Positions 1 to 64,000 of a DNA stretch of 64,000 bases are shown here, in pieces. The stretch lies in NCBI RefSeq assembly GCF_003855495.1, contig NZ_CP034086.1, positions 558,001 to 622,000 of the forward strand. Direction: 5' to 3'. The notes under the pieces are model-generated. The model searched no databases. It worked only from the letters and a program-made list of their open reading frames with translations, and was not told the DNA's origin. Made by a program: the position numbers and the translations under genes. The stretch comes from Methylocystis rosea. GTDB lineage: Bacteria; Pseudomonadota; Alphaproteobacteria; Rhizobiales; Beijerinckiaceae. Position 1 is the stretch's first letter. Each line of letters starts with the position of its first letter.

Positions 1-47
1 TCGCCGAACGCTTCACCAAGCTCTTTCCGCTGCCGCAAAAAGCGTGA
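1..47 (+). CDS. 3' end of an unidentified gene (partial)
   Basis: An open frame enters from the left edge and ends at TGA 45-47; the visible C-terminus is AERFTKLFPLPQKA. It would be convergent with purQ, whose stop lies four bases further on. Only 14 residues are visible, so no family can be assigned, and it may be a chance frame. If real, the gene next to purQ is not a co-directional purL. Confidence 0.35.
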   Translation, partial: AERFTKLFPLPQKA

Positions 48-50
48 GGA

Positions 51-740
51 TCACGCCGCGCTGGCGAGGCTCTCGAAAAGCCCGCGGCCGTCGGTTCCGC
101 CGACGAGCGCGTCGATGAGATTTTCAGGATGCGGCATCAGGCCGAGCACATTGCGCCTGTCCGAATAAATGCCGGCGATATCGTTGCGCGAGCCGTTGGG
201 ATTAGCCTCGCCGCCGACGTTGCCGGCGGAGTCGCAATAGCGGAAGGCGACGAGGCCTTCGCCCTCCAGACGCTCGATCGTCGCATCGTCGGCCTCGTAA
301 TTGCCCTCGCCATGCGCAATGCAGACTTCGATCGTCTGGCCCTTTGCGTATTGTCGCGTGAAGGCGGTGTCGTTGCGTTCGACCTTGAGATGCTGCATCC
401 GACAGACGAAGCGCAAATTGGCGTTGCGCATCAGCACGCCCGGCAGAAGCCCGCTTTCGCAGAGAATCTGGAAGCCGTTGCAGACGCCCAGCACCAGTCC
501 GCCGCGCGCGGCATGCGCGCGCACAGCGTCCATGATGGCGGCGCGGCCGGCGATCGCGCCGCAGCGCAGATAATCGCCGTAGGAAAAGCCTCCGGGCAAT
601 ACGACAAGGTCCGTCCCGGCGGGGAGCTCGTGGTCGGCGTGCCACAGCATCGACGGCGAACGCCCCGTCGCCTGTGTCAGCGCGCGGGCCATGTCGCCTT
701 CGCGATTGGAGCCGGGGAAAACGACGACAGCGGCTTTCAT
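51..740 (-). CDS. purQ: Phosphoribosylformylglycinamidine synthase subunit PurQ
   Basis: Glutaminase subunit of FGAM synthase. It hydrolyses glutamine and passes ammonia to PurL in the fourth step of IMP synthesis, in the cytoplasm. The 229-residue class I amidotransferase has the start typical of PurQ ([11 protein letters not shown]), an oxyanion-hole segment [12 protein letters not shown] near residues 48-59, the nucleophilic Cys87 in GVCNGFQ, and a C-terminal MPHPE with the catalytic His and Glu. The ATG at 738-740 overlaps the purS stop (ATGA), so the two are translationally coupled. Family length and start agree. No purL lies in the window downstream, although it often follows purQ in alphaproteobacteria. 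Confidence 0.97.
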
Positions 741-976
741 CACAGATCGATCTGATAGTTTTCGATCACGGTATTGGCGAGCAGCTTCTCGCAGGCCGCC
801 TGCAACTGCGCCTTGGCGGCGCTGGCATCGGCGCCCGCGAGCTCCACGTCGAACACCTTGCCTTGCCGCACGCTTGCGACGCCTTCGACGCCAAGCGATT
901 TCAGCGCGCCTTCGATCGCCTTGCCTTGCGGATCGAGGACGCCGGATTTGAGGGTGACGACGACGCGGGCTTTCAT
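740..976 (-). CDS. purS: Phosphoribosylformylglycinamidine synthase subunit PurS
   Basis: Small structural subunit that bridges PurQ and PurL in the three-protein FGAM synthase. The product is about 78 residues, beginning [18 protein letters not shown] and ending in [11 protein letters not shown]; both ends are characteristic of PurS (family length about 80). An upstream in-frame ATG at 988 would add only four residues (MEQR); the internal ATG at 976 matches the family start. Its stop overlaps the purQ start by four bases. Upstream on the same strand is a Uma2-type gene rather than purC directly, so the pur operon is interrupted. Confidence 0.95.
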
Positions 977-1042
977 GCGCTGTTCCAAGTTCAGAAGATG
1001 GCGGAACGGTTACTGGCTCGACGCGCGAAGCGCAAGCCGGCG

Positions 1043-1606
1043 CTAGAGCAGACCCGTGCCGCGATAGATCTCGCGCAAGTCCATGCACGCGCCGATGACG
1101 GGCAGGTCGAGCACGCTCTCCGCCGTCTCGAAACGGCGCTCGGCGAAGTCGTTGGCGCGATCGAAGGACACGACTTCAACCGCGTCCTGCGCGATGACCA
1201 CATACTGTCTGAGCGACGGCAGCGTCGCATAGGCTTTCCGTTTCCAGCGCAGATCCTTGTTCGCTGTGGATGGAGAAAGAACCTCAAACGCGATGATCAT
1301 ATCGTCGCATTCGACGCCAGTGAACGTCGCGGGTCGAATCAGAACGTCAGGAACTGGCACGCTGATGTCGGAAATGCGGACGCCCAGCCCCGGCAGCACC
1401 TCCCAAGGAGCGCTGGTCTCGCGCGCCAGCGCATCTAGCAGTACCGTGAGATTGCGAATGATCGTCTGATGCAGACGGCTGGCCGTGGCGTTCAAGACCG
1501 GCTCCCCTTCGATCAGCTCCCATTTTTCGTCGTCGGGACGCGTCGCGGTGAACGCGAAGAATTCCTCCGCGCGCATCGGACCTGAATCGAGATGAGGAAC
1601 GCCCAT
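1043..1606 (-). CDS. Uma2-family (DUF820) putative restriction-endonuclease-fold protein
   Basis: The 187-residue protein has the Uma2/DUF820 layout of a PD-(D/E)xK-type nuclease fold: WELIEGEPV near residues 29-37, PVPDVLI with the putative metal-binding Asp near 87-93, AFEVLSPST with the Glu near 105-113, and a following Lys-rich segment. A Shine-Dalgarno GAAGGG sits five bases before the ATG. It lies between purC (20 bases upstream) and purS (66 bases downstream) on the same strand, so it is probably co-transcribed with purine genes. Uma2 proteins are common and multicopy in some genomes but their role is not established; nuclease activity is inferred from the fold only. Confidence 0.85.
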
Positions 1607-1625
1607 GGCGGCCCTTCGGGATTGC

Positions 1626-2390
1626 CTACTGCACGAGCTTCGGCGCGCCGGTGCGGATCGTCTCGTTTTCTTGCATGATGCCGAGACGGCGCGCGACTTC
1701 GGTATAAGCCTCGACCAGCCCGCCCAAGTCGCGGCGAAAGCGATCCTTGTCGAGTTTGTCGTTCGACTTGATGTCCCACAGCCGGCAGCTGTCGGGCGAA
1801 ATCTCGTCGGCGACGACGATTCGCATCATGTCGCCTTCCCAGAGCCGACCGCATTCCATCTTGAAGTCGACGAGGCGGATGCCGACGCCGAGGAAGAGCC
1901 CGGAGAGAAAATCGTTGACGCGGATGGCGAGCGCCATGACGTCGTCGATCTCCTGGGGAGTCGCCCAGCCGAAGGCGGTGATATGCTCCTCGGACACCAT
2001 CGGGTCGTCGAGCGCGTCGTTCTTATAGTAGAATTCGATGATCGAGCGGGGCAGCTGCGTGCCCTCTTCCATCCCGAGGCGCTTGGCGAGCGAACCGGCA
2101 GCGACATTGCGCACGACGACCTCGAGCGGAATGATTTCCACCTCGCGGATGAGCTGCTCGCGCATGTTCAGCCGGCGGATGAAGTGGGTCGGCACGCCGA
2201 TGCTGTTCAAATGCTGGAAGATATACTCGGAGATCCGGTTGTTGAGCACGCCCTTCCCGTCGATCACCTCGTGTTTCTTCGCGTTGAAGGCCGTGGCGTC
2301 GTCCTTGAAGTGCTGAATCAAAGTGCCGGGCTCCGGGCCCTCATAGAGGACCTTGGCCTTGCCCTCGTAGATGCGGCGTCGGCGGTTCAT
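1626..2390 (-). CDS. purC: SAICAR synthetase PurC
   Basis: Phosphoribosylaminoimidazole-succinocarboxamide synthase joins CAIR and aspartate using ATP in IMP synthesis. The 254-residue protein starts [20 protein letters not shown] and contains the PurC signatures [17 protein letters not shown] (near residues 96-112) and [10 protein letters not shown] (near 176-185) plus [13 protein letters not shown] chose ATG 2390 by family homology. An ATG at 2420 adds ten residues and has a GGAGGA 15 bases upstream, so it cannot be excluded. First gene of the purC-(Uma2)-purS-purQ series. Confidence 0.96.
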
Positions 2391-2748
2391 TGGGATCAAC
2401 CGGGGCTTGAGGAAGTCCATATGGCGGGTCGTCGCTCCTCCGAAGTGTGAACGCATGCCGGCTTCTGGGCGGCTCTGAGGGAGCGGCGGCGGGCGTGCGC
2501 CCTGCCGCGAGCACCGGCGGTCCTAGCGTCTTTGGCGGCCAGTGACAAGCCGACACCACACTCTATCGCAAAGGGAAAGACGATACAATGAAACTGAGAG
2601 GGCGGCGGCCCAGCGGCGCCGTCGCCGTGTTGGTTCCTCTCGCTCGCGCCGGCGCCCGTAATTTGAGCATCTGGTCGACGATTTTCCGCCGCGCCAGTTC
2701 GCCCCTGCGACGCTCATGGCGCAAACGGACGTGGCCTTGGCGTTTTCG
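2391..2748. other. Intergenic region without a convincing gene
   Basis: This 358-base stretch upstream of purC and downstream of the small secreted protein gene holds only low-quality arginine-rich frames on both strands. It should carry the purC promoter, but I could not pick out a clear -35/-10 pair or a riboswitch-like fold. Confidence 0.5.
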
Positions 2749-3018
2749 CTACTTCCAGCCGGCCTTCTTCTCGCAGTCCTGCTGGGCCTCAGGATTGGCC
2801 TTTTCCCATTGGGTGACGGACCGGGTTTCGTTATCGTCCATCTTCTCGTTCATGCATATGCAATAGGCGCGGATAATGTCGGGCTTCCCGCCTTCCTCGC
2901 CTTTGTTATCGCTGATGCACTGATTGATCCATTTGAGGTCGTCGCTCGTCATTTTCTGGGCGAAGGCCGGGCTCGTAAGCGCCAAGGCGGACAAAATAAC
3001 GCATGCAAATTTCTTCAT
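2749..3018 (-). CDS. Small secreted protein of unknown function (89 aa)
   Basis: A classical signal peptide (MKKFACVILSALALTSPAFA, cleavage likely after AFA-Q) precedes a mature part of about 69 residues. This has three Cys (NQCISDN, AYCICMN) and a fourth in QDCEKKAGW, which suggests two periplasmic disulfides or a metal site. The spacing C-x18-C-x-C-x25-C or so gave me no known family. A purine-rich GGGGGCGC lies upstream of the ATG. The gene lies between purC and the divergent DUF1476 gene. Function unknown. Confidence 0.7.
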   Translation of the reverse strand: MKKFACVILSALALTSPAFAQKMTSDDLKWINQCISDNKGEEGGKPDIIRAYCICMNEKMDDNETRSVTQWEKANPEAQQDCEKKAGWK

Positions 3019-3285
3019 GAAGCGCCCCCGTTTCGTCCGATCGCCGGACGGAAAACATTACGCCTCGACAAATAGCCGCACCGGCGCGCTTATTGCAATT
3101 CGGCGCGGCGCGCGGCTCTGTTCGCCCTCGCACCGTGGCGGGCAGGGTAGGGGGCGGTTTCGTCGCGGCCAGGATCACGCTTTCCGGCATTGGCTTTGCG
3201 CGCAAATACGCATATATCGAGCCCACGCCGATGCGGCGCATGATCGCCGAGTCCTGATTTAAGAACAACCCGGCCGAGGATGGAC

Positions 3286-3609
3286 ATGAGCACGTTCGAC
3301 CAGCGCGAAGATTCCTTCGAAAAACGCTTTGTCCATGAAGAGGAGCTGCAGTTTCGCGCCGAAGCGCGCCGCAACAAGCTGCTTGGCCTCTGGGCGGCCG
3401 AAAAGCTCGGCAAGACGGGCGCCGAGGCGCAGGCCTACGCGGACGCCTTGGTCGCAGCGGAAGTGACCGCCGACGCCGATGAGCGGGTCGTGGCCTTGGT
3501 CAAGAAGGATTTTGAAGCGGCGGGCGTGAACCAGTCCGAGCATCAAATCCGCCGCACCATGGACGAGATGCTGACCAAGGCGAAAGCCGAGATCAAGTCG
3601 GGCCAATAG
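3286..3609 (+). CDS. DUF1476 protein, F1F0-ATPase inhibitor zeta subunit-like
   Basis: A 107-residue, highly charged helical protein: MSTFDQREDSFEKRFVHEEE, then RAEARRNKLLGLWAAEKLG, then a four-helix C-terminal domain ending in AKAEIKSGQ. This is the DUF1476 family, whose Paracoccus denitrificans member is the zeta subunit that inhibits ATP hydrolysis by F1; that function is transferred by family. The ATG at 3286 has GAGGA five or so bases upstream and is preferred over the ATG at 3280. It is divergent from purC, as in many alphaproteobacteria. Confidence 0.9.
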   Translation: MSTFDQREDSFEKRFVHEEELQFRAEARRNKLLGLWAAEKLGKTGAEAQAYADALVAAEVTADADERVVALVKKDFEAAGVNQSEHQIRRTMDEMLTKAKAEIKSGQ

Positions 3610-3645
3610 CCGGCCTTTATTCATTTTCTCGGGCGATAGTCGCTT

Positions 3646-4632
3646 ATGCGCGATTCGTCCTTAAGAGCGCCCCGACAGAAGCCGCTTCCCGACGCCTCCT
3701 ATTTTCAGGCGGCGCCGACGATCGCCGAGGAAGCGGCGCTATGGCTGCGCTATCTTGCCGGCGAGCGGCGCGCCTCCCGGCACACAGTTGAGGCCTATGG
3801 CCGGGACCTCGCCACGTTCTTGGGCTTTCTGGCGCAACATACCGGAGAGCGGCCTGACGCGGCCGCGCTTAAGTCTCTCCAACCCGCCGATCTGCGCGCC
3901 TTCATGGCCAAGCGTCGCCGCGATGGCTTGGAAAGCCGTTCGCTGCTGCGGGCGCTCGCCGCGGTGCGCAATTTTCTGCGCTCCATCGAGAAGAAGGGCC
4001 TCGCCCGCACGGACGTCTTTGGCGCCGTGCGTCCGCCCAAGCGCCCGCACAGCCTACCCAAGGCGCTTACCGTGACCGACGCCCGCGACGTCGTGGACCC
4101 CGAACAAAGAGCCGGCGAGGCGCGAGAGCCCTGGGTGATCGCTCGCGACGCCGCCGTGCTGGCGCTGCTCTATGGCGCCGGCCTGCGAATTTCCGAGGCG
4201 CTGTCGATCGGGAGCGACGCGGCGCCGGTTGGCGCCGCCGATCGGGTCACGATCCTGGGGAAGGGCGGCAAGAGCCGGACCGTGCCGGTCATCGCGCCGG
4301 TGCGCTCGGCGATCGAGGCCTATCTCGCGCTCTGTCCCTATGATCTTGCCGGCGGGCCGCTGTTTGTGGGCGCGCGAGGCGGGCCGCTCTCGCCGCGCAT
4401 CATCCAGCTCGCCGTCCAGCGCCTGCGCGGGGCGCTCGGCCTGCCAGAGAGCGCGACGCCGCATGCGCTGCGTCATTCCTTTGCCACGCATCTTCTGGGT
4501 CGCGGCGGCGATCTGCGCACGATCCAGGAATTGCTCGGCCACGCCTCGCTCTCGACGACGCAGATCTATACCGCCGTCGATAAGACGCGGCTGCTCGATG
4601 CTTATCGCTCGGCGCATCCGCGCGCGAAGTGA
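3646..4632 (+). CDS. xerC: Tyrosine recombinase XerC/XerD
   Basis: Site-specific recombinase that resolves chromosome dimers at dif. The 328-residue protein has an N-terminal SAM-like core-binding domain (about residues 25-115) and a C-terminal catalytic domain. Its catalytic set is complete: Arg181 (GAGLRISEAL), Lys206 (GKGGKSR), His273 and Arg276 (HALRHSF), His299 (LGHASLS) and the Tyr308 nucleophile (TQIYTAV). The overall sequence suits XerC better than XerD, but the assignment within the pair is not certain without comparing both paralogues. The gene stands alone after DUF1476, followed by a repeat. Confidence 0.88.
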   Translation: MRDSSLRAPRQKPLPDASYFQAAPTIAEEAALWLRYLAGERRASRHTVEAYGRDLATFLGFLAQHTGERPDAAALKSLQPADLRAFMAKRRRDGLESRSLLRALAAVRNFLRSIEKKGLARTDVFGAVRPPKRPHSLPKALTVTDARDVVDPEQRAGEAREPWVIARDAAVLALLYGAGLRISEALSIGSDAAPVGAADRVTILGKGGKSRTVPVIAPVRSAIEAYLALCPYDLAGGPLFVGARGGPLSPRIIQLAVQRLRGALGLPESATPHALRHSFATHLLGRGGDLRTIQELLGHASLSTTQIYTAVDKTRLLDAYRSAHPRAK

Positions 4633-4662
4633 GGAATCCTAAAGATATTGGTGAGCAGCAAA

Positions 4663-4833
4663 CCCACCCTCCCCTTGAGGGGGAGGGTCGCATGGCAAAG
4701 CCATGCGGGGTGGGGTGGTTTTGCGAGAGACAGCAGATGGTCGAGCGGAGGGCCTCAACGACAAAGACTGGGGACGTCGCCTCACCCCACCCCGGCGCTT
4801 CACGCCGACCCTCCCCCTCAAGGGGAGGGTGGC
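4663..4833. repeat. Intergenic repeat family A (CCCTCCCC-type), inverted pair
   Basis: Two copies of a G/C-rich unit lie head to head between xerC and ribB. The first is CCACCCTCCCCTTGAGGGGG followed by a short palindrome (CATGGCAAAGCCATG) and GGGGTGGGG. The second is CACCCCACCCCGGCGCTTCACGCC followed by CCCTCCCCCTCAAGGGGAGGG. Each can fold as a hairpin, and together they form a longer stem. Related copies occur at 9716-9868 and 63281-63306. They probably act as transcription ends or are non-autonomous repeats. Confidence 0.85.
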
Positions 4834-4873
4834 ACGGTCGACGCCGCTCAATTTTGTGCAGCGTGCGCAACTC

Positions 4874-6001
4874 TCACTCCACTGGCTCCACCGCGCTGAT
4901 CTCGATTCCAAAGCCCGAGAGCCCGACGAAAGCGCGGGGCTTAGAGGACGAGGAGCGCAGCCGGATCGACGAGACGCCGAGGTCCTTCAGGATCTGCGCG
5001 CCGAGGCCGACGTCGAGCCACTGCCGCTTGCGCGTCTCTTCGGCATTCTCCTCCTGGCCCCGTCCGACGATATTCGCCGGCACACCCGCCGCGCCGTCGC
5101 GCAGATAGACGAGCACGCCGCGCCCTTCGCGCGCAAAGCGATGCAGCGTCTTCTTGATCGTGTCGGCGCCACCGAACACATCCGCGAGAATATCGGCGCG
5201 ATGCAGTCGCGTCGGCACGTCGCGTCCGTCGCCGATCGCGCCCAGCACGAAGGCGAAGTGCTGCACGCTGTCGAAAGGCGTCACATAGGCGTGGCCGATC
5301 ATTTCCCCGGCCTCTGTCTGGACGGAAAACGTCGCGACGCGTTCGACGAGCTTTTCGCGCGCCTGCCGAAAGGCGATAAGATCGGAAACCGACACGAGTT
5401 TGAGATTATGCGCGCGCGCGAATTCCTCGATCTGGCGTCCGGTCATCACCGTGCCGTCGTCATTGGCGAGCTCGCAGATGACGCCGACCGGCGGCAGGCC
5501 GGCGAGCTTGCACAGATCGACGGCGGCTTCCGTATGTCCGGAGCGCATCAGCACCCCGCCGTCCTTGGCGATCAGCGGGAAGACATGGCCGGGCCGCACG
5601 AAGTCGCTCGCGCCCATATTGCCGTTGGCGAGCGCGCGCACCGTATTGCAGCGCTGCTCGGCGGAAATGCCGGTGGTGAGCCCGTGGCGCGCATCGACGG
5701 TAATGGTGAAGGCCGTGGCGAGCGGCGCGTCGTTTTCCGCGACCATGGGCGCAAGATGCAGACGGCGCGCCTCCTCGAGCGTGAGCGGCGCGCAGACGAT
5801 GCCGCTCGTATGGCGGATAATGAAGGCCATTTTCTCGGGCGTGCAGAGCGACGCGGCGACGACGAGGTCGCCTTCGTTCTCGCGATCGTCGTCATCGGTG
5901 ACGACGACGATTTCGCCTCGGGCTACGGCCTCGACGGCTTCAGTGATGGAATGGGACAATGAGATCTCCGGAACCCGCCGCTTGCGGCGCCTGCGTCGCA
6001 T
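4874..6001 (-). CDS. ribB: 3,4-dihydroxy-2-butanone-4-phosphate synthase with degenerate GTP cyclohydrolase II domain
   Basis: RibB converts ribulose 5-phosphate to DHBP and formate for riboflavin synthesis. Residues 15-220 form an intact RibB domain: the DDDDRENEGDL loop near 36-45, FIIRHTSGIVCAPL, HGLTTGISAEQR, and RSGHTEAAVDLCKLAG. The C-terminal 150 residues follow the RibA fold but lack its zinc-binding cysteines: the usual HSECLTGD is HRADILAD and the RCDCG position reads GADTI. GTP cyclohydrolase II activity is therefore unlikely. AAGG lies six bases before the chosen ATG. The gene ends beside a repeat and is divergent from the phosphodiester glycosidase gene. Confidence 0.93.
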   Translation of the reverse strand: MRRRRRKRRVPEISLSHSITEAVEAVARGEIVVVTDDDDRENEGDLVVAASLCTPEKMAFIIRHTSGIVCAPLTLEEARRLHLAPMVAENDAPLATAFTITVDARHGLTTGISAEQRCNTVRALANGNMGASDFVRPGHVFPLIAKDGGVLMRSGHTEAAVDLCKLAGLPPVGVICELANDDGTVMTGRQIEEFARAHNLKLVSVSDLIAFRQAREKLVERVATFSVQTEAGEMIGHAYVTPFDSVQHFAFVLGAIGDGRDVPTRLHRADILADVFGGADTIKKTLHRFAREGRGVLVYLRDGAAGVPANIVGRGQEENAEETRKRQWLDVGLGAQILKDLGVSSIRLRSSSSKPRAFVGLSGFGIEISAVEPVE

Positions 6002-6056
6002 ATCTAGCCTTGCCGCAGCGACGTTTCAAACGGGCGGCTGCGCAGCTTTCGCAATT

Positions 6057-6151
6057 GTCATTCCCGACGCGCGGCGTGCGATCGGAATAAAGACCAGCGT
6101 TCCTGACGGCGCGCTCGAGTTTCGATCAGGCCGTCGTCTGCCGGGAATGAC
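6057..6151. repeat. Intergenic repeat family C (GTCATTCCCG-type)
   Basis: The element begins GTCATTCCCGACGCGCGGCG and ends with the inverted CTGCCGGGAATGAC, enclosing a divergent centre. It lies between ribB and the next plus-strand gene. Two more copies are at 30935-31033 and 62112-62220. Confidence 0.8.
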
Positions 6152-6183
6152 ATGGCCCAGGGCCAGGAAGAAAGGAGACTCGG

Positions 6184-6975
6184 TTGCTCGACGCGAAATT
6201 GAAGACGCGCGTGAACTCAAGTTTCTTGGGGATGTCGGCTGTCGCGGCCGCGCTGGCGTTCTTATCGCCGCCAGCGCGCGCGGGCGCAAGCCCTTGCGCC
6301 GATATCGAGGAGGGCGGCGCCGCCTACACAGTTTGCGACTTCGATGCGCGCAAGCGCGACATTCGGCTCTTTCTGCGCGACGAGAAAGGCGAAATCTATG
6401 GCTCTTTCGCACGGCTGGCGGACGGATTGGCGAATAAGGGCGAAACGCTCGTTTTCGCGATGAACGCCGGCATGTATGCGGAGGACCGCACGCCGGTCGG
6501 CCTCTATGTCGAAAACGGCCGCACGCTCAACGGCGCCAATACGCGCCCGGGCGCCGGCAACTTCCATCTGAAGCCCAATGGCGTGTTCTGGGTCAATGAT
6601 GGGCGCGCCGGCGTCACCGAGACCGCGCGCTTCTTAAAAAGCCCGCAGCGGGCGCAATTCGCCTCGCAATCGGGACCGATGCTCGTCATCGGCGGGCGCA
6701 TTCATCCGCGCATTCATGGGAACGGCATGTCGCAGAAATTTCGCAACGGCGTCTGCGTCGAGGACGGCCATATCGCGCGCTTCGCGATCTCCAACCAGCC
6801 CGTGACGTTTCATCAATTCGCGCTGCTTTTTCGCGATCGCCTGCATTGCCCCGACGCGCTCTTTCTCGATGGCGGCTCGGCGTCGGCGCTCTATGCGCCG
6901 TCGCTCTCGCGTCACGACCGTTTCGCGCCGACCATGGGGCCGATCCTTGGGGTGGTCGAGAAGGCGAACCGCTAG
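6184..6975 (+). CDS. Exported phosphodiester glycosidase (NAGPA-domain) protein
   Basis: A 263-residue protein of the NAGPA/phosphodiester glycosidase family. Motifs run FAMNAGMY (near residues 96-103), [35 protein letters not shown] and the hallmark [11 protein letters not shown] near the end. An N-terminal hydrophobic segment ending PPARAGA is a signal peptide, so it acts outside the cytoplasm, probably on a phosphodiester-linked sugar in the envelope; the substrate is unknown. The start is TTG at 6184, decided by a strong AAAGGAG six bases upstream; an ATG at 6232 has no comparable ribosome site. The 3' end overlaps the convergent valS by four bases. Confidence 0.85.
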
Positions 6976-9686
6976 CTCAGTCGCGTAAGCGCCGCATTAA
7001 GTTTTTCGACGCGCGCCGCCGTCTCTTCGCGCCGATCGCGGTGCTCGTCGATCACCTCTTCTTCGGCCTTGGCGAGGAAGCCCTCATTGGCGAGTTTGGC
7101 GTCGAGCTTCTTCACCTCCCCTTCGAGCTTGCCGATCTCTTTCGCCAGCCGCGCGCGTTCGGCGCCAAGGTCGATCACGCCTTCGAGCGGCATGGCGGCG
7201 ACGCCGCCGCGCACGATGATCTGGGCGCTGCTCTTTGGCGCCGCCTCGGCGAAGCCGATGTGCGAGAGGCGCGCGAGCTTGCGGATCGTCTCATCCCAGC
7301 GCGTCGCGCGCGCTTTCAGCGCGTCGTCTGCGCCGATCAGCAGCAGCTCCGTCTCGCTGGTCAAATTCATTTCCGCACGCAGCGAGCGCACCTCGGAGAT
7401 GAGGTCGACGACCCAGCCGATCTCGCTTTCGGCTTCCGCATCTTCGAGTCCTTCGAGCGACGGCCAACTGGCGAGCGCCAGCATCGTCTCGCGCTTGGGA
7501 CCCTCCGCGCCCTTGATCGCCCAAAGCTCCTCGGTGAGGAAGGGCATGAAGGGATGCAGCAGCGCATAAATCTGGTCGAGAACGAAGGCGGTCGTCGCGC
7601 GCGTCTCGTCCTTTTCCGCGCCATCGGCGCCTTGCAGCAGCGGCTTGGCGAGTTCGACATACCAGTCGCAGAAGACGCTCCAGACGAAGCGATAGACGGC
7701 GTTCGCCGCGTCATTGAAGCGATAGGCTTCGATCGCCGCGCTAACGTCCGCGACCGTGCGCGCCGCTTCGCCGATAATCCAGCGGTTGAGCGTAATCTGA
7801 TTGGCGCGCGGATCGTAGTTGGACACGCGCGCGCAGCCGTTGATTTCGGCGAAGCGCGAGGCGTTCCACAGCTTCGTCGCGAAATTGCGATAGCCTTCGA
7901 CGCGCTGCGTCGAGAGCTTGATGTCGCGTCCCTGCGCCGCCATCGCCGCGAGCGTGAAGCGCAGCGCGTCGGCCCCATATTCGTCGATGAGGCGCAGCGG
8001 ATCGATGACATTGCCCTTCGACTTACTCATCTTCGCGCCCTTCTCGTCGCGAACGAGCGCATGGATATAGACGTCGCGGAAGGGGACCTCGTCCATGAAA
8101 TAGAGGCCCATCATCATCATGCGGGCGACCCAGAAGAAGATGATGTCGAAGCCGGTGACGAGGGCGCTCGTCGGATAATAGCGCGCGAGCTCCGGCGTCT
8201 TCTCCGGCCAGCCGAGAGTCGAGAAGGGCCAGAGCGCGGACGAAAACCAGGTGTCGAGCACGTCTTCGTCGCGCGTGAGCGTCACGCCATCGCCGCGTTT
8301 GGCGCGCGCCGCCGCAAGCGCCGCGTCTTCCGTCTCTTCGACATAGGCGTTGCCGTCCTCGTCATACCAGGCGGGGATGCGATGACCCCACCAGAGCTGA
8401 CGCGACACGCACCAGGGCTGGATATTCTCCAGCCACTCGAAATAGGTTTTTTCCCAATTCTTCGGCACGAAAGCCGTGCGGCCTTCGCGCACGGCTTTGA
8501 GCGCCGGCTGCGCCAGAGTCTTGGCGTCGACATACCACTGGTCGGTGAGGCGCGGCTCGAGCACCGCGCCCGAGCGGTCGCCGTGCGGGACCATGTGCTT
8601 ATGGTCGTCGACGCCCTCGAGCAGCTCGCGCGCCTCCATCATTTCGACGACGCGCTTGCGCGCCGCGAAACGGTCGAGCCCGTCGAGCGCGGAGACCGTC
8701 GCCGCAAGTTCGGGAGAAGGGTCGACGCCTTCGTGAAACTCGGCGCTGGCCGCAAGCATCATCTGCGCCTGCGGGTCGAGCACATTGACGAGCCGCAGGC
8801 CATGCCGCTTGCCGACTTCGAAATCGTTGAAGTCGTGCGCCGGGGTGATTTTCACCGCGCCGGTGCCCTTCTCGGGATCGGAATATTCGTCGGCGACGAT
8901 CGGGATCAGCCTGCCGACCAATGGCAGACGCACCCGCTTGCCGACGAGCGCCGTATAGCGCTCGTCTTCCGGATGCACGGCGACCGCCGTGTCGCCAAGC
9001 ATCGTCTCGGGGCGCGTCGTGGCGACGACGATATATTCGCCGGTCTCGTTCCCAGCGTCGTCGACGATCGGATATTTGAAGCGCCAGAGGTGGCCCTTCA
9101 CTTCGACCTGCTGGACTTCGAGATCGGAGATCGCAGTGTGCAACGCCGGGTCCCAATTGACGAGACGCTTATCCTTGTAGAGCAGGCCGTCGCGATAGAG
9201 CTGCACGAAGACCTTGACGACGGCGCGCGAGAGTCCTTCATCGAGCGTGAAGCGTTCGCGCGACCAGTCGCAGCTGGCGCCGAGCCGCTTCAGCTGCTCG
9301 ACGATCTTGCCGCCGGACTCCGCCTTCCATTCCCACACGCGCTCGACGAATTTCTCGCGTCCGAGTTCGCGGCGATGTTCCTGGCGCTCCATGAGCTGGC
9401 GCTCGACGACCATTTGCGTCGCGATGCCGGCGTGGTCGGTGCCCGGCTGCCAGAGCACGTCGTCGCCCTTCATCCGGCGATAGCGCACGAGAATGTCCTG
9501 CAGCGTATTGTTGAGCGCATGGCCCATGTGCAGGCTGCCGGTGACGTTCGGCGGCGGAATGACGATGGAATAGGGCGCCGCCTGCGCGCGTTCGGGCCGT
9601 CCGGCGCGAAAGGCTTGCGCCTCTTCCCACGCGTCGCGGATGCGCGATTCAATCGAGGCGGGAGCGAAGGTTTTTTCCATGGTCAT
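6972..9686 (-). CDS. valS: Valyl-tRNA synthetase
   Basis: Charges tRNA-Val, with editing of mischarged threonine. The 904-residue class Ia enzyme carries [17 protein letters not shown] (HIGH motif, residues 53-56), a CP1 editing insert (about 190-350), [14 protein letters not shown] (KMSKS near 555), an anticodon-binding helical domain, and the ValS C-terminal coiled-coil arm (about 835-904: [20 protein letters not shown] onward). Length fits the shorter alphaproteobacterial type. Its stop overlaps the convergent glycosidase gene by four bases. A pair of family A repeats lies upstream, between valS and eno. Confidence 0.97.
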
Positions 9687-9715
9687 CGGGCGAGCGGAGC
9701 CAGAAAGGGCGCTGA

Positions 9716-9868
9716 TCCCTCCCCTTTTACGGGGAGGGTGGACCGGCGAAGCCGGGCCGGGTGGGGTTCTATAAGCAAAGAAAGCTTGTTCGTCGAAGTC
9801 GGCGGGATTTGCGGGTTTTCCCCCACCCGGCGAGCTACGCTCGCCACCCTCCCCGCAAGGGGGAGGGA
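9716..9868. repeat. Intergenic repeat family A, inverted pair
   Basis: CCCTCCCCTTTTACGGGGAGGG followed by GCGAAGCCGGGCCGGGTGGGG, then after about 50 bases the inverted partner CCCCCACCCGGCGAGC and CCACCCTCCCCGCAAGGGGG. This is the same layout as 4663-4833: two hairpin units facing each other. It fills nearly all of the space between eno and valS. Confidence 0.85.
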
Positions 9869-9922
9869 TTCGAACGTCCTGACTCGATATAAGTATGCCG
9901 AAGCGGCTGAACTCACTCGGCG

Positions 9923-11275
<1,353 letters not shown>

Positions 11276-11445
11276 TCAGCCGTAAAAAGGTTCTGCGTCC
11301 GCTGCGGGCTTTTGCGGGATCTGTGCTGCGCCGCGGCGAGACGCGCCGGTGAAATCCGTTGACTGGGGAGGGGACCTCCCTATCCTTGAGCTTGATTAAT
11401 GAGCGGACGTTCGCCGCCAAGCGCGACGGTCGGCGGGAGGTTCGG

Positions 11446-12222
11446 ATGGCTCTAAGCACAACGCGATTCGCGCGTGGCGTCGTGTTCACCCTTTGCTTTG
11501 GGCTTTGCAGTCCGGCCAGCGCTTGGGCTCAATCGCCGGAGCACGTCGCCGCCGCCAAGGCGACTTTGGAGAAATCTCCCGTCCGAGGCAATTGCGCGCC
11601 GGCGCAGGAAGATTTTCTGGGCTGGCCGGCGAGCCTCGTGCAGCGGTGCGAATATCAGCATGAGGACATGCCTGGCCTTGCCTATGTGCTCGACGTCAAG
11701 CCGGAAACTCTCGCGCGCTGGGTCGAAACCGGATGCAGCGCGCTGATGGTCGGCGCCGGCCATTGTTTCGACCGTACGTTGAAATGCGCGCTCGACAGCA
11801 CACGCGCCAGCTTTGTCATCGGCGGCAATCTGATCGCGGCGCGCAGCGGCGTGAAGCAGAATCGCTTTTATCGCAACGGCGTCGCGATCGTAGCGCCCAG
11901 AAGCGGGATGTCGGGCGCCGTGCCGATCCAAGAACAGGAGCAGATCGCGCATATCCCCGAAAAAGACGTTTCGGCGATGCTCGACCGTGGCGGCGTCGCC
12001 TTTTGGAACACCTTGCCCTATCAATTCGCGGTGAAGGCCCTCGAAATCGCCGTGCCCGCGGAGATGAACACGCCGGACAGGCGCGAGAAATGGCTCGAAA
12101 TGGTGCGCGTCGAAATGCTGAAGGCGCTGGAGAGCCCCGAGAATCGCCTTCTCTCCGGCTGGATGTCGGCGCATCCGATCACTTTGCGCGCGGGCGAATG
12201 TCCCGACTCGCGCGACCCGTGA
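11446..12222 (+). CDS. Exported protein of unknown function (258 aa)
   Basis: It starts at ATG 11446, five bases after a strong GGGAGG; the frame is open further upstream but has only a TTG there. A signal peptide (hydrophobic run VVFTLCFGLCSPASAWA) leads into a mature protein with several Cys (GNCAPAQ, QRCEYQ, TGCSALM, GHCFDRT, LKCALD), which suggests disulfides. The middle (SFVIGGNLIAAR, FYRNGVAI) and the C-terminal helix (EKWLEMVRVEMLKALES) match no family I know. It lies between eno (divergent) and queF. Confidence 0.75.
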   Translation: MALSTTRFARGVVFTLCFGLCSPASAWAQSPEHVAAAKATLEKSPVRGNCAPAQEDFLGWPASLVQRCEYQHEDMPGLAYVLDVKPETLARWVETGCSALMVGAGHCFDRTLKCALDSTRASFVIGGNLIAARSGVKQNRFYRNGVAIVAPRSGMSGAVPIQEQEQIAHIPEKDVSAMLDRGGVAFWNTLPYQFAVKALEIAVPAEMNTPDRREKWLEMVRVEMLKALESPENRLLSGWMSAHPITLRAGECPDSRDP

Positions 12223-12284
12223 GCCGTTTGGCGCTTGACGCGGCGGCGATCGCGCCTTTGTTACGCGCATGACCAAGTTACGCC

Positions 12285-12746
12285 ATGACCAAGACGCATA
12301 AGGGCGCCGCGCTGCTCGGCCGCATGGCCGCGCTGCCGGCTTCGCCGGACGAGGCCGAACTCGATCTCGTTCCCAATCCGCATAAGGACGCGACCTATCT
12401 CGTGCGCTTCACCGCGCCGGAGTTCACCTCACTTTGCCCGGTGACGGGACAGCCTGATTTCGCGCATATCGTTATCGACTATGTCCCGGCCGAATGGCTG
12501 GTCGAGTCAAAGGCGCTGAAGCTTTACCTTGGAAGTTTCCGAAACCACGGCGCCTTTCACGAAGACTGCACGCTGCGGATCGCGCGCGATCTCGTTGCGG
12601 CGATGACGCCGAAATGGCTGCGCATCGGCGGCTATTGGTATCCGCGCGGCGGCATGCCGATCGACGTCTTCTGGCAGACCGGCGCGCCGCCGGAGGGGCT
12701 ATGGCTTCCGGACCAGGGCGTGCCGCCCTACCGGGGGCGAGGCTAG
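12285..12746 (+). CDS. queF: NADPH-dependent preQ0 reductase QueF
   Basis: Reduces 7-cyano-7-deazaguanine (preQ0) to preQ1 in queuosine tRNA modification. The 153-residue protein is the short, unimodular type. [16 protein letters not shown] holds the thioimide-forming Cys51 and the general acid Asp58; [22 protein letters not shown] (broken here as [10 protein letters not shown] near 73-82 and NHGAFHEDC near 87-95) is the NADPH/QueF motif. QueC, which makes its substrate, is 7 kb away in this window, not in the same operon. Confidence 0.95.
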
Positions 12747-12853
12747 ACGTTGGGTCCCCCCAAGGTCGAACCTTGTGCCTCAACCAGTAAATCACCTATG
12801 GGTCACAGCGGTCTCCTGACAAAGAGACCGTCCGATCGCGGGACCCAGAGAAC

Positions 12854-14557
12854 ATGAAGCTTCGGACGTTTTTCTCGATCTTCTTCCTGTTGCTCGTCGC
12901 TCTCGCGGGCGGCAATTTGGCGCTGGGCGTTTTTCTGGAAAAAGCTCAGAAGGATCTGGAGACATCGCACCGCGAATTGCAATCCTTGACCACGCTTGCC
13001 GAGGATTTGGTTTTTTCCTCGCAGTGGCAGACTCGCTTTGCGCGAGGCTACATCTCCAGCAACGATTCGAGACGCGTTGAGTGGTACAACATTATCGGGG
13101 CTATTCTCAACGGCGAAACCGCTCGGCCGAAGGACTATAACTTTGGCTATTGGGATCTCGTGAATGGCGGAATCATTCCGCCGCCCGAGAAGAAAAGCGA
13201 GGGCGCAGTTTCCATCGAAGAGCGCTTCCTAAGCCAAAATGTCACCGCGCATGAATTGAACAAGCTGAAGGAAGCACGAAGCTTCCTGGAAAAAGTCGTC
13301 GCGATCGAACGCGCCGCAATGCATGCGGTGGATGGCGAATTCGATGATGGCGCTGGAACCTATTCCCGCAAGGGCAAGCCCGATCGCGCTTTAGCGACAA
13401 AGCTGCTGTTTAGCGATGAATATCGCAAGCTCAATGGAGATCTGACTCTGAGAATTGCGCAGATGCAGAACTTGATTCGGCAGAGATATGCGGGACGAAT
13501 TTCGCTGGAAGAGGCGTTCGCCAGCCAATTGTTTGAAGCCAACTCTTACTTGAATATCGGATTGTTTGGCGTGGTTGTTCTGTCCCTGATTTTTTTGCGC
13601 AACCGCTTCGCGGTTCGAGCGTCGCATCTCATGTCGGTCGTTCGCGAGATTGGCTCGGGAAATCTGGCGGCTCAAGCATCGGTCTTCGGAAGCGACGAGA
13701 TCAGCGAACTCGCCACCACCGTCAACACGATGGCTGCAAATCTGAACGTCGCGTTCGACAAGCTCGAAGACAAGATAAAGCTTTCGGGCAAAGCCTTGTC
13801 GGACCTCGAGATCGAACGCTCCCGTTCGGAAAAGCTGCTCCACAACATTCTTCCTGCCGCGATCGCCGAAAGACTGCGTGGCGGAGAGGAGACAATCGCG
13901 GAAGTTTTCCCTGAAGTTACGGTATTTTTCTCCGACATTGTCGGTTTCACCGAACTTTCGGCAAAGCTTGGTCCGCATGCCACCGTCAACATGCTCAACG
14001 TCCTCTTCGAGAAATTCGACGAACTGGTCGAAAAGCACGGCGTCGAAAAAATCAAGACGATTGGCGACAGCTACATGGTAGTCGGCGGAGTTCCGAACCG
14101 GGACCCGTTGCACTGTCAGCATATCGCGGACTTCGCTTTGGACGCGCAAAGTTTCATCATGAATTTCGCGGAAGGGCTCTCTTACCCGCTCAAAATGCGC
14201 ATGGGCGTGCACACCGGCACGGTGGCGGCCGGCGTCGTCGGAAAAAAACGATTTTCCTACGATCTATGGGGCGATGTCGTGAATGTCGCCAGCCGATTCG
14301 AATCGACTTCCAAGCCCGACAAGATTCACGTTTCCGAAGCGGTGAAGGTGCGTCTCAGCGACGATTACGTATTCCTGGACGGCGGGACCGTCGAATTAAA
14401 GGGCAAAGAGGCGACGCGCTCGTTCTTCCTGATCGGCAAAAAGACGCAGATGCCGGGAATTCTGGAGTTCACGACTCCTAGCGGCGCGCCGGATAGTCCA
14501 TCCCGACTGCGCCGCGATACGCCTTCATTTGTCCCTGGCTTCGATAGAAGAGCATAG
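12854..14557 (+). CDS. Membrane-bound class III adenylate cyclase with extracytoplasmic sensor
   Basis: Makes cAMP. An N-terminal membrane helix (about residues 5-25) is followed by a helical extracytoplasmic domain of about 200 residues, a second membrane helix (near 231-250), a HAMP-like linker (SVVREIGSGNLAAQASV onward), a short coiled coil, and a cyclase domain from about 350. Metal-binding Asp are in FFSDIVGFTEL and IGDSYMV; the base-specifying Lys (EKIKTIGD) and Asp (YDLWGDVVNVASR) are of the adenylate type, not Glu/Cys as in guanylate cyclases. The sensor domain matches no named family that I can see. Base composition is AT-richer than the neighbours. The last 80 bases overlap the convergent nickel/cobalt transporter gene. 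A Crp/Fnr regulator is encoded 1.9 kb downstream. Confidence 0.9.
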   Translation: MKLRTFFSIFFLLLVALAGGNLALGVFLEKAQKDLETSHRELQSLTTLAEDLVFSSQWQTRFARGYISSNDSRRVEWYNIIGAILNGETARPKDYNFGYWDLVNGGIIPPPEKKSEGAVSIEERFLSQNVTAHELNKLKEARSFLEKVVAIERAAMHAVDGEFDDGAGTYSRKGKPDRALATKLLFSDEYRKLNGDLTLRIAQMQNLIRQRYAGRISLEEAFASQLFEANSYLNIGLFGVVVLSLIFLRNRFAVRASHLMSVVREIGSGNLAAQASVFGSDEISELATTVNTMAANLNVAFDKLEDKIKLSGKALSDLEIERSRSEKLLHNILPAAIAERLRGGEETIAEVFPEVTVFFSDIVGFTELSAKLGPHATVNMLNVLFEKFDELVEKHGVEKIKTIGDSYMVVGGVPNRDPLHCQHIADFALDAQSFIMNFAEGLSYPLKMRMGVHTGTVAAGVVGKKRFSYDLWGDVVNVASRFESTSKPDKIHVSEAVKVRLSDDYVFLDGGTVELKGKEATRSFFLIGKKTQMPGILEFTTPSGAPDSPSRLRRDTPSFVPGFDRRA

Positions 14558-15551
14558 AGACGAGCCAGCTCGCGATCAGGATCGCGGCGATCGCAAAGCC
14601 GAAATTGGCGAGACTGTCGTTAAGCCCTTGAATGAGGCGCCAAAGGCCGCCTTCGAAGCCGAGCTTATCGCCGATCAAGCCGAGCGCTTCGACGCCGCCG
14701 ATGAAAATGGCGACGATCACCGACATCGCGGTCATCACCAGATTGTACCAAAGTTTCCTCAGCGAATCGTCGAACGCCCAGCCGTAGGCTCCGGTCATCA
14801 CGAGGCTATCCGTGGTGTCCATCAAGGTCATGCCGGCGGTGAACAGGGCCGGAAACACCAGAATCGTCGAAAATGACATGCCTTGCGCGGCCTGCGCCGC
14901 CGAAATCCCGAGCAGGCCGATCTCGGTCGCCGTGTCGAAGCCCAATCCGAACAGAAATCCAACGACATACATGTGCCATGACCGCGACACGAAGCGGAAC
15001 AGCGGGCGGAAAACCCGGGTGAACAAGCCTCGACCGTTGAGCAGACGGTCGAGGTCCGCTTCGAGCACCGGTTCGCCCAGTCGGGCGCGGTTGTAGGCCG
15101 ACCAGATGCCCCTGAGCAGGAGCAGGTTTGCAAGGCCGATGACAATGAGGAACGAAGCAGACGCCATCGTGCCGATGGCGCCGCCAAGGGCCTGAAAGTC
15201 ACGCGCCTGGCCCTGCATGGCCACGGCCGCCGCCGCCATCATGACCGAAGCGAGGGTGACGAAGGTGGAGTGGCCGAGCGAGAAGAAAAATCCGACCGAA
15301 TAGGGCGTCTTGCCGTCCTGCATCAATTTGCGAACGACATTGTCGATGGCGGCGATGTGATCGGCGTCGAAGGCGTGGCGAAGTCCGAACATAAAGGCCA
15401 GAACGGCCGCTCCCATCAGGCCCGGCCGATCGGAGAAGGCCGTCCACGCCCAAGTCCAGGCGAAGACATTCGCCGCGATAATCACGCCATAGGTCGCCAC
15501 AGCCTTGGCTTTGAAATTTTCGCCTTGGTCGTCGAAAGGATTGAGCGCCAT
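14478..15551 (-). CDS. HoxN/NixA-family nickel/cobalt permease
   Basis: NiCoT family secondary transporter of the inner membrane, 357 residues, about eight hydrophobic segments. The family signature RHAFDADHIAAIDN lies near residues 58-71, with FSLGHSTFV and LGFDTATEIGLL following. Whether nickel or cobalt is carried cannot be told from the sequence; cobalamin genes elsewhere in the window make cobalt plausible. The 3' end runs 80 bases into the convergent adenylate cyclase gene. A 14-base inverted repeat lies 45 bases upstream of the start. Confidence 0.93.
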   Translation of the reverse strand: MALNPFDDQGENFKAKAVATYGVIIAANVFAWTWAWTAFSDRPGLMGAAVLAFMFGLRHAFDADHIAAIDNVVRKLMQDGKTPYSVGFFFSLGHSTFVTLASVMMAAAAVAMQGQARDFQALGGAIGTMASASFLIVIGLANLLLLRGIWSAYNRARLGEPVLEADLDRLLNGRGLFTRVFRPLFRFVSRSWHMYVVGFLFGLGFDTATEIGLLGISAAQAAQGMSFSTILVFPALFTAGMTLMDTTDSLVMTGAYGWAFDDSLRKLWYNLVMTAMSVIVAIFIGGVEALGLIGDKLGFEGGLWRLIQGLNDSLANFGFAIAAILIASWLVSMLFYRSQGQMKAYRGAVGMDYPARR

Positions 15552-15595
15552 GACCCCCGCCTGAGCAATGCGCCATTCTAGCGTAATCGCTTAAT

Positions 15596-15609
15596 TATGA
15601 AAGTTCATA
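15596..15609. promoter_or_regulatory. Inverted repeat in the divergent transporter/antitoxin region
   Basis: TATGAA-AG-TTCATA is a perfect 6+6 palindrome between the metal permease (start 15551, minus strand) and the toxin-antitoxin pair (start 15675, plus strand), within an AT-rich stretch. It is a candidate operator for either unit; the regulator is unknown. Confidence 0.4.
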
Positions 15610-15645
15610 CAGTGGTCAGCGGGAGGAGGGACGAACGCTTGACTG

Positions 15646-15665
15646 AGTGGCTACGAGTAGCCACT
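15646..15665. promoter_or_regulatory. Probable toxin-antitoxin autoregulatory operator
   Basis: AGTGGCTAC-GA-GTAGCCACT is a perfect 9+9 inverted repeat ending nine bases before the antitoxin ATG. Phd/VapB-type antitoxins repress their own operons by binding such palindromes, so this is the likely site; the assignment is by position and symmetry. Confidence 0.65.
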
Positions 15666-15674
15666 ATCGGACCT

Positions 15675-15944
15675 ATGACGACTGTTTCGATCAAAGACGC
15701 GAAAAATCGCCTGACCGAACTTGCTCGACAGGTCGAGAAGGGCGAAACGATCGTCGTGACGCGGAATGGGAAACCGGTGTTCGATCTGGTTCCTCATCAA
15801 CCTAAACGCGGATTGCGGCTCGACGCCGTCGACGAATTCAAGAAGCGACACGACCTCCAGTCCATCGTCACTTTCATCGCTGAGGATTTTGACGCGCCCT
15901 TGCCGGAAGATTTCCTGCTGCGCCCGCTGCCGGATGATGCATGA
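15675..15944 (+). CDS. Phd/YefM-type antitoxin
   Basis: The 89-residue protein starts MTTVSIKDAKNRLTELARQV, the DNA-binding N-terminal fold of prevent-host-death antitoxins, followed by GETIVVTRNGKPVFDLVPH. The C-terminal tail (EDFDAPLPEDFLLRPLPDDA) is acidic and would wrap the toxin. ATG 15675 is chosen because the homology begins there and the palindromic operator sits just upstream. The stop overlaps the toxin start by four bases (ATGA), so the two are co-translated. Symbol withheld because Phd/VapB naming is uncertain. Confidence 0.9.
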   Translation: MTTVSIKDAKNRLTELARQVEKGETIVVTRNGKPVFDLVPHQPKRGLRLDAVDEFKKRHDLQSIVTFIAEDFDAPLPEDFLLRPLPDDA

Positions 15945-16330
15945 GGCTGCTGCTCGACACGCATATTCTGCTGGCGCTGATCGAAAACCGTGTCGCCGAC
16001 TTCGGATCGCACGTGCAGTTGTTGCTGAAGAATGAAGATGCGGAATTTGTCGTCAGCGTCGCGAGTCTTTGGGAGATCGCCATCAAGTGGCGACTGGGCA
16101 AACTCGAACTCGCGATAAATCTTGAGATGCTTCCCGAACTGCTGGAAGCGATGGGGATCGAGGTCATCTCAATCAACGCGCGGCATGCGCTCGTCGCGGT
16201 CGAACCTGAGCCGCACACGCGCGACCCGTTCGATCGCCTGTTGCTGGCGCAATGCAAAATCGAGGCGTTGCGTCTCGTGACGATTGATCGCGCGCTTCTC
16301 GACCATCCGTTGGCTGCGCGCAAGGCTTAG
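15941..16330 (+). CDS. vapC: PIN-domain ribonuclease toxin (VapC type)
   Basis: A 129-residue PIN domain with the acidic quartet in place: Asp6 (LLLDTHILL), Glu45 (SLWEIAIK), Asp95 or Asp98 (RDPFDRLL) and Asp116 (TIDRAL). PIN toxins cleave RNA, often tRNA or rRNA, when freed from the antitoxin. The sub-type with SLWEIAIKW and HTRDPFDRLLLAQ is usually paired with Phd-like antitoxins, as here. Both genes overlap in an ATGA, which supports a complete module rather than a remnant. Confidence 0.92.
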   Translation: MRLLLDTHILLALIENRVADFGSHVQLLLKNEDAEFVVSVASLWEIAIKWRLGKLELAINLEMLPELLEAMGIEVISINARHALVAVEPEPHTRDPFDRLLLAQCKIEALRLVTIDRALLDHPLAARKA

Positions 16331-16426
16331 CGGATCGCCTTCGCCAGCCGGTCTCTTGAGCAAGATGGTTTGCGCAGCTTCGATTTTGATAGGATGCGCG
16401 GTCAGGCGGAAGCGCCGGGGAACGAC

Positions 16427-17083
16427 ATGCTGTCGGAAGAGAATATCGCCGAGTGGCGGCTCTGCGCGCCTTCGCTGCGGGAAGCGGAGCTCTCCGACGG
16501 CGAAACGCTGTATCGGCAAGGCGAGGAGCCGGGCTTTCTCTATTGTTTGATGCGGGGCGTCGTCAGGCTTTCGCATGTCGCGGAAAGCGGCGCGCAGATC
16601 ACGCTCGCCATCGCGGGCGCCGGCGAACTCTTCGGGCGCGTTTCGCCAGGGCGAGCCTCTGCGCATGCCGCAAGCGCCATCGGCGAAACGTGCGTCCTGA
16701 TGTTCGACCCTTCGGACGTGGCCCGTCTCCTCGCGAAAAGCCCATCGTTCTCGAGCTTCCTGAGCGCTGGACTGGAGGCGTCGCGGGAACGCGCCGAGCG
16801 CCGGCTGATCGACCGCCAGACCAAGTCAGTCGCTGCGCGGCTGACCGAGACGCTGGGGGAGCTTGCGCTCACCTTTGGCGCGCCTTGCCCGCATGGCTAT
16901 TCGCTCGAGATCAGGCTCACCCAGCAGGACATCGCCGATCTCGTCCATGCGAGCCGCCCAGTCGTGACGCGGATCATGAACGATTTGCGGCGCCGGGGGG
17001 CGCTCGACTATCGGCGCGACCTCATCTGCGTCAATCACCTCGCGCTGCGATCCCTCGCGAAGGAAAATGGCCGCGATCTGTAA
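16427..17083 (+). CDS. Crp/Fnr-family transcription regulator
   Basis: Cyclic-nucleotide-binding-like domain (about residues 10-125, with GETLYRQGEEPGFLYCLMRG and GAGELFGR) joined to a C-terminal helix-turn-helix (RLTQQDIADLVHASRPVVTRIMNDLRRRGAL). It lacks the N-terminal cysteine cluster of true FNR. The cAMP pocket Glu/Arg pair is not clearly conserved (RVSPGRASAHAA in the pocket), so the ligand is uncertain. ATG 16427 follows GGGGA; an ATG at 16394 is possible. The downstream membrane-protein gene may be its target or partner. Confidence 0.88.
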   Translation: MLSEENIAEWRLCAPSLREAELSDGETLYRQGEEPGFLYCLMRGVVRLSHVAESGAQITLAIAGAGELFGRVSPGRASAHAASAIGETCVLMFDPSDVARLLAKSPSFSSFLSAGLEASRERAERRLIDRQTKSVAARLTETLGELALTFGAPCPHGYSLEIRLTQQDIADLVHASRPVVTRIMNDLRRRGALDYRRDLICVNHLALRSLAKENGRDL

Positions 17084-17166
17084 TCAAGATGACAGACGGC
17101 CTCTGCGCCGCGCCCTAACGAGAGGAGAAGGCGGCCGATCCGCGCCGCTAATGCGGAGAAACCACA

Positions 17167-17517
17167 ATGAAACCACTGACGGCGCGGCTGCATGGCTATC
17201 TCGACTATCTGACGGTTTTGATTTTCCTGGCCGCGCCAGCCGTGCTTGGCTTCGGCGGCCTGCCGGCGAAGCTCGCCTGGCTGCTTGCGGGCGTGCACTT
17301 GGCGATGACGCTCGTGACGAAATTTCCGCTCGGCGTCTTTCGGCGATTGGCCTTTGCGCTTCATGGCTGGGTCGAGAGGATCGTCGGCCCGGCGCTCATC
17401 GCCGTCGCTTTTCTTCCTGATATTTTCAGCGTCAAGCCGGCCTTCGCCTTTTTCGCCGGCATGGGCCTTGTCATCATCGCTGTCGGCTGGCTGACGGATT
17501 ACGCGGAGGCGGGTTAG
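17167..17517 (+). CDS. Small integral membrane protein (116 aa)
   Basis: Four hydrophobic segments (LTVLIFLAAPAVLGF, LAWLLAGVHLAMTL, IVGPALIAVAFL, FAFFAGMGLVIIAVGWL) with short loops; starts MKPLTARLHGYLDYLT. It resembles small SPW-repeat-like or vitamin K epoxide-like membrane proteins only in topology; no family is claimed. It lies 83 bases after the Crp/Fnr gene on the same strand, so it is probably co-regulated. Function unknown. Confidence 0.7.
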   Translation: MKPLTARLHGYLDYLTVLIFLAAPAVLGFGGLPAKLAWLLAGVHLAMTLVTKFPLGVFRRLAFALHGWVERIVGPALIAVAFLPDIFSVKPAFAFFAGMGLVIIAVGWLTDYAEAG

Positions 17518-17544
17518 GCAGCGAATGGATCGGCCCAATTCGTA

Positions 17545-18381
17545 TCAGCGACGCGCCTTCGCCAGACGGTCGAACGCCATCAATTCCTCGACCATTGCCT
17601 CCAGCGCCCCAAGCGGGATTTGCGTCGCGCCGTCCGAGATCGCTGCGTCGGGATCGGGATGAGTTTCGATGAAAAGCGCCGCGACCCCAACCGCCACCGC
17701 GGCGCGGGCGAGCGCTGAAACGAAACGCCGCTCGCCGCCCGACGACGTCCCCTGTCCGCCCGGCTGCTGCACGGCATGCGTCGCGTCGAAGACGACAGGC
17801 GCGCCGGTCTCCTTTAGAATCGGCAGCGCGCGCATGTCGGCGATGAGCGCATTATAGCCGAAGCTCGTTCCCCGCTCGGTGACGAGGACGCCGGCGGCGC
17901 CGGCCTCACGCGCTTTCTCGACGGCGTGGACCATGTCCCACGGCGCGAGAAACTGCCCCTTCTTGATATTGACGGGGCGTCCGGTTTTCGCCGCGGCGAC
18001 GATGAGGTCGGTCTGCCGGCAGAGGAAGGCGGGAATCTGCAAGAGGTCGACGACCTCGGCGACGCGCGCGCATTGCCCAGCTTCATGCACGTCGGTCGTC
18101 ACCGGCAAGCCGGTCTTCTCTCTGATTTCAGTAAAGATCGGCAGCGCGGCGTCGAGGCCGACGCCCCGCGACGCGCCTCCGCTGGTGCGGTTCGCCTTGT
18201 CGTAGGACGCCTTGAAGACGACGCCGATCTTCAGTCGCTCGCCGAGCCGGGCAAGCTCTTCAGCGACCTTGAGCGCCAGATCGCGGCTCTCCAGCGCGCA
18301 GGGGCCGGCGATCAGCGTCAAAGGCAGGTCGTCGCCGATGGCAACGCGGCGCGCGCCATCTCCAATGAGAACTCTCGTCAC
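17545..18381 (-). CDS. kdsA: 3-deoxy-8-phosphooctulonate (KDO-8-P) synthase
   Basis: Condenses arabinose 5-phosphate with phosphoenolpyruvate for the KDO of lipopolysaccharide. The 278-residue protein has LIAGPCALESRD near residues 24-35, FKASYDKANRTSGGASRG near 57-74, TDVHEAGQC, NIKKGQFLAPWDM and FDATHAVQQPGGQGTSSGG, all KdsA signatures. I did not classify it as metal-dependent or independent. It heads a short minus-strand set with the uracil-DNA glycosylase and GST genes upstream. Confidence 0.96.
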   Translation of the reverse strand: MTRVLIGDGARRVAIGDDLPLTLIAGPCALESRDLALKVAEELARLGERLKIGVVFKASYDKANRTSGGASRGVGLDAALPIFTEIREKTGLPVTTDVHEAGQCARVAEVVDLLQIPAFLCRQTDLIVAAAKTGRPVNIKKGQFLAPWDMVHAVEKAREAGAAGVLVTERGTSFGYNALIADMRALPILKETGAPVVFDATHAVQQPGGQGTSSGGERRFVSALARAAVAVGVAALFIETHPDPDAAISDGATQIPLGALEAMVEELMAFDRLAKARR

Positions 18382-18393
18382 GCGCGCCTTGTC

Positions 18394-19035
18394 TCACGTT
18401 TTGATCAGCCGCGCGACTTCTCGGCGCAGCGCCGGCAAGACCTCGGCTTCGAACCATGGATTGCGTTTCAGCCAGCCGATATTGCGCCAGGATGGATGGG
18501 GGAGGGGAAAGATCAGAGGTTTCGCGTTCTGAAACTCGCGCCAGCGCGCGACGATCTCTGCGACGCTCGCGCCCCTCGGCAGCGCATGGCCGAGACGCGC
18601 GAAATGATAGTCCTGCGCATATCTGCCAATCGCGACGATCGTCTCGATCCGCGGCAGCGCTGCGAATAGCCCGTCGTGCCAGCGCGGGCGACACTCGGGG
18701 CGCGGCGGCAGGTCGCCGCCGGCGGCGTCGTAACCCGGAAAGCAAAAGCCCATGGGCACGATGGCGATACTTGAGACGTCATAGAAGGTCTCGCGATCGA
18801 CGCCCATCCAGTCGCGCAGCCGATCGCCGGAAGGATCGTTGAAGGGAATTCCCGTCTGATTGACGAGATTACCAGGCGCCTGGCTTCCCAGGAGAAGCCG
18901 GGCGGTGGGCGAGACGCGCAACACCGGGCGCGGCTCATGCGGCAGCTTTACGCCCTCGGGCGTTTCGGCGCAGACGCGGCAGGCGCGGATGCGCGCCGTG
19001 ATCTCATCGAGTTTCCTGCCCGACACGCGCCGCAT
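18394..19035 (-). CDS. Uracil-DNA glycosylase superfamily protein
   Basis: The 213-residue protein has the UDG fold pattern: motif 1 region LLGSQAPGNLVNQTGIPFND (near residues 48-67), a short helix SGDRLRDWMGV, IAIVPMGFCFPGY, and the closing PLPHPSWRN (motif 2, near 177-185). Two N-terminal Cys (IRACRVC) recall the iron-sulfur ligands of family 4/5 UDGs but a full set of four is not evident. Base-excision repair is the likely role. Its ATG shares one base with the GST stop (TGATG), showing coupling. Confidence 0.85.
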   Translation of the reverse strand: MRRVSGRKLDEITARIRACRVCAETPEGVKLPHEPRPVLRVSPTARLLLGSQAPGNLVNQTGIPFNDPSGDRLRDWMGVDRETFYDVSSIAIVPMGFCFPGYDAAGGDLPPRPECRPRWHDGLFAALPRIETIVAIGRYAQDYHFARLGHALPRGASVAEIVARWREFQNAKPLIFPLPHPSWRNIGWLKRNPWFEAEVLPALRREVARLIKT

Positions 19036-19646
19036 CAGGGAACGACGCTCGGACGCGCCGAGACGTCCGCGCGCCAGCGCGAAAGATGCGGCAGGTCTTT
19101 GGGAATCTCGACCCGCGCGAGCTTCGTCAGATCCATGGCCACAATCGCGGTGATGTCGGCGATGGTGAAGTCGTCCGAGGCGATGAAGCGCCGCGCGGCG
19201 AGTTCGCCATCGAGAAAGCGCATCATCTGTTGCGCGCGCGGCCGCTGATGCTCGGCCAATTGCGGGAGCTGCGGGGACTCGAGTTTCGCGAGCGCCGGAT
19301 GGCTATGACGAAACGCGAGTCCGACTGGCGTGAACAGGCGGAATTCCACCCGGCGCTGCCACATCTCGACAAAGGCCTGATCGCGCGCGTTCCGCCCGAA
19401 GAGCGGCGGCTCCGGATATAGCGACTCGATGTAGCGGCAGATGGCCACCGACTCTGTGAGCGTCGCGCCATCGTCGAGAACGAGCGCCGGAACCTCCGCC
19501 AGCGCATTGACCGCCGCATAGGACTCCTGCTTGTGCTCATGCGTCATGAGGTTGACGTCGCGAATGGGAATCGTGACGTTTTTCTCAGCCAGAAAAATGC
19601 GGACGCGTCTGGGATTGGGCGCCAGCGGCGTATTGTAAAGCAGCAT
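19035..19646 (-). CDS. Glutathione S-transferase family protein
   Basis: A 203-residue GST: an N-terminal thioredoxin-like domain (LYNTPLAPNPRRVRIFLAEK, with cis-Pro in EVPALVLDDGATLTESVAICRYIE) and an all-helical C-terminal domain (FTIADITAIVAMDLTK N-capping box). The likely catalytic residue is in the SPNP-like turn (TPLAPNP), as in many bacterial beta or zeta-like GSTs. Substrate unknown. It is translationally coupled to the downstream glycosylase gene. Confidence 0.9.
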   Translation of the reverse strand: MLLYNTPLAPNPRRVRIFLAEKNVTIPIRDVNLMTHEHKQESYAAVNALAEVPALVLDDGATLTESVAICRYIESLYPEPPLFGRNARDQAFVEMWQRRVEFRLFTPVGLAFRHSHPALAKLESPQLPQLAEHQRPRAQQMMRFLDGELAARRFIASDDFTIADITAIVAMDLTKLARVEIPKDLPHLSRWRADVSARPSVVP

Positions 19647-19778
19647 GTCGGTCTCGGTTCGGGTTTCGATATGGGGGGCTTTGCTGCGATTGGTGAGGGC
19701 GGCTCTGAAAACTTTCCATACGCGCCCGCCCGTCAGCGGCGGTTCGCAGTTTTAGCGCCATGATTTAAGTTAAGCGCG

Positions 19779-20522
19779 ATGACGAACGATCTCCCGACTC
19801 AACCTGCCGCCGCGCTCGTGCTGTTTTCCGGCGGGCAGGATTCCACGACCTGCCTCGCCTGGGCGCTGTCGCGCTTCGAGCGCGTCGAGACGGTCGGATT
19901 CGATTACGGCCAGCGCCACCGCGTCGAGCTCTCGCGCCGCGCGGGGCTACGCGACGGCCTTATTCGCCTCTCGCCGCTTTGGGCCGAGCGGCTCGGCGAA
20001 GATCGCACGATTTCGATCGAAGCGCTCGGCGCGATTTCCGAGACGGCGTTGACGCGCCACGCGGAGATCGCCTTCGCCGCCGACGGGCTTCCCAACACAT
20101 TCGTTCCGGGGCGCAATCTGCTGTTTCTGACCTTCGCCGCGGCGCTCGCCTATCGCCGCGGCGTCGCCGATCTCGTCGGCGGCATGTGCGAGACCGACTA
20201 TTCGGGCTATCCCGATTGCCGCGACCAGACGATCCGCGCCATGGCGCAGGCGCTCAGTCTCGGCATGGACCGCAGCATCGCCATCCATACGCCGCTGATG
20301 TGGATCGACAAGGCGGCGACCTGGCGACTGGCGGAATCGCTCGGCGGCGAAGCGCTGGTGCGGCTCATCGTCGAAGAAACCCACACCTGCTATCTCGGCG
20401 AGAGGGGCCGCCGCTTCGACTGGGGCTATGGCTGCGGCGAATGCCCCGCCTGCAAGCTGCGCGCGCATGGCTGGGAGAACTATCGCGCCGGACAGACGAG
20501 CGCGGCGGCCGAGACCTTCTGA
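19779..20522 (+). CDS. queC: 7-cyano-7-deazaguanine synthase QueC
   Basis: ATP- and ammonia-dependent synthesis of preQ0 from 7-carboxy-7-deazaguanine. The 247-residue protein begins its PP-loop with [18 protein letters not shown], followed by [17 protein letters not shown] and [13 protein letters not shown]. The C-terminal zinc site is present (HTCYLGE and [12 protein letters not shown]). With QueF at 12285 it supplies two steps of the queuosine pathway; QueD and QueE are not in the window. Confidence 0.97.
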
Positions 20523-20584
20523 TCTTCGAGTGTGGCGTCGAGGCCACAGTCGGCGCTGACCTGCTCACGCTGAGCGACAGCGTA

Positions 20585-20632
20585 TTGACACGGCTCAGTC
20601 CGCCTCGGATATGTTATGTTATAACATTATTA
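20585..20632 (+). promoter_or_regulatory. Promoter with probable Zur box
   Basis: A TTGACA at 20585-20590 and TATGTT at 20610 (spacer 19) could be -35 and -10. Overlapping the latter is ATGTTATAACAT (20616-20627), a perfect palindrome inside a longer AT-rich region. It resembles the GTTATA-TATAAC class of Zur operators. It ends about 20 bases before the TonB-receptor ATG, fitting zinc repression of that gene. Identification is by consensus memory, not by a computed score. Confidence 0.6.
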
Positions 20633-20648
20633 GCGAGAGCGGGCGTCC

Positions 20649-22937
20649 ATGAGGAAGAGCGTTTTGGTCGGCGCAGCGGCCGGCGGCGCCGTCGTCGGGA
20701 TTTTCAGCAGCGTTGCGAGCGCCTTGGCTCAGCAGGCCTTGCCGCCGATTGAAGTCGGCTCCGTGAGTCCGATCAAGCGCGCCAAGATCGTCTCCGCGCC
20801 ACAGACTCCCCCAGCGCCCGGCGGGCGCAACCGCAGCGTCGCCGGCCCGAGCGGAGCCGAGCCGCGCGAACCGGCCGTGGCGCCGCAAGGCGTCCTTCCC
20901 ATCGTCGCCGATCAGTTCGCGACGGTCACGGTCGTCACCAATGAAGAGCTGCGGCGCTCGCCGGGCGCGACGCTTGGCGACGTGCTCTTCGCCAAGCCGG
21001 GCGTCACTGGATCGACCTTCGCGCCCGGCGCGGCGAGCCGTCCCATCGTGCGCGGCCTCGACAACTATCGGGTGCGCATCCAGGAAAATGGCGTCAGCAA
21101 CAGCGGCGTCTCGGAGCTTGGCGAGGACCACGCCGTACCGCTCGATCCCGTCGCCGCGAGCCAGGTCGAGGTGGTGCGCGGCCCCGCGACGCTGCGCTGG
21201 GGGTCGCAAGCGATCGGCGGCGTCGTCAACGTCGAAAACAACCGCATTCCCACGGCCTTGCCGTGTCGTCTTGCGTTCATCCCGACGGCCGAGACGGAGG
21301 GTTGCTCGGTCATCGAGACTCGCGGCGCGGTGATGACCGTCGACAATGGGTTGGAAAACGCGACGCTGCTCGACGTTGGCCGAGGCAATGTCGCCTTCCA
21401 CATGGATGTCCATGGCCGCCGCAGCAGCGACTACCTTATTCCCGGCTATCCTTATCTTTTTCTGCCGGATCCGCCGCCGCCGGTGTTCGGACGCCAGCCC
21501 AATTCGTCAATGCGCTCGGCCGGCGGTTCGGTCGGCGGCTCCTATTTCTTCGACGGCGGCTTCGTCGGCGTCGCGGTGACGCAGTTCAACTCGCGCTATC
21601 GCATCCCCGGCATCGAGCCGACGGAGACCAATACGCGCATCGAACTTCGCCAGACGCGCGTGACGACCAAGGGCGAGTTCCGTCCGCAGTCGGCCTATAT
21701 CGAAGCGGTCCGCTTCTGGGCGGGTCTGACCGACTACAAGCACCATGAACTCGCCAATGAGGGGGGCTTCGACGGCGTTCAGCAGACCTTCACCAACAAG
21801 GATCTCGAGGCGCGGGTCGAAACGCAGCTTCGCCCGGTCGATTTGTCCTTCGCGACTCTGACCAGCGCCTTCGGCGTGCAGGGCATGCATCAGATCCTGA
21901 CCTCGCCCGGACGCGAGGGCGGGCTCTTCGACCCCAATCGGACGCGAAGCGTCGCCGGCTATTGGTTCAATGAATTCAGACTGACCGACACGTCGAGAAT
22001 GCAGCTGGCCGGACGCATCGAACACGCGACCGTCTCCGGCGCATTTCCCGAACTCCTGGTCTCCGGCGCTTTTCCCGAACCCCTCGCTGATCCGGCGCTG
22101 CAAGTCGCCCGCATGAGAAATTTCACGCCAAAGAGCGGGGCCTTTGGGTTCCTCCAGGATCTGCCGCAAGGCGTCGTCGCCAGCCTGACCGCCCAATATG
22201 TCGAACGCGCGCCGCGCGCGCCCGAGCTCTTTTCGCGCGGGATCCATGAAGCGACGGGGACGTTCGACATCGGCAATCCGAATCTTCGAATTGAAGGGGC
22301 GAAGACCATCGAAATCGGCCTGCGCCGCCCAGTCGGTCCATTCCGTTTCGAGGCGACAGCCTACCTCACGCGCTTCGATGGATTTATCTTTCGCAATCTC
22401 ACCGGCGCGGTCTGCGAGGAAGACATTGCGAGCTGCGCCTTGGAAGGCGAGGGCGATCTGCGCGAGGCGATCTATTCGCAGCGCAATGCGCTCTTCCGGG
22501 GCGGCGAGTTTCAAAGCCAACTCGACGTCGCGCCGCTGGCAGGCGGCGTTTTTGGGGCGGAGCAGCAGTTTGACGTGGTGCGGGCGACATTCGTGGGCGG
22601 CGGCAACGTCCCCCGCATCCCGCCCGTTCGGCTCGGCGGCGGATTGTTCTGGCGAGATTCGAATTGGCTGCTGCGGATCAATTTTTTGCACGCCTTCGCG
22701 CAGCGCAACATCGACCTGACCAATGAAACGCCAACGAAGGGCTATAATCTGCTGAAGGCCGAAATCAGCTACCGCATGCTGCTCGATCCGGGCGATCCGC
22801 TGAGCCGCGAATTGCGGCTGGGACTCGTCGGCGACAATCTCCTCAACGAGGACATCCGCAACAGCGTCTCTTTCCGCAAGGATGAGGTGCTGCTCCCGGG
22901 CGCGAATCTGCGGTTTTTCGCGAATGCGCGGTTTTGA
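20649..22937 (+). CDS. TonB-dependent receptor, ZnuD-like (probable zinc uptake)
   Basis: Outer-membrane active transporter, 762 residues. A signal peptide (to ASALAQ) and a proline-rich linker precede a plug domain (about 75-190: VTVVTNEELRRSPGATLGDVLF, SRPIVRGLDNYRVRIQENG, VEVVRGPATLRWGSQAIGG) and a beta-barrel ending in LRFFANARF with terminal Phe. Two Cys pairs are visible (LPCRLA/EGCSV and VCEED/ASCAL). The gene stands alone behind a Zur-like box, which is the main reason to propose zinc. Residues near 462-479 contain a duplicated nine-residue unit (VSGAFPELL/VSGAFPEPL). Haem or siderophore transport is the alternative. Confidence 0.85.
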   Translation: MRKSVLVGAAAGGAVVGIFSSVASALAQQALPPIEVGSVSPIKRAKIVSAPQTPPAPGGRNRSVAGPSGAEPREPAVAPQGVLPIVADQFATVTVVTNEELRRSPGATLGDVLFAKPGVTGSTFAPGAASRPIVRGLDNYRVRIQENGVSNSGVSELGEDHAVPLDPVAASQVEVVRGPATLRWGSQAIGGVVNVENNRIPTALPCRLAFIPTAETEGCSVIETRGAVMTVDNGLENATLLDVGRGNVAFHMDVHGRRSSDYLIPGYPYLFLPDPPPPVFGRQPNSSMRSAGGSVGGSYFFDGGFVGVAVTQFNSRYRIPGIEPTETNTRIELRQTRVTTKGEFRPQSAYIEAVRFWAGLTDYKHHELANEGGFDGVQQTFTNKDLEARVETQLRPVDLSFATLTSAFGVQGMHQILTSPGREGGLFDPNRTRSVAGYWFNEFRLTDTSRMQLAGRIEHATVSGAFPELLVSGAFPEPLADPALQVARMRNFTPKSGAFGFLQDLPQGVVASLTAQYVERAPRAPELFSRGIHEATGTFDIGNPNLRIEGAKTIEIGLRRPVGPFRFEATAYLTRFDGFIFRNLTGAVCEEDIASCALEGEGDLREAIYSQRNALFRGGEFQSQLDVAPLAGGVFGAEQQFDVVRATFVGGGNVPRIPPVRLGGGLFWRDSNWLLRINFLHAFAQRNIDLTNETPTKGYNLLKAEISYRMLLDPGDPLSRELRLGLVGDNLLNEDIRNSVSFRKDEVLLPGANLRFFANARF

Positions 22938-22968
22938 GCGCCTAAGGCAGAGCGATCGGGTAAAGGGC

Positions 22969-23153
22969 TTCCTCATCCTGAGGAGCGTGCGCAGCACGCG
23001 TCTCGAAGGACGAGGAAGCCCGTTTTCGCGTATTTTCCTCACCCTCGTCCTTCGAGACGCCGCCTTCGATCTCGGGCCTGCCCGAGATCGACATTAAATC
23101 CGCAAGTCGGGTAAACCCCGACTTGCGGGCGGCTCCTCAGGATGAGGGTGAGG
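22969..23153. repeat. Intergenic repeat family B (CTCATCCTGAGGAG-type)
   Basis: Begins CCTCATCCTGAGGAGCGTGC and ends with the inverse GGCTCCTCAGGATGAGGG. Inside are inverted TCTCGAAGGACGAGG/CCTCGTCCTTCGAGAC units and small hairpins (GATCTCGGGCCTGCCCGAGATC; GTCGGGTAAACCCCGAC). Further copies are at 46816-46947 and 58144-58330. Similar repeats are widespread in Rhizobiales genomes. Confidence 0.85.
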
Positions 23154-23287
23154 TAAACAATCCTTCACCCTAGTGCCTTGGCGCCTGAGGCGTTTCGGCT
23201 TGATCGCCGGGGCGAAATAGGGCATAGGCGGGGCCAACGAAGCGCTGGGCGTATCCCGGCCAGTTCACTATTGCCGGGGTGAGATCG

Positions 23288-23413
23288 ATGAAAGTCCGCA
23301 ACTCTTTGAAATCTCTGCGTTCGCGCCATCGCGCCAACCAGATCGTGCGCCGCAAAGGCCGCGTCTACATCATCAACAAGGTCCAAAAGCGCTATAAGGC
23401 TCGCCAAGGCTGA
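23288..23413 (+). CDS. rpmJ: Ribosomal protein L36, zinc-ligand-free form
   Basis: The 41-residue product starts [20 protein letters not shown], continues [17 protein letters not shown] and ends ARQG, the alphaproteobacterial L36. It has no Cys, so it is the C-minus type that needs no zinc, unlike the CxxC...CxxxxH type. It binds 23S rRNA in the large subunit. The gene stands between a family B repeat and a terminator, so it is probably transcribed alone. Confidence 0.96.
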
Positions 23414-23448
23414 GTTCCGCCACGCCTGTTGATCCAGACGCATGAAGA

Positions 23449-23477
23449 GGGCCGGAGCGTCAGCTCGCGGCCCTTTT
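23449..23477 (+). terminator. Rho-independent terminator after rpmJ
   Basis: A stem GGGCCGGAGC / GCTCGCGGCCC with loop GTCA and one bulge is followed by TTTTGC, 36 bases after the rpmJ stop. It may also serve the convergent hydrolase gene that ends at 23504. Confidence 0.75.
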
Positions 23478-23503
23478 GCACTTCTAAATCGCGTGCCGCC
23501 GCG

Positions 23504-24529
23504 TTAGACGCCGCCGTCTTCCGCAACGCCCATGAGCGCCAGCACATGCGCGTTGACGCTGCGGCTGAGAGCGTCGACGTCATAGCCGCCTTCGAGCATT
23601 GAGACGATGCGGCCGCCGCAACGACGGTCGGCGATGTCCATCAGCCGTTTGGTCGCATCGCCGAAGTCCGTCTCGCGGAGCCGCAGGCCGCCGAGCGGAT
23701 CCCGCTCATGGGCGTCGAAGCCCGCTGAAATCAGGATCAGATCTGGCGCGAAATCGCGCACCCGCGGCAGGATTCGGTCGGCGAGCGCTTCGCCAAAGGC
23801 GTCCCCGGTCGAACCGGCGAGGAGCGGCGCATTGACGATGTTGTCATGGTTGCCGGTTTCGTTGCGCCCGCCCGTGCCTGGATAAAAGGGCGCCTGATGC
23901 GTCGAGCAGAACAGCACCTTGTCGTCGGCCCAGAAAATCTCTTGCGTGCCATTGCCGTGATGGACGTCGAAGTCGACGATCGCCACCCGTTCCGCCCCAT
24001 GCGCCGCCAGCGCGTGGCGCGCGGCCACGGCGACATTATTGACGAAGCAAAACCCCATCGGATTGTGCGCGCCGGCGTGATGCCCTGGCGGGCGGACGGC
24101 GACGAAGACGTTGTCGGCGCGTCCCGACATGACTTCGTCCACTGCCGCGACGGCGCCGCCGGCGGCGCGCCACACCGCTTCGATCGTTTGCGGACACATC
24201 AGCGTATCGCTATCGAGCGCCGAATAGCCTTCGTGCGGCGCGGCGCGCTCGAGGGCGGCAAGATAGGATTGCGGATGGACGCGTTGCAGGGATTCCGCAT
24301 GCGCTTCGGGCGCATTCATCCGGGTCAGGGACGCGAATCGCGCGTGCTCCAATCCGCGCTGGATCGCCCGCAACCGTTCCGGCGCTTCAGGATGGCCCGG
24401 ACCCATCTCATGAAGAAGCCCGCATTCATGTGTGATGAGGAGGGTTTTCAATGCTGCGACGCAATCCAAGCGGGCGACGCTACGCCAGTCAACGCAAGGA
24501 TTTTCGGCCTTCCGCGGCCTCCTGTCCAT
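23504..24529 (-). CDS. Histone-deacetylase-family (acetylpolyamine amidohydrolase-like) hydrolase
   Basis: Zinc-dependent deacetylase fold, bacterial class II type. Motifs: HPEAPERLRAI, RPPGHHAG with the catalytic His pair, DFDVHHGNGTQ (Asp and His zinc ligands), ISAGFDAHERDP (second Asp ligand), and MLEGGYDVDAL. Substrate unknown: acetylpolyamines or acetylated proteins. The start is uncertain. The ATG at 24529 has no ribosome site, and family similarity begins at KTLLITHECG, so a TTG at 24451 is a good alternative; the frame is open further upstream to 24655. It is divergent from the L,D-transpeptidase gene. Confidence 0.88.
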   Translation of the reverse strand: MDRRPRKAENPCVDWRSVARLDCVAALKTLLITHECGLLHEMGPGHPEAPERLRAIQRGLEHARFASLTRMNAPEAHAESLQRVHPQSYLAALERAAPHEGYSALDSDTLMCPQTIEAVWRAAGGAVAAVDEVMSGRADNVFVAVRPPGHHAGAHNPMGFCFVNNVAVAARHALAAHGAERVAIVDFDVHHGNGTQEIFWADDKVLFCSTHQAPFYPGTGGRNETGNHDNIVNAPLLAGSTGDAFGEALADRILPRVRDFAPDLILISAGFDAHERDPLGGLRLRETDFGDATKRLMDIADRRCGGRIVSMLEGGYDVDALSRSVNAHVLALMGVAEDGGV

Positions 24530-24684
24530 GAAAAAGAAACAGTAAAGCTCAAGCGCGGGGCCGCGCCGGTTAGCGTGGCGCCGGCGCAACAGTAAGGGAA
24601 TAATTCGGAAGACGTGATCCCAGCGCCAAAGTTCATGATAAGAAAATCGTAACAACTGTTTTGCGGCGGAAAGGAGTGCCTGAA

Positions 24685-25296
24685 ATGAGTTTCAGATATG
24701 TGACAGCGGCGTCAGCGCTTCTCGCTGTCTTTTTGGCGGGTTGCAACGGGGGGACGCCTCTTCCCGATCCGAGGCTTAACGGCCGCGACGCTGAATTCAT
24801 GGCGCTTGCTCCCAAGGCCGGGGTGAGTTCGCAATATGAACGCTACCTCGTCGATTATAAGACGAATGAGCCCGTCGGTTCGATCATCGTCGATAACCGC
24901 TCGAAATTTCTTTACTATGTCTTGCCGGGCGGAAAGGCCGTGCGCTACGGCGTCGCCACCGGTCAGGACGCGATGGCCTTCACCGGCCGGGCCTATGTCG
25001 GCGGCATGCAGGAATGGCCGCGGTGGATCCCGCCAAAAGACATGCTCGAGCGTTGGCCGCATCTCCAGCCGACGGCGGACGCCGGCGGTCTGCCGGGCGG
25101 TCCCGACAATCCGCTCGGCTCGCGCGCGCTCTACCTCTATCAGAACGGCAGGGATACGCTCTATCGTATCCATGGCACCAATGAGCCGGACAAGATCGGA
25201 CAGGCCGTATCCTCGGGCTGCATCCGCATGCGCGACATCGATGCGATCGATCTTTACAACCGCGTGAAGGTCGGCACCAAGGTCGTCGTCCTCTAA
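24685..25296 (+). CDS. L,D-transpeptidase (YkuD) lipoprotein
   Basis: Cell-wall enzyme of about 203 residues. The signal peptide ends in the lipobox LAGC, so it is probably a lipoprotein. The YkuD domain (about 65-203) ends with YRIHGTNEP and SSGCIRMRDIDAIDL, which hold the catalytic His and Cys. It may form 3-3 peptidoglycan cross-links or attach outer-membrane proteins to peptidoglycan, as alphaproteobacterial Ldts do. ATG 24685 is preferred over a TTG at 24661 because AAAGGAG lies nine bases before it. A strong terminator follows. Confidence 0.92.
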   Translation: MSFRYVTAASALLAVFLAGCNGGTPLPDPRLNGRDAEFMALAPKAGVSSQYERYLVDYKTNEPVGSIIVDNRSKFLYYVLPGGKAVRYGVATGQDAMAFTGRAYVGGMQEWPRWIPPKDMLERWPHLQPTADAGGLPGGPDNPLGSRALYLYQNGRDTLYRIHGTNEPDKIGQAVSSGCIRMRDIDAIDLYNRVKVGTKVVVL

Positions 25297-25324
25297 GGCT
25301 TCGCCCGTTTATCAAGCTTCCTGC

Positions 25325-25363
25325 GACGCCCTCCGCCCAGCGCGCGAGGGCGTCGTCTTTTTT
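25325..25363 (+). terminator. Rho-independent terminator after the L,D-transpeptidase gene
   Basis: GACGCCCTC (25325-25333) pairs with GAGGGCGTC (25346-25354), a perfect nine-base stem, followed by GTC and TTTTTT at 25358-25363. Confidence 0.85.
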
Positions 25364-25533
25364 GCCATAGGCTTCCGGGCGCAGTCGCTCCGCGCGCGCC
25401 CGAGTAGACCGAGGTTTTTCGACGCCCCGCCCCGGCATTCGCCCGTGTGCGCTCTCGCACGGCGCCTTGGTAAAGCGGACCTTAATGTCGCGGATGTTCG
25501 CAGGGTGCGGGCGATCGAAGAGGGGGATTGGTT

Positions 25534-25677
25534 ATGCGTCCGACGACAAGCATGGGCTGCTTAGTCCTGGTGGTCAGCATTCTCTTGCTGGAAGTCGCCG
25601 GCGCGGGCGCTTACCTCGCGTCGTCGGCGCAAGCGAAACCCTCGGACCCTTGCTACGGCTATGCGATTTGCCAGTAA
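25534..25677 (+). CDS. Tiny secreted peptide with CYGYAICQ end (47 aa)
   Basis: ATG 25534 follows AGGGGG by about seven bases. The product has an N-terminal hydrophobic segment (GCLVLVVSILLLEVAGAGAYLA) that can serve as a signal peptide with cleavage after SSAQA. That leaves a mature tail of about a dozen residues, KPSDPCYGYAICQ. The two Cys could form a disulfide loop. A second gene 170 bases downstream encodes a peptide with nearly the same last nine residues. I know of no family; export and function are inference. Confidence 0.55.
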   Translation: MRPTTSMGCLVLVVSILLLEVAGAGAYLASSAQAKPSDPCYGYAICQ

Positions 25678-25847
25678 AAATTTTCATTTCTGTCGCGCAA
25701 ATCGTGGAACGCGCGCGCGACATTTGCGTTTCTGTTCTGAAAGGCCGGCGTGCCCAAAATCAATGCTCGAAAGAGCGGAGACTCGGAGCGCCGCGCCTTT
25801 CAAGTTTTTATAACTGTTGCAGCGAGAGGCGGAAGGCTGGGCCTGTC

Positions 25848-25979
25848 ATGCGCAATTTGGTTTTGTACGTTTTGATGCTGTTCCTGTTCGCGGCAGGCGT
25901 TGCAAGCGCCACGACCATTCTCTCCGGACCGTCGCCTAACGGCGACGATTTTTGCTTTGGATATGCAATCTGCGAATAA
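25848..25979 (+). CDS. Tiny secreted peptide with CFGYAICE end (43 aa)
   Basis: ATG 25848, with GGAAGG eleven bases upstream. The N-terminal segment (LVLYVLMLFLFAAGVASA) is a good signal peptide. The mature tail is about 22 residues, ending NGDDFCFGYAICE. It shares C-[YF]-G-Y-A-I-C-[QE]-stop with the peptide encoded at 25534, while the rest differs, as expected of short paralogues under selection at the C-terminus. Its stop abuts the stop of the convergent membrane-protein gene. Confidence 0.55.
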   Translation: MRNLVLYVLMLFLFAAGVASATTILSGPSPNGDDFCFGYAICE

Positions 25980-26546
25980 TCAGGCGGACCGTTTCTGACG
26001 CGCCAGTTCGCGCATGCGCGCGATGCTGCGCGTCAGCGAGCCTGCTTCAACGCCGATGAACGCTTCTATTCGCCCGCACATCGCGTCGGCGGCCTCATAG
26101 GCGCGTTGCTTGAACGGCGCGACCAGTCTGGCCGCCCAGGCGCGAATCTCGAGGACAATTGAATAGATCTGACGGAACCGGTCGATCTGCATCAGCTTGT
26201 CCCGGCAGATGTCGAAAAGAAACGACATGACGCCGAGCGCCAGCGTTTTGGCGAGAAGGATCGCCAAAAGTCCCGTGAACACATGACCATGCGCGATTAA
26301 CTCAAAACCAACCAGCTTGGCCGGGATAATCGCGAACGCTGGCGTGATAAATATCGCCAATGTTTTTAGGGGCGTAAGCGTCGCGACGAAGTCCTTGAAC
26401 TGCTGCTCGTAACGTTCAAGCCCAAGCGCGCGTCCAAGATCGTGCAGCCATTCGCTGAAATGATCCCACAGCCAGGTTTCGACCAGAAAGAGGACGGCGA
26501 GCGTGAACCAGAACGCCTCCCTCAGGCGTTGCTTCCAATTTTCCAT
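25980..26546 (-). CDS. Membrane protein of unknown function (188 aa)
   Basis: Begins MENWKQRLREAFWFTLAVLF, with hydrophobic segments near residues 12-27, 58-80 and 88-110, and a long charged C-terminal helix (QIDRFRQIYSIVLEIRAWAA, RMRELARQKRSA). The WxxHFSEWLHDLGR stretch resembles proteins scattered in Rhizobiales genomes that have no assigned role. It stops directly at the end of the convergent small-peptide gene. Confidence 0.7.
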   Translation of the reverse strand: MENWKQRLREAFWFTLAVLFLVETWLWDHFSEWLHDLGRALGLERYEQQFKDFVATLTPLKTLAIFITPAFAIIPAKLVGFELIAHGHVFTGLLAILLAKTLALGVMSFLFDICRDKLMQIDRFRQIYSIVLEIRAWAARLVAPFKQRAYEAADAMCGRIEAFIGVEAGSLTRSIARMRELARQKRSA

Positions 26547-26622
26547 ACGTCTTCCTCTCGCATGCGGCGGGCGCTAGCGCCAGCGCGCGGCGGGAATCAC
26601 GACGGCGACATGGACCGCCAGC

Positions 26623-28047
26623 TCAAATGTGGATGGCGCGTTTGGCGACGGCGAAGGCCGCCTCGCGAATCGCCTCCGAGAGCGTCGGATGGGCGTGGCA
26701 GGTGCGCGCGAGATCTTCCGCCGAGCCGGAAAATTCCATCAGCACGGCAGCTTCAGCGATCAATTCGCCGGCCGCGGCGCCAACAATATGGACCCCGAGC
26801 ACCCGGTCGGTCGCCGCGTCGGCGATGATCTTCACGAAACCGTCGGTCGCGCGCATCGCGCGCGCGCGGCCATTGGCGGTAAAGGGGAATTTGCCGATCG
26901 CGACCTCGATCCCTCCGGATTTGGCCTCTTCCTCGGTGATGCCGACCGCCGCGACTTCCGGCATCGTGTAGACGACGCTGGGAATGACGCCGTAATTCAC
27001 ATGCCCCGCCTGTCCCGCAAGGATTTCGGCGACGGCGATGCCTTCGTCCTCAGCCTTATGGGCGAGCATCGGCCCGCGCACCACGTCGCCGATCGCGTAG
27101 ACTCCCGGAACATTGGTCGCGAAACCTTCGTCGATGACGATGCGGCCGCGCTCCATGGCGACGCCGGCGTCCTCGAGTCCGAGGCCCTGCGTGAAGGGGA
27201 TGCGGCCCGTGGCGATGAGCACGGCGTCGGCCTCGATCGTGTCGGATGTCGCGCCATCGACCGACGAATAGGAGACGACAGCGCGCTCAGCCTTGCCGGT
27301 TCCTTCGCGCCGCACGCCTGTCACCTTGGAGGCGAGGCGAAATTCGAAGCCCTGTTTTTCGAGGATCTTCTGAAAGCGTGCGGCGATCTCGAGATCGAAG
27401 CCCGGTAGAATGCGATCGAGATATTCGATCGCAATCACTTCCGTTCCCAGCCGCCGCCAGACCGATCCAAGCTCGAGTCCGATGACGCCCGCGCCGACGA
27501 CGACCAGCCGCTTCGGCGTCTTCCCCAGGGCCAAGGCGCCGGTCGACGAAAGGATCAGCTTTTCGTCGACCGCAATCTCCGCGCCGGAGGCGTCGCGCAG
27601 CGGCGCGACGGCCGAGCCGGTGGCGAGAACAATGTTCTTCGTTTCCAGCGTCTGAACCGCGCCGTCCGCGCTCGCGACCTCGACTTGCCCGGCGCCTTTC
27701 AGCCGGCCGACGCCGCGAAACGACTCGATCTTGTGTTTTCTAAACAAGAAGGCGACGCCATTGACGTTCGCGCCAACCGTGTCGTCCTTGTGCTTCATCA
27801 TCGCCGCAAGATCGAGGCGCGGCGGATCGACGATGACGCCAAGCGGCGCCAATCCATGCGCGGCTTCTTCGAACATATGTGAAGCGTGGAGCAGCGCCTT
27901 CGACGGAATGCAGCCGACATTGAGGCATGTGCCGCCAAACGTCGAATCCTTCTCGACAACGGCCGTCTTCAATCCAAGTTGCGCCGCGCGGATCGCGCAT
28001 ACGTAACCGCCTGGACCGGATCCGATCACGATAAGATCGTAGGTCAT
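26623..28047 (-). CDS. lpdA: Dihydrolipoyl dehydrogenase (E3)
   Basis: FAD-dependent reoxidation of lipoyl groups in 2-oxoacid dehydrogenase and glycine cleavage complexes. The 474-residue protein has an N-terminal FAD fold (LIVIGSGPGGYVCAIRAAQLG), the redox disulfide GGTCLNVGCIPSK (residues about 39-51), an NAD fold (LVVVGAGVIGLELGSVWRRLG), YAIGDVVRGPMLAHKAEDEG, and the C-terminal catalytic HAHPTLSEA from the dimer partner. No E1 or E2 genes are adjacent. Confidence 0.97.
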   Translation of the reverse strand: MTYDLIVIGSGPGGYVCAIRAAQLGLKTAVVEKDSTFGGTCLNVGCIPSKALLHASHMFEEAAHGLAPLGVIVDPPRLDLAAMMKHKDDTVGANVNGVAFLFRKHKIESFRGVGRLKGAGQVEVASADGAVQTLETKNIVLATGSAVAPLRDASGAEIAVDEKLILSSTGALALGKTPKRLVVVGAGVIGLELGSVWRRLGTEVIAIEYLDRILPGFDLEIAARFQKILEKQGFEFRLASKVTGVRREGTGKAERAVVSYSSVDGATSDTIEADAVLIATGRIPFTQGLGLEDAGVAMERGRIVIDEGFATNVPGVYAIGDVVRGPMLAHKAEDEGIAVAEILAGQAGHVNYGVIPSVVYTMPEVAAVGITEEEAKSGGIEVAIGKFPFTANGRARAMRATDGFVKIIADAATDRVLGVHIVGAAAGELIAEAAVLMEFSGSAEDLARTCHAHPTLSEAIREAAFAVAKRAIHI

Positions 28048-28140
28048 GTCATCCGCAATTCAAATATGGGGCCGCTTCCAAGATCCGTTCTTAGATGAAC
28101 GCATCCGAGATGAACTTCGGCTAAACGCCGCCCTCGGAAA

Positions 28141-28569
28141 TCAGCCGGCGGCCCAGACGTAGATGAGCGTTGCGACGAGGCCGAGCGCGGTTTGACCCAG
28201 CTCCAGGCGACCCCAAAGGTCGATGACCTTGCGTGCTTCGTGCGCCGCGTCGGCCTGGATCAGCGCCAGGATGCGATTGTTGAGCGGCACGATGGCGAGA
28301 TAGGTGTAGGGCCAGGTCGCAATCGCGATGAGCGCGCCGAAAAGCCATCTGACGTCATCGAGCTCGCGATAGGCGATGAAGCCCAAGAGGGCGGCAAGCG
28401 CGGCAAAACTTGCGAGCACAATGAAGCCGCGGTGATCGGAGGGCTCCCACTCCTTGATCAGCGCGTCGTCAGTGAGCGCAAGCCGCGCCGGCTGTTCGAC
28501 GTAATTGACATAAAGCGAGGCGCCGGTGAAAGCGCCAGCCGTCGCGAGCGCAAGCGAACCAATAATCAT
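28141..28569 (-). CDS. DUF1772 membrane protein
   Basis: A 142-residue protein with four membrane segments. The first is GSLALATAGAFTGASLYVNY followed by VEQPARLAL, then EWEPSDHRGFIVLASFAALAA, a third around WLFGALIAIATWPYTYL, and a last helix LGQTALGLVATLIYVWA. This is the DUF1772 (anthrone-oxygenase-like) pattern; bacterial members have no proven function. It stands between lpdA and the GSCFA gene on the same strand, each with a gap of about 80-90 bases. Confidence 0.85.
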   Translation of the reverse strand: MIIGSLALATAGAFTGASLYVNYVEQPARLALTDDALIKEWEPSDHRGFIVLASFAALAALLGFIAYRELDDVRWLFGALIAIATWPYTYLAIVPLNNRILALIQADAAHEARKVIDLWGRLELGQTALGLVATLIYVWAAG

Positions 28570-28648
28570 TCAAGCGTCCTTTGGCGGTCGGCATGACGCG
28601 GCGTTCCTGGCGAATCGACCCCGACCGCCGACCCGCCGCCATTGTCTC

Positions 28649-29713
28649 TTAAGCTGACTCGATCGCTTCCTCGTCGCAGACGACGCGGGAGTTGCTCTCG
28701 GCTTCAGCGGCGACGTCGATTTTCACCGCCTTCACCGCATCCTGCTCTTTTCGGCGATCGGTGAAATGGTCGAAGAACACCCTCATGGCGCGATCGACGC
28801 CATAGGGATTGATGCGTCTCGTATCCTCCCGATAGAACATCGGCACGTTGGGGGAAACCGTGGCGAGATCGTAGGATGGGAGATAGGCGATGTTCGGCCT
28901 GGCCCGGACCACCTCGTCGGCGGCGGCGCGCAAAATTGCCTTGACGGCGCAGTTCGACTCAATGACGTGCCGGTCTTCATAGGTCGCGATAATGCCGACC
29001 GGCGACACGCTCAACACGATGCGAACCTTTGGATTGACCTCGCGAATGCGGTCGACGGCGGCCATGAAGTCGCGCACGACTTCGCTGACGGTCATATTGT
29101 AGAACTCATAGACGCTCGGATCCCAGGCGCCGCCGGCGACGCCCGGCGCAAGCTGCAGGATCGCGCCGTCGGGCTTGTGGCGCCAGGTCTCGGTATGGCC
29201 GAATGTGAAAACGAAGACGTCCATCGTCTCAAGCATGTGGCGGACCGCGGCGAGATGCCGCTCGCGATCGGCGCGCATGTCGTCGACAGTCGCGTATCCG
29301 TCGGGCTCGATGCGCGGCCGGAACGGATCGACGACGCGGCCGTCCTCCGGCCGGTTCCAGTGATCGAGCTGCGGCGTGAAACGTCCATAGGCGCGTTCGA
29401 TCAATTGCAGCAGCTGCGCGGTCGTGTAGAGATTGCCGTAGCGGCAGGAATACATTGAGTAGTTGCGGCGCAGCGCCTCATCCGCGGACATGCCCGCCGG
29501 CGGCTGCTCGGCGAGGTAATAATGGAATCCGCTCGCCTGCAGGCCCATGGCGATCTCCTGCGCGAAGCAGCTGCCGCCCGTCGCGACTTTGTCCTGCGGC
29601 GAAATCTTGAAAGGCGTGCGAATGATCGGATCGAGCGCGAAGGGCGGCAGCGAGGTCACCGCCTTGCGCCAAAAGCGATGGTCGGGTAGGGAGCTATAGG
29701 GGTTCTCCGCCAT
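28649..29713 (-). CDS. GSCFA-domain protein
   Basis: A 354-residue protein beginning MAENPYSSLPDHRFWRKAV with the name-giving GGSCFAQEIAMGLQASGF near residues 47-64. FTFGHTETW and VSPVGIIATYEDRHVIESN follow; these are SGNH/GDSL-esterase-like blocks. GSCFA proteins are probable carbohydrate or lipid esterases or acyltransferases of unknown substrate. ATG 29713 follows AAAGGAGT at eight bases, decisive against the open frame upstream. It is divergent from a WcbI-type gene of the same superfamily, 150 bases away, so the two may share a control region. Confidence 0.88.
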   Translation of the reverse strand: MAENPYSSLPDHRFWRKAVTSLPPFALDPIIRTPFKISPQDKVATGGSCFAQEIAMGLQASGFHYYLAEQPPAGMSADEALRRNYSMYSCRYGNLYTTAQLLQLIERAYGRFTPQLDHWNRPEDGRVVDPFRPRIEPDGYATVDDMRADRERHLAAVRHMLETMDVFVFTFGHTETWRHKPDGAILQLAPGVAGGAWDPSVYEFYNMTVSEVVRDFMAAVDRIREVNPKVRIVLSVSPVGIIATYEDRHVIESNCAVKAILRAAADEVVRARPNIAYLPSYDLATVSPNVPMFYREDTRRINPYGVDRAMRVFFDHFTDRRKEQDAVKAVKIDVAAEAESNSRVVCDEEAIESA

Positions 29714-29863
29714 GGTCGCACTCCTTTCTGATCCGGCCGATGGTCGCGGATCGAGCTTTTCCCGCGTCGTTCGCGAGCCGCCCTCTGGCGTCGCAACATA
29801 AACGGCGCCCGACCGCTTGTCACCCGGCGGCGCCGCTGAGAACGCCCGCGCCGTCGCCAATCC

Positions 29864-30925
29864 ATGAAAGACCGCATGTTAACGCAGGTTGACAGACAGA
29901 TTCTAAAATCCTGGCGGCAATACGCCGTCGAGCCGCGGCTCGCGAAGATCACCGGCCGCGTCATGCGCAACACCGGGCCGCGGATCGCCATCATCGGCAA
30001 TTGCCAGAGTTTCGGCGTCGCCTATGCGATGAAAGTGCTCGATCCGAGCGCGACCGTCGACCATTTTTCGATGATCGCCCGCGCCCGCTCGACGATGGGC
30101 CTCTTCGCCAAGACGCTGGAGACTTACGACTACGTCTTCTCGCATGACTTTCTTGACGGTCATGTGCGCGGCGGCGGTTCAGAAGAATTATGCAAGCGCC
30201 TGCCGAAGACGATGATCTTTCCTGCGATCACCTTTGCGGCCTTTCATCCCGATCTCGTCTATATTCACGATCTGTCGCGCATGCACGGTTTCGTTTGCGG
30301 GCCGATCGGTCCCTACCATTCGGCGATCGCACTTTTCGCCTATCGCAAAGGCTTGTCGGTCGAGATGGCGAACGCGCTCTTCAACGAGAACGTCTTTGAC
30401 GCGCTCGGCTATTTCGACATGTGGAACGACGCGTCGCGCGAACTGGTCGATGGTACGCGCGACAGATATGGCCTCGATCTTTCGGCCGAGCTGATGAACT
30501 GGTCGCGCCGCGGCGTCTTCATGTACAGCACCGTGCATCCGATGAGCTTTGTGCTGTTCGATCTCTCCAAGAAACTGTTCGAGACGGTCGGACTGAAGCC
30601 GCGGACGGTGAATTTCAACTATTACGCCATTCATGATCTCGCGCGCAGCGAGATCTTCCCGATCTATCCATCAATCGCGAAGCGATATGGGGCGCAGGGC
30701 GGCTATATGTTCAAGCTGCAGAACCACCATATATCGACGACGGTAGGCGATTTCCTGACGTTGCCGCAGTACATCGCGTCCTGCTACAAGATCTATAGCG
30801 GCCACGATCCCTCGCAGCTTAGCAATCCGCGCGTCGACGCATGGCTCGCCGACGAGGCGACGAGCGGATTGCTGATGAGGTTGGCGCGCGAGAATTTCGT
30901 CGCGGGCCTCACGCCTACGCTGTAA
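29864..30925 (+). CDS. WcbI-like polysaccharide/acyl-transfer protein
   Basis: A 353-residue protein. IAIIGNCQSFGVAYAMKVL near residues 41-59 is the WcbI-domain start, followed by YDYVFSHDFLDG and FPAITFAAFHPDLVYI. WcbI is a putative acetyltransferase or esterase in Burkholderia capsule synthesis that binds CoA in vitro. Here the C-terminal half (RRGVFMYSTVHPMSFVLFDL) is conserved-looking but unassigned. It is divergent from the GSCFA gene and is followed by a family C repeat. Confidence 0.82.
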   Translation: MKDRMLTQVDRQILKSWRQYAVEPRLAKITGRVMRNTGPRIAIIGNCQSFGVAYAMKVLDPSATVDHFSMIARARSTMGLFAKTLETYDYVFSHDFLDGHVRGGGSEELCKRLPKTMIFPAITFAAFHPDLVYIHDLSRMHGFVCGPIGPYHSAIALFAYRKGLSVEMANALFNENVFDALGYFDMWNDASRELVDGTRDRYGLDLSAELMNWSRRGVFMYSTVHPMSFVLFDLSKKLFETVGLKPRTVNFNYYAIHDLARSEIFPIYPSIAKRYGAQGGYMFKLQNHHISTTVGDFLTLPQYIASCYKIYSGHDPSQLSNPRVDAWLADEATSGLLMRLARENFVAGLTPTL

Positions 30926-30934
30926 GCTGCTTGC

Positions 30935-31033
30935 GTCATTCCGGACGCGCGCAAAGCGCGCGATCGGGAGCAAGACCAGCGCGCTTGGATCGGTCTGGAT
31001 TCCCGGTCAGCCCTTTGGCCTGCCGGGAATGAC
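30935..31033. repeat. Intergenic repeat family C
   Basis: Starts GTCATTCCGGACGCGCGCAA and ends GGCCTGCCGGGAATGAC, with the internal TCTGGATTCCCGGTCAG typical of the family. It occupies the gap between the convergent WcbI-like and methyltransferase genes. Confidence 0.8.
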
Positions 31034-31059
31034 ACGGCCCAAATGCACCGATATCCGTA

Positions 31060-31899
31060 CTATTTCCAGCGCGTGTCGAATTTCGCGAGATTGAACGGCG
31101 GCTTATAGGGATGCAGCGGATTTTCGCCGCTGAACGGCTTCACCACGGTGAGAATGCGCTCGCGATGTTTCAGGGGCGGGAAGCCTGAAGGATCCAGCGC
31201 CCCCGTGAAGCCGAAAAGATGCGCCGGATCGACATTGACCTTGAACGCCGGCGGCGGACGCATCCAGCTCTGCGCGACGACATCCATATAGGTTGTCTTC
31301 AGCATGTGGTTGAGGCCCCACTGCGTCGGCACGAAGCACGACTTCGACGAATCCGACATGTCCCAATAAAAAGTGTCGGGTCGCAATTCGAGCGTCGCGT
31401 CGCCTTCGAAAATCGCGATTGATCCTTCGTGCATGAGATGCCGCACTTCGGCGAATCCCGCGAAGGGGTCGACAAGGTGGTAGTAGACGCCGAGACAGAT
31501 GATGATGTCGAAGGTCTCATTGAGCTTCGAGGCTTCGTAGATCGAAACGTTCTGATTGATCTCGACGTTGGATTTCAAAAGCTTCTTGGCGAGGCGCAGC
31601 CCCGCGCCGCTCGCCCAGTTCTGGCTCACGTCGTCGGTGGCGACAACGCGCTTGGCGCCCCGCCGCTCGGCGTAAAAGCTCCAGAAACCGTCCCAGCAGC
31701 CGATTTCGAGCACGCTCTTGCCGGCGAAATCGATCTTGTCGAGCTCGCTCTCGATGAAGCGCCAGATGCGGCGGTGATCGTCGGCTTGCGACACGCTGAG
31801 GGCGCGCAGCCCGTTTCCGAAATCGAACTCATGATACCAATGAATGGCGTCAATTTCTTTTTGCAGCGCTTCGCGCGAGGCTGCGTCCTGCACGTCCAT
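31060..31899 (-). CDS. SAM-dependent methyltransferase (DUF1698/CmoB-like)
   Basis: A 279-residue protein starting MDVQDAASREALQKEIDAI. The SAM-binding motif I is VLEIGCWDGFWSFYAERRG, followed by VVATD (ribose-binding Asp) and IIICLGVYYHLVDPFAGF. This matches the TIGR04290/DUF1698 type of small-molecule or tRNA methyltransferases; the substrate cannot be stated. ATG 31899 follows AAGGAA by six bases. It lies downstream of phaZ on the same strand, 76 bases away. Confidence 0.85.
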   Translation of the reverse strand: MDVQDAASREALQKEIDAIHWYHEFDFGNGLRALSVSQADDHRRIWRFIESELDKIDFAGKSVLEIGCWDGFWSFYAERRGAKRVVATDDVSQNWASGAGLRLAKKLLKSNVEINQNVSIYEASKLNETFDIIICLGVYYHLVDPFAGFAEVRHLMHEGSIAIFEGDATLELRPDTFYWDMSDSSKSCFVPTQWGLNHMLKTTYMDVVAQSWMRPPPAFKVNVDPAHLFGFTGALDPSGFPPLKHRERILTVVKPFSGENPLHPYKPPFNLAKFDTRWK

Positions 31900-31975
31900 C
31901 GAATGTTCCTTGGATGATTGGGTCGGGCGCGCGAAAGCGCCCAGTCTAATCGCGGCGAGGGCGCAGAGTTTGCCT

Positions 31976-33277
31976 TTATTCCGCGCTCCACGCAAGGCGA
32001 GGACGCGTCGTCGCTAAACCGTCGACACTCTCCATGTCGGCCGCGAATGCGCGAATGCGCGGCGCAATCTCGTCGCGAAAGCGCGAGCCGTTGAAGACGC
32101 CGTAATGGCCGACGCCTTTCTGCACATAATGGCGTTTCCGGGCGGCAGGAATATTGGCGCAGAGATCCAGCGCGGCTTCGGTCTGGCCGACGCCGGAAAT
32201 GTCGTCTTTTTCACCCTCGACCGCAAAGAGCGCGGTGCGGCTGATTGCTTTGAGGTCGATGAGATTGTCCCGGTGGCGCAACAGGCCGAGCGGCACCTCG
32301 TGGCGGACGAAGATGCGATCCACGGTTTGCAGATAGAATTCTGCCGTCAGATCCATGACCGCGAGATATTCGTCGTAAAAATCGCGGTGTTTTTCGGCGG
32401 AGTCGCCGTCCCCCTCGACGAGATGGTTGAACATTTCGAAATGGGCCGAGACATGGCGCTCGAAATTCATCGACATGAAGCCGGAGAGCTGCAGAAAGCC
32501 CGGATAGACTTGGCGTCCCATGCCCGCGTGCGGAAACGGCACGGTGTGAATGCAATGGCTGCGGAACCAATCCATTCCGCGCTGCTGCGCCAGCTTGTTG
32601 ACAGCCGTCGGATTCACCCTTGTGTCGATGGGGCCGCCGACCAGCACCATGGATTCGGGGACGTCAGGATCATTGTCCGCCTCCATGGCGGCGATCGCGC
32701 AGATGAGCGGCACCGAGGCCTGACAGACGCCTAGCGTATGCAAGGGCGTTTCAGGACCGTTCATGGCAAGGAAACGCATGATTTCGCTGAGATAATCGAT
32801 GTAATCATCGAGGTCGAACGAGCCGTCGACGAGCGGCACCGTGCGTGCGTCGCTCCAATCCGTGATGTAGACGTCGTAGGTCGGCAGGAACGCCTCGACC
32901 GTGCCGCGCAGCAGCGTGGCGTAGTGGCCGGACATCGGCGCGACAATCAGCAATTTCGACTGTCGGGGTGCCGGACCAGTAAACAGCCGCTTGAAATGCA
33001 GCAGGCCGCAAAACGGACGGCTCCAGACAACCTCCTCGACGATCTCGACCTCGGCGCCGTCGACAACCGTCGTGTCCAGGCCGAACAAGGGTTTGCCGTA
33101 GCGGCGGGTCATGCGCTCGAACAGTTCCGCCGAGGCGGCGACGTTGCGGCCGAACGACGTGTGATGCAGCGGATTGAGCGGATTCTTCATCGCGTGCAAC
33201 ATCGCGTCCGTCGCCGCCCGCGCCGGCGCGAAAGCCAAGTGCAACATTTCGTAGAGCTGGTACGACATACGGTCCAT
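31976..33277 (-). CDS. phaZ: Intracellular polyhydroxyalkanoate depolymerase
   Basis: Mobilises stored PHB granules in the cytoplasm. The 433-residue protein matches the intracellular PhaZ family: MSYQLYEMLHLAFAPARA near the start, APMSGHYATLLRGTVEAFLP, the nucleophile Cys in LGVCQASVPLICA, an acid residue in VEGEKDDISGVGQ and the catalytic His in GVGHYGVFNG. No signal peptide. ATG 33277 has GGGGAG ten bases upstream and gives MDRMSYQL; an ATG nine bases on is possible. Confidence 0.94.
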   Translation of the reverse strand: MDRMSYQLYEMLHLAFAPARAATDAMLHAMKNPLNPLHHTSFGRNVAASAELFERMTRRYGKPLFGLDTTVVDGAEVEIVEEVVWSRPFCGLLHFKRLFTGPAPRQSKLLIVAPMSGHYATLLRGTVEAFLPTYDVYITDWSDARTVPLVDGSFDLDDYIDYLSEIMRFLAMNGPETPLHTLGVCQASVPLICAIAAMEADNDPDVPESMVLVGGPIDTRVNPTAVNKLAQQRGMDWFRSHCIHTVPFPHAGMGRQVYPGFLQLSGFMSMNFERHVSAHFEMFNHLVEGDGDSAEKHRDFYDEYLAVMDLTAEFYLQTVDRIFVRHEVPLGLLRHRDNLIDLKAISRTALFAVEGEKDDISGVGQTEAALDLCANIPAARKRHYVQKGVGHYGVFNGSRFRDEIAPRIRAFAADMESVDGLATTRPRLAWSAE

Positions 33278-33429
33278 TTTTACGCTTCTCCCCGCCACCC
33301 CCGTCGCAGCCGCCGCGCTGCGTTCATGCTGCACCGCACAATCTAACTAATAACACATTCAAGATGGGCAACATTAGAAATCTGGCGAGCAGAGCTGTGG
33401 CGCCATGGACCTGAAAATTTGCAGTTCTG

Positions 33430-34392
33430 TCATACTCTCGCAGCCAAGGCCCCGACTGCAAGCGAAAACCAGAGCGTGGCGACTGAAATCTCATAGAGCG
33501 CCAAAGCGCGGCGAATATCCGCCGCATTGGCCTCGCGCCTGCCGTCGCCCAGACTCGCGCCCTCCACCGCTTCAGCCCCGCCGTAGGATCGGGGACCGCC
33601 GAGCTTGAGGCCAAGAGCGCCGGCAGCCGCGGCTTCGGGCCAGCCGGCGTTGGGAGAGGCGTGCTTTGGCGCATCACGCCAGGCCGCCGCCAGGGCCTTG
33701 GCCGGAGAGGCGTCCTTCATCGCCAAGGCGCCGATCGCCAGCAGGCCCGCAGCCGCGCGCGCGGGGAGAACATTCATCAGATCGTCGCAGCGGGCCGCGG
33801 CCCAGCCGAAGGCGAGATAGCGCGCCGACTTATGGCCGATCATGCTGTCGGCGGTGTTGACCATCTTATAAGCCAGCGCGCCTGGCAGGCCGAAGAACGC
33901 GAGCCAGAGCGCCGGCGCGACGACGCCGTCGGAGAAATTCTCGGCAAGGCTCTCGATGGCGGCGCGGGCGACGCCGGATTGATCGAGCGCCGATACGTCG
34001 CGTCCGACGATTTTCGCCACCGCCGCCCGGCCGTCTTCCACCGAAATCGCCAGAGCCTCCGCGACCGCGGCGACATGCGCATGCAGGCTGCGCTGCGCCA
34101 GAAGGCTGGATGCAACGACAGCGAGCGCCATCCAGCCGAGCGGAAGCGCGAGCGCCGCGCGTTCGATCAGCGCGCCGCTCCCAACGGCGATGACAAGAAG
34201 CGCCACGAGAGCGACGGCGCCTTTCGACCGCCGAAGCGCGAAGGTATCGCCCTCACGGTTCAGCCCTCGGTCGAGCGCGGCGATCAGCGCGCCCATCCAG
34301 GTCACCGGATGGCCGATCCTGCGAAAAATCGCGTCCGGATAGCCGGCGCCCGCCTCGATGGCGAGCGCCAGAAGCGCAACGCCGAAATTCAC
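33430..34392 (-). CDS. cobD: Adenosylcobinamide-phosphate synthase CobD/CbiB
   Basis: Membrane enzyme that attaches the aminopropanol arm to adenosylcobyrate in B12 synthesis. A 320-residue protein with four or five hydrophobic segments and signatures PVTWMGALIAALDR, AESLAENFSDGVVAPALWLAFFGLPGA (read in two parts) and KMVNTADSMIGH. Its start overlaps the stop of the upstream PEBP-like gene by four bases. cbiD and cobU/P are divergently encoded 650 bases away, forming a small cobalamin locus. Confidence 0.95.
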   Translation of the reverse strand: MNFGVALLALAIEAGAGYPDAIFRRIGHPVTWMGALIAALDRGLNREGDTFALRRSKGAVALVALLVIAVGSGALIERAALALPLGWMALAVVASSLLAQRSLHAHVAAVAEALAISVEDGRAAVAKIVGRDVSALDQSGVARAAIESLAENFSDGVVAPALWLAFFGLPGALAYKMVNTADSMIGHKSARYLAFGWAAARCDDLMNVLPARAAAGLLAIGALAMKDASPAKALAAAWRDAPKHASPNAGWPEAAAAGALGLKLGGPRSYGGAEAVEGASLGDGRREANAADIRRALALYEISVATLWFSLAVGALAARV

Positions 34393-34946
34393 CGTCCAAA
34401 AAGCGCGGTGATCGAGGCTTTGGCCAGCGCATTCTGATTGATGGTGAAGCCGGCGACGGCGGTGCGGCCATGCGCGGCGTCGCCGAGCTTTTCGGTCTTG
34501 AGCGCGTAGACGGTGAAAACGTAACGGTGCGGCTTGCCGGGCGGCGGGCAGGGGCCGCCATAGGCCTTGTCGCCAAAGTCCGTCTCCAGTTGCTGCGCGC
34601 CTGACGGCAGGTTTTTTCCCGAAGCGTCGCCGGCGCCCCGCTTCAAGCCGCGCGCGTCGGCCGGAATGTCGACGACGAGCCAGTGCCAGAAGCCGGCGCC
34701 GCCCGTCGGCGCATCGGGGTCATGCACAAGGACGGCGAAACTCTTCGTTCCCGGAGGCGGGTCGCTCCAATTGAGCTCCGGCGAGAGATTCTCACCGGTG
34801 CAGCTCATGGAATCATAGACATGCTTCATGTCGATCGTCTTGCCTTCGGCGATGTCGGGGCTTGTGAGCTCGAACGCCTGGGCGCCGCGCGAGTCGGCGG
34901 CGGCCAGCGCAATGAGACCGAGAAAGGATGAAACGCTGCGCAACAT
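34389..34946 (-). CDS. Exported PEBP/YbhB-family protein
   Basis: A 185-residue protein of the phosphatidylethanolamine-binding/Raf-kinase-inhibitor-like family. After a signal peptide (SFLGLIALAAADSRGAQA), it has YDSMSCTGENLSPELNW, HDPDAPTGGAGFWHWLV and GPCPPPGKPHRYVFTVYAL, the ligand-pocket blocks. Bacterial PEBPs have no general known role. Overlap with cobD suggests co-transcription rather than a role in B12. Confidence 0.92.
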   Translation of the reverse strand: MLRSVSSFLGLIALAAADSRGAQAFELTSPDIAEGKTIDMKHVYDSMSCTGENLSPELNWSDPPPGTKSFAVLVHDPDAPTGGAGFWHWLVVDIPADARGLKRGAGDASGKNLPSGAQQLETDFGDKAYGGPCPPPGKPHRYVFTVYALKTEKLGDAAHGRTAVAGFTINQNALAKASITALFGR

Positions 34947-35038
34947 GTAAGCGTGCTCCTCAAATCTGGAAATCGCCGCATCTTTAGCGGATCGGCGCGC
35001 CGGTGTCGCGCGCTCGCGCTTCGCGGTAAAGAGGGCGC

Positions 35039-36148
35039 ATGAGCGATGCGGGAAGTGGGCGTCCTTTGCGCCGCGGCTGGACGACGGGCGCCTGCGCGAC
35101 CGCCGCGACGCGCGCCGCCTTCGAGGCGCTGATGACGGACGCGCCGCCTCCCGATCCGGTCGAGATCGCGTTGCCGTCGGGAAAGCGCGTCGCCTTCGCG
35201 CTGGCGACCTTTGAACGCGGCGAGGATTTCGCCCGCGCCGGCGTGGTTAAGGACGCCGGCGACGATCCGGACGTCACCCACGGCGCCCTGATATGCGCGC
35301 AAGTGCGCCGCGGCGCTCCCGGCGCGGGCGTGCGGTTTTTCGCGGGCGAGGGCGTCGGCGTCGTGACGCGCCCGGGGCTTCCGCTGGCGCCCGGCGAGCC
35401 GGCGATCAATCCCACGCCCCGTAAGATGATGGTTGAAACGATCATCGAGGCGAGCGCGAAGATCGGGGTCGGCGCGGACGCCGACATCGAAATTTCGGTC
35501 CCCGGCGGCGAGGAATTGGCCAAGCACACGCTCAACGGCCGACTGGGGATCATCGGCGGACTCTCCATTCTCGGCACGACCGGCATCGTTACGCCCTTTT
35601 CCTGCGCCGCCTGGATCGACAGCATCCATCGCGGCGTCGATGTGGCGCGCGCCAGCGGCCTGACCCATGTCGCCGGCACAACGGGCTCGACCTCCGAGGC
35701 GGCGGTGAAGCGGCTTCATGATCTGCCGGAGACGTCCCTCATTGAAATGGGCGATTTTGTCGGCGGACTGTTGAAATATCTTCGCACCCATCCGGTCGCG
35801 CGCGTCACGATCGGCGGCGGCTTCGCCAAGATGACCAAGCTCGCGCAAGGGCGGCTCGATCTGCATTCGGGGCGCTCGAGCGTGGATTTTGCGCGGCTCG
35901 CTAACATCGCGCGCGAGGTCGGCGCGGGCGAAGAGATTGCCGCGCTCATCGAGCGCGCCAACAGCGCGCTCGAAGCTTTGCAGATCGGACAAAGCGCCGG
36001 AATCGATCTTTCGGCGCCGGTCGCGCGCGCCGCGTGGAAAACCGCGGCGCGCGCTCTGGATACGGCGGACAGCGAATTGGAGATCATCATATTCGACCGC
36101 GAGGGCGCTCTGCTCGCCCGCACGCCGTTCCAAAGAGCCCAGACATGA
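35039..36148 (+). CDS. cbiD: Cobalt-precorrin-5B C1-methyltransferase CbiD
   Basis: C1-methylation of the corrin ring in B12 synthesis. The 369-residue protein starts RRGWTTGACATAATRAAFEAL, the CbiD hallmark, and continues NPTPRKMMVETIIE, GGLSILGTTGIVTPFS and HVAGTTGSTSEAA. CbiD is usually linked to the anaerobic (cobalt-first) route, but many alphaproteobacteria with mixed cob/cbi sets carry it. The stop overlaps the start of cobU/P by four bases. Confidence 0.95.
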   Translation: MSDAGSGRPLRRGWTTGACATAATRAAFEALMTDAPPPDPVEIALPSGKRVAFALATFERGEDFARAGVVKDAGDDPDVTHGALICAQVRRGAPGAGVRFFAGEGVGVVTRPGLPLAPGEPAINPTPRKMMVETIIEASAKIGVGADADIEISVPGGEELAKHTLNGRLGIIGGLSILGTTGIVTPFSCAAWIDSIHRGVDVARASGLTHVAGTTGSTSEAAVKRLHDLPETSLIEMGDFVGGLLKYLRTHPVARVTIGGGFAKMTKLAQGRLDLHSGRSSVDFARLANIAREVGAGEEIAALIERANSALEALQIGQSAGIDLSAPVARAAWKTAARALDTADSELEIIIFDREGALLARTPFQRAQT

Positions 36149-36675
36149 GCGAAAATCCGCATCTTACCCTTGTGCTCGGCGGCGCGCGTTCAGGCAAAAG
36201 CGCATATGCGGAGAGTCTCATCGTCACGCATCCGTCGCCCTGGACCTATATTGCGACGGCGGACATTCTGGATGAGGAAATGCGCGCGCGCGTCGACGCG
36301 CATCGCGCAAGACGCGGCGAGGACTGGCGCACGGTCGAAGCGGCGCAGGCGCTCGTCGACGCGATTCGCGAGGCGCCGGTCGATGGACCGTTGCTGATCG
36401 ACTGTCTCACGCTCTGGCTGAGCAATCGGCTGCTTGGCGGCGCCGATCTTTCACGCGATCGCGCCGCGCTTGTTGATGCGTTGTCATCACGTTCGGCGGC
36501 GACTGTCGCCGTCTCGTCCGAGGTTGGTTTGTCCATCGTGCCCGACAATGCGCTGGCGCGTTGTTTTCGGGATGCGGCAGGCGAATTGCATCAGGCTATT
36601 TCCCGGAGTGCGGGACGGGTCGTCCTCGTCGTCGCAGGCAATCCGCTGACGGTTAAGGGGCCGCCGATCATGTGA
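36145..36675 (+). CDS. cobU: Adenosylcobinamide kinase/guanylyltransferase CobU/CobP
   Basis: Bifunctional kinase and GMP-transferase that prepares adenosylcobinamide for nucleotide-loop attachment. The 176-residue protein has the P-loop LVLGGARSGKSAYAES (residues 8-23), WTYIATADILDEEM, HRARRGEDWRTVEA with the GMP-accepting His, and LLIDCLTLWLSN. It is translationally coupled to cbiD (ATGA). Together with cobD this gives three B12 genes near 34-37 kb. Confidence 0.95.
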   Translation: MSENPHLTLVLGGARSGKSAYAESLIVTHPSPWTYIATADILDEEMRARVDAHRARRGEDWRTVEAAQALVDAIREAPVDGPLLIDCLTLWLSNRLLGGADLSRDRAALVDALSSRSAATVAVSSEVGLSIVPDNALARCFRDAAGELHQAISRSAGRVVLVVAGNPLTVKGPPIM

Positions 36676-36729
36676 TCATTTCCCCCCTCGCCGCTAAAGC
36701 TTCGCTACACAATTTTAGAGGAGAAGTTC

Positions 36730-37785
36730 ATGTTTATTCCTTTGCGCAGATTACACATCGCCGTCGCCGTGACGTGCTGTCTTGCAGCCGACGCCGCGTC
36801 GGGCGCCGAGCGCCTGCCGGCTTACGGCGCTAATCTGTCCGAGACCTCCGTGTCGGGGCTGTCATCGGGCGCGGCGATGGCTTTGCAATTCCATGTGGCG
36901 CATTCCGGCGTTGTCAAAGGCGCGGGGATCGTCGCCGGCGTGCCTTACGACTGCGCGGAGCAGAGCTCGAATCGCGCGACCAGCAATTGCATGAAGCCGG
37001 ATGCCGCCCATCCTGTTCCGGATCCGGCGCATCTTAAGGACATCACCGATTCGCTCGCACGCTCCGGCGCCATAGACGACGTCGCCAATTTGAACGATGC
37101 GCGGGTCTGGCTGTTTTCCGGTCGCAAGGATGAGGTGGTGCATCCGGTCGTGATGGATGCGGCGCGCGATTATTACGCGTTTTATGTGCCGCCGGATCGC
37201 ATCGCCTTTCGAAACGATATCGGCGCGGGTCACGCCATGGTGACCGAGGACTATGGCGACAAGGAATGCGGCGTGAACAAGGCTCCGTTCATCGTCGATT
37301 GCGACTTCGACGCCGCGAAAGCCATGCTCGAACAGATTTACGGGCCGCTCAACCCGCCGAGCGCGCAGCCCGCCGGAAAATATGTCGAGTTCGATCAGAA
37401 GGAATTTTTGCCCGACGGCAATCCCTACAATCACAGTTTAAGCGATGTCGGCTACGCCTATGTGCCGCATGTCTGCGCGCTGGAGACGTGCCGCGTGCAT
37501 GTCGCCCTGCATGGCTGCAAACAGCAGGCCGCCGAAGTTGGCGACGCGTTCTACAAACACGCCGGCTACAATCGCTGGGCGGATACGAACCACATCATCG
37601 TCGTCTATCCGCAAACCATCAGCCGCTGGGGCTGGGGCTGGCCGTTCTATACGTTGAACTTCGTGTTGAACCCCAACGCTTGCTGGGACTGGTGGGGCTA
37701 TGACAGCGCCGAGCACCACACCAAGAAAGGTCCGCAGATCGCCGCCATTCGCGCGATCGTGGACCGGCTCGCGACGAAGCCGTGA
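36730..37785 (+). CDS. Exported PHA depolymerase, type 2 catalytic domain
   Basis: A 351-residue secreted or periplasmic esterase. A signal peptide ends near DAASGAE. The lipase box GLSSGAAMALQF (near residues 42-53) comes first, an Asp in FSGRKDEVV and His in GAGHAMVTEDYG follow, and the oxyanion-hole segment HVALHGCKQQ comes late (near 257-266). This order is that of type 2 short-chain-length PHB depolymerases. No separate substrate-binding domain is visible, so soluble oligomers or another polyester may be the real substrate. It is distinct from the intracellular phaZ at 31976. Confidence 0.85.
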   Translation: MFIPLRRLHIAVAVTCCLAADAASGAERLPAYGANLSETSVSGLSSGAAMALQFHVAHSGVVKGAGIVAGVPYDCAEQSSNRATSNCMKPDAAHPVPDPAHLKDITDSLARSGAIDDVANLNDARVWLFSGRKDEVVHPVVMDAARDYYAFYVPPDRIAFRNDIGAGHAMVTEDYGDKECGVNKAPFIVDCDFDAAKAMLEQIYGPLNPPSAQPAGKYVEFDQKEFLPDGNPYNHSLSDVGYAYVPHVCALETCRVHVALHGCKQQAAEVGDAFYKHAGYNRWADTNHIIVVYPQTISRWGWGWPFYTLNFVLNPNACWDWWGYDSAEHHTKKGPQIAAIRAIVDRLATKP

Positions 37786-37798
37786 GGCTTAGCGCTCC

Positions 37799-37978
37799 AT
37801 GTCGTGTTTGTGCTCATCATTGCGCATGCGGGAGATGGCGATTGTTGTGACAATTTGGGTGTGGCTTTTGGCGTCGTTCGCTATCGGAATAATAGCCAAA
37901 TTGCGAATTAGGGCGCGTCATTTGCACACGAGCGACTGCCCGAAACAAATTGAAATCAATTGGCCTCAGTCCGGCTGA
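37799..37978 (+). CDS. Possible small single-pass membrane protein (59 aa)
   Basis: An open frame 13 bases after the PHA depolymerase stop. Its core IVVTIWVWLLASFAIGII is a good membrane helix followed by a basic stretch (AKLRIRARH). Alternative ATGs at codons 10 and 13 exist, and no strong ribosome site marks any. The composition is AT-richer than the surroundings. It could be real or chance. Confidence 0.33.
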   Translation: MSCLCSSLRMREMAIVVTIWVWLLASFAIGIIAKLRIRARHLHTSDCPKQIEINWPQSG

Positions 37979-38073
37979 GGAAGTAGCCCCATATGCTAGG
38001 CGCGGCTCGGAAATGTCGGACGTCACTGCGTTCGCTCGACCCCGGACGGCGTGGATAAAAAAGGGGTAAGGAT

Positions 38074-38667
38074 ATGAAAAGATCGCTCGGCGCGCTCATT
38101 GCATTTAGCGCGATTTCAGTGGGCGCACAGGCGGCGGACTTGCCTTCCCATAAATCTTCGCCGCCGCCGTACTTGATTGCGCCACCTCCGCTTTGGACCG
38201 GCTTCTATGTTGGCGCAAACCTCGGAGGAGGAGTGCCGAATAGGGGAGCCGGCGGCGTAATCGGCGGCGGTCAGCTGGGTTACAATTACCAATTTTCGCG
38301 GCTGTTTGTTGCCGGCCTTGAAACCGATATCCAAGGATCAAGCATGAGTGGCGTGCATTGGTTTGGAACGGTTCGGGGACGCTTGGGCACAACTGTAATT
38401 AATCCAACATTGCTCGTTTATGGGACCGGAGGATTCGCCTATGGCGGAAGCGGCGGCGCGGGGGCAGGCTGGACCGCCGGCGGCGGCGTTGAATGGGCTT
38501 TCGCTCCGAAATGGTCCGCGAAGGTTGAATACCTCTATGTCCGCCTTTCTCAGAACGAAGATTTTGGGCCACGTCGACATGGCGACCAGGGTTTCAACGT
38601 CGTGCGAGCGGGACTCAACTATCGCTTCGATCCTTATGCATTTCTAAGCCCGCCAAATGCCTTCTAA
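38074..38667 (+). CDS. Outer-membrane beta-barrel protein (Omp25/31-like)
   Basis: A 197-residue protein with a signal peptide (SAISVGAQAADLP) and the porin-family start WTGFYVGANLGGG, then alternating strands (GGQLGYNYQF, VEYLYVRLSQ) and a terminal RAGLNYRFDPYAF. It belongs to the small eight-stranded outer-membrane barrel group common in Rhizobiales, though its terminal extension after NYRF is unusual. The sequence GTAAGGAT precedes the ATG. Lower GC than the neighbours suggests recent arrival or relaxed composition. Confidence 0.85.
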   Translation: MKRSLGALIAFSAISVGAQAADLPSHKSSPPPYLIAPPPLWTGFYVGANLGGGVPNRGAGGVIGGGQLGYNYQFSRLFVAGLETDIQGSSMSGVHWFGTVRGRLGTTVINPTLLVYGTGGFAYGGSGGAGAGWTAGGGVEWAFAPKWSAKVEYLYVRLSQNEDFGPRRHGDQGFNVVRAGLNYRFDPYAFLSPPNAF

Positions 38668-38768
38668 GCGTTCCCAAGGGTCGCAGACATTCCACGGATA
38701 CGCTGAGCCGACTGGCGTTGTTCATCACCATAGCGCGTTCCTTTCTATCAAGCGTGAAGGCAGACATC

Positions 38769-39056
38769 ATGTGTAACAATGGTGTGTCGTCTCGACGGCG
38801 CCAACGGCTGACCTCGACGGCGGGAGCACTGGCATTTGCTATTTGTTGTAGCGAATTGGCCGCGCTCGCCGGCGTCGTCTCAGTTGCGTCGGCGACTTTC
38901 GCACAAGCGGAGCCTGGTTGGGGACCGCCGCCTCCGGGGCCCGGCTGGGGACCGCCGCCTCCGCCCCCAGACTCGTGGGGACCACGTCGCAGACGATGGC
39001 GTCGATTGCCGCCACCGCCACCGCCACCACCACCTCCTCCTCCGCCTTTTTTTTGA
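38769..39056 (+). CDS. Exported proline-rich protein (95 aa)
   Basis: From ATG 38769 (GAAGGC upstream) the product has an arginine-rich start, a hydrophobic segment (LAFAICCSELAALAGVVSVA) with cleavage likely at ATFAQA, then low-complexity WGPPPPGPGWGPPPPPPDSW, a basic RRRRWRR cluster and a run of 13 prolines ending in FF. Resembles other poorly characterised alphaproteobacterial GPPPP proteins. Function unknown. Confidence 0.55.
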   Translation: MCNNGVSSRRRQRLTSTAGALAFAICCSELAALAGVVSVASATFAQAEPGWGPPPPGPGWGPPPPPPDSWGPRRRRWRRLPPPPPPPPPPPPPFF

Positions 39057-39079
39057 CGAATGGCAGGTCCGATCGTCAG

Positions 39080-39260
39080 GACGGACGCCAGCGCCGAATG
39101 CGAGGCGAGTGTCGATAAGCTTCACTAAAGCGCGGATTGCCGTCGCGTTCGAGGTGAACCCGTGCCGTTGTCCGAAACGATCACGCTCGGGCGACCGCGC
39201 CTCGTGATCAACGCCAAACGATGGACGATTCGCTCACATGGCTTCTTGAACTTCTGAGGT
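39080..39260 (-). pseudogene. Remnant of an rve-type (IS3-like) transposase
   Basis: On the minus strand one frame reads RRGRPSVIVSDNGTG, the rve catalytic block around the second Asp (VSDNGTE). After a one-base shift the adjacent frame continues GFTSNATAIRALVKL, matching the usual DNGTEFTSNA continuation. Both parts are short, with nothing recognisable around them, so this is a degraded fragment of an insertion sequence, not a gene. Confidence 0.65.
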
Positions 39261-39298
39261 GTCGTCGCCTGTAAACCAAGAAATGTCGTCGCCATCGC

Positions 39299-39356
39299 CC
39301 TCATCCGACCCCGCGTCGCGGGGCCACCCTTCCGCTTCACGGGAGAAGGGAGCGCC
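39299..39356. repeat. G/C-rich hairpin repeat before metY 3' end
   Basis: CCGACCCCGCGTCGCGGGGC and CCCTTCCGCTTCACGGGAGAAGGG form two small hairpins next to the metY stop. Its CCCTTC...GAAGGG arrangement recalls family A but the match is weak. Confidence 0.4.
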
Positions 39357-40655
39357 TTACGCGCCCGCCGCTTTCAGCCCCTTCTCCAGATCGGCGATGA
39401 TGTCGTCGATGTGCTCGATGCCGATCGAAAGCCGCACATAGCCGGGCGTCACGCCCGATGCGAGCTGCGCTTCTTCGGCGAGCTGCGAATGCGTCGTCGT
39501 CGCCGGATGGATGGCGAGGCTGCGCGCGTCGCCGATATTGGCGACGTGATAGAACATCTGCAGCGCGTCGATGAATCTGCGGCCGGCGTCGAGACCGCCC
39601 TTCAGCTCGAAGCCGAGCAGCGCGCCATAGCCGCCTTTCAGATAGGCGTCGGCGCGCCGGCGTATCTCGCCCGTCTGCTGCGAAGGATGAATGACCCGCG
39701 TCACTTCGCTGCGCTTGCTCAAGAAGTCGACGACCTTCTGCGTGTTCTGCACATGGCGCTCCATGCGCAGCGTCACCGTCTCGACACCCTGCAGCGTGAG
39801 AAAAGCGTTGAACGGCGAGGGCGCCGGACCGAGATCGCGCAACAGCGTCGCGCGCGCCTTGATGATGTAGGCCACGGGGCCGATCGGCTTGACCGCCTCA
39901 ACCCAGACGGCGCCATGATAGCTCGGATCAGGCGTATTCAGCGCCGGCTGACGCTGCGGAAATTTTTCCCAGTCGAAATTGCCGGAGTCGATGATGGCGC
40001 CGCCGATCGACGTGCCGTGGCCGCCAAGATATTTCGTGGTCGAATAAACGACGATCGCCGCGCCATGATCGATCGGCCGGCAGAGAATCGGCGCCGCGGT
40101 GTTGTCCATGATCAGCGGAACCCCGAGCTCCCGGCCGATCGCCGCGACTTCGGCGATGGGAAACACGGTGAGTTTGGGATTGGGCAGAGTCTCGGCGTAA
40201 TAGGCGCGCGTGCGCGCGTCCGTCGCGCGGCGGAAATTTTCCGGATCCGCCGGATCGACGAAGCGCACGTCGAGGCCCTGATCCTTCAGCGTATTGGCGA
40301 AGAGGTTCCAAGTGCCGCCGTAAAGATCGGTGGACGAGACGACATTGTCGCCGACGCGCGCGAGATTTTGAATCGAGAGCGCCGACGCCGCCTGTCCGGA
40401 AGCCAGCGCCAGGGCGGCGACGCCGCCTTCGAGCGCCGCGAGCCGCGCCTCCAACACGCCGGTCGTCGGGTTGCCGATGCGCGTATAGATATGGCCAAGC
40501 TCATTGAGCGCAAAAAGATTGGCGGCGTGCTCGGTGTCGTGAAACTGATAGGAGGTCGTTTGATAAATCGGAACGGCGACGGCGCCGTTGGTTTCATCAG
40601 CGCGCCAGCCGGCGTGGAGCGCAATCGTTTCGGCGTGCTTGCTGTCGACGGCCAT
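39357..40655 (-). CDS. metY: O-acetylhomoserine sulfhydrylase (MetY)
   Basis: PLP enzyme that makes homocysteine from O-acetylhomoserine and sulfide, with possible use of methanethiol. The 432-residue Cys/Met metabolism family protein shows YTRIGNPTTGVLEARLAALEGG, YGGTWNLF, LIMDNTAAPILCRP and the PLP Lys in VVYSTTKYLGGHGTSIGG. The start ATG 40655 lies six bases after AGGAGG; the adjacent ATG 40658 is only three bases from it. Single gene. Confidence 0.93.
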   Translation of the reverse strand: MAVDSKHAETIALHAGWRADETNGAVAVPIYQTTSYQFHDTEHAANLFALNELGHIYTRIGNPTTGVLEARLAALEGGVAALALASGQAASALSIQNLARVGDNVVSSTDLYGGTWNLFANTLKDQGLDVRFVDPADPENFRRATDARTRAYYAETLPNPKLTVFPIAEVAAIGRELGVPLIMDNTAAPILCRPIDHGAAIVVYSTTKYLGGHGTSIGGAIIDSGNFDWEKFPQRQPALNTPDPSYHGAVWVEAVKPIGPVAYIIKARATLLRDLGPAPSPFNAFLTLQGVETVTLRMERHVQNTQKVVDFLSKRSEVTRVIHPSQQTGEIRRRADAYLKGGYGALLGFELKGGLDAGRRFIDALQMFYHVANIGDARSLAIHPATTTHSQLAEEAQLASGVTPGYVRLSIGIEHIDDIIADLEKGLKAAGA

Positions 40656-40805
40656 CATCTTCCTCCTGGCGTGAGCGTAAGCTGAATACGGCAAAGCCTA
40701 CGCGAGCGCTACATGGCGAGTGTCACGCCATTGCTAGTTTTGTTCCCTCCTCCATTTACCCGCGGGGCGAATGTCGCGCATTGGCGCCCCTCCAAGGAGT
40801 TCGAC

Positions 40806-41177
40806 ATGAAGACAGGATTAGCCGTCGTCGGAAGCCTCGCCCTCGCCTTTCTGGCGCCTGCGGCGTTGGCCGAGGAACAGCAGCAGGAGCAACGGGAACA
40901 GCTGCAGCAAACGCAGCAACAGCCGCCAGATCAGCAGTCTCAGCAATCGCAGGAGCAGGGCGTGACATCGGGACCGGCGGCCGGAAGTCCGGTCGAGCCA
41001 TCGGGCGCCGTGCAGAAGGACAATCCGAAAGCGGTTGATGTCAACGAAAGCGGTTTGGCGGGGTCGAGTGGAACCTCCGCCGGCTCGCCGGGCGTGGAGG
41101 GAAAGAAAGGAACACAGAGCGGCCAGGAATGGGCTCCGCCCGAAGAGATCCGGCGCAAGAAGGGGCCAAGCTCTTAA
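40806..41177 (+). CDS. Small exported Gln-rich protein (123 aa)
   Basis: ATG 40806 follows AAGGAG by six bases. Signal peptide MKTGLAVVGSLALAFLAPAA, cleaved near ALAEE. The mature part is Gln-rich (EEQQQEQREQLQQTQQQPPD), then Gly/Ser-rich, ending WAPPEEIRRKKGPSS. Low complexity prevents family assignment; it is probably an envelope or periplasmic protein. A hairpin follows the stop. Confidence 0.65.
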   Translation: MKTGLAVVGSLALAFLAPAALAEEQQQEQREQLQQTQQQPPDQQSQQSQEQGVTSGPAAGSPVEPSGAVQKDNPKAVDVNESGLAGSSGTSAGSPGVEGKKGTQSGQEWAPPEEIRRKKGPSS

Positions 41178-41195
41178 CGTCAGTCCGAGTGCTGC

Positions 41196-41218
41196 GACCG
41201 GCGTAAAAAACGCCGGTC
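41196..41218. terminator. Hairpin after the Gln-rich protein gene
   Basis: GACCGGCG and CGCCGGTC form a perfect eight-base stem around the loop TAAAAAA. There is no T-run after it, so it is a weak intrinsic terminator or an RNA-protecting stem. Confidence 0.5.
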
Positions 41219-41424
41219 AGGACTCGCGGCGTATGATCGATCGGCGGCTTCGACGCATGGGCTCAGCGTCATGAGAGTCGCCGATCGCTGTTCGACATGT
41301 ATGCGATCGAACATGCAGCGTGGCGTTATTCCTTGAGTCGAAGGAGTCGCCGATTATAATCCGCCGCGGCCATAAATGAGCGCAACCCCGCGACTCGGGC
41401 TTACTCCAAAGGGGAAATCGCCAT

Positions 41425-41640
41425 ATGAAAAAACTACTGCTGTTGACGGCCGCAATCGCTGCGGGCGCAATGTTCGGCGCGCCCGTCCGCGCCGAAGATC
41501 AAAGCGAAGCGCCCGCTGCGGTGAGCGAAGCGCCCGCCGAAACGGCGGCCCCCAGCGCTCCCGCCGAAACCAGCCCGCCGGCCGCCGAGAGCAAACCCGT
41601 TATTCCCCCCGATTCGGAGTGGGTGCATCCCACCAAATGA
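41425..41640 (+). CDS. Small exported Ala/Pro-rich protein (71 aa)
   Basis: MKKLLLLTAAIAAGAMFGAP is a strong signal peptide with cleavage near VRAED. The mature 48 residues are Ala/Pro/Glu-rich (EAPAETAAPSAPAETSPPAA) and end DSEWVHPTK. GGGGAAATCGCCAT precedes the ATG. Composition resembles the 44333 product and may represent small periplasmic spacer proteins. Function unknown. Confidence 0.65.
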   Translation: MKKLLLLTAAIAAGAMFGAPVRAEDQSEAPAAVSEAPAETAAPSAPAETSPPAAESKPVIPPDSEWVHPTK

Positions 41641-41648
41641 CTTTCTTC

Positions 41649-41678
41649 GCTGCATTTCCCGCTCTCGGGAAATGCAGC
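41649..41678. terminator. Strong hairpin shared by two convergent genes
   Basis: GCTGCATTTCCCG and CGGGAAATGCAGC form a perfect 13-base stem with loop CTCT. It lies eight bases after the small-protein stop and 17 bases from the stop of the convergent oligopeptidase gene, so it can end transcripts from both sides, although T-runs are short. Confidence 0.7.
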
Positions 41679-41695
41679 GGCTCTACTCAGCATCG

Positions 41696-43849
41696 TTACA
41701 CGAAATCCTTCGCGTCATTGAATGCACGCGCGGCGCAGGCGAGCGCGAAAGCATATTCCAGCGCCGTGTCTTCAAGCGCTTCGAAACGGCCCGAGGCGCC
41801 GGCGTGGCCCGCGCCCATATGGGTGAACAGCAACACGGGTCCGCCGCCGCTCATCGTCACGCGCAGCTTCGCGACCCATTTGAGCGGCTCCCAGTAGGTG
41901 ACCCGAGGATCGGTCACGCCAGCGACGGCGAGAATCGGCGGATAGTGTTGCGCGCGCACATTGTCGTAAGGCGAATAGGACGCGAGGCGATCAAAGGCTT
42001 CGGCGCTGGCGATCGGGTTGCCCCATTCCAGCCATTCTGGTGGCGTCAGCGGAAGATCGTCGCGCAGCATCGTATTCAGCGTGTCGACGAAAGGCACGCT
42101 GGCGATGATGCCGGCGAACAGCTCCGGCGCCTCGTTGGCGACGGCGCCCATCAGCAGACCGCCCGCCGACCCTCCCTGCGCGACGACGCCGCCTTCGCGC
42201 GTGTAGCCGGCCGAAACCAGATGCCGCGCGCAATCGATGAAGTCCAAGAAGCTGTTTTGCTTCTTCTCGAGCTTGCCGTCTTCATACCAGCGCCAGCCCT
42301 TGTCGGTTCCACCGCGAATATGGGCGCGCGCATAGACAAAGCCTCGATCGACGAGCGAGAGCGCGTCTTCGCTAAAGCTCGCTGAGAGCGCATAGCCATA
42401 GGCGCCATAGCCATAGAGGAGCAGCGGCGCGCCGTCTCCGCCAGGCGTGAAGTCGGCGCGATGCAGGAGCGTGATCGGCACGCTTTCGCCGTCGCGCGCC
42501 GTCGCGAACAGGCGCCGCGTCACATAAGTCTTCGGATCGTGTCCGGAGGGAATTTCCTGGCGCTTGCGCAGGACGCGCGTGCGCGCAGTCATGTCGTAGT
42601 CATAAGTCTCGTCTGGCGTCGTCATCGACGAATAGACGAAGCGCAGAATGTCGGTGTCGAATTCAAGTCCCGGATCAATCGACAGCGCATAGGCTTCCTC
42701 CTCGAAGTGAATCGCATGTTCCTCGCCGCTGGAGAGCGCGCGGATGACGAGTTTCGGCAAGGAGTTTTCCCGAAGCAGCCAGACAAGATAACGCGCATAA
42801 ACGGTGAACGAGTCGATCAAGACGCCGTGGCGATGGTGAACGACGTCCTTCCAATTCTCGCGGCCCGGCTCTGCGAGCGGCGCGACGGAAATGCGGAAAT
42901 CATCGGCGCCGTCAGCGTTGTTGCGGATGTAGAGAAGGTCGCCATGCGGCTCGACGTCATAGCGCAGGCGCGGCTCGCGCGGCGCCACGATGCGCGGCGT
43001 CGGATTGTCTTCGCGAAGGTCGATCAGCCAACATTCCGTCGCGTCATGGCCGTGGATGGACACAATGGCGAAACGCCTGCAGCGGCTTTCATGCAGGCTG
43101 ACGAACCAGGCGCTGTCGGTTTCCTCGATGATCAGCGCGTCGTCGGCGGGATCGGCGTCCACTTCGTGTCGAAAGACCTGCGCGGTGCGATGGTTCTCGT
43201 CGATCAGCACATAATAGTAGGCTTTCGAATTGGCCTGCCAGACAATGACGCCGTCGCTGTCGCTCACGACGTCGGCGCGGTCGAGGCCATCGCTCAACGC
43301 CCTGGTGCGGATGTCGAATAGCTCCGAACCGGCGTCATCGACGCTCCAGGCAAGCTGCGCGTGATCGGGCGCATGCGCCGCGTCGCCGATATCGAAGAAA
43401 TCGTGGCCTTTGGCGAGCGCCTCGCCATCGAGCAGCACGCTTTCCGCCCCGCCGTCTCGCGGCGTCCGGCAGTATAGCGGATGTTCCGCGCCCTCATGGA
43501 AGCGTTCGTAATAGGCGTAAGGCCCGTCCGGCTCGGGAACCTCGCTGTCATCCTCCTTGATGCGGCCGCGCATCTCGGCCACCAGCGCCCTGCGCAAATT
43601 CTTGAGCGGCGCCATGACGCCATCGCAGTAAGCGTTTTCCGCCTCGATCAGCTCGGCGATGTCGTCGGGAAGCGCATCCGGGTCGCGCAGCACCTCGCGC
43701 CAGTTTTTCGCCGCGAGCCAGTCGTAGGGATCATCGAGCACGCGGCCATGGATGACCCTGCGCGTGTGGCGCTGCGCGGCGTGAGGCGCTGTGGCGCCTG
43801 TAAGATCAAACCGCCAATCCGATGTCTTCGCCGTCGTATCGCGGGCCAT
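41696..43849 (-). CDS. ptrB: Oligopeptidase B (S9A prolyl-oligopeptidase family)
   Basis: Cytoplasmic serine peptidase that cleaves oligopeptides after basic residues. The 717-residue protein has an N-terminal beta-propeller (about 70-430) and an alpha/beta-hydrolase domain. In the latter are YGYGAYGYALSASFSEDAL, AHIRGGTDKGWRWYEDGK and the nucleophile in QGGSAGGLLMGAV (Ser near 560); Asp and His lie in GVTDPRVTYWEP and HMGAGHAGASG. The RGG and YGAYG blocks favour oligopeptidase B over prolyl oligopeptidase. Confidence 0.93.
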   Translation of the reverse strand: MARDTTAKTSDWRFDLTGATAPHAAQRHTRRVIHGRVLDDPYDWLAAKNWREVLRDPDALPDDIAELIEAENAYCDGVMAPLKNLRRALVAEMRGRIKEDDSEVPEPDGPYAYYERFHEGAEHPLYCRTPRDGGAESVLLDGEALAKGHDFFDIGDAAHAPDHAQLAWSVDDAGSELFDIRTRALSDGLDRADVVSDSDGVIVWQANSKAYYYVLIDENHRTAQVFRHEVDADPADDALIIEETDSAWFVSLHESRCRRFAIVSIHGHDATECWLIDLREDNPTPRIVAPREPRLRYDVEPHGDLLYIRNNADGADDFRISVAPLAEPGRENWKDVVHHRHGVLIDSFTVYARYLVWLLRENSLPKLVIRALSSGEEHAIHFEEEAYALSIDPGLEFDTDILRFVYSSMTTPDETYDYDMTARTRVLRKRQEIPSGHDPKTYVTRRLFATARDGESVPITLLHRADFTPGGDGAPLLLYGYGAYGYALSASFSEDALSLVDRGFVYARAHIRGGTDKGWRWYEDGKLEKKQNSFLDFIDCARHLVSAGYTREGGVVAQGGSAGGLLMGAVANEAPELFAGIIASVPFVDTLNTMLRDDLPLTPPEWLEWGNPIASAEAFDRLASYSPYDNVRAQHYPPILAVAGVTDPRVTYWEPLKWVAKLRVTMSGGGPVLLFTHMGAGHAGASGRFEALEDTALEYAFALACAARAFNDAKDFV

Positions 43850-44001
43850 GTCGTCCTCCGCCGATTGCTTTCGAGGCTTTTATCACTGCTTGCAGCGCCG
43901 CGCAGAGATCTCTCGGGCGGATTGAGAGCGAAGCAATTTGTAAATCAATCGCGCCTTAGCCTTGCCGCAAGACCTATCCGCTTTTGGATGAGGAGCGATT
44001 C

Positions 44002-44172
44002 ATGCGTTACTCCCACGCTGCGCTCAGTCCGGTTTCAATCGGCGAGCGAAGAACTTCCCGCCCCAACGACATTCCTGTGCGCCGCCCGTCCGCGCTGCGC
44101 CGGCTCGCATGGAAGATCCTCTATTCGAGCTTTATCGCCGGCGTCGCGATTTACGTGTGGTGGCGACGCTAG
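44002..44172 (+). CDS. Small single-pass membrane protein (56 aa)
   Basis: ATG 44002 is six bases after GAGGAG. The product is MRYSHAALSPVSIGERRTSR, a basic middle and a C-terminal membrane helix (ILYSSFIAGVAIYVWW) ending RR, so a tail-anchored arrangement. No family recognised. Upstream of the divergent ptrB. Confidence 0.5.
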   Translation: MRYSHAALSPVSIGERRTSRPNDIPVRRPSALRRLAWKILYSSFIAGVAIYVWWRR

Positions 44173-44332
44173 CCATTTTGGCGCTGCTGCGCTGCGTCAA
44201 AGACAAACTGTCATAAATCGCCTAAGCTTCAGGTGTGGCCGATGGCGCACGCGCGCTTGCGCGTGATGGAGTCGCGCCGCAACCCCTCAACACGGCGCTG
44301 CGGCGCGCCTCGAAACGCAGAAGAAACTTAAA

Positions 44333-44662
44333 ATGTTCACGAGCATGAAAAACATTGCCGCTGGCGTCGTTTGCGCCAGTCTTTCCTTCGGCGCCGCCGC
44401 GCTCGCCGAGCCGAAGGCGTCTGCGCCAACGACCGCGCCGACCGCTTGGGCGCCGCCCGCCGAGATCGCGCCGAAGAGCGCCGCGCCTTCAGATGCGCCG
44501 GCGCCAAGCGCCGAAGCGCCTGCGACCGCTGCGCAGCCAACGAGCGCCGCTCCGGCCAGGACGCATGCGGAGAGAGAAAAAGACTGCCGCACGCAAGCCG
44601 ACGCCAAGGGGCTTCACGGCAAAGAGCGCAAACACTTCAAATCCGACTGTCTGAAGGGATGA
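44333..44662 (+). CDS. Exported PsiF-repeat-like protein (109 aa)
   Basis: A signal peptide (NIAAGVVCASLSFGAAALA) and an Ala/Pro-rich linker lead to a C-terminal block EREKDCRTQADAKGLHGKER, then KHFKSDCLKG. This matches one PsiF repeat (C-x-x-x-A-x-x-K-x-L-x-G-x-x-R-x-x-F-x-x-x-C-L-K). Escherichia coli PsiF is phosphate-starvation inducible but its function is unknown. Only one repeat is present here. Confidence 0.75.
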   Translation: MFTSMKNIAAGVVCASLSFGAAALAEPKASAPTTAPTAWAPPAEIAPKSAAPSDAPAPSAEAPATAAQPTSAAPARTHAEREKDCRTQADAKGLHGKERKHFKSDCLKG

Positions 44663-44700
44663 ATACGTCCGCCGGTCGCTTTCCGGCGGCCGGCGGCGCT

Positions 44701-44811
44701 AGAGCGCTTATCGATCACATGGAAGCATGTGATCGATAAGGAATCGCTCAAAATACTTGGAGCAGGTTCTCATTCGAAAAAGTCTGATCAACTTTTTCGG
44801 GACCTGCTTCA
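44701..44811. repeat. Intergenic repeat family D, copy 1
   Basis: Two hairpins: CTTATCGATCACATG-GAAG-CATGTGATCGATAAG (perfect 15-base arms), flanked by AGAGCG and CGCTC; then GAGCAGGT...CGAAAAAGT-CTGATCA-ACTTTTTCG...ACCTGCTTC. The inner edge contains the stop codon of the minus-strand polyprenyl synthase gene (44809-44811). Copy 2 at 48689-48800 has the same order and the same position at a 3' end. Confidence 0.9.
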
Positions 44812-45819
44812 GTAGACGCGGTCGATGCAGAAGTCGACGACTTCGAGCAGCGCGCTCTTCCATGGCGATGCGGGAAAAATCTCCATCGCGTCGCGTGCGA
44901 TCGCGCCGTAATGCGCCGCGCGCTCGATCGTATCGTCGAGCGCCTTGTGCTTCTTCATCAGACCGCAGGCGGTCTCGACGTCGCCGTCCTTGATCTCGGC
45001 CTTTTCCAGCGTGCGCCGCCAGAATTCGCGTTCTTTCTCATTGCCGCGACGGAAGGCGAGCACCACGGGGAGCGTGATCTTGCCCTCGCGGAAGTCGTCG
45101 CCGACGTTTTTGCCGAGCTTGGCGGACGAGCCGCCATAATCCAGCGCGTCGTCGATGAGCTGGAAAGCGACGCCGAGATTCATGCCATAGCTGCGCGCGG
45201 CGGCTTCATCGGCCTTTGGCTTGCCGCCGAGCATCACCCCCACTTCGGCCGCGGCGGCGAAAAGCTCTGCCGTCTTGCGGCGGATGACGCCCATATAGGC
45301 GTCCTCGGTGGTGGTCGTGTCCTTCGCGGCGTTGAGCTGCATGATCTCGCCTTCGGCGATCACCGCGGCGGCTTGCGAAACCACGGAGAGCGGCGCGATG
45401 ACGCCGGGCTCGACCATCATTTTGAAGGCGTGGCCGAGCAGGAAGTCGCCGACGAGCACGCAGGTCTGATTGCCCCACAGCATGCGCGCGGCGATCTTGC
45501 CGCGGCGCATGTCGCTTTCGTCGACGACGTCGTCGTGGAGCAGCGTCGCCGTATGCATGAATTCAATGCCGGCGGCGAATTTCAGATGCCCGTCGCCCCT
45601 GTAGCCGCACATGCCGGCGGTGGCGAGAACGAGCATCGGCCGCAGGCGCTTGCCGCCGGCGGAGATGAGATGATTGGCGACCTCGGGAATCGTCGTGACG
45701 TCGGAGCCCATGCGCTGAATGATCAGCTGATTGGTGCGCTCCAGGTCGGGCTTGATGAGTTCGAGGAGACTGTCGAGGCCGGCGTCCTTTTTCTCATCGA
45801 GCGGAATGACGATACCCAC
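44809..45819 (-). CDS. ispB: Long-chain polyprenyl diphosphate synthase (IspB type)
   Basis: Makes the ubiquinone side chain from FPP and IPP. The 336-residue protein has GGKRLRPML (residues 56-64), the first Asp-rich motif LLHDDVVDESDMRRG (Asp96, 97, 100), a Lys-Thr at KTAEL and the second motif LIDDALDYGG. A small residue (Ala91) sits five positions before the first Asp, allowing long products such as octa- to decaprenyl. It is divergent from a TrmN6-like gene, a common alphaproteobacterial arrangement. Its stop codon lies inside repeat D. Confidence 0.93.
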   Translation of the reverse strand: MGIVIPLDEKKDAGLDSLLELIKPDLERTNQLIIQRMGSDVTTIPEVANHLISAGGKRLRPMLVLATAGMCGYRGDGHLKFAAGIEFMHTATLLHDDVVDESDMRRGKIAARMLWGNQTCVLVGDFLLGHAFKMMVEPGVIAPLSVVSQAAAVIAEGEIMQLNAAKDTTTTEDAYMGVIRRKTAELFAAAAEVGVMLGGKPKADEAAARSYGMNLGVAFQLIDDALDYGGSSAKLGKNVGDDFREGKITLPVVLAFRRGNEKEREFWRRTLEKAEIKDGDVETACGLMKKHKALDDTIERAAHYGAIARDAMEIFPASPWKSALLEVVDFCIDRVY

Positions 45820-46098
45820 GGACCCCCCTTAAGCCTTACGTTTTCTGGCGCGAACTTACGGCTTTGGGATGGAGGCGGCAAGTCGGCGAGGATGTTCGCG
45901 TTCCGTCCTTGTCCCGAACGAACGCGCCCGCAACGGCCGCCACGCGCCACATGTCATGCCCGACGGAGGAGCCGTCGTGCAAGGTCGCGCGGGGGAGGCG
46001 CTTCGCCGTATCAGCGAGGCTTGCCGCGCCGCGGCGCGGCAACCTCCCCACACGGGCGAGGCGTGCGCGCGGTCCGCCGTGGTAAGCCTCCCGGCGCA

Positions 46099-46782
46099 AT
46101 GACGAAAAGCGGCGCGATATTTGATGGATTTCTCGGCGGGCGGCTGCGCCTGCGTCAAAGCGCCGCCGGTCACCGTTCCGGCACGGAGGCCGAGCTGCTC
46201 GCCGCCGCGACGCCCGAACATCAGCAGGGAGTCATTCTCGACGTCGGCGCCGGGTCGGGGGCGGTCGGGCTGATGGCGGCGCTGCGCGCCCCTCGCGCGA
46301 TCGTTGGGCTGGTCGAGATCGACCCCGAGTCGTGCGCGCTCGCGCGTGAAAACGTCGCCGAAAATGCGCTGGGCGCAAGGGCGACAGTTTACGAAGCCGA
46401 CGTGCTCGCGGCGAAATCGCGCCGCGCCGCTGGACTGATCGACGAAAGGGCGGCGCTCGTGCTCACCAATCCGCCGTTTCATGACGCCGGCAAGGTGCGC
46501 GTGACGCCCGACGCCGCCAAGGCGCGCGCCCATGTCGCCAGCGCGCCGCTCGTCGAGTGGACGCGCGCCTGTCTCGCGCTGCTCGCGCCTGGCGGAACCT
46601 TCGTGATGATCCATCGCGCGGACGCGCTCGCCGAATGTCTCGCGGCTGTCGAGGGCAGGATAGGGGGCGTCTCGATCCAGCCCATTCACACGCGGGCCGA
46701 CGCGCCGGCGACGCGCATTCTTCTCGCCGGCGTCAAGGGCTCGAAAGCGCCGCTGTCGATCTTGAAGGCGATCGTGGTCTAG
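46099..46782 (+). CDS. TrmN6-like tRNA/rRNA adenine-N6 methyltransferase
   Basis: A 227-residue class I methyltransferase. It begins MTKSGAIFDGFLGGRLRLRQ, as in the tRNA1(Val) A37-N6 family, with SAM motif LDVGAGSGAVGLMAALRAP, acidic VEIDPES, and the N6-adenine catalytic motif LTNPPFHD (NPPF). A tRNA target is the family default; not proven. The frame is open far upstream, but homology begins at ATG 46099. The 279 bases between it and ispB hold no other gene that I can support. Confidence 0.88.
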   Translation: MTKSGAIFDGFLGGRLRLRQSAAGHRSGTEAELLAAATPEHQQGVILDVGAGSGAVGLMAALRAPRAIVGLVEIDPESCALARENVAENALGARATVYEADVLAAKSRRAAGLIDERAALVLTNPPFHDAGKVRVTPDAAKARAHVASAPLVEWTRACLALLAPGGTFVMIHRADALAECLAAVEGRIGGVSIQPIHTRADAPATRILLAGVKGSKAPLSILKAIVV

Positions 46783-46815
46783 CGGTGTTCTCGGGAACTC
46801 TAGAGCGCTGCATTA

Positions 46816-46947
46816 CTCACCCTCATCCTGAGGAGCCGCTTCGATCTGAAGATCGAAGCGGCGTCTCGAAGGACGAGGGTGAGAATGGCGAGCACGCTTC
46901 CTCGTCCTTCGAGACGCGAGCTTCGCTCGCTCCTCAGGATGAGGAAG
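46816..46947. repeat. Intergenic repeat family B, inverted pair
   Basis: CTCACCCTCATCCTGAGGAG, a GCTTCGATC/GATCGAAGC hairpin and GTCTCGAAGGACGAGG, followed by the inverted CCTCGTCCTTCGAGAC, CGAGCTTCGCTCG and CTCCTCAGGATGAGG. It lies between the convergent TrmN6-like and radical SAM genes. Confidence 0.85.
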
Positions 46948-46965
46948 CCAGAGTGCGACCCGAAC

Positions 46966-48516
46966 TTACGCCGCGCGCTGCGACGCCGTGGGCGGGCTCG
47001 AGAGCTGCGGCTCCCAGTAATTGCCCTTGTCGAACATGTGCCGCGCCTGCGCATATTGGAACATGATGCGCGCGACGATGGTGATGGTCTCCGGCTTGCG
47101 CACGGCGGCGCCCCAGACCCTGTTCCACATGCGGCCTTCCGCCTCGCCCATCTTGCGCACGTCCATGCCGACCTGCATCGCCTGCTGTTCGACCTCGCGC
47201 AGCGATTTCGGATCGAAGGGCTGCGGGGCCGGCGCCTTGCGGTGGCGGCCGAAAGTGCTGATCAGGCGCAGCATGCGTTCGCCGAAGGCGGCCGGGGCGT
47301 AGATCGCGTTGCAGAGATTCTGCATGCCGTGATGCAGCTCCTCCATGCTCATCGTCTGGCACTGGATGTTGGAGCTCCACGGCACGGCCTGGGTCTCGAC
47401 GCCGCCGGTGATGAGCCGGCCTTCGCGGGTGATGCGGTCGAAGAGCGGCGTCGCTTCCGACGCCATCAGCGCGCCGAGGCTGAAGATCGGAATCGGCGTC
47501 GCCATGGCGAATTCATATTGCTGGGCGAAGACGCTCGAGCCGTCATGGTCGAAGCCGACGATCATCCCGCCCATCACCGACATGCCGTGATCGACGAGCT
47601 TCTGGATTTCGTCGACGAGGCTGATCTTGAGATTCTGCCGCTTGCCGGTCTCGCGCAGGCTTTCGACATTGGGCGTCTCGATGCCGACGAAGACCTGCGT
47701 CAGGCCCGCCGCGACGCACATGTCGAGCAGCTCCTCGTCGCGCGTCGCGTCGATGGAGATCTGCGTGACGAACTCCATCGGACGATCGCGGCGCCAATGC
47801 GCGATCGCCGCGAGCAGCTCCTTGCAGTGCGCGCGGTAGGCGGTGAAATTGTCGTCGGCGAGAAAGGCCGTGCGATAGCCCGCCGCCCAGAGCGCGTCGA
47901 GTTCGGCGAGGACGTTGGCGATCGGCTTGTGGCGCTGCTTGCGTCCCAGATATTGAATGACGTCGCAGAATTCGCATTCGAACGGACAGCCGCGCGAGGT
48001 CTGCACCGCGCCGAGAATCGCGCGGTCGTTGCGATAAAGGTCCCAGCGCGGCGGCGGCGAAGCGGCGAGTGACGGCTTGTCGCCGACATAGCTGTCCTTC
48101 GGCGTGCCGGCGCGAAGATCGGAGAAGATCTCGCCGGCGATTTCCTCGATCTCGCCGCTCACCAGCACGTCGCAATGGTCGCGCAGTCGCGCCGGCGAAA
48201 GGCTCGCATAGGGGCCGCCGATGATGACGCGCTTGCCGCGGCGGCGGAATTCGTCGGCGATGGCGATCATCCGGCCGCGCTGGCTGACTTTGCCGGTGAT
48301 CGCGATATAGTCGGCGGGATGGTCGAACTTCACCGGCTCGACCTGCTCCTCGCAGAGCTCGAATTCGAAGTCGCTGGGGGCAAGCGCCGCGACGGTCGCC
48401 GTGGCGAGGTCCGCCATCATCACGCCGCCCGCCACGCCTGACGCCGCCAGCGCCTCGCCGCCGAAATAAGTTGGAAAATCCCCAGCAGGATTGATGAGAT
48501 AGATCGAAACGGACAT
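46966..48516 (-). CDS. B12-binding radical SAM protein (DUF4070 type)
   Basis: A 516-residue protein. It has an N-terminal cobalamin-binding Rossmann-type domain (about 1-150), a radical SAM domain with the cluster ligands in SRGCPFECEFCDVIQYLGR (C-x3-C-x2-C), and a C-terminal helical DUF4070-like region (LCNAIYAPAAFGERMLRLIS). The group includes HpnP (hopanoid C-2 methylase), but this copy stands alone and its substrate is unknown. ATG 48516 follows GAGGGG. The three B12 genes in the window show that the organism can make at least part of its cofactor. Confidence 0.85.
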   Translation of the reverse strand: MSVSIYLINPAGDFPTYFGGEALAASGVAGGVMMADLATATVAALAPSDFEFELCEEQVEPVKFDHPADYIAITGKVSQRGRMIAIADEFRRRGKRVIIGGPYASLSPARLRDHCDVLVSGEIEEIAGEIFSDLRAGTPKDSYVGDKPSLAASPPPRWDLYRNDRAILGAVQTSRGCPFECEFCDVIQYLGRKQRHKPIANVLAELDALWAAGYRTAFLADDNFTAYRAHCKELLAAIAHWRRDRPMEFVTQISIDATRDEELLDMCVAAGLTQVFVGIETPNVESLRETGKRQNLKISLVDEIQKLVDHGMSVMGGMIVGFDHDGSSVFAQQYEFAMATPIPIFSLGALMASEATPLFDRITREGRLITGGVETQAVPWSSNIQCQTMSMEELHHGMQNLCNAIYAPAAFGERMLRLISTFGRHRKAPAPQPFDPKSLREVEQQAMQVGMDVRKMGEAEGRMWNRVWGAAVRKPETITIVARIMFQYAQARHMFDKGNYWEPQLSSPPTASQRAA

Positions 48517-48632
48517 GCAAATCCCCTCATGCGCTTCGAGCCGTACGCTAAATGAACTTCGCAATCTGGACAAGAACTTGTCATCATTCCAAAGTGGATG
48601 GCGGCGCGCAAACTCAAAGAAAAACGCGCAAC

Positions 48633-48666
48633 AAAAAAGCGGCCGCTACCGGCCGCTTTTCGTTTT
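48633..48666. terminator. Bidirectional Rho-independent terminator
   Basis: AAAAAAGCGGCCGCTACC and GGCCGCTTTTCGTTTT form an eight-base G/C stem flanked by an A-run and a T-run. It can terminate in either direction. On the minus strand it follows the Tlde1 gene and precedes the radical SAM gene, separating the two. Confidence 0.85.
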
Positions 48667-48688
48667 CACGCGTGAGAATAAACGCTTA

Positions 48689-48800
48689 GAGCGCTTCCCG
48701 ATCACATCGAATCATGTGATCGATAAGGAATCGCTCAATCCAAACGTTGGAGCAGGTTCTCATCGAAAAAGTCTGTCAACTTTTTCGGAACCTGCTCTAG
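48689..48800. repeat. Intergenic repeat family D, copy 2
   Basis: AGAGCGCTTCCCGATCACAT, CATGTGATCGATAAGGAATC and the second hairpin CGAAAAAGTCTGTCAACTTTTTCG with AACCTGCTCTAG. It matches 44701-44811 apart from a few substitutions and small indels. The final CTA contains the complement of the TAG stop of the Tlde1 gene. Confidence 0.9.
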
Positions 48801-49861
48801 AGATGCGCGACGACGGCGAGCCGGCGAACCTCGCCGTTCTTATAAGCGCGCAGGAAGGCCTGATAGTCGCGGAACGACACGCAGCCGTTCGAATCGCCGT
48901 TCGGGCCGAGCATGTAGGTATGCGCGAGAAGGCCGGCGCGGCCGAAGATCGCGCCTTCGCCGCCGACCGGCGTGAGGCGCAGCGCCTCGACGCCATGGAA
49001 CAGCGCCTCGCGCGGCTTGAGATCGTAAACATGCGGCGGCGTCGCGCCGCGCATGCGCAAATGAACGTAGCGCGGATCGTCGAGATGTTCGCGCAGGCCG
49101 GAATGCGCCTCGAGTTTTGCGCCGCTGGGCAAATAGACCGTATGCGACGAGATGTCATAGACGGCGGTGTAGCGGTCGAAGCGCGCCGCAGGTCCGACGG
49201 CCGCGCCGGCCGCGCCGCCGAGAATGCCGGATTTCAGGTCGGAGAGCGTGCCGCCGTCCGGGGCCGCATAGGCGAGCGCCTGACCGCGCGGTTGCTGCTG
49301 ACGCGCCTCTTGCGCCGATTGCGCGGCGTCGCCGAGCCCGAAGAATCGCTCGAAGATCGAGCGGTCGTCCGGTCCAGAGCCCGGCACGACGGTCGTGCGC
49401 GCCATGCGGCGCAGCGAGCCTTCATAAAGGCCGCGATTGGCGACGGTGAGTTCGACCGGGCGGCGCGGCGGCAGCGGCGCGTCCTCCGCCGAGGCGACCT
49501 GCGCGCCGTCGACGTCCTGGCGCTCGGGAACGATGGCGCGCGGCGTTTGCGCCGCGGGCTGGATGCTGGCGTCAAGCGCGCCGCGCAGCGTCGGTTCAGC
49601 GAGCGCCAGCGTCTGCCGCCGGCCGCCGAGGCCGACGATGGCCCCGTATGGATTTTGCGCGATAGAGGCGCTCTGCCTGAGGGCCGCCGCGGCTGTCTCG
49701 GAGCTGGCGGTCGCCGGGCGCTGCGAGAGCGCCCACCACCCCGCCGACAGGCTCACCGCCAGCGCAACGCCGGCGATGACCAGATGAGACGAGTTCTTGC
49801 GAGAATAAATGCGACGATCCAAAGAAATGAAATCGATTGGCGCACCGATCCCTTGCATCAT
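48797..49861 (-). CDS. Tlde1/DUF2778-domain protein, membrane-anchored
   Basis: A 354-residue protein. A single membrane helix (LVIAGVALAVSLSAGWWAL, near 27-45) is followed by a long Ala/Pro-rich linker and a C-terminal DUF2778 domain (about 230-354). The domain runs YTAVYDISSHTVYLPSG, EAHSGLREHLDDP, TPPHVYDLKPREALFHG and ends GPNGDSNGCVSFRDYQAFL, with a Cys as in L,D-transpeptidase-like enzymes. Some Tlde1 proteins are type VI toxins, but here the N-terminal anchor and the absence of T6SS or immunity genes suggest a housekeeping cell-wall role. Confidence 0.82.
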   Translation of the reverse strand: MMQGIGAPIDFISLDRRIYSRKNSSHLVIAGVALAVSLSAGWWALSQRPATASSETAAAALRQSASIAQNPYGAIVGLGGRRQTLALAEPTLRGALDASIQPAAQTPRAIVPERQDVDGAQVASAEDAPLPPRRPVELTVANRGLYEGSLRRMARTTVVPGSGPDDRSIFERFFGLGDAAQSAQEARQQQPRGQALAYAAPDGGTLSDLKSGILGGAAGAAVGPAARFDRYTAVYDISSHTVYLPSGAKLEAHSGLREHLDDPRYVHLRMRGATPPHVYDLKPREALFHGVEALRLTPVGGEGAIFGRAGLLAHTYMLGPNGDSNGCVSFRDYQAFLRAYKNGEVRRLAVVAHL

Positions 49862-50229
49862 CCGCCCCTACCTCCGAATTACTCTTCCGTCGCAAGGCTC
49901 TGAGCTTCGCTGACATTTGCGCGAAATCGCGACAAAGTTCGGCGAAAGCCAGAACTGCACGGAACGCCTTCACATATTCTCACCAGAACTAAACGGCCTT
50001 GCTTGGGCTGCTTTAGGGCGAATTCTTGTCCGCGCTTACGGTAAAGACGAATAGTTAAGGCTTTGAAAACGCCGGGTTTCGTGAAATGTCCCGCCACGGC
50101 GCGGCCAAGTTTGCCGCCGCTTTGGCGCCCAGATTGAGGCTCTGCCGCAGGCGCGTTTGATGACGCGCGGCGGCGAAACCTTCGCCGCTTCAAATTGTTC
50201 TATGAAGAGGAAACCGGAGGACCCTAGGG
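49862..50229. other. Intergenic region without a convincing gene
   Basis: A 368-base divergent region between the Tlde1 gene and the SDR gene. It should contain both promoters, but I saw no gene, repeat or clear operator. The only strong signal is the ribosome site GGAGG before the SDR start. Confidence 0.5.
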
Positions 50230-50973
50230 ATGAGCAACGCAATCGAAGGCAAGGTCGTCGCCATTACGGGCGCATCGAGCGGCATCGGCGAAGCGACGGC
50301 GCGCGATCTCGCCGCGCGCGGGGCCGCCGTCGTCCTCGGCGCGCGAAGACTCGAGCGGCTCGAGGCGATCGCCGGCGAACTCACCGCCGCTGGCGGAAAG
50401 GCGGTCGCCATCGCCGTGGACGTGACGAAGAAAGCCGAGGTCGACGCTTTCGTCGCCGGCGCGGTTCAGGCCTTCGGCCGGCTGGACGTCCTCATCAACA
50501 ACGCCGGGCTGATGGCGATCGCGCCGCTTTCGGAACGCCGCACGGATGAATGGGACCGGATGATCGACATCAACATCAAGGGCCTGCTCTATGGCGTCGC
50601 CGCCGCGCTGCCGGTGTTCGAGAAACAGGGCTCAGGCCATTTCATCAATATTTCCTCGGTCGCGGGCATAAAGGTGTTCAGCCCCGGCGGCACGGTCTAT
50701 AGCGGGACGAAATTCGCGGTCGCGGCGATCTCGGAAGGGCTGCGCCATGAAGTCGGCGGCAAGATCCGCACGACCGTCATCATGCCGGGCGCGGTCGACA
50801 CGGAATTGAAGACCGGGACGTCCGACGCGGCGAGCCGCAAATTCGTCGACGAATTTTATAAGCAGTCGATTCCGGCGGATTCAATCGCCCGCGCAATTCG
50901 CTATGCGATCGAGCAGCCGGCGGATGTGGACGTGAACCAGATTGTGGTGCGGCCGACCGTGCAGGAGTTTTGA
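50230..50973 (+). CDS. Short-chain dehydrogenase/reductase
   Basis: A classical SDR of 247 residues: VAITGASSGIGEATARDLAA (nucleotide-binding TGxxxGIG), ARRLERLEA (an Arg after strand 2, favouring NADP), NNAG near 90, catalytic Ser in NISSVAGIKV and YSGTK (Tyr-x-x-x-Lys). It resembles YdfG/serine-dehydrogenase-like SDRs; the substrate is not predictable. GGAGG lies nine bases before the ATG. It is the last gene before the accessory patch. Confidence 0.92.
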   Translation: MSNAIEGKVVAITGASSGIGEATARDLAARGAAVVLGARRLERLEAIAGELTAAGGKAVAIAVDVTKKAEVDAFVAGAVQAFGRLDVLINNAGLMAIAPLSERRTDEWDRMIDINIKGLLYGVAAALPVFEKQGSGHFINISSVAGIKVFSPGGTVYSGTKFAVAAISEGLRHEVGGKIRTTVIMPGAVDTELKTGTSDAASRKFVDEFYKQSIPADSIARAIRYAIEQPADVDVNQIVVRPTVQEF

Positions 50974-51244
50974 GGGGCGCGCGCTGTCGGCGTCGACTGG
51001 CGGGTGGCGGTCTAAGGTCGGATCGAACGGGTGCTTATGACCCAATCCCGACATTCCTGGCATCGCCCTAGGATGCCTGTCTCGACCCGGTGCGGCCGCG
51101 CGGCAATGGGGCGCGAAATGACCGCAAGTTCTTACGTTGCGAACGCCCACCAAAGTTGAGGGCACGGGCCAAGTGACCGATAGGACGCGGCAATTGGCCA
51201 AAAGCGACGACCACTTCGAATGCGCCTGCCGAAATAGAGCCCGC

Positions 51245-54136
51245 CTATGAGCGGTTGCCGCTGTTATTGCGGCGGTCGCCGTTCTCTCCAGAAACAGCGG
51301 CGGCGAGCATCTTGTAGCTGTAACCGTCCGGTTCGCCGATCAGCGCGTCCAGCCCATGAACATTTTCGAGCTCGGCTTCGTACGAGGCCTCGGCGGCCGC
51401 CTTGCTAAACATGGTGATGTCGCTTTCGACGGACAGCGCGACGCGGCTAGGGGACGGTGCCGCTGCGGCGTATGCTTCGAAATATTTGCGGCCCGTCGGG
51501 TCAAGCTCGGGGATGCGTAGGCCGAGGCGACCGCACGCAGCCTGCGCGGCTGCGAACTCGCTTCGGCATGTCGTCGCCGCAAGTTCGCGAAAGGCGCTGC
51601 CGAGTCCGGCGAGGGCAAGCCTGACATTGTTCGGAAGGAAGGGCGCCCGCCGGTCGTCCGCGAGCGACCGCGCTACGAGCCATACGTCCAGCCCCAAATC
51701 GCCTGCTGCCCCGGCCGAAACGCCCCATTCATAGAGGACGTCGCGGCGTCCGGGGAAGCGGGGCGCATGTTCGCGCATTAGCGCCAACGCCTCGCCCGGC
51801 TGTTCGGTGGCTCGGAGAATGTGGCTGTAATCGGTGAGCCGCAAGGGGTCGTCGCGATCTACCTCAAATAATGCCTTCGAAATTGCGCGAGCGATTGACC
51901 ATCGAACCGGACCAGCGTTCAGAAAGTGTCGTGCTAGGTCACGGTGCCAACTATTGATATCCTGGTTCCGTCCGCGATTTTTCAAGAATTCAGAAAGCGC
52001 AGACCGCGCAAGAAACGGATACCATCGATCAACTTCGTAACCGCTCTCGACTAGCCAGTCGCGTGCCGCCTCGGCGATCCGGCGATGGCGCGTCAGAACA
52101 TAGGTCGTTCCGCCATCGACCATGGCCTCGCTGCGAAGAACGCGGAGTGGGCCGCAATCGAGCCGCAACTCGTCGCAACGCAGCGCAAAGGCCAAGACGG
52201 TGCGGGACAGATATAGCTGGTTCTCCGCGTGCATCGCCGCGATCATGGCATAGATATCAAGCAGCGTTTTGTCGCCGACGCCGGGGGCCGAAACCCAGGG
52301 CGCCATCAGACGGGAGACGCGTTGGCGAAGCTCCTCGCCTTCGCGTGTCATTAGCAGCGCGCCGAGCAGTGAACCTTCTTCATGTTTCCCCGCAAGCTCG
52401 CGCGCGTTGTCGAGAAGTATCTTCGCCGCGCCTTCAGAAGTGTGGTTTTGCAGCCTGCCCATGGCGCCTCCGCCCCAAGCCGCCCACCCCTCGGCGATGC
52501 GACGCGCGTCTTCTTCGTCGAGGCCCACCAAACGCACGCGCCGGAAGTCCGCCACTCTCTGCCACATCTGATCGTTCAGCCCGCGGAGAACCCAATCGGC
52601 CTCGCGTGCTGCCAGGACGAAGTGCACATCCGTACGCACGTTGAAGCTGTGCAGGGCGCTAGGCAAGCCTGCGGCGACGTTTTCGGCGTCGTCTATTGTT
52701 ACAATCCAAGCATGGTCCGGCTTGGGCGGCATCAACTCCAGCCAGTTGCCGGGTAGTTCAGCGGTCGAGCTCTGGCGCCAAAGGCAGGTCCACGGCCGGA
52801 CACCTCGTAGCAAACCCGCGGCGGTTTGCAGCAGCGCCGCCGACTTTCCTTCCCCACCGGCACCCGTCAGCAAACGCGCGACGGGCCGAGGAGCGGCGTG
52901 ATGCGCCGCCTCGAAAGTGCGGACGAGACCGTCCACGATCTGCCGAGGACGAACGCCTGCGGCGGTAGCCGCCTCCCAGCGCGGAAAGCTACCGTTGAAC
53001 CAATCGGCCATTTCCTCGGTTGTGAGACGCTCGGCGGTCATCCGCGCAAGCTCGGCGGCGTCTATGATCCGCCATCCTTCGGGTGCGGGGACAATCGGCT
53101 GCTCGCTGAATAGCGAAGCTGCGGGCGGATTTTCGGGCTTCGGGCCAGGCAACGGATAGGCGTATGCGTCCCGCTTCGCGATTCGAAGCCGGGATGGAGC
53201 GGCGTCAGTGTCGAAAACGTACTCTCTGTGATCGTCGTTCCAGCGCAGCGGCTCGATGACCAGCCGACCGGTGGCCAAATTCGCCTCGCCCCACATGACG
53301 CCGTTGCGCCAGATCGGACTATCGCCAGCCTGGAAGCCGGAAGGCGCCTGGATAGCCAACGCGGACTGCATCGCGTCGCCTGATTTCTGTGCGCCGGAGC
53401 GGTGCAGATGGCCGTGCAAGTAGATCGCATTCGCCTGCTCGAGCCGTGACCGGATACGCTCCCCGTCAGACCAATCCTTTTCGCCGGTCATCGCCGCCAA
53501 TGGATGGTGGCCGATGACAATGATGAGACTCGGCGCCGTGTCCGAGGCCCTCTTAAGCGCTGCATCCACCATTGTTCGTCCGGCAGTAAGACGCCCCCAA
53601 TCCTCGTCGTCATGACAAAGCCAAGCAGTGTTGATGCCCACGACGGCAACGCGTTTGCCGTTGATCTCGCGGGTGGCGCATGCCGCCCCCATCTCGGACG
53701 CCAGCCAGTCCTCGCCCCAAGCCCCAAGGGCGTGTTCGAGCGTCCGGTAGGCTTCGAATCGCGGAAGGATCATGTCGACGCGCTTTTGACGTCCGTCCTC
53801 ATCGACTTGCTGGAACATGCGCTGCTGTTCGACATCCGTCATCCAGCTGCGTGGGTTGCCGGCGCGCTTTCGATCGACGTCATGATTGCCCGGAACGGTA
53901 AAAATCGGACAGTCCTTCGGGAGGGCGGCGCGCAAGGGATCTAGGAAGCGTTCGCGCAAGAGCCCGTATTCCGGGTTTGTCCCGGAAAACGCCAAATCGC
54001 CGGTGAAGAACACTATGTCCGGCTTCGCAGGTTGCTGCTTCACATTTCGGACGATGGCCTCGTACATGCCAACGCGGTGGAAACCTTCGCGCGAACATTC
54101 GTGCACGTCGGAAATATGCAGCCATCGAACCGACAA
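51245..54136 (-). CDS. Calcineurin-like phosphoesterase fused to STAND-like NTPase
   Basis: A protein of about 963 residues. The N-terminal metallophosphoesterase has every metal motif: ISDVH (10-12), GD (46-47), GNHD (83-86), GHH (209-211) and GHLH (242-245). After a linker come a P-loop GAGGEGKS (425-432), Walker B IVTIDDAE (about 479-485) and FVLAAR like a sensor Arg. The last 450 residues are helical and may be TPR-like (EALALMREHAPRFPGRRDV). This is the effector-plus-STAND plan of immune sensors; a defence role is inferred. TTG 54136 follows GAGGGGG at six bases; GTG 54199 is an alternative. Confidence 0.82.
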   Translation of the reverse strand: MSVRWLHISDVHECSREGFHRVGMYEAIVRNVKQQPAKPDIVFFTGDLAFSGTNPEYGLLRERFLDPLRAALPKDCPIFTVPGNHDVDRKRAGNPRSWMTDVEQQRMFQQVDEDGRQKRVDMILPRFEAYRTLEHALGAWGEDWLASEMGAACATREINGKRVAVVGINTAWLCHDDEDWGRLTAGRTMVDAALKRASDTAPSLIIVIGHHPLAAMTGEKDWSDGERIRSRLEQANAIYLHGHLHRSGAQKSGDAMQSALAIQAPSGFQAGDSPIWRNGVMWGEANLATGRLVIEPLRWNDDHREYVFDTDAAPSRLRIAKRDAYAYPLPGPKPENPPAASLFSEQPIVPAPEGWRIIDAAELARMTAERLTTEEMADWFNGSFPRWEAATAAGVRPRQIVDGLVRTFEAAHHAAPRPVARLLTGAGGEGKSAALLQTAAGLLRGVRPWTCLWRQSSTAELPGNWLELMPPKPDHAWIVTIDDAENVAAGLPSALHSFNVRTDVHFVLAAREADWVLRGLNDQMWQRVADFRRVRLVGLDEEDARRIAEGWAAWGGGAMGRLQNHTSEGAAKILLDNARELAGKHEEGSLLGALLMTREGEELRQRVSRLMAPWVSAPGVGDKTLLDIYAMIAAMHAENQLYLSRTVLAFALRCDELRLDCGPLRVLRSEAMVDGGTTYVLTRHRRIAEAARDWLVESGYEVDRWYPFLARSALSEFLKNRGRNQDINSWHRDLARHFLNAGPVRWSIARAISKALFEVDRDDPLRLTDYSHILRATEQPGEALALMREHAPRFPGRRDVLYEWGVSAGAAGDLGLDVWLVARSLADDRRAPFLPNNVRLALAGLGSAFRELAATTCRSEFAAAQAACGRLGLRIPELDPTGRKYFEAYAAAAPSPSRVALSVESDITMFSKAAAEASYEAELENVHGLDALIGEPDGYSYKMLAAAVSGENGDRRNNSGNRS

Positions 54137-54711
54137 AAGGCGCCCCCTCACGTCAAGAGGCACGTAAAGTGCAATATTTTTGCGTGTGGCGGAAGCCACA
54201 GGACCCCTCTATTCCGTTCCCTTTCCTTGCTGTGCGACGTGGCGGCGCCCAGTTCCGGCCTGTTGGCCTCCGGCCGCTTCCCGCCTAACTGGTGACTTGC
54301 CGGCGACGTTGGCGGCAGTCCTCTGTCCGCCGAGGGCTGACATGACCCTTCCATGTTGGAGATGTCGCCGATCGGTCGACAGTTCCCGTTGGACTCCGGA
54401 CCGATAGCGGTCATTGCGGAATCCTCTCGCGAACGTCCGATATCTGTTCGCAGATCAAGGTCAGCTTCTGGCGCTAAGCGGTCTCAACGGGGCCTTATAA
54501 AGCAGCCCTTCACTAACCGCGATCTTCCCGGCTACGGTGCGACCGTTGAAACCCGTGCTAAAAGTGGTCGCTACCGCGCAAACTCGGGCGCCAGAAGCGA
54601 CATTCGATTTTCGTTATCGATGGGCCTTTTATTTGGGTGCGTCCTTGGCCAGCAACCCAAACGATCACAACGCGGAAGCGATTAGGCGGCGAAAGGCTAA
54701 ACGAGAGCAGC
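54137..54711. other. Divergent control region of the accessory patch
   Basis: These 575 bases separate the divergent STAND and bestrophin genes. Short frames occur but none has a good start or a plausible product. CTTCTGGCGC (54465-54474) and GCGCCAGAAG (54588-54597) form an inverted repeat with a 113-base gap, perhaps the trace of an old insertion. I found no tRNA or attachment site. Confidence 0.45.
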
Positions 54712-55590
54712 ATGCTCAGGTACGACACAAAAGCGTGGTGGAAGCTTATCTTCCAGTTTCACGAGGGAGACACTCTAAGGACTCTCTTACCAAACATATC
54801 CATCGTCGCGCTGTTTACGTTACTAGTAGTGTACTGCAACTCCGGAATAATGCCGGGGTATCTAAAATATACAGCGACAGTTCATAACCTCTTTGGGTTC
54901 GTTATCTCGCTTTTGCTAGTGTTCAGAACCAACACCGCTTATGATCGATGGTGGGAGGGTCGGCGGCTTTGGGGTTCTCTCGTCAACACATCTCGAAATA
55001 TCGCACTAAAGTGTCATTCGTATTTGGACGCACAAGATCGCGTTAGAGCGACGATCGCTTTCGATATAGCGAATTTTGCTGACGTGCTCAAAGACCATCT
55101 GCGAGGTCAAGCAAGTGACATTCCGTACCCGGTGGACCATGCGCCGAGCCTCGCTGCAGAACAGCTATTCATGGACGTCGCAAATCTTAATCGACAGGGA
55201 TTGATTAGCGAAGTTCAGTTTTTGACGCTGAATGGCGACCTGACGGCGCTTTCAGATATATGCGGGGCATGTGAGCGCATTAAAAAAACGCCAATACCCT
55301 TTTCCTATCATGTTTTCATAAAGAAGTTTGTCTTCTTTTACATTATCAGCATGCCATTCGTTTTTGCGCCAGAGTTTGGTTATTGGACAATTTTGGTCAC
55401 GAGTTTCATGTTTTATGTTCTTGCAAGCCTTGAGACGTTAGCAGAAGAGATCGAGAATCCGTTTGGTATTGACACAAACGATCTACCGTTAGACGAGTTT
55501 AGCATCCTCATCAAAAAGAACGCCCATGAAATTCTGGTCAATTACCCGATTCACAAAAGCGCAGAGATGACGGCCACGACGTACTCATGA
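54712..55590 (+). CDS. Bestrophin-family (UPF0187) membrane channel
   Basis: A 292-residue protein with membrane segments near 30-48, 57-75 and two in 200-245. Family blocks are FRTNTAYDRWWEGRRLWG (about 76-93), TPIPFSYHVFIKKF and EEIENPFGIDTNDLPLDE near the C-terminus. Bestrophins form pentameric anion-selective channels; some bacterial members conduct cations. Codon use is AT-rich compared with the rest of the window, indicating transfer. It is divergent from the STAND protein gene; any functional link is speculative. Confidence 0.88.
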   Translation: MLRYDTKAWWKLIFQFHEGDTLRTLLPNISIVALFTLLVVYCNSGIMPGYLKYTATVHNLFGFVISLLLVFRTNTAYDRWWEGRRLWGSLVNTSRNIALKCHSYLDAQDRVRATIAFDIANFADVLKDHLRGQASDIPYPVDHAPSLAAEQLFMDVANLNRQGLISEVQFLTLNGDLTALSDICGACERIKKTPIPFSYHVFIKKFVFFYIISMPFVFAPEFGYWTILVTSFMFYVLASLETLAEEIENPFGIDTNDLPLDEFSILIKKNAHEILVNYPIHKSAEMTATTYS

Positions 55591-55776
55591 ACGCGGCGAC
55601 CCGGGTCCGAAAGCCGATGGTACAGCTGTGCGATGACCTTTTGTGTGTTGATGGATCTCGACGGGTCTGCTCTTGGCGCAACGAGGATATTCTCCCGCCT
55701 CGCCATCGGCGCAGCATGTCGTTGACCTGCGTTGGCCCCGCCAATAGCTTGCGCGCAACTCGTGCAGGATTTTCCC

Positions 55777-56709
55777 ATGCTCCCCGTCTCCCCCCATCTC
55801 TCCCCCATCCGCTCCTTCCAGGGGCTCATCCTCACCCTCCAAAACTTCTGGGCGGCGCAGGGCTGCGTCATTCTGCAGCCCTATGACATGGAGATGGGCG
55901 CGGGCACCTTTCACCCCGCCACGACGCTGCGCGCGCTCGGGCCAAAGCCGTGGCGCGCGGCCTATGCGCAGCCCTGCCGGCGCCCCAAGGACGGGCGCTA
56001 TGGCGAGAACCCCAATCGCCTGCAGCATTACTATCAGTTCCAGGTGATCCTCAAACCCTCGCCCCCCGATCTGCAGGAGCTGTATCTCGCGTCGCTCGCC
56101 GCGATAGGGATCGATCCGAAGCTCCATGACATCCGCTTCGTCGAGGACGATTGGGAAAGCCCGACGCTCGGCGCCTGGGGGCTCGGCTGGGAATGCTGGT
56201 GCGACGGCATGGAGGTCTCGCAGTTCACCTATTTCCAGCAGGTGGCGGGATTCGAATGCGCGCCGGTCGCCGGCGAACTCACCTATGGCTTGGAGCGTCT
56301 CGCCTGCTATCTGCAGGGCGTCGACAGCATCATGGAGCTGAATTTCAACGGCCGCGACGGCGACGAAAAAGTCACCTACGCCGACGTCTTCCTGCAGGCC
56401 GAGCAGGAATATTCGCGCCATAATTTCGAAGCCGCCGACACGGGCAAACTTTTTGAAGATTTCAAGGACGCCGAATCCGAATGCGAGCGCCTGCTGCATT
56501 TTGGCGCGGGCTCGGGCGACGAGATGCATCTCATGGCGCTGCCGGCCTATGACCAATGCATCAAGGCGAGCCACGCCTTCAATCTTCTCGACGCGCGCGG
56601 CGTGATCTCGGTTACCGAGCGGCAGAGCTATATTCTGCGCGTGCGCGAACTCGCCAAAGCCTGCGGCGCGGCCTGGCTGCGCACGGCGGGCGGCGGCGCG
56701 AACGGCTAG
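55777..56709 (+). CDS. glyQ: Glycyl-tRNA synthetase alpha subunit
   Basis: Catalytic subunit of the bacterial alpha2beta2 glycyl-tRNA synthetase. The 310-residue protein has [56 protein letters not shown] (class II motif 2 area) and [16 protein letters not shown] (motif 3). ATG 55777 follows AGGA at seven bases. glyS is not found in the following 8 kb of the window; the next plus-strand gene is a small unknown that may sit between glyQ and a distant glyS. Confidence 0.97.
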
Positions 56710-56988
56710 GGCGCTCGCGCTATTGCGAAAGCCTCAATCGGCGCCCACCTCGTAAGAGGTAACAGCGTTTGTCATGCGCGTTGGCGCACATCTTCCAAGA
56801 TCGAAGCCATGCATAACAGTGCGTGAGACGGGCAACCGTCTTGCGCCGTTGGCGAGTAGCGGCGCGTGCGCGCCTGTCCTGTCTTTTGCCAGGAACCCAA
56901 GAGACATGGATGGGCGCGCGCTCCTTGACGCTGTGCCCGTTTCGTTCTAGTCATGTTCCGTGTTCATCCCTGATTAGCGGATCGTGCC

Positions 56989-57423
56989 ATGTATCAGCCC
57001 CGTTATCCGTCTTTCAGCGTCTCTCGCAGCATCTCTCGCAGCGCCTCTAGCAGCGTCTTGGGGCAAACGCTTGAGGATTCCGCGCCGCGCGGCCAGGCGC
57101 TTCTATCGCTGGCCGAGACGGATTCGCTGCGCAGCCGGTTCTTTTCCTGGCGCGGCGCTTCCGGCCGCCGCTATGTGTGCTCGGTGTTTCAGTCGGGCGA
57201 GGACTCTTTCGTCGCCGACGTGACGAATGGCGTCGTCATCGGCGTCGCGCGGGAGGGCGCGGCGACGCGGCCGGTCTGCGTCTTTCTCGCGCAGGAACGC
57301 AGCTACGGCGACCGCCGCGGGCTGCGCGAGATCGCGCGGGAGCTCGGCGTCGCCGAATGGCATGTGCATTTTTGCGCCGACGCCGCGTCGTTGCGCGATC
57401 TTTCCGCGTCGCTGCTCAACTGA
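56989..57423 (+). CDS. Conserved-looking protein of unknown function (144 aa)
   Basis: It starts MYQPRYPSFSVSRSISRSAS, a serine-rich stretch built from short tandem codon repeats. This is followed by an ordered domain (SLRSRFFSWRGASGRRYVCS, FVADVTNGVVIGVAREG, RPVCVFLAQERSYGDRRGLR, WHVHFCADAASLRDLSASL). The strand-helix pattern suggests a small alpha/beta fold. No known family comes to mind. The real start may lie after the Ser-rich part, as no strong ribosome site marks ATG 56989. Confidence 0.65.
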   Translation: MYQPRYPSFSVSRSISRSASSSVLGQTLEDSAPRGQALLSLAETDSLRSRFFSWRGASGRRYVCSVFQSGEDSFVADVTNGVVIGVAREGAATRPVCVFLAQERSYGDRRGLREIARELGVAEWHVHFCADAASLRDLSASLLN

Positions 57424-57490
57424 TCAGGCGGACCGTCTGTAGCGTAAGCGTTGCGTCGCGAGTTTCGTGCGCGTTGCGTATGGCGTCGCG

Positions 57491-58087
57491 TCAAAGCGGC
57501 GTCGGCTCATCGCCGGCGCCGCCGGTCGCGGGCCCCGCTCGGCATGACTGATGATCGAGCCGGCGGACGACCTCGGCGAGCTCGGCGTCATGGATGTCGA
57601 GCCGCAGCAGATGTTCGTATGTGTTGCGCACATAGGCGGGATTGTCGCCATTGAGGCCGACGCCCTCGGCGATCAGGCGAATCATCTCGTCTTCCGGCAG
57701 CCGCCCGGCATATTGGATATGCGTGCGGTCGACGACATAGGCGAGGGCCTTGGCGCAGCCGCCGTCCACAAATCGCACGCCGAGCGTTTTCTCCAGATAG
57801 ACCGAGGTGACGAGTTCGCGTTCGCGCAGATAGCGAATCGTTTTGTCGCGGTCGCGCGCTGCGATTTTGAAGGCGACGCCCTGGCAGGAGCCGCCGCGAT
57901 CGAGCCCCAGCACCAGTCCCGGCCGCTGCGGCGTGCCGCGATGGACATGCGAGAAGATGCACAGCGCGCGGTGATAGCCGTGCACCCAGGCGAGCGCGCT
58001 GTCGATGAAGTCGAAGCCCGGCCGCCACATCAGCGACCCGTAGCCGAACACCCAGAAATCTTCGTCCCGCGGACTGGCTGAACCCAT
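57491..58087 (-). CDS. chaC: Gamma-glutamylcyclotransferase, ChaC family
   Basis: Cleaves glutathione to 5-oxoproline and Cys-Gly. The 198-residue protein begins with the fold signature FWVFGYGSLMWRPGFDF (the YGSL loop that binds gamma-glutamyl), followed by RTHIQYAGRLPEDEMI and a catalytic Glu region in the middle. The central GLVLGLDRGGSCQGVAFKI is typical for ChaC1/2-like enzymes. In bacteria it may take part in glutathione turnover. Confidence 0.93.
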   Translation of the reverse strand: MGSASPRDEDFWVFGYGSLMWRPGFDFIDSALAWVHGYHRALCIFSHVHRGTPQRPGLVLGLDRGGSCQGVAFKIAARDRDKTIRYLRERELVTSVYLEKTLGVRFVDGGCAKALAYVVDRTHIQYAGRLPEDEMIRLIAEGVGLNGDNPAYVRNTYEHLLRLDIHDAELAEVVRRLDHQSCRAGPATGGAGDEPTPL

Positions 58088-58143
58088 TCTTCGCCCTGGA
58101 GCCTCGCGATTTCGCTCAAAGATTCGCAGTGCTCGACTGAAGG

Positions 58144-58330
58144 TTCCTCATCCTGAGGAGCCTGCGCAGCAGGCATCTCGAAGGACGAGGGAACCTTCAC
58201 GCACGCCTTTTAAGCTCTCCCTCGTGCTTCGAGACGCGCCTTCGATCTCGGGCCTGCCCGAGATCGACATTAAATCCGCGAGTCGGGTAAATCGCGACTT
58301 GCGGGCGCTCCTCAGCATGAGGGAGAGGAT
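58144..58330. repeat. Intergenic repeat family B
   Basis: Starts TTCCTCATCCTGAGGAGCCT and ends CGCTCCTCAGCATGAGGGAG. It has the same internal order as 22969-23153, including CTTCGATCTCGGGCCTGCCC and the AGTCGGGTAAATCGCGACTT hairpin. It fills the gap between the divergent chaC and smc genes together with about 190 bases of unassigned sequence before smc. Confidence 0.85.
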
Positions 58331-58526
58331 AGCTGTCCTTCACTAGACGCCCAGCGTCTCTATTCCTATTTTTTCCGCCGCAATCCTGCGATGCAATGAA
58401 AATCGTGATTCGGCGCCCCGCCGTGTGTCGGGGAAATGGCGCGACGCGTGAAACGAAGCGCCTACCCACAACATATCGCGTCGGTTTTCTTGCTTTCCCC
58501 TGTAGTTTGTGGCGGTCTTTAGGGCA

Positions 58527-61500
58527 ATGAAATTCGAGCGCCTGCGCCTTCTGGGCTTCAAGAGCTTCTGCGAGCCGACCGATTTCCTCATCGAGCCGGG
58601 CTTGACCGGCGTCGTCGGCCCCAATGGCTGCGGCAAGTCGAATCTCGTCGAAGCCCTGCGCTGGGTGATGGGCGAAAACTCCTATAAAAACATGCGCGCG
58701 TCCGGCATGGACGACGTGATTTTCTCGGGCGGCGGCTCGCGCCCGGCGCGCAATCTCGCCGAAGTCGGGCTGGTGCTCGACAATTCGTCGCGCACCGCGC
58801 CGGCGGCCTTCAACGACGCGGACGCGATCGAGGTCACGCGCCGAATCGAGCGCGAGCAGGGCTCCACCTACCGAATCAACGGCCGCGAGGTGCGCGCCCG
58901 CGACGTGCAGCTTCTCTTCGCCGACGCCGCCACCGGCGCGCGATCGCCTTCGCTCGTGCGCCAGGGCCAGATCGGCGAGATCATTTCGGCGAAGCCGCAG
59001 GCGCGCCGCCGCATTCTTGAGGACGCCGCCGGCGTCGCCGGGCTGCATTCGCGCCGGCACGAGGCTGAGCTGCGCCTCAACGCCGCGTCGGAAAATCTCA
59101 CGCGCCTCGAAGACGTGCTGAAGCAGGTCGACAGCCAGGCCGACAGCTTGAAGCGGCAGGCGCGCCAAGCCAACAAATACCGCGGGCTTGCGGCGCAAAT
59201 CCGCAAGAATGAGGCGCTGGCGGCGCTTCTCGCCTATCAGCTCGCCGCACAGCAGCTGCAGGGCGCCGCCGAGAAGCTCGACGCCGGCCGGCGCAGCGTG
59301 CAGGAACGCACGCTGGAGCAGGCCGAGGCGGCGAAATTTCAGGCGGTCGCCGCGCATGAGCTGCCGCCGCTGCGCGAGAAGGAGGCCGAGGCCGGCGCGG
59401 CGCTGCATCGGCTCGTCGTCGCGCGTCAGGCGCTCGAGGCCGACGAGCAGCGCGCCAAGCAGCGAATCGCCGAGCTTCAGCGGCATATCGAACAGTTCGG
59501 CCGCGATCTCGAACGTGAACGCGCGCTGATCCAGGACGCGGCCGAGGTCGCGCAGCGGCTTGAGGACGAGCGCGGCGAGCTGCAAGGCGGCGACGCCCAC
59601 GACGCCGGCCGCGAGACCGAGGCGCAAGCGCGGCTGATCGACATCGAAGCCGCGCTGGCGGCGACCGAGGCCGAGCTGGCGAGCGCGCAGGAGCAACTCG
59701 CCGGCGTCAACGCCAAGCGGGCGGCGCTCGAAGCGGCGCTCCGCGACGAAAATCAGCGGGTCGCGCGCTTCGAGGCGGAGCTGACCCGCATCGAGACGGA
59801 ATTTGCGCTGATCGCCGGGCAGGGCGGCGGCGCCGACGAGGTCGAGCGTCTCGCCCAGGCCTTCGAACAGGCGGCGCAGGACGCGCGCGCCGCCGAAGAA
59901 GCGACGCAGGAGACCGAGGCCGCCACGCGGCGGGCGCGCGACGCCGAGGCCGCCGCCCGCACGCCGCTGGAGCCGGCGGCGCTGCGCGCCCAGCGGCTTG
60001 AGACCGAAATCCGCACGCTCGAACATCTGCTGCAAACCGGCTCCGGCGGCCTCTGGGCGCCGGTCGTCGAGAGCATGACCGTCGAGAAAGGCTATGAGAC
60101 CGCGCTGGGCGCGGCGCTTGGCGACGATCTTGACGCCTCGGCCGATGATTCGGCGCCGGCGCATTGGTCGGTGACGCCCGGCGAGGGCGACCCGGCCCTG
60201 CCCAATGGCGTGCGCGCGCTCGCCGCGCTTGTCGATGCGCCGCCGGCGCTGCGCCGTCGCCTCGCGCAGATCGGCGTCGTGCTGCGCACAGAGGGCGAGA
60301 GCCTGCGCAAACTCTTGAAAACCGGCCAGCGGCTCGTCTCCAAGGAGGGCGATCTGTGGCGCTGGGACGGCTTCACCCAGGCCGCCGAGGCGCCGACCGC
60401 CGCCGCGCGCCGCCTCGCCGAGAAGAACCGGCTCGCCGATCTGCGCGTCGAAGCCGCCGCCGCGCGCGCCGCAGCCGATTCGCTGACGCAAGCGTTGAAC
60501 GCCGCGCGCGAGGCCGCGCGAGCGGCCGCTCAGGCCGAAGCGGAGGCGCGCGACGCGCATCGCCGCGCCCGCGTCCGCCTGGAGGAAGCGCGCGAACGCC
60601 ATTCGACGGCGGAGCGTCGCCAGGGGCAGATCGCCCAGCGCCTGTCGGCGCTGCAGGAAGCCAAGGCGCGGACGCTCGCCAATCGCGACGAGGCCGCGCA
60701 GAAGCGCGCAAGCGTGACGCAGGCGCTCGACCAGCTTGAGGAGCCGGCGTTCCTCGCCGGCGCTTTGGAGAATTTGCGTGGCCGCGCCACGGCCGAGCGC
60801 GCCCAGGCCGGCGAGGCGCGGGCCGCGGTCGCCTCCCTGCGCCACGAAAGAGCCGCGCGCGCGTCGCGGCTCGCGGCGATCGCGCGAGAAACTTCGTCAT
60901 GGGCGGAGCGCCGCGATCGTGCGCAGGACCGCATCGGCGAACTCGAAGAGCGGCTGGCGACGGCGCAAGAGGAAAACGCGCGGTTAGACGACGCGCCCGA
61001 CGCCTTCATCGGCCAGCGCCGCGCGCTGATGAATGCGCTCGAAGAGGCCGAGGCCGCCCGCCGCGACGCGTCCGACGCGCGCGCCAGCGCCGAAACGCGT
61101 CTCACTGAGGCCGACCGCGCCGCGCGCGCCGCGCTCGAGGCGATGAGCGCCGCGCGCGAAGAGATGGCGCGCAGCGAAGCGCAACTGGAGGCCGCGCGCC
61201 AGCGCGTCGCCGACGTCGAGCGCGCCATCGCGCATGATCTCGAATCGACGCCGCAGGCGCTCGCGCAACTCGCCGAGGTCAAAGACGGCGACGATCTGCC
61301 GGAGATCGCCGACATCGAACGGCGGCTGGAGAATTTGCGCGCCGACCGCGAACGGCTCGGCGCCGTCAATCTGCGCGCCGAGGACGAACTCACCGAGGTC
61401 GAGGCGCAGCGCGAAAAAATGATCGCCGAGCGCGACGATCTTTCGGAAGCGATCAAGAAATTGCGCGCCGCGATCGCCAGTCTCAACAAGGAGGGGCGCG

Positions 61501-61982
61501 AGCGCATGCTCGCCGCCTTCGACAAGGTCAACGCGCATTTCAAGGAGCTGTTCACGCTGCTGTTCGACGGCGGCGCGGCGGAATTGCAGCTCGTCGAAAG
61601 CGACGATCCGCTTGAGGCCGGCCTCGACATTCTCGCGCGACCGCCGGGCAAGAAGCCGACGACGATGACGCTGCTGTCGGGCGGCGAGCAGGCGCTGACC
61701 GCCATGTCGCTGATTTTTGCGGTGTTCCTGACCAATCCGTCGCCGATCTGCGTGCTCGACGAGGTCGACGCGCCGCTCGACGACAGCAATGTCGAGCGCT
61801 TCTGCGATCTCCTCGAGGAGATGCGCAAGAAGACCGACACGCGCTTCGTCACCATCACCCATAATCCGATCACCATGGCGCGCATGGACCGGCTGTTCGG
61901 CGTGACGCAGGCCGAGCGCGGCATCTCGCAGCTCGTCTCCGTCGATCTCGAGCAGGCGGAGAAATTCGCGCTGGCGAGTTAA
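58527..61982 (+). CDS. smc: Chromosome segregation protein SMC
   Basis: ATPase of the bacterial condensin complex. The 1151-residue protein has an N-terminal MKFERLRLLGFKSFCEP head with Walker A GPNGCGKSN (near 33-41), two coiled-coil arms around a hinge (about 490-620), and a C-terminal head with ABC signature LLSGGEQALTAMSLIFAVF and Walker B ICVLDEVDAPLDDSN. ATG 58527 follows AGGGCA; a GTG at 58509 is less likely. Partners ScpA and ScpB are not in the window. Confidence 0.97.
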   Translation: MKFERLRLLGFKSFCEPTDFLIEPGLTGVVGPNGCGKSNLVEALRWVMGENSYKNMRASGMDDVIFSGGGSRPARNLAEVGLVLDNSSRTAPAAFNDADAIEVTRRIEREQGSTYRINGREVRARDVQLLFADAATGARSPSLVRQGQIGEIISAKPQARRRILEDAAGVAGLHSRRHEAELRLNAASENLTRLEDVLKQVDSQADSLKRQARQANKYRGLAAQIRKNEALAALLAYQLAAQQLQGAAEKLDAGRRSVQERTLEQAEAAKFQAVAAHELPPLREKEAEAGAALHRLVVARQALEADEQRAKQRIAELQRHIEQFGRDLERERALIQDAAEVAQRLEDERGELQGGDAHDAGRETEAQARLIDIEAALAATEAELASAQEQLAGVNAKRAALEAALRDENQRVARFEAELTRIETEFALIAGQGGGADEVERLAQAFEQAAQDARAAEEATQETEAATRRARDAEAAARTPLEPAALRAQRLETEIRTLEHLLQTGSGGLWAPVVESMTVEKGYETALGAALGDDLDASADDSAPAHWSVTPGEGDPALPNGVRALAALVDAPPALRRRLAQIGVVLRTEGESLRKLLKTGQRLVSKEGDLWRWDGFTQAAEAPTAAARRLAEKNRLADLRVEAAAARAAADSLTQALNAAREAARAAAQAEAEARDAHRRARVRLEEARERHSTAERRQGQIAQRLSALQEAKARTLANRDEAAQKRASVTQALDQLEEPAFLAGALENLRGRATAERAQAGEARAAVASLRHERAARASRLAAIARETSSWAERRDRAQDRIGELEERLATAQEENARLDDAPDAFIGQRRALMNALEEAEAARRDASDARASAETRLTEADRAARAALEAMSAAREEMARSEAQLEAARQRVADVERAIAHDLESTPQALAQLAEVKDGDDLPEIADIERRLENLRADRERLGAVNLRAEDELTEVEAQREKMIAERDDLSEAIKKLRAAIASLNKEGRERMLAAFDKVNAHFKELFTLLFDGGAAELQLVESDDPLEAGLDILARPPGKKPTTMTLLSGGEQALTAMSLIFAVFLTNPSPICVLDEVDAPLDDSNVERFCDLLEEMRKKTDTRFVTITHNPITMARMDRLFGVTQAERGISQLVSVDLEQAEKFALAS

Positions 61983-62111
61983 TGGATCGAGACCGTTCTT
62001 GAGCTGATTGGACCCCTAGGCGCCCTAAATGTCGCAGACGAGGACGCGCTTGGCCTCTGCTTGGGCGCGAACGCGTGAGGTCAATTTTCGGTTGATCTTG
62101 TCCGCAACGCC

Positions 62112-62220
62112 GTCATTCCCGGCAGGCCGCAGGCCTGACCCGGAATCCAGAGCCGATCCAGGAATGCTGGTTTTGCTTCTGGATTCCCGATCGCGCGCAA
62201 GACGCGCGTCGGGAATGACC
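62112..62220. repeat. Intergenic repeat family C
   Basis: GTCATTCCCGGCAGGCCGCA at one end and CGCGCGTCGGGAATGAC at the other, with TCTGGATTCCCGATCGCG inside. Same family as 6057-6151 and 30935-31033. It lies between smc and the AI-2E-family gene. Confidence 0.85.
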
Positions 62221-62264
62221 TGCGAGCGGTTCGAACGAAAATCGTATGATCGGGCGAAGCTGAT

Positions 62265-63293
62265 ATGACCAGAAGCGAATTCGTTCTGCGTTCGGCGATT
62301 TTCATTGCGCTCGCCCTAACGCCGTTTCTCATCTGGCTGCTCTTCGACGTCATCGTGCTTGCGACAGGCGCGGTGCTCGTCGCAACGCTCATTCATCTCG
62401 TCGCGACGCCGTTTCTCAAGCTGCGCCTGCCGCGCGGCGTGGCGCTCACGCTCTCGGGCCTGCTGATCGCGTCGGTCATCGGCGGAACCTTCTATCTCTT
62501 CGGCCGGACAATGGCTTCGGAGTTTCATGAGGTGCTGCGCCGCGCCGAGGACACAGCGGACGCCATCTCGATCGAAATCAGCCGATCGGGACTCGCCGAC
62601 TATCTGCCAAAATCGTTGAGCGAAGATTTTTCGCTGTCGGGTCTGCTCGGACGGTCGTTCACCATCAGCATCGAGGCCGTTCTGGGCGGACTCGTGGCTT
62701 TTTTCGCCGGAGTGTTCATCGCGAGCGAGCCGGCGCTCTACAGCGAAGGCTTCACATTGCTGTTTGCGCCGCGCTGGCGCAACAGAGCGCGCGAAACGCT
62801 CGGTCACGTCTCCACTGCGCTGCGCCGCTGGCTGCTCGGTCAGATGATTGAAATGGTCACGATGGGCGTCATGGCCGGCGTGGCGGTCTGGCTCATCGGC
62901 CTGCCGTCGCCCTTCGCGCTTGGCGCCATATCGGGGCTCTCGGAATTCATCCCCTATATCGGGCCGATTCTGGCGATCTTTCCTTCAGTGGCGGTCGCGG
63001 CGACGATCGGCCCCTATACGATGCTTTGGACGATCCTCGCCTATCTCGCCATTCATCAGCTCGACGGCAACATGATCATGCCGCTCATCCAGCGGCAATT
63101 GGTGCGTGTGCCGCCGGCGCTCATGCTCATTTCGATCGCGTTGTTCGGCACGCTGTTCGGATTGGGCGCGACGATCTTCGCCGCGCCGCTGACGGTCATC
63201 ATCTATGTCGCGGTGATCAAGCTCTATGTGCGCGATACGCTGGGCGAGTCGACGACGCTGCCGGGAGAGAAAGCGCAAACACCCTCCCCTTGA
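62265..63293 (+). CDS. AI-2E-family transporter
   Basis: A 342-residue inner-membrane protein with about seven or eight hydrophobic segments. Examples are AIFIALALTPFLIWLLFDVI, LTLSGLLIASVIGGTFYLF, and the family core FALGAISGLSEFIPYIGPILAIFPSVAVAATIG (here about 220-250) followed by DGNMIMPLIQRQLVRVPPAL. Named for TqsA, but most members export other solutes or cations, so autoinducer transport is not implied. Its last codons (TPSP, stop) lie in a family A repeat that begins at 63281. Confidence 0.92.
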   Translation: MTRSEFVLRSAIFIALALTPFLIWLLFDVIVLATGAVLVATLIHLVATPFLKLRLPRGVALTLSGLLIASVIGGTFYLFGRTMASEFHEVLRRAEDTADAISIEISRSGLADYLPKSLSEDFSLSGLLGRSFTISIEAVLGGLVAFFAGVFIASEPALYSEGFTLLFAPRWRNRARETLGHVSTALRRWLLGQMIEMVTMGVMAGVAVWLIGLPSPFALGAISGLSEFIPYIGPILAIFPSVAVAATIGPYTMLWTILAYLAIHQLDGNMIMPLIQRQLVRVPPALMLISIALFGTLFGLGATIFAAPLTVIIYVAVIKLYVRDTLGESTTLPGEKAQTPSP

Positions 63294-63306
63294 GGGGGAG
63301 GGTGGG
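63281..63306. repeat. Intergenic repeat family A, single unit
   Basis: ACCCTCCCCTTGAGGGGGAG and GGT, the same hairpin as in 4663-4833. It overlaps the last 13 bases of the transporter gene and provides its TGA stop (63291-63293). Confidence 0.85.
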
Positions 63307-63483
63307 CGACACGACGAACGCCGTCGTCCTGTGAGCAATTTCGCCTTCGTGATCGCGGCCGCCAGCGCCTTCCTTCTTTGGCGACGGCGGGGCGGGGCGG
63401 ATTATCCTGCGCTCGCGCTCAGCCCTCTGCGCGCGCATGGGACCGGCTGTTCGGGGTGACTCACGCCGCGCGCGCATGCCGCG

Positions 63484-64000
63484 CTAATTGGAGTCGCCGA
63501 CTAAAGCATTGGACAGAGCCGCCAACAATTGCTGCTCCTGGTAAGGCTTATTGACCACGGGCATGGCTGCGAACCGGGCTGGAATGACCACATCGCTCTC
63601 GTAAGCGGTCGTGAAAACAAACGGCGTGCGCGCATCCATCAAGGCGTCGGCGATTGGCCAGGCCGGCTCGCCGTGGAGATCGATATCGAGCAAAGCGAGA
63701 TCGAAACTCTCGACGTCGAGCGCGCGCAAAGACTCTCGAACCATTCCGAACGGTCCGACCGGGATCATTCCATGCGTACGAAGCAGGTCGCACACGTTCA
63801 GCGCCACAAGGCCGGAGTCCTCAATAACGAGCACGCGTGCGTTGTCGCACGCAATGAGGTTGTTGGGCGTAATGCGCACTTTCTTGCCGCTAGGCGCCTC
63901 ATCTCGCCGCACGATCTGAGTGAGCGGCATTTTCAAACGACACTGCACGCCCTCCGGGTCGAATCTCAGGTTCACGTCGCCCTGTAGATCGAGCGCGATG
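63484..64000 (-). CDS. C-terminal part of a hybrid sensor kinase with receiver domain (partial)
   Basis: The frame is open to the right edge of the window, so the 5' part is missing. The visible C-terminal piece begins IALDLQGD and GVQCRLKMPL, the end of an HWE-type histidine kinase ATPase domain. A receiver domain of about 115 residues follows: IED near its start, phospho-acceptor Asp in LLDIDLHG, Thr in FTTAYES and Lys in VNKPYQEQQ. The internal GTG at 63975 is a chance start within the larger gene. Signal unknown. Confidence 0.85.
   Translation of the reverse strand, partial: IALDLQGDVNLRFDPEGVQCRLKMPLTQIVRRDEAPSGKKVRITPNNLIACDNARVLVIEDSGLVALNVCDLLRTHGMIPVGPFGMVRESLRALDVESFDLALLDIDLHGEPAWPIADALMDARTPFVFTTAYESDVVIPARFAAMPVVNKPYQEQQLLAALSNALVGDSN

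Follow-up and report, generated by a model that had tools for sequence, protein, structure and literature searches.

Does a single large gene on the minus strand of Methylocystis rosea encode an immune receptor that acts alone against phage? This is the question raised by a locus within the window (the whole stretch of 64,000 nucleotides that was analysed), where a sequence-only reading had seen a metallophosphoesterase, a STAND NTPase and a helical C-terminus in one protein and had proposed an undescribed immune system. We confirm that these parts are joined in one protein of 963 residues, here called MPP-nSTAND5, a bacterial protein apparently related to the immune receptors of animals and plants, in which a phosphate-cleaving enzyme stands in front of a presumed sensor. 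From its sequence and structure models, MPP-nSTAND5 is very probably a single-protein antiphage STAND receptor, although not of a kind that is wholly undescribed.

Domain organization and conservation

Conservation was scored in an alignment (A1) of 74 rows, comprising MPP-nSTAND5 and 73 near-full-length homologues picked among the 120 matches listed of 341, and profiles were scanned over 50 proteins (MPP-nSTAND5 and 49 homologues). The gene and its parts are:

51245..54136, minus strand: MPP-nSTAND5 gene, 963 aa from a TTG; the frame is open to a GTG at 54199 (984 aa)
54143..54149, minus strand: GAGGGGG, Shine-Dalgarno-like, 6 nt before the TTG (putative role)
53132..54136, minus strand: calcineurin-like metallophosphoesterase, residues 1-335, presumed effector (PF00149, model and fold match, metal ligands)
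52586..53005, minus strand: nSTAND_NTPase5 (PF25199) core, residues 378-517 (E 1e-24, over the cut-off)
52841..52864, minus strand: Walker A GAGGEGKS, residues 425-432 (K431 in 74/74 rows)
52688..52696, minus strand: end of Walker B, IDD, residues 481-483 (D482 in 74/74 rows)
52037..52531, minus strand: helical STAND region, residues 536-700 (model helices; R683-H684 in 74/74 rows)
51269..52036, minus strand: helical C-terminus, residues 701-956, presumed sensor (models; lowest conservation)

The start at 54136 fits better than the GTG at 54199, because the family consensus xxIRWLHLSD begins exactly at the TTG in the homologue alignment and because GAGGGGG lies just upstream. The N-terminal half belongs to PF00149 (Metallophos; residues 5-246, E 3e-14, 54.3 bits against a curated cut-off of 21.5), and all five calcineurin-like metal motifs read earlier from the letters are present, as D10xH12, G46D47, G83NHD86, G209HH211 and G242HxH245. 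Their ligands are invariant or nearly so: D47, N84, H85, H210, H211 and H245 are each found in 74/74 rows of A1, H243 and D86 each in 73/74, and D10 and H12 in 70/70, the remaining four rows being gapped there.

The middle of the protein scores 87.5 bits against PF25199 (curated cut-off of 34), a family matched in 50/50 of the proteins scanned (E up to 0.01). The P-loop NTPase core (GAGGEGKS, then IDD) is complete, as had been claimed, with R511 also in 74/74 rows, and a P-loop domain is modelled at high confidence (STAND-half model, pLDDT 94.1, pTM 0.90), whereas a model lacking that fold would, by the sequence-only reading, have spoken against it. The first Foldseek rows for this half are EfAvs5 (1.2e-9), SAMD9, a STAND-TPR protein and AVAST5; the TM-scores are low, the VIA score is just modestly above AAA+ rows, and each fold-match list is filled by one domain, so that families missing from a list carry no meaning. 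Together, PF25199 and the models identify a STAND NTPase, with a P-loop core, then a helical/winged-helix region and a STAND-like fold, the winged helix probably corresponding to residues 536-700. The C-terminus is helical in both structure models, and TPR_19 is matched in 12/50 of the proteins scanned, so 'possibly TPR-like' was fair wording; MPP-nSTAND5 is not among the 12 and has no TPR match in Pfam. Mean pairwise identity in A1 is 0.46 over residues 1-250, 0.42 over 251-335, 0.41 over 355-535 and 0.49 over 536-700, and falls to 0.36 over 701-895 and 0.27 over 896-950, making the presumed sensor end the most variable.

A rare gene in a slot with changing cargo

Among 61 genomes, its own included, only that genome has a real match to MPP-nSTAND5. 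The gene was found in 0/36 same-genus genomes (7/36 of them <90% complete), where the sole weak match (G024, 9.2e-4) covers residues 162-247; at class level, 2/385 genomes match at 1e-30, its own included, the other one over residues 353-891. Relatives nonetheless occur at 45 distant loci, in records titled as members of the Proteobacteria, Cyanobacteria, Verrucomicrobia, Chloroflexi, Planctomycetota, Firmicutes and Bacteroidota, of which about a dozen match over the phosphoesterase part only. Such patchy spread is the pattern expected of a horizontally moved gene. It is not that of a core, non-mobile gene with a housekeeping partner, the setting that the sequence-only reading had named as speaking against defence. 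GC3 is 0.705 in MPP-nSTAND5, as against 0.79-0.86 in six neighbours (glyQ, SDR, Tlde1, radical SAM, ChaC and SMC). Searches for carriers gave no phage match and no long plasmid match, and one viral-contig scan gave no relative. At three distant loci (L016, L030 and L038) the homologue is broken across several ORFs and is probably decayed or hit by assembly errors.

The gene lies in a slot with the following borders and further contents:

48797..49861, minus strand: Tlde1-domain gene, conserved left border (PF10908, 4.6e-28; in 12/12 relatives fetched)
50230..50973, plus strand: short-chain dehydrogenase gene, inside the slot (whole in 2/12 relatives, partial in 6, undetected in 4)
54637..55590, plus strand: bestrophin-like gene, inside the slot (PF25539, 2.6e-69; GC 0.47)
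55732..56709, plus strand: glyQ, conserved right border (PF02091, 1.4e-139; in 12/12 relatives fetched)

When a 9-kb DNA query was compared with 38 same-genus relatives, the flanks were conserved and the middle was variable; the slot census covers 22 of the 38 (12 + 10). In the 12 relatives compared in detail (L066-L077), both flanks lie on one contig with other cargo between them. Their Tlde1-glyQ intervals span 1.9-5.0 kb with different ORFs in each, and neither MPP-nSTAND5 nor the bestrophin has a match at E 1e-5 in any of the 12. PADLOC-type defence genes are clear in 7/12 of these slots (6/12 at 1e-20), and of 18 cargo proteins selected by eye across the 12 intervals, 11 reach 1e-20 or better against PADLOC. 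Named by PADLOC labels, as known from individual protein matches, the cargo comprises NsnA (1.8e-58) with an adjoining HEPN gene (PADLOC; Pfam) in L066, PDC-M36A and PDC-M36B in L069, NsnA, NsnB and NsnC in L071, HEC-01A and HEC-01B in L072, OloA and OloB in L074, and PDC-S59 in L075. L076 carries an AAA protein with a partial Old/GajA match (2.8e-17) and an OLD-like TOPRIM domain, and L067 an AAA protein with a weak PADLOC match (0.00066). The main ORFs of the L068, L070, L073 and L077 slots match nothing in Pfam or PADLOC at E 0.01 and are candidates for new defence genes; the bestrophin and dehydrogenase of the window likewise have no PADLOC match.

In nine of the ten further relatives, about 0.1-0.3 kb (estimated from alignment ends) separates glyQ from a Tlde1-like gene, which leaves no room for cargo. 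G009 has about 22 kb of other genes between the two, and its ORFs were counted neither for nor against. Two tandem Tlde1-like genes are present in L078, L080-L082 and L084-L088, which are more distant members of the genus, and adjoin glyQ except in L078. A dispersed repeat of ∼115 bp lies at window positions 48682-48802, with 92-97% identical copies at many sites in this and other genomes of the genus.

The surroundings of the distant homologues were examined at 17 loci that have 10 kb of flanking sequence on either side, comparing the two nearest with the two farthest ORFs of ≥180 aa per side (68 ORFs in each set, picked automatically, some perhaps spurious). Matches at 1e-20 were to 72 PADLOC families in the near set, and the 25 listed of these cover type I restriction and modification as well as DpdE, DpdF, LmuA, LmuB, ZorD and PsyrT; the far set gave six, all REase_I with one member each. 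Counted as proteins, at least 7/68 near ORFs and probably 1/68 far ORFs have a defence match (Fisher, p 0.06), where the near count tallies each named component once (REase_I, MTase_I, DpdE, DpdF, LmuA, LmuB and PsyrT), the far count assumes that the six REase_I families hit one protein, and the Fisher values rest on both assumptions. An enrichment of defence genes beside distant homologues is thus suggestive only. The far set is also what the 11/18 PADLOC-matching cargo proteins of the slot are set against; the slot cargo was picked by eye and the near and far ORFs automatically, some of these perhaps spurious, so that the groups are not strictly matched.

Exchange of modules

The domain combinations of relatives indicate that both halves of MPP-nSTAND5 shuffle between proteins. 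With residues 1-330 as the query there were 778 matches, and 12 of the 120 listed have the phosphoesterase (35-65% identity over that domain) without PF25199 and with other partners instead. These are NB-ARC and/or ClpX-type zinc fingers (P0094, P0096 and P0097), another GKS-bearing NTPase read from sequence (P0093), TPRs (P0121), nSTAND1 with ankyrins (P0122), and tails lacking an annotated family (P0123, P0124, P0137, P0139 and P0141). P0125 carries a phosphoesterase of the MPP-nSTAND5 clade (50% identity) fused to PF00082, which we take to be a subtilisin-like peptidase domain, in place of PF25199. Apart from PF00149, PF25199, PF12850 and PF14559, the Pfam names given to exchanged domains are those that we presume them to bear. 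With residues 345-963 as the query there were 133 matches, and among the 120 listed, 64 have the phosphoesterase and 33 have DUF4062 instead (PF13271, which we take to be DUF4062 in agreement with the names in the source records); the remainder are one pentapeptide repeat protein and 22 in which no N-terminal domain is annotated, some being truncated.

Relation to known systems

The claim that the system is undescribed was too strong, because a single-protein combination of metallophosphatase and NACHT, DS-8, already protects E. coli against phage; in the sections of the DefensePredictor report that treat it (PMC13092281), changes to catalytic residues in either domain abolish defence, its substrate is given as unknown, and a related phosphatase domain occurs with a HAD protein in DS-9. 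Calcineurin domains were also listed in 2021 among predicted effectors on STAND NTPases, in the relevant part of an eLife study (PMC8195603), and the NTPase of MPP-nSTAND5 is a named Pfam family. DS-8, as described in those sections, resembles MPP-nSTAND5 in having a related N-terminal phosphoesterase followed by a STAND-type NTPase, but it has NACHT where MPP-nSTAND5 has PF25199 and a different C-terminus.

Three further comparisons are informative. First, DUF4062, the alternative N-terminal domain on the nSTAND5 sensor, is described in the portion consulted of a 2026 preprint on Swarozyc and DUF4062 NADases (PMC13174449) as an antiphage, TIR-like NADase that the phage portal activates. These proteins differ in having the NADase in place of the phosphoesterase; that portion gives the bacterial Swarozyc protein an 'auxiliary domain' and does not mention nSTAND5. 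Second, the Avs/AVAST proteins share the order of N-terminal effector, STAND NTPase and C-terminal region, chiefly Avs5, the top Foldseek match of the STAND half, which differs in its SIR2 effector and has 12% identity to MPP-nSTAND5 in the Foldseek alignment. PADLOC includes Avs models; no Avs-named PADLOC profile matched MPP-nSTAND5 at E up to 1, where just PDC-S60 and 'Effector' did. Third, PDC-S60, a candidate defence profile 1027 positions long, contains a related phosphoesterase, but the match is limited to positions 2-246 and MPP-nSTAND5 does not belong to the profile as a whole. The literature searched makes no mention of PDC-S60, PF25199, nSTAND5 or nSTAND_NTPase5. PDB 9a6c (YydD-YydB), whose chain B is probably YydB of B. 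subtilis, is an integrative model from cross-linking and deep learning of two separate proteins paired; the part of its source consulted gives no function for the pair.

Mode of action and alternative explanations

The architecture and defence logic of the sequence-only reading thus stand, on the basis of domain order, STAND profile and fold, catalytic and P-loop residues, accessory spread, the defence-type slot and module exchange, and the defence role also gains support from the DS-8 precedent and from the reported antiphage activity of DUF4062, the domain that can replace the phosphoesterase on this sensor. At rest, the NTPase would keep MPP-nSTAND5 inactive. Binding of an invader component to the variable helical C-terminus may then lead the NTPase to exchange nucleotide and the protein to oligomerise, which would cluster and switch on the N-terminal metallophosphoesterase. 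The activated enzyme would hydrolyse phosphate esters, and phage growth would be stopped, probably at the infected cell's expense. For the substrate we lean toward nucleotides over nucleic acid, because the closest folds include nucleotide phosphodiesterases and because, in other proteins, this sensor carries a reported NADase instead. That the same receptor instead carries an Mre11/SbcD-like nuclease cutting phage or host DNA is a serious alternative, if the less likely one.

A signalling or developmental STAND ATPase with no link to phage is improbable. STAND proteins also serve regulation, and the literature searched contained no defence assay on the family; however, the absence from all same-genus genomes searched, the scatter over many phyla, the slot shared with defence-type genes and the DUF4062 proteins bearing the same sensor all argue against it. 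Slightly less probable still is that MPP-nSTAND5 is simply a DS-8 orthologue and nothing new. The phosphoesterase domains are homologous, and the NCBIfam model of DS-8, NF053861 (DS8_antiphage), is matched in 50/50 of the proteins scanned, but for MPP-nSTAND5 it scores 80.6 bits against an equivalog cut-off of 790, and the alignment covers only positions 1-255 of 994 (residues 7-272; E 6e-23). In eight genomes with homologues, the matches end at positions 254-287 and 0/8 are over the cut-off; we therefore reject DS-8 membership on score and phosphoesterase-only coverage. The least probable alternative, a two-gene system with the bestrophin-like channel, would fit their shared slot, divergent orientation and joint absence from the 12 relatives, but no bestrophin match was found at E 1e-5 in the 45 distant loci and we reject it as a partner; its composition is sharply different (GC 0.47, GC3 0.53, in surroundings of about 63% GC), 60 relatives searched gave only weak matches, in two, and it is probably separate cargo of the slot.

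As a probable single-protein receptor, MPP-nSTAND5 brings a second and widespread receptor family into the published phosphoesterase-NACHT kind represented by DS-8, with parts exchanged between receptor families, and the glyQ-side slot is a genus-specific place where new defence genes may be sought. A broader proposal, which we hold only tentatively and by analogy, is that nSTAND5 is a plug-in phage receptor wired to interchangeable effectors that destroy small molecules, with DUF4062 NADase or metallophosphoesterase on the same 600-residue module; an essential nucleotide pool would then be drained by the phosphoesterase, killing the infected cell by a route not yet biochemically defined. The larger phosphoesterase-STAND class, with NB-ARC, nSTAND1-ankyrin and TPR sensors also in use, would on this proposal include DS-8 as one of its branches.
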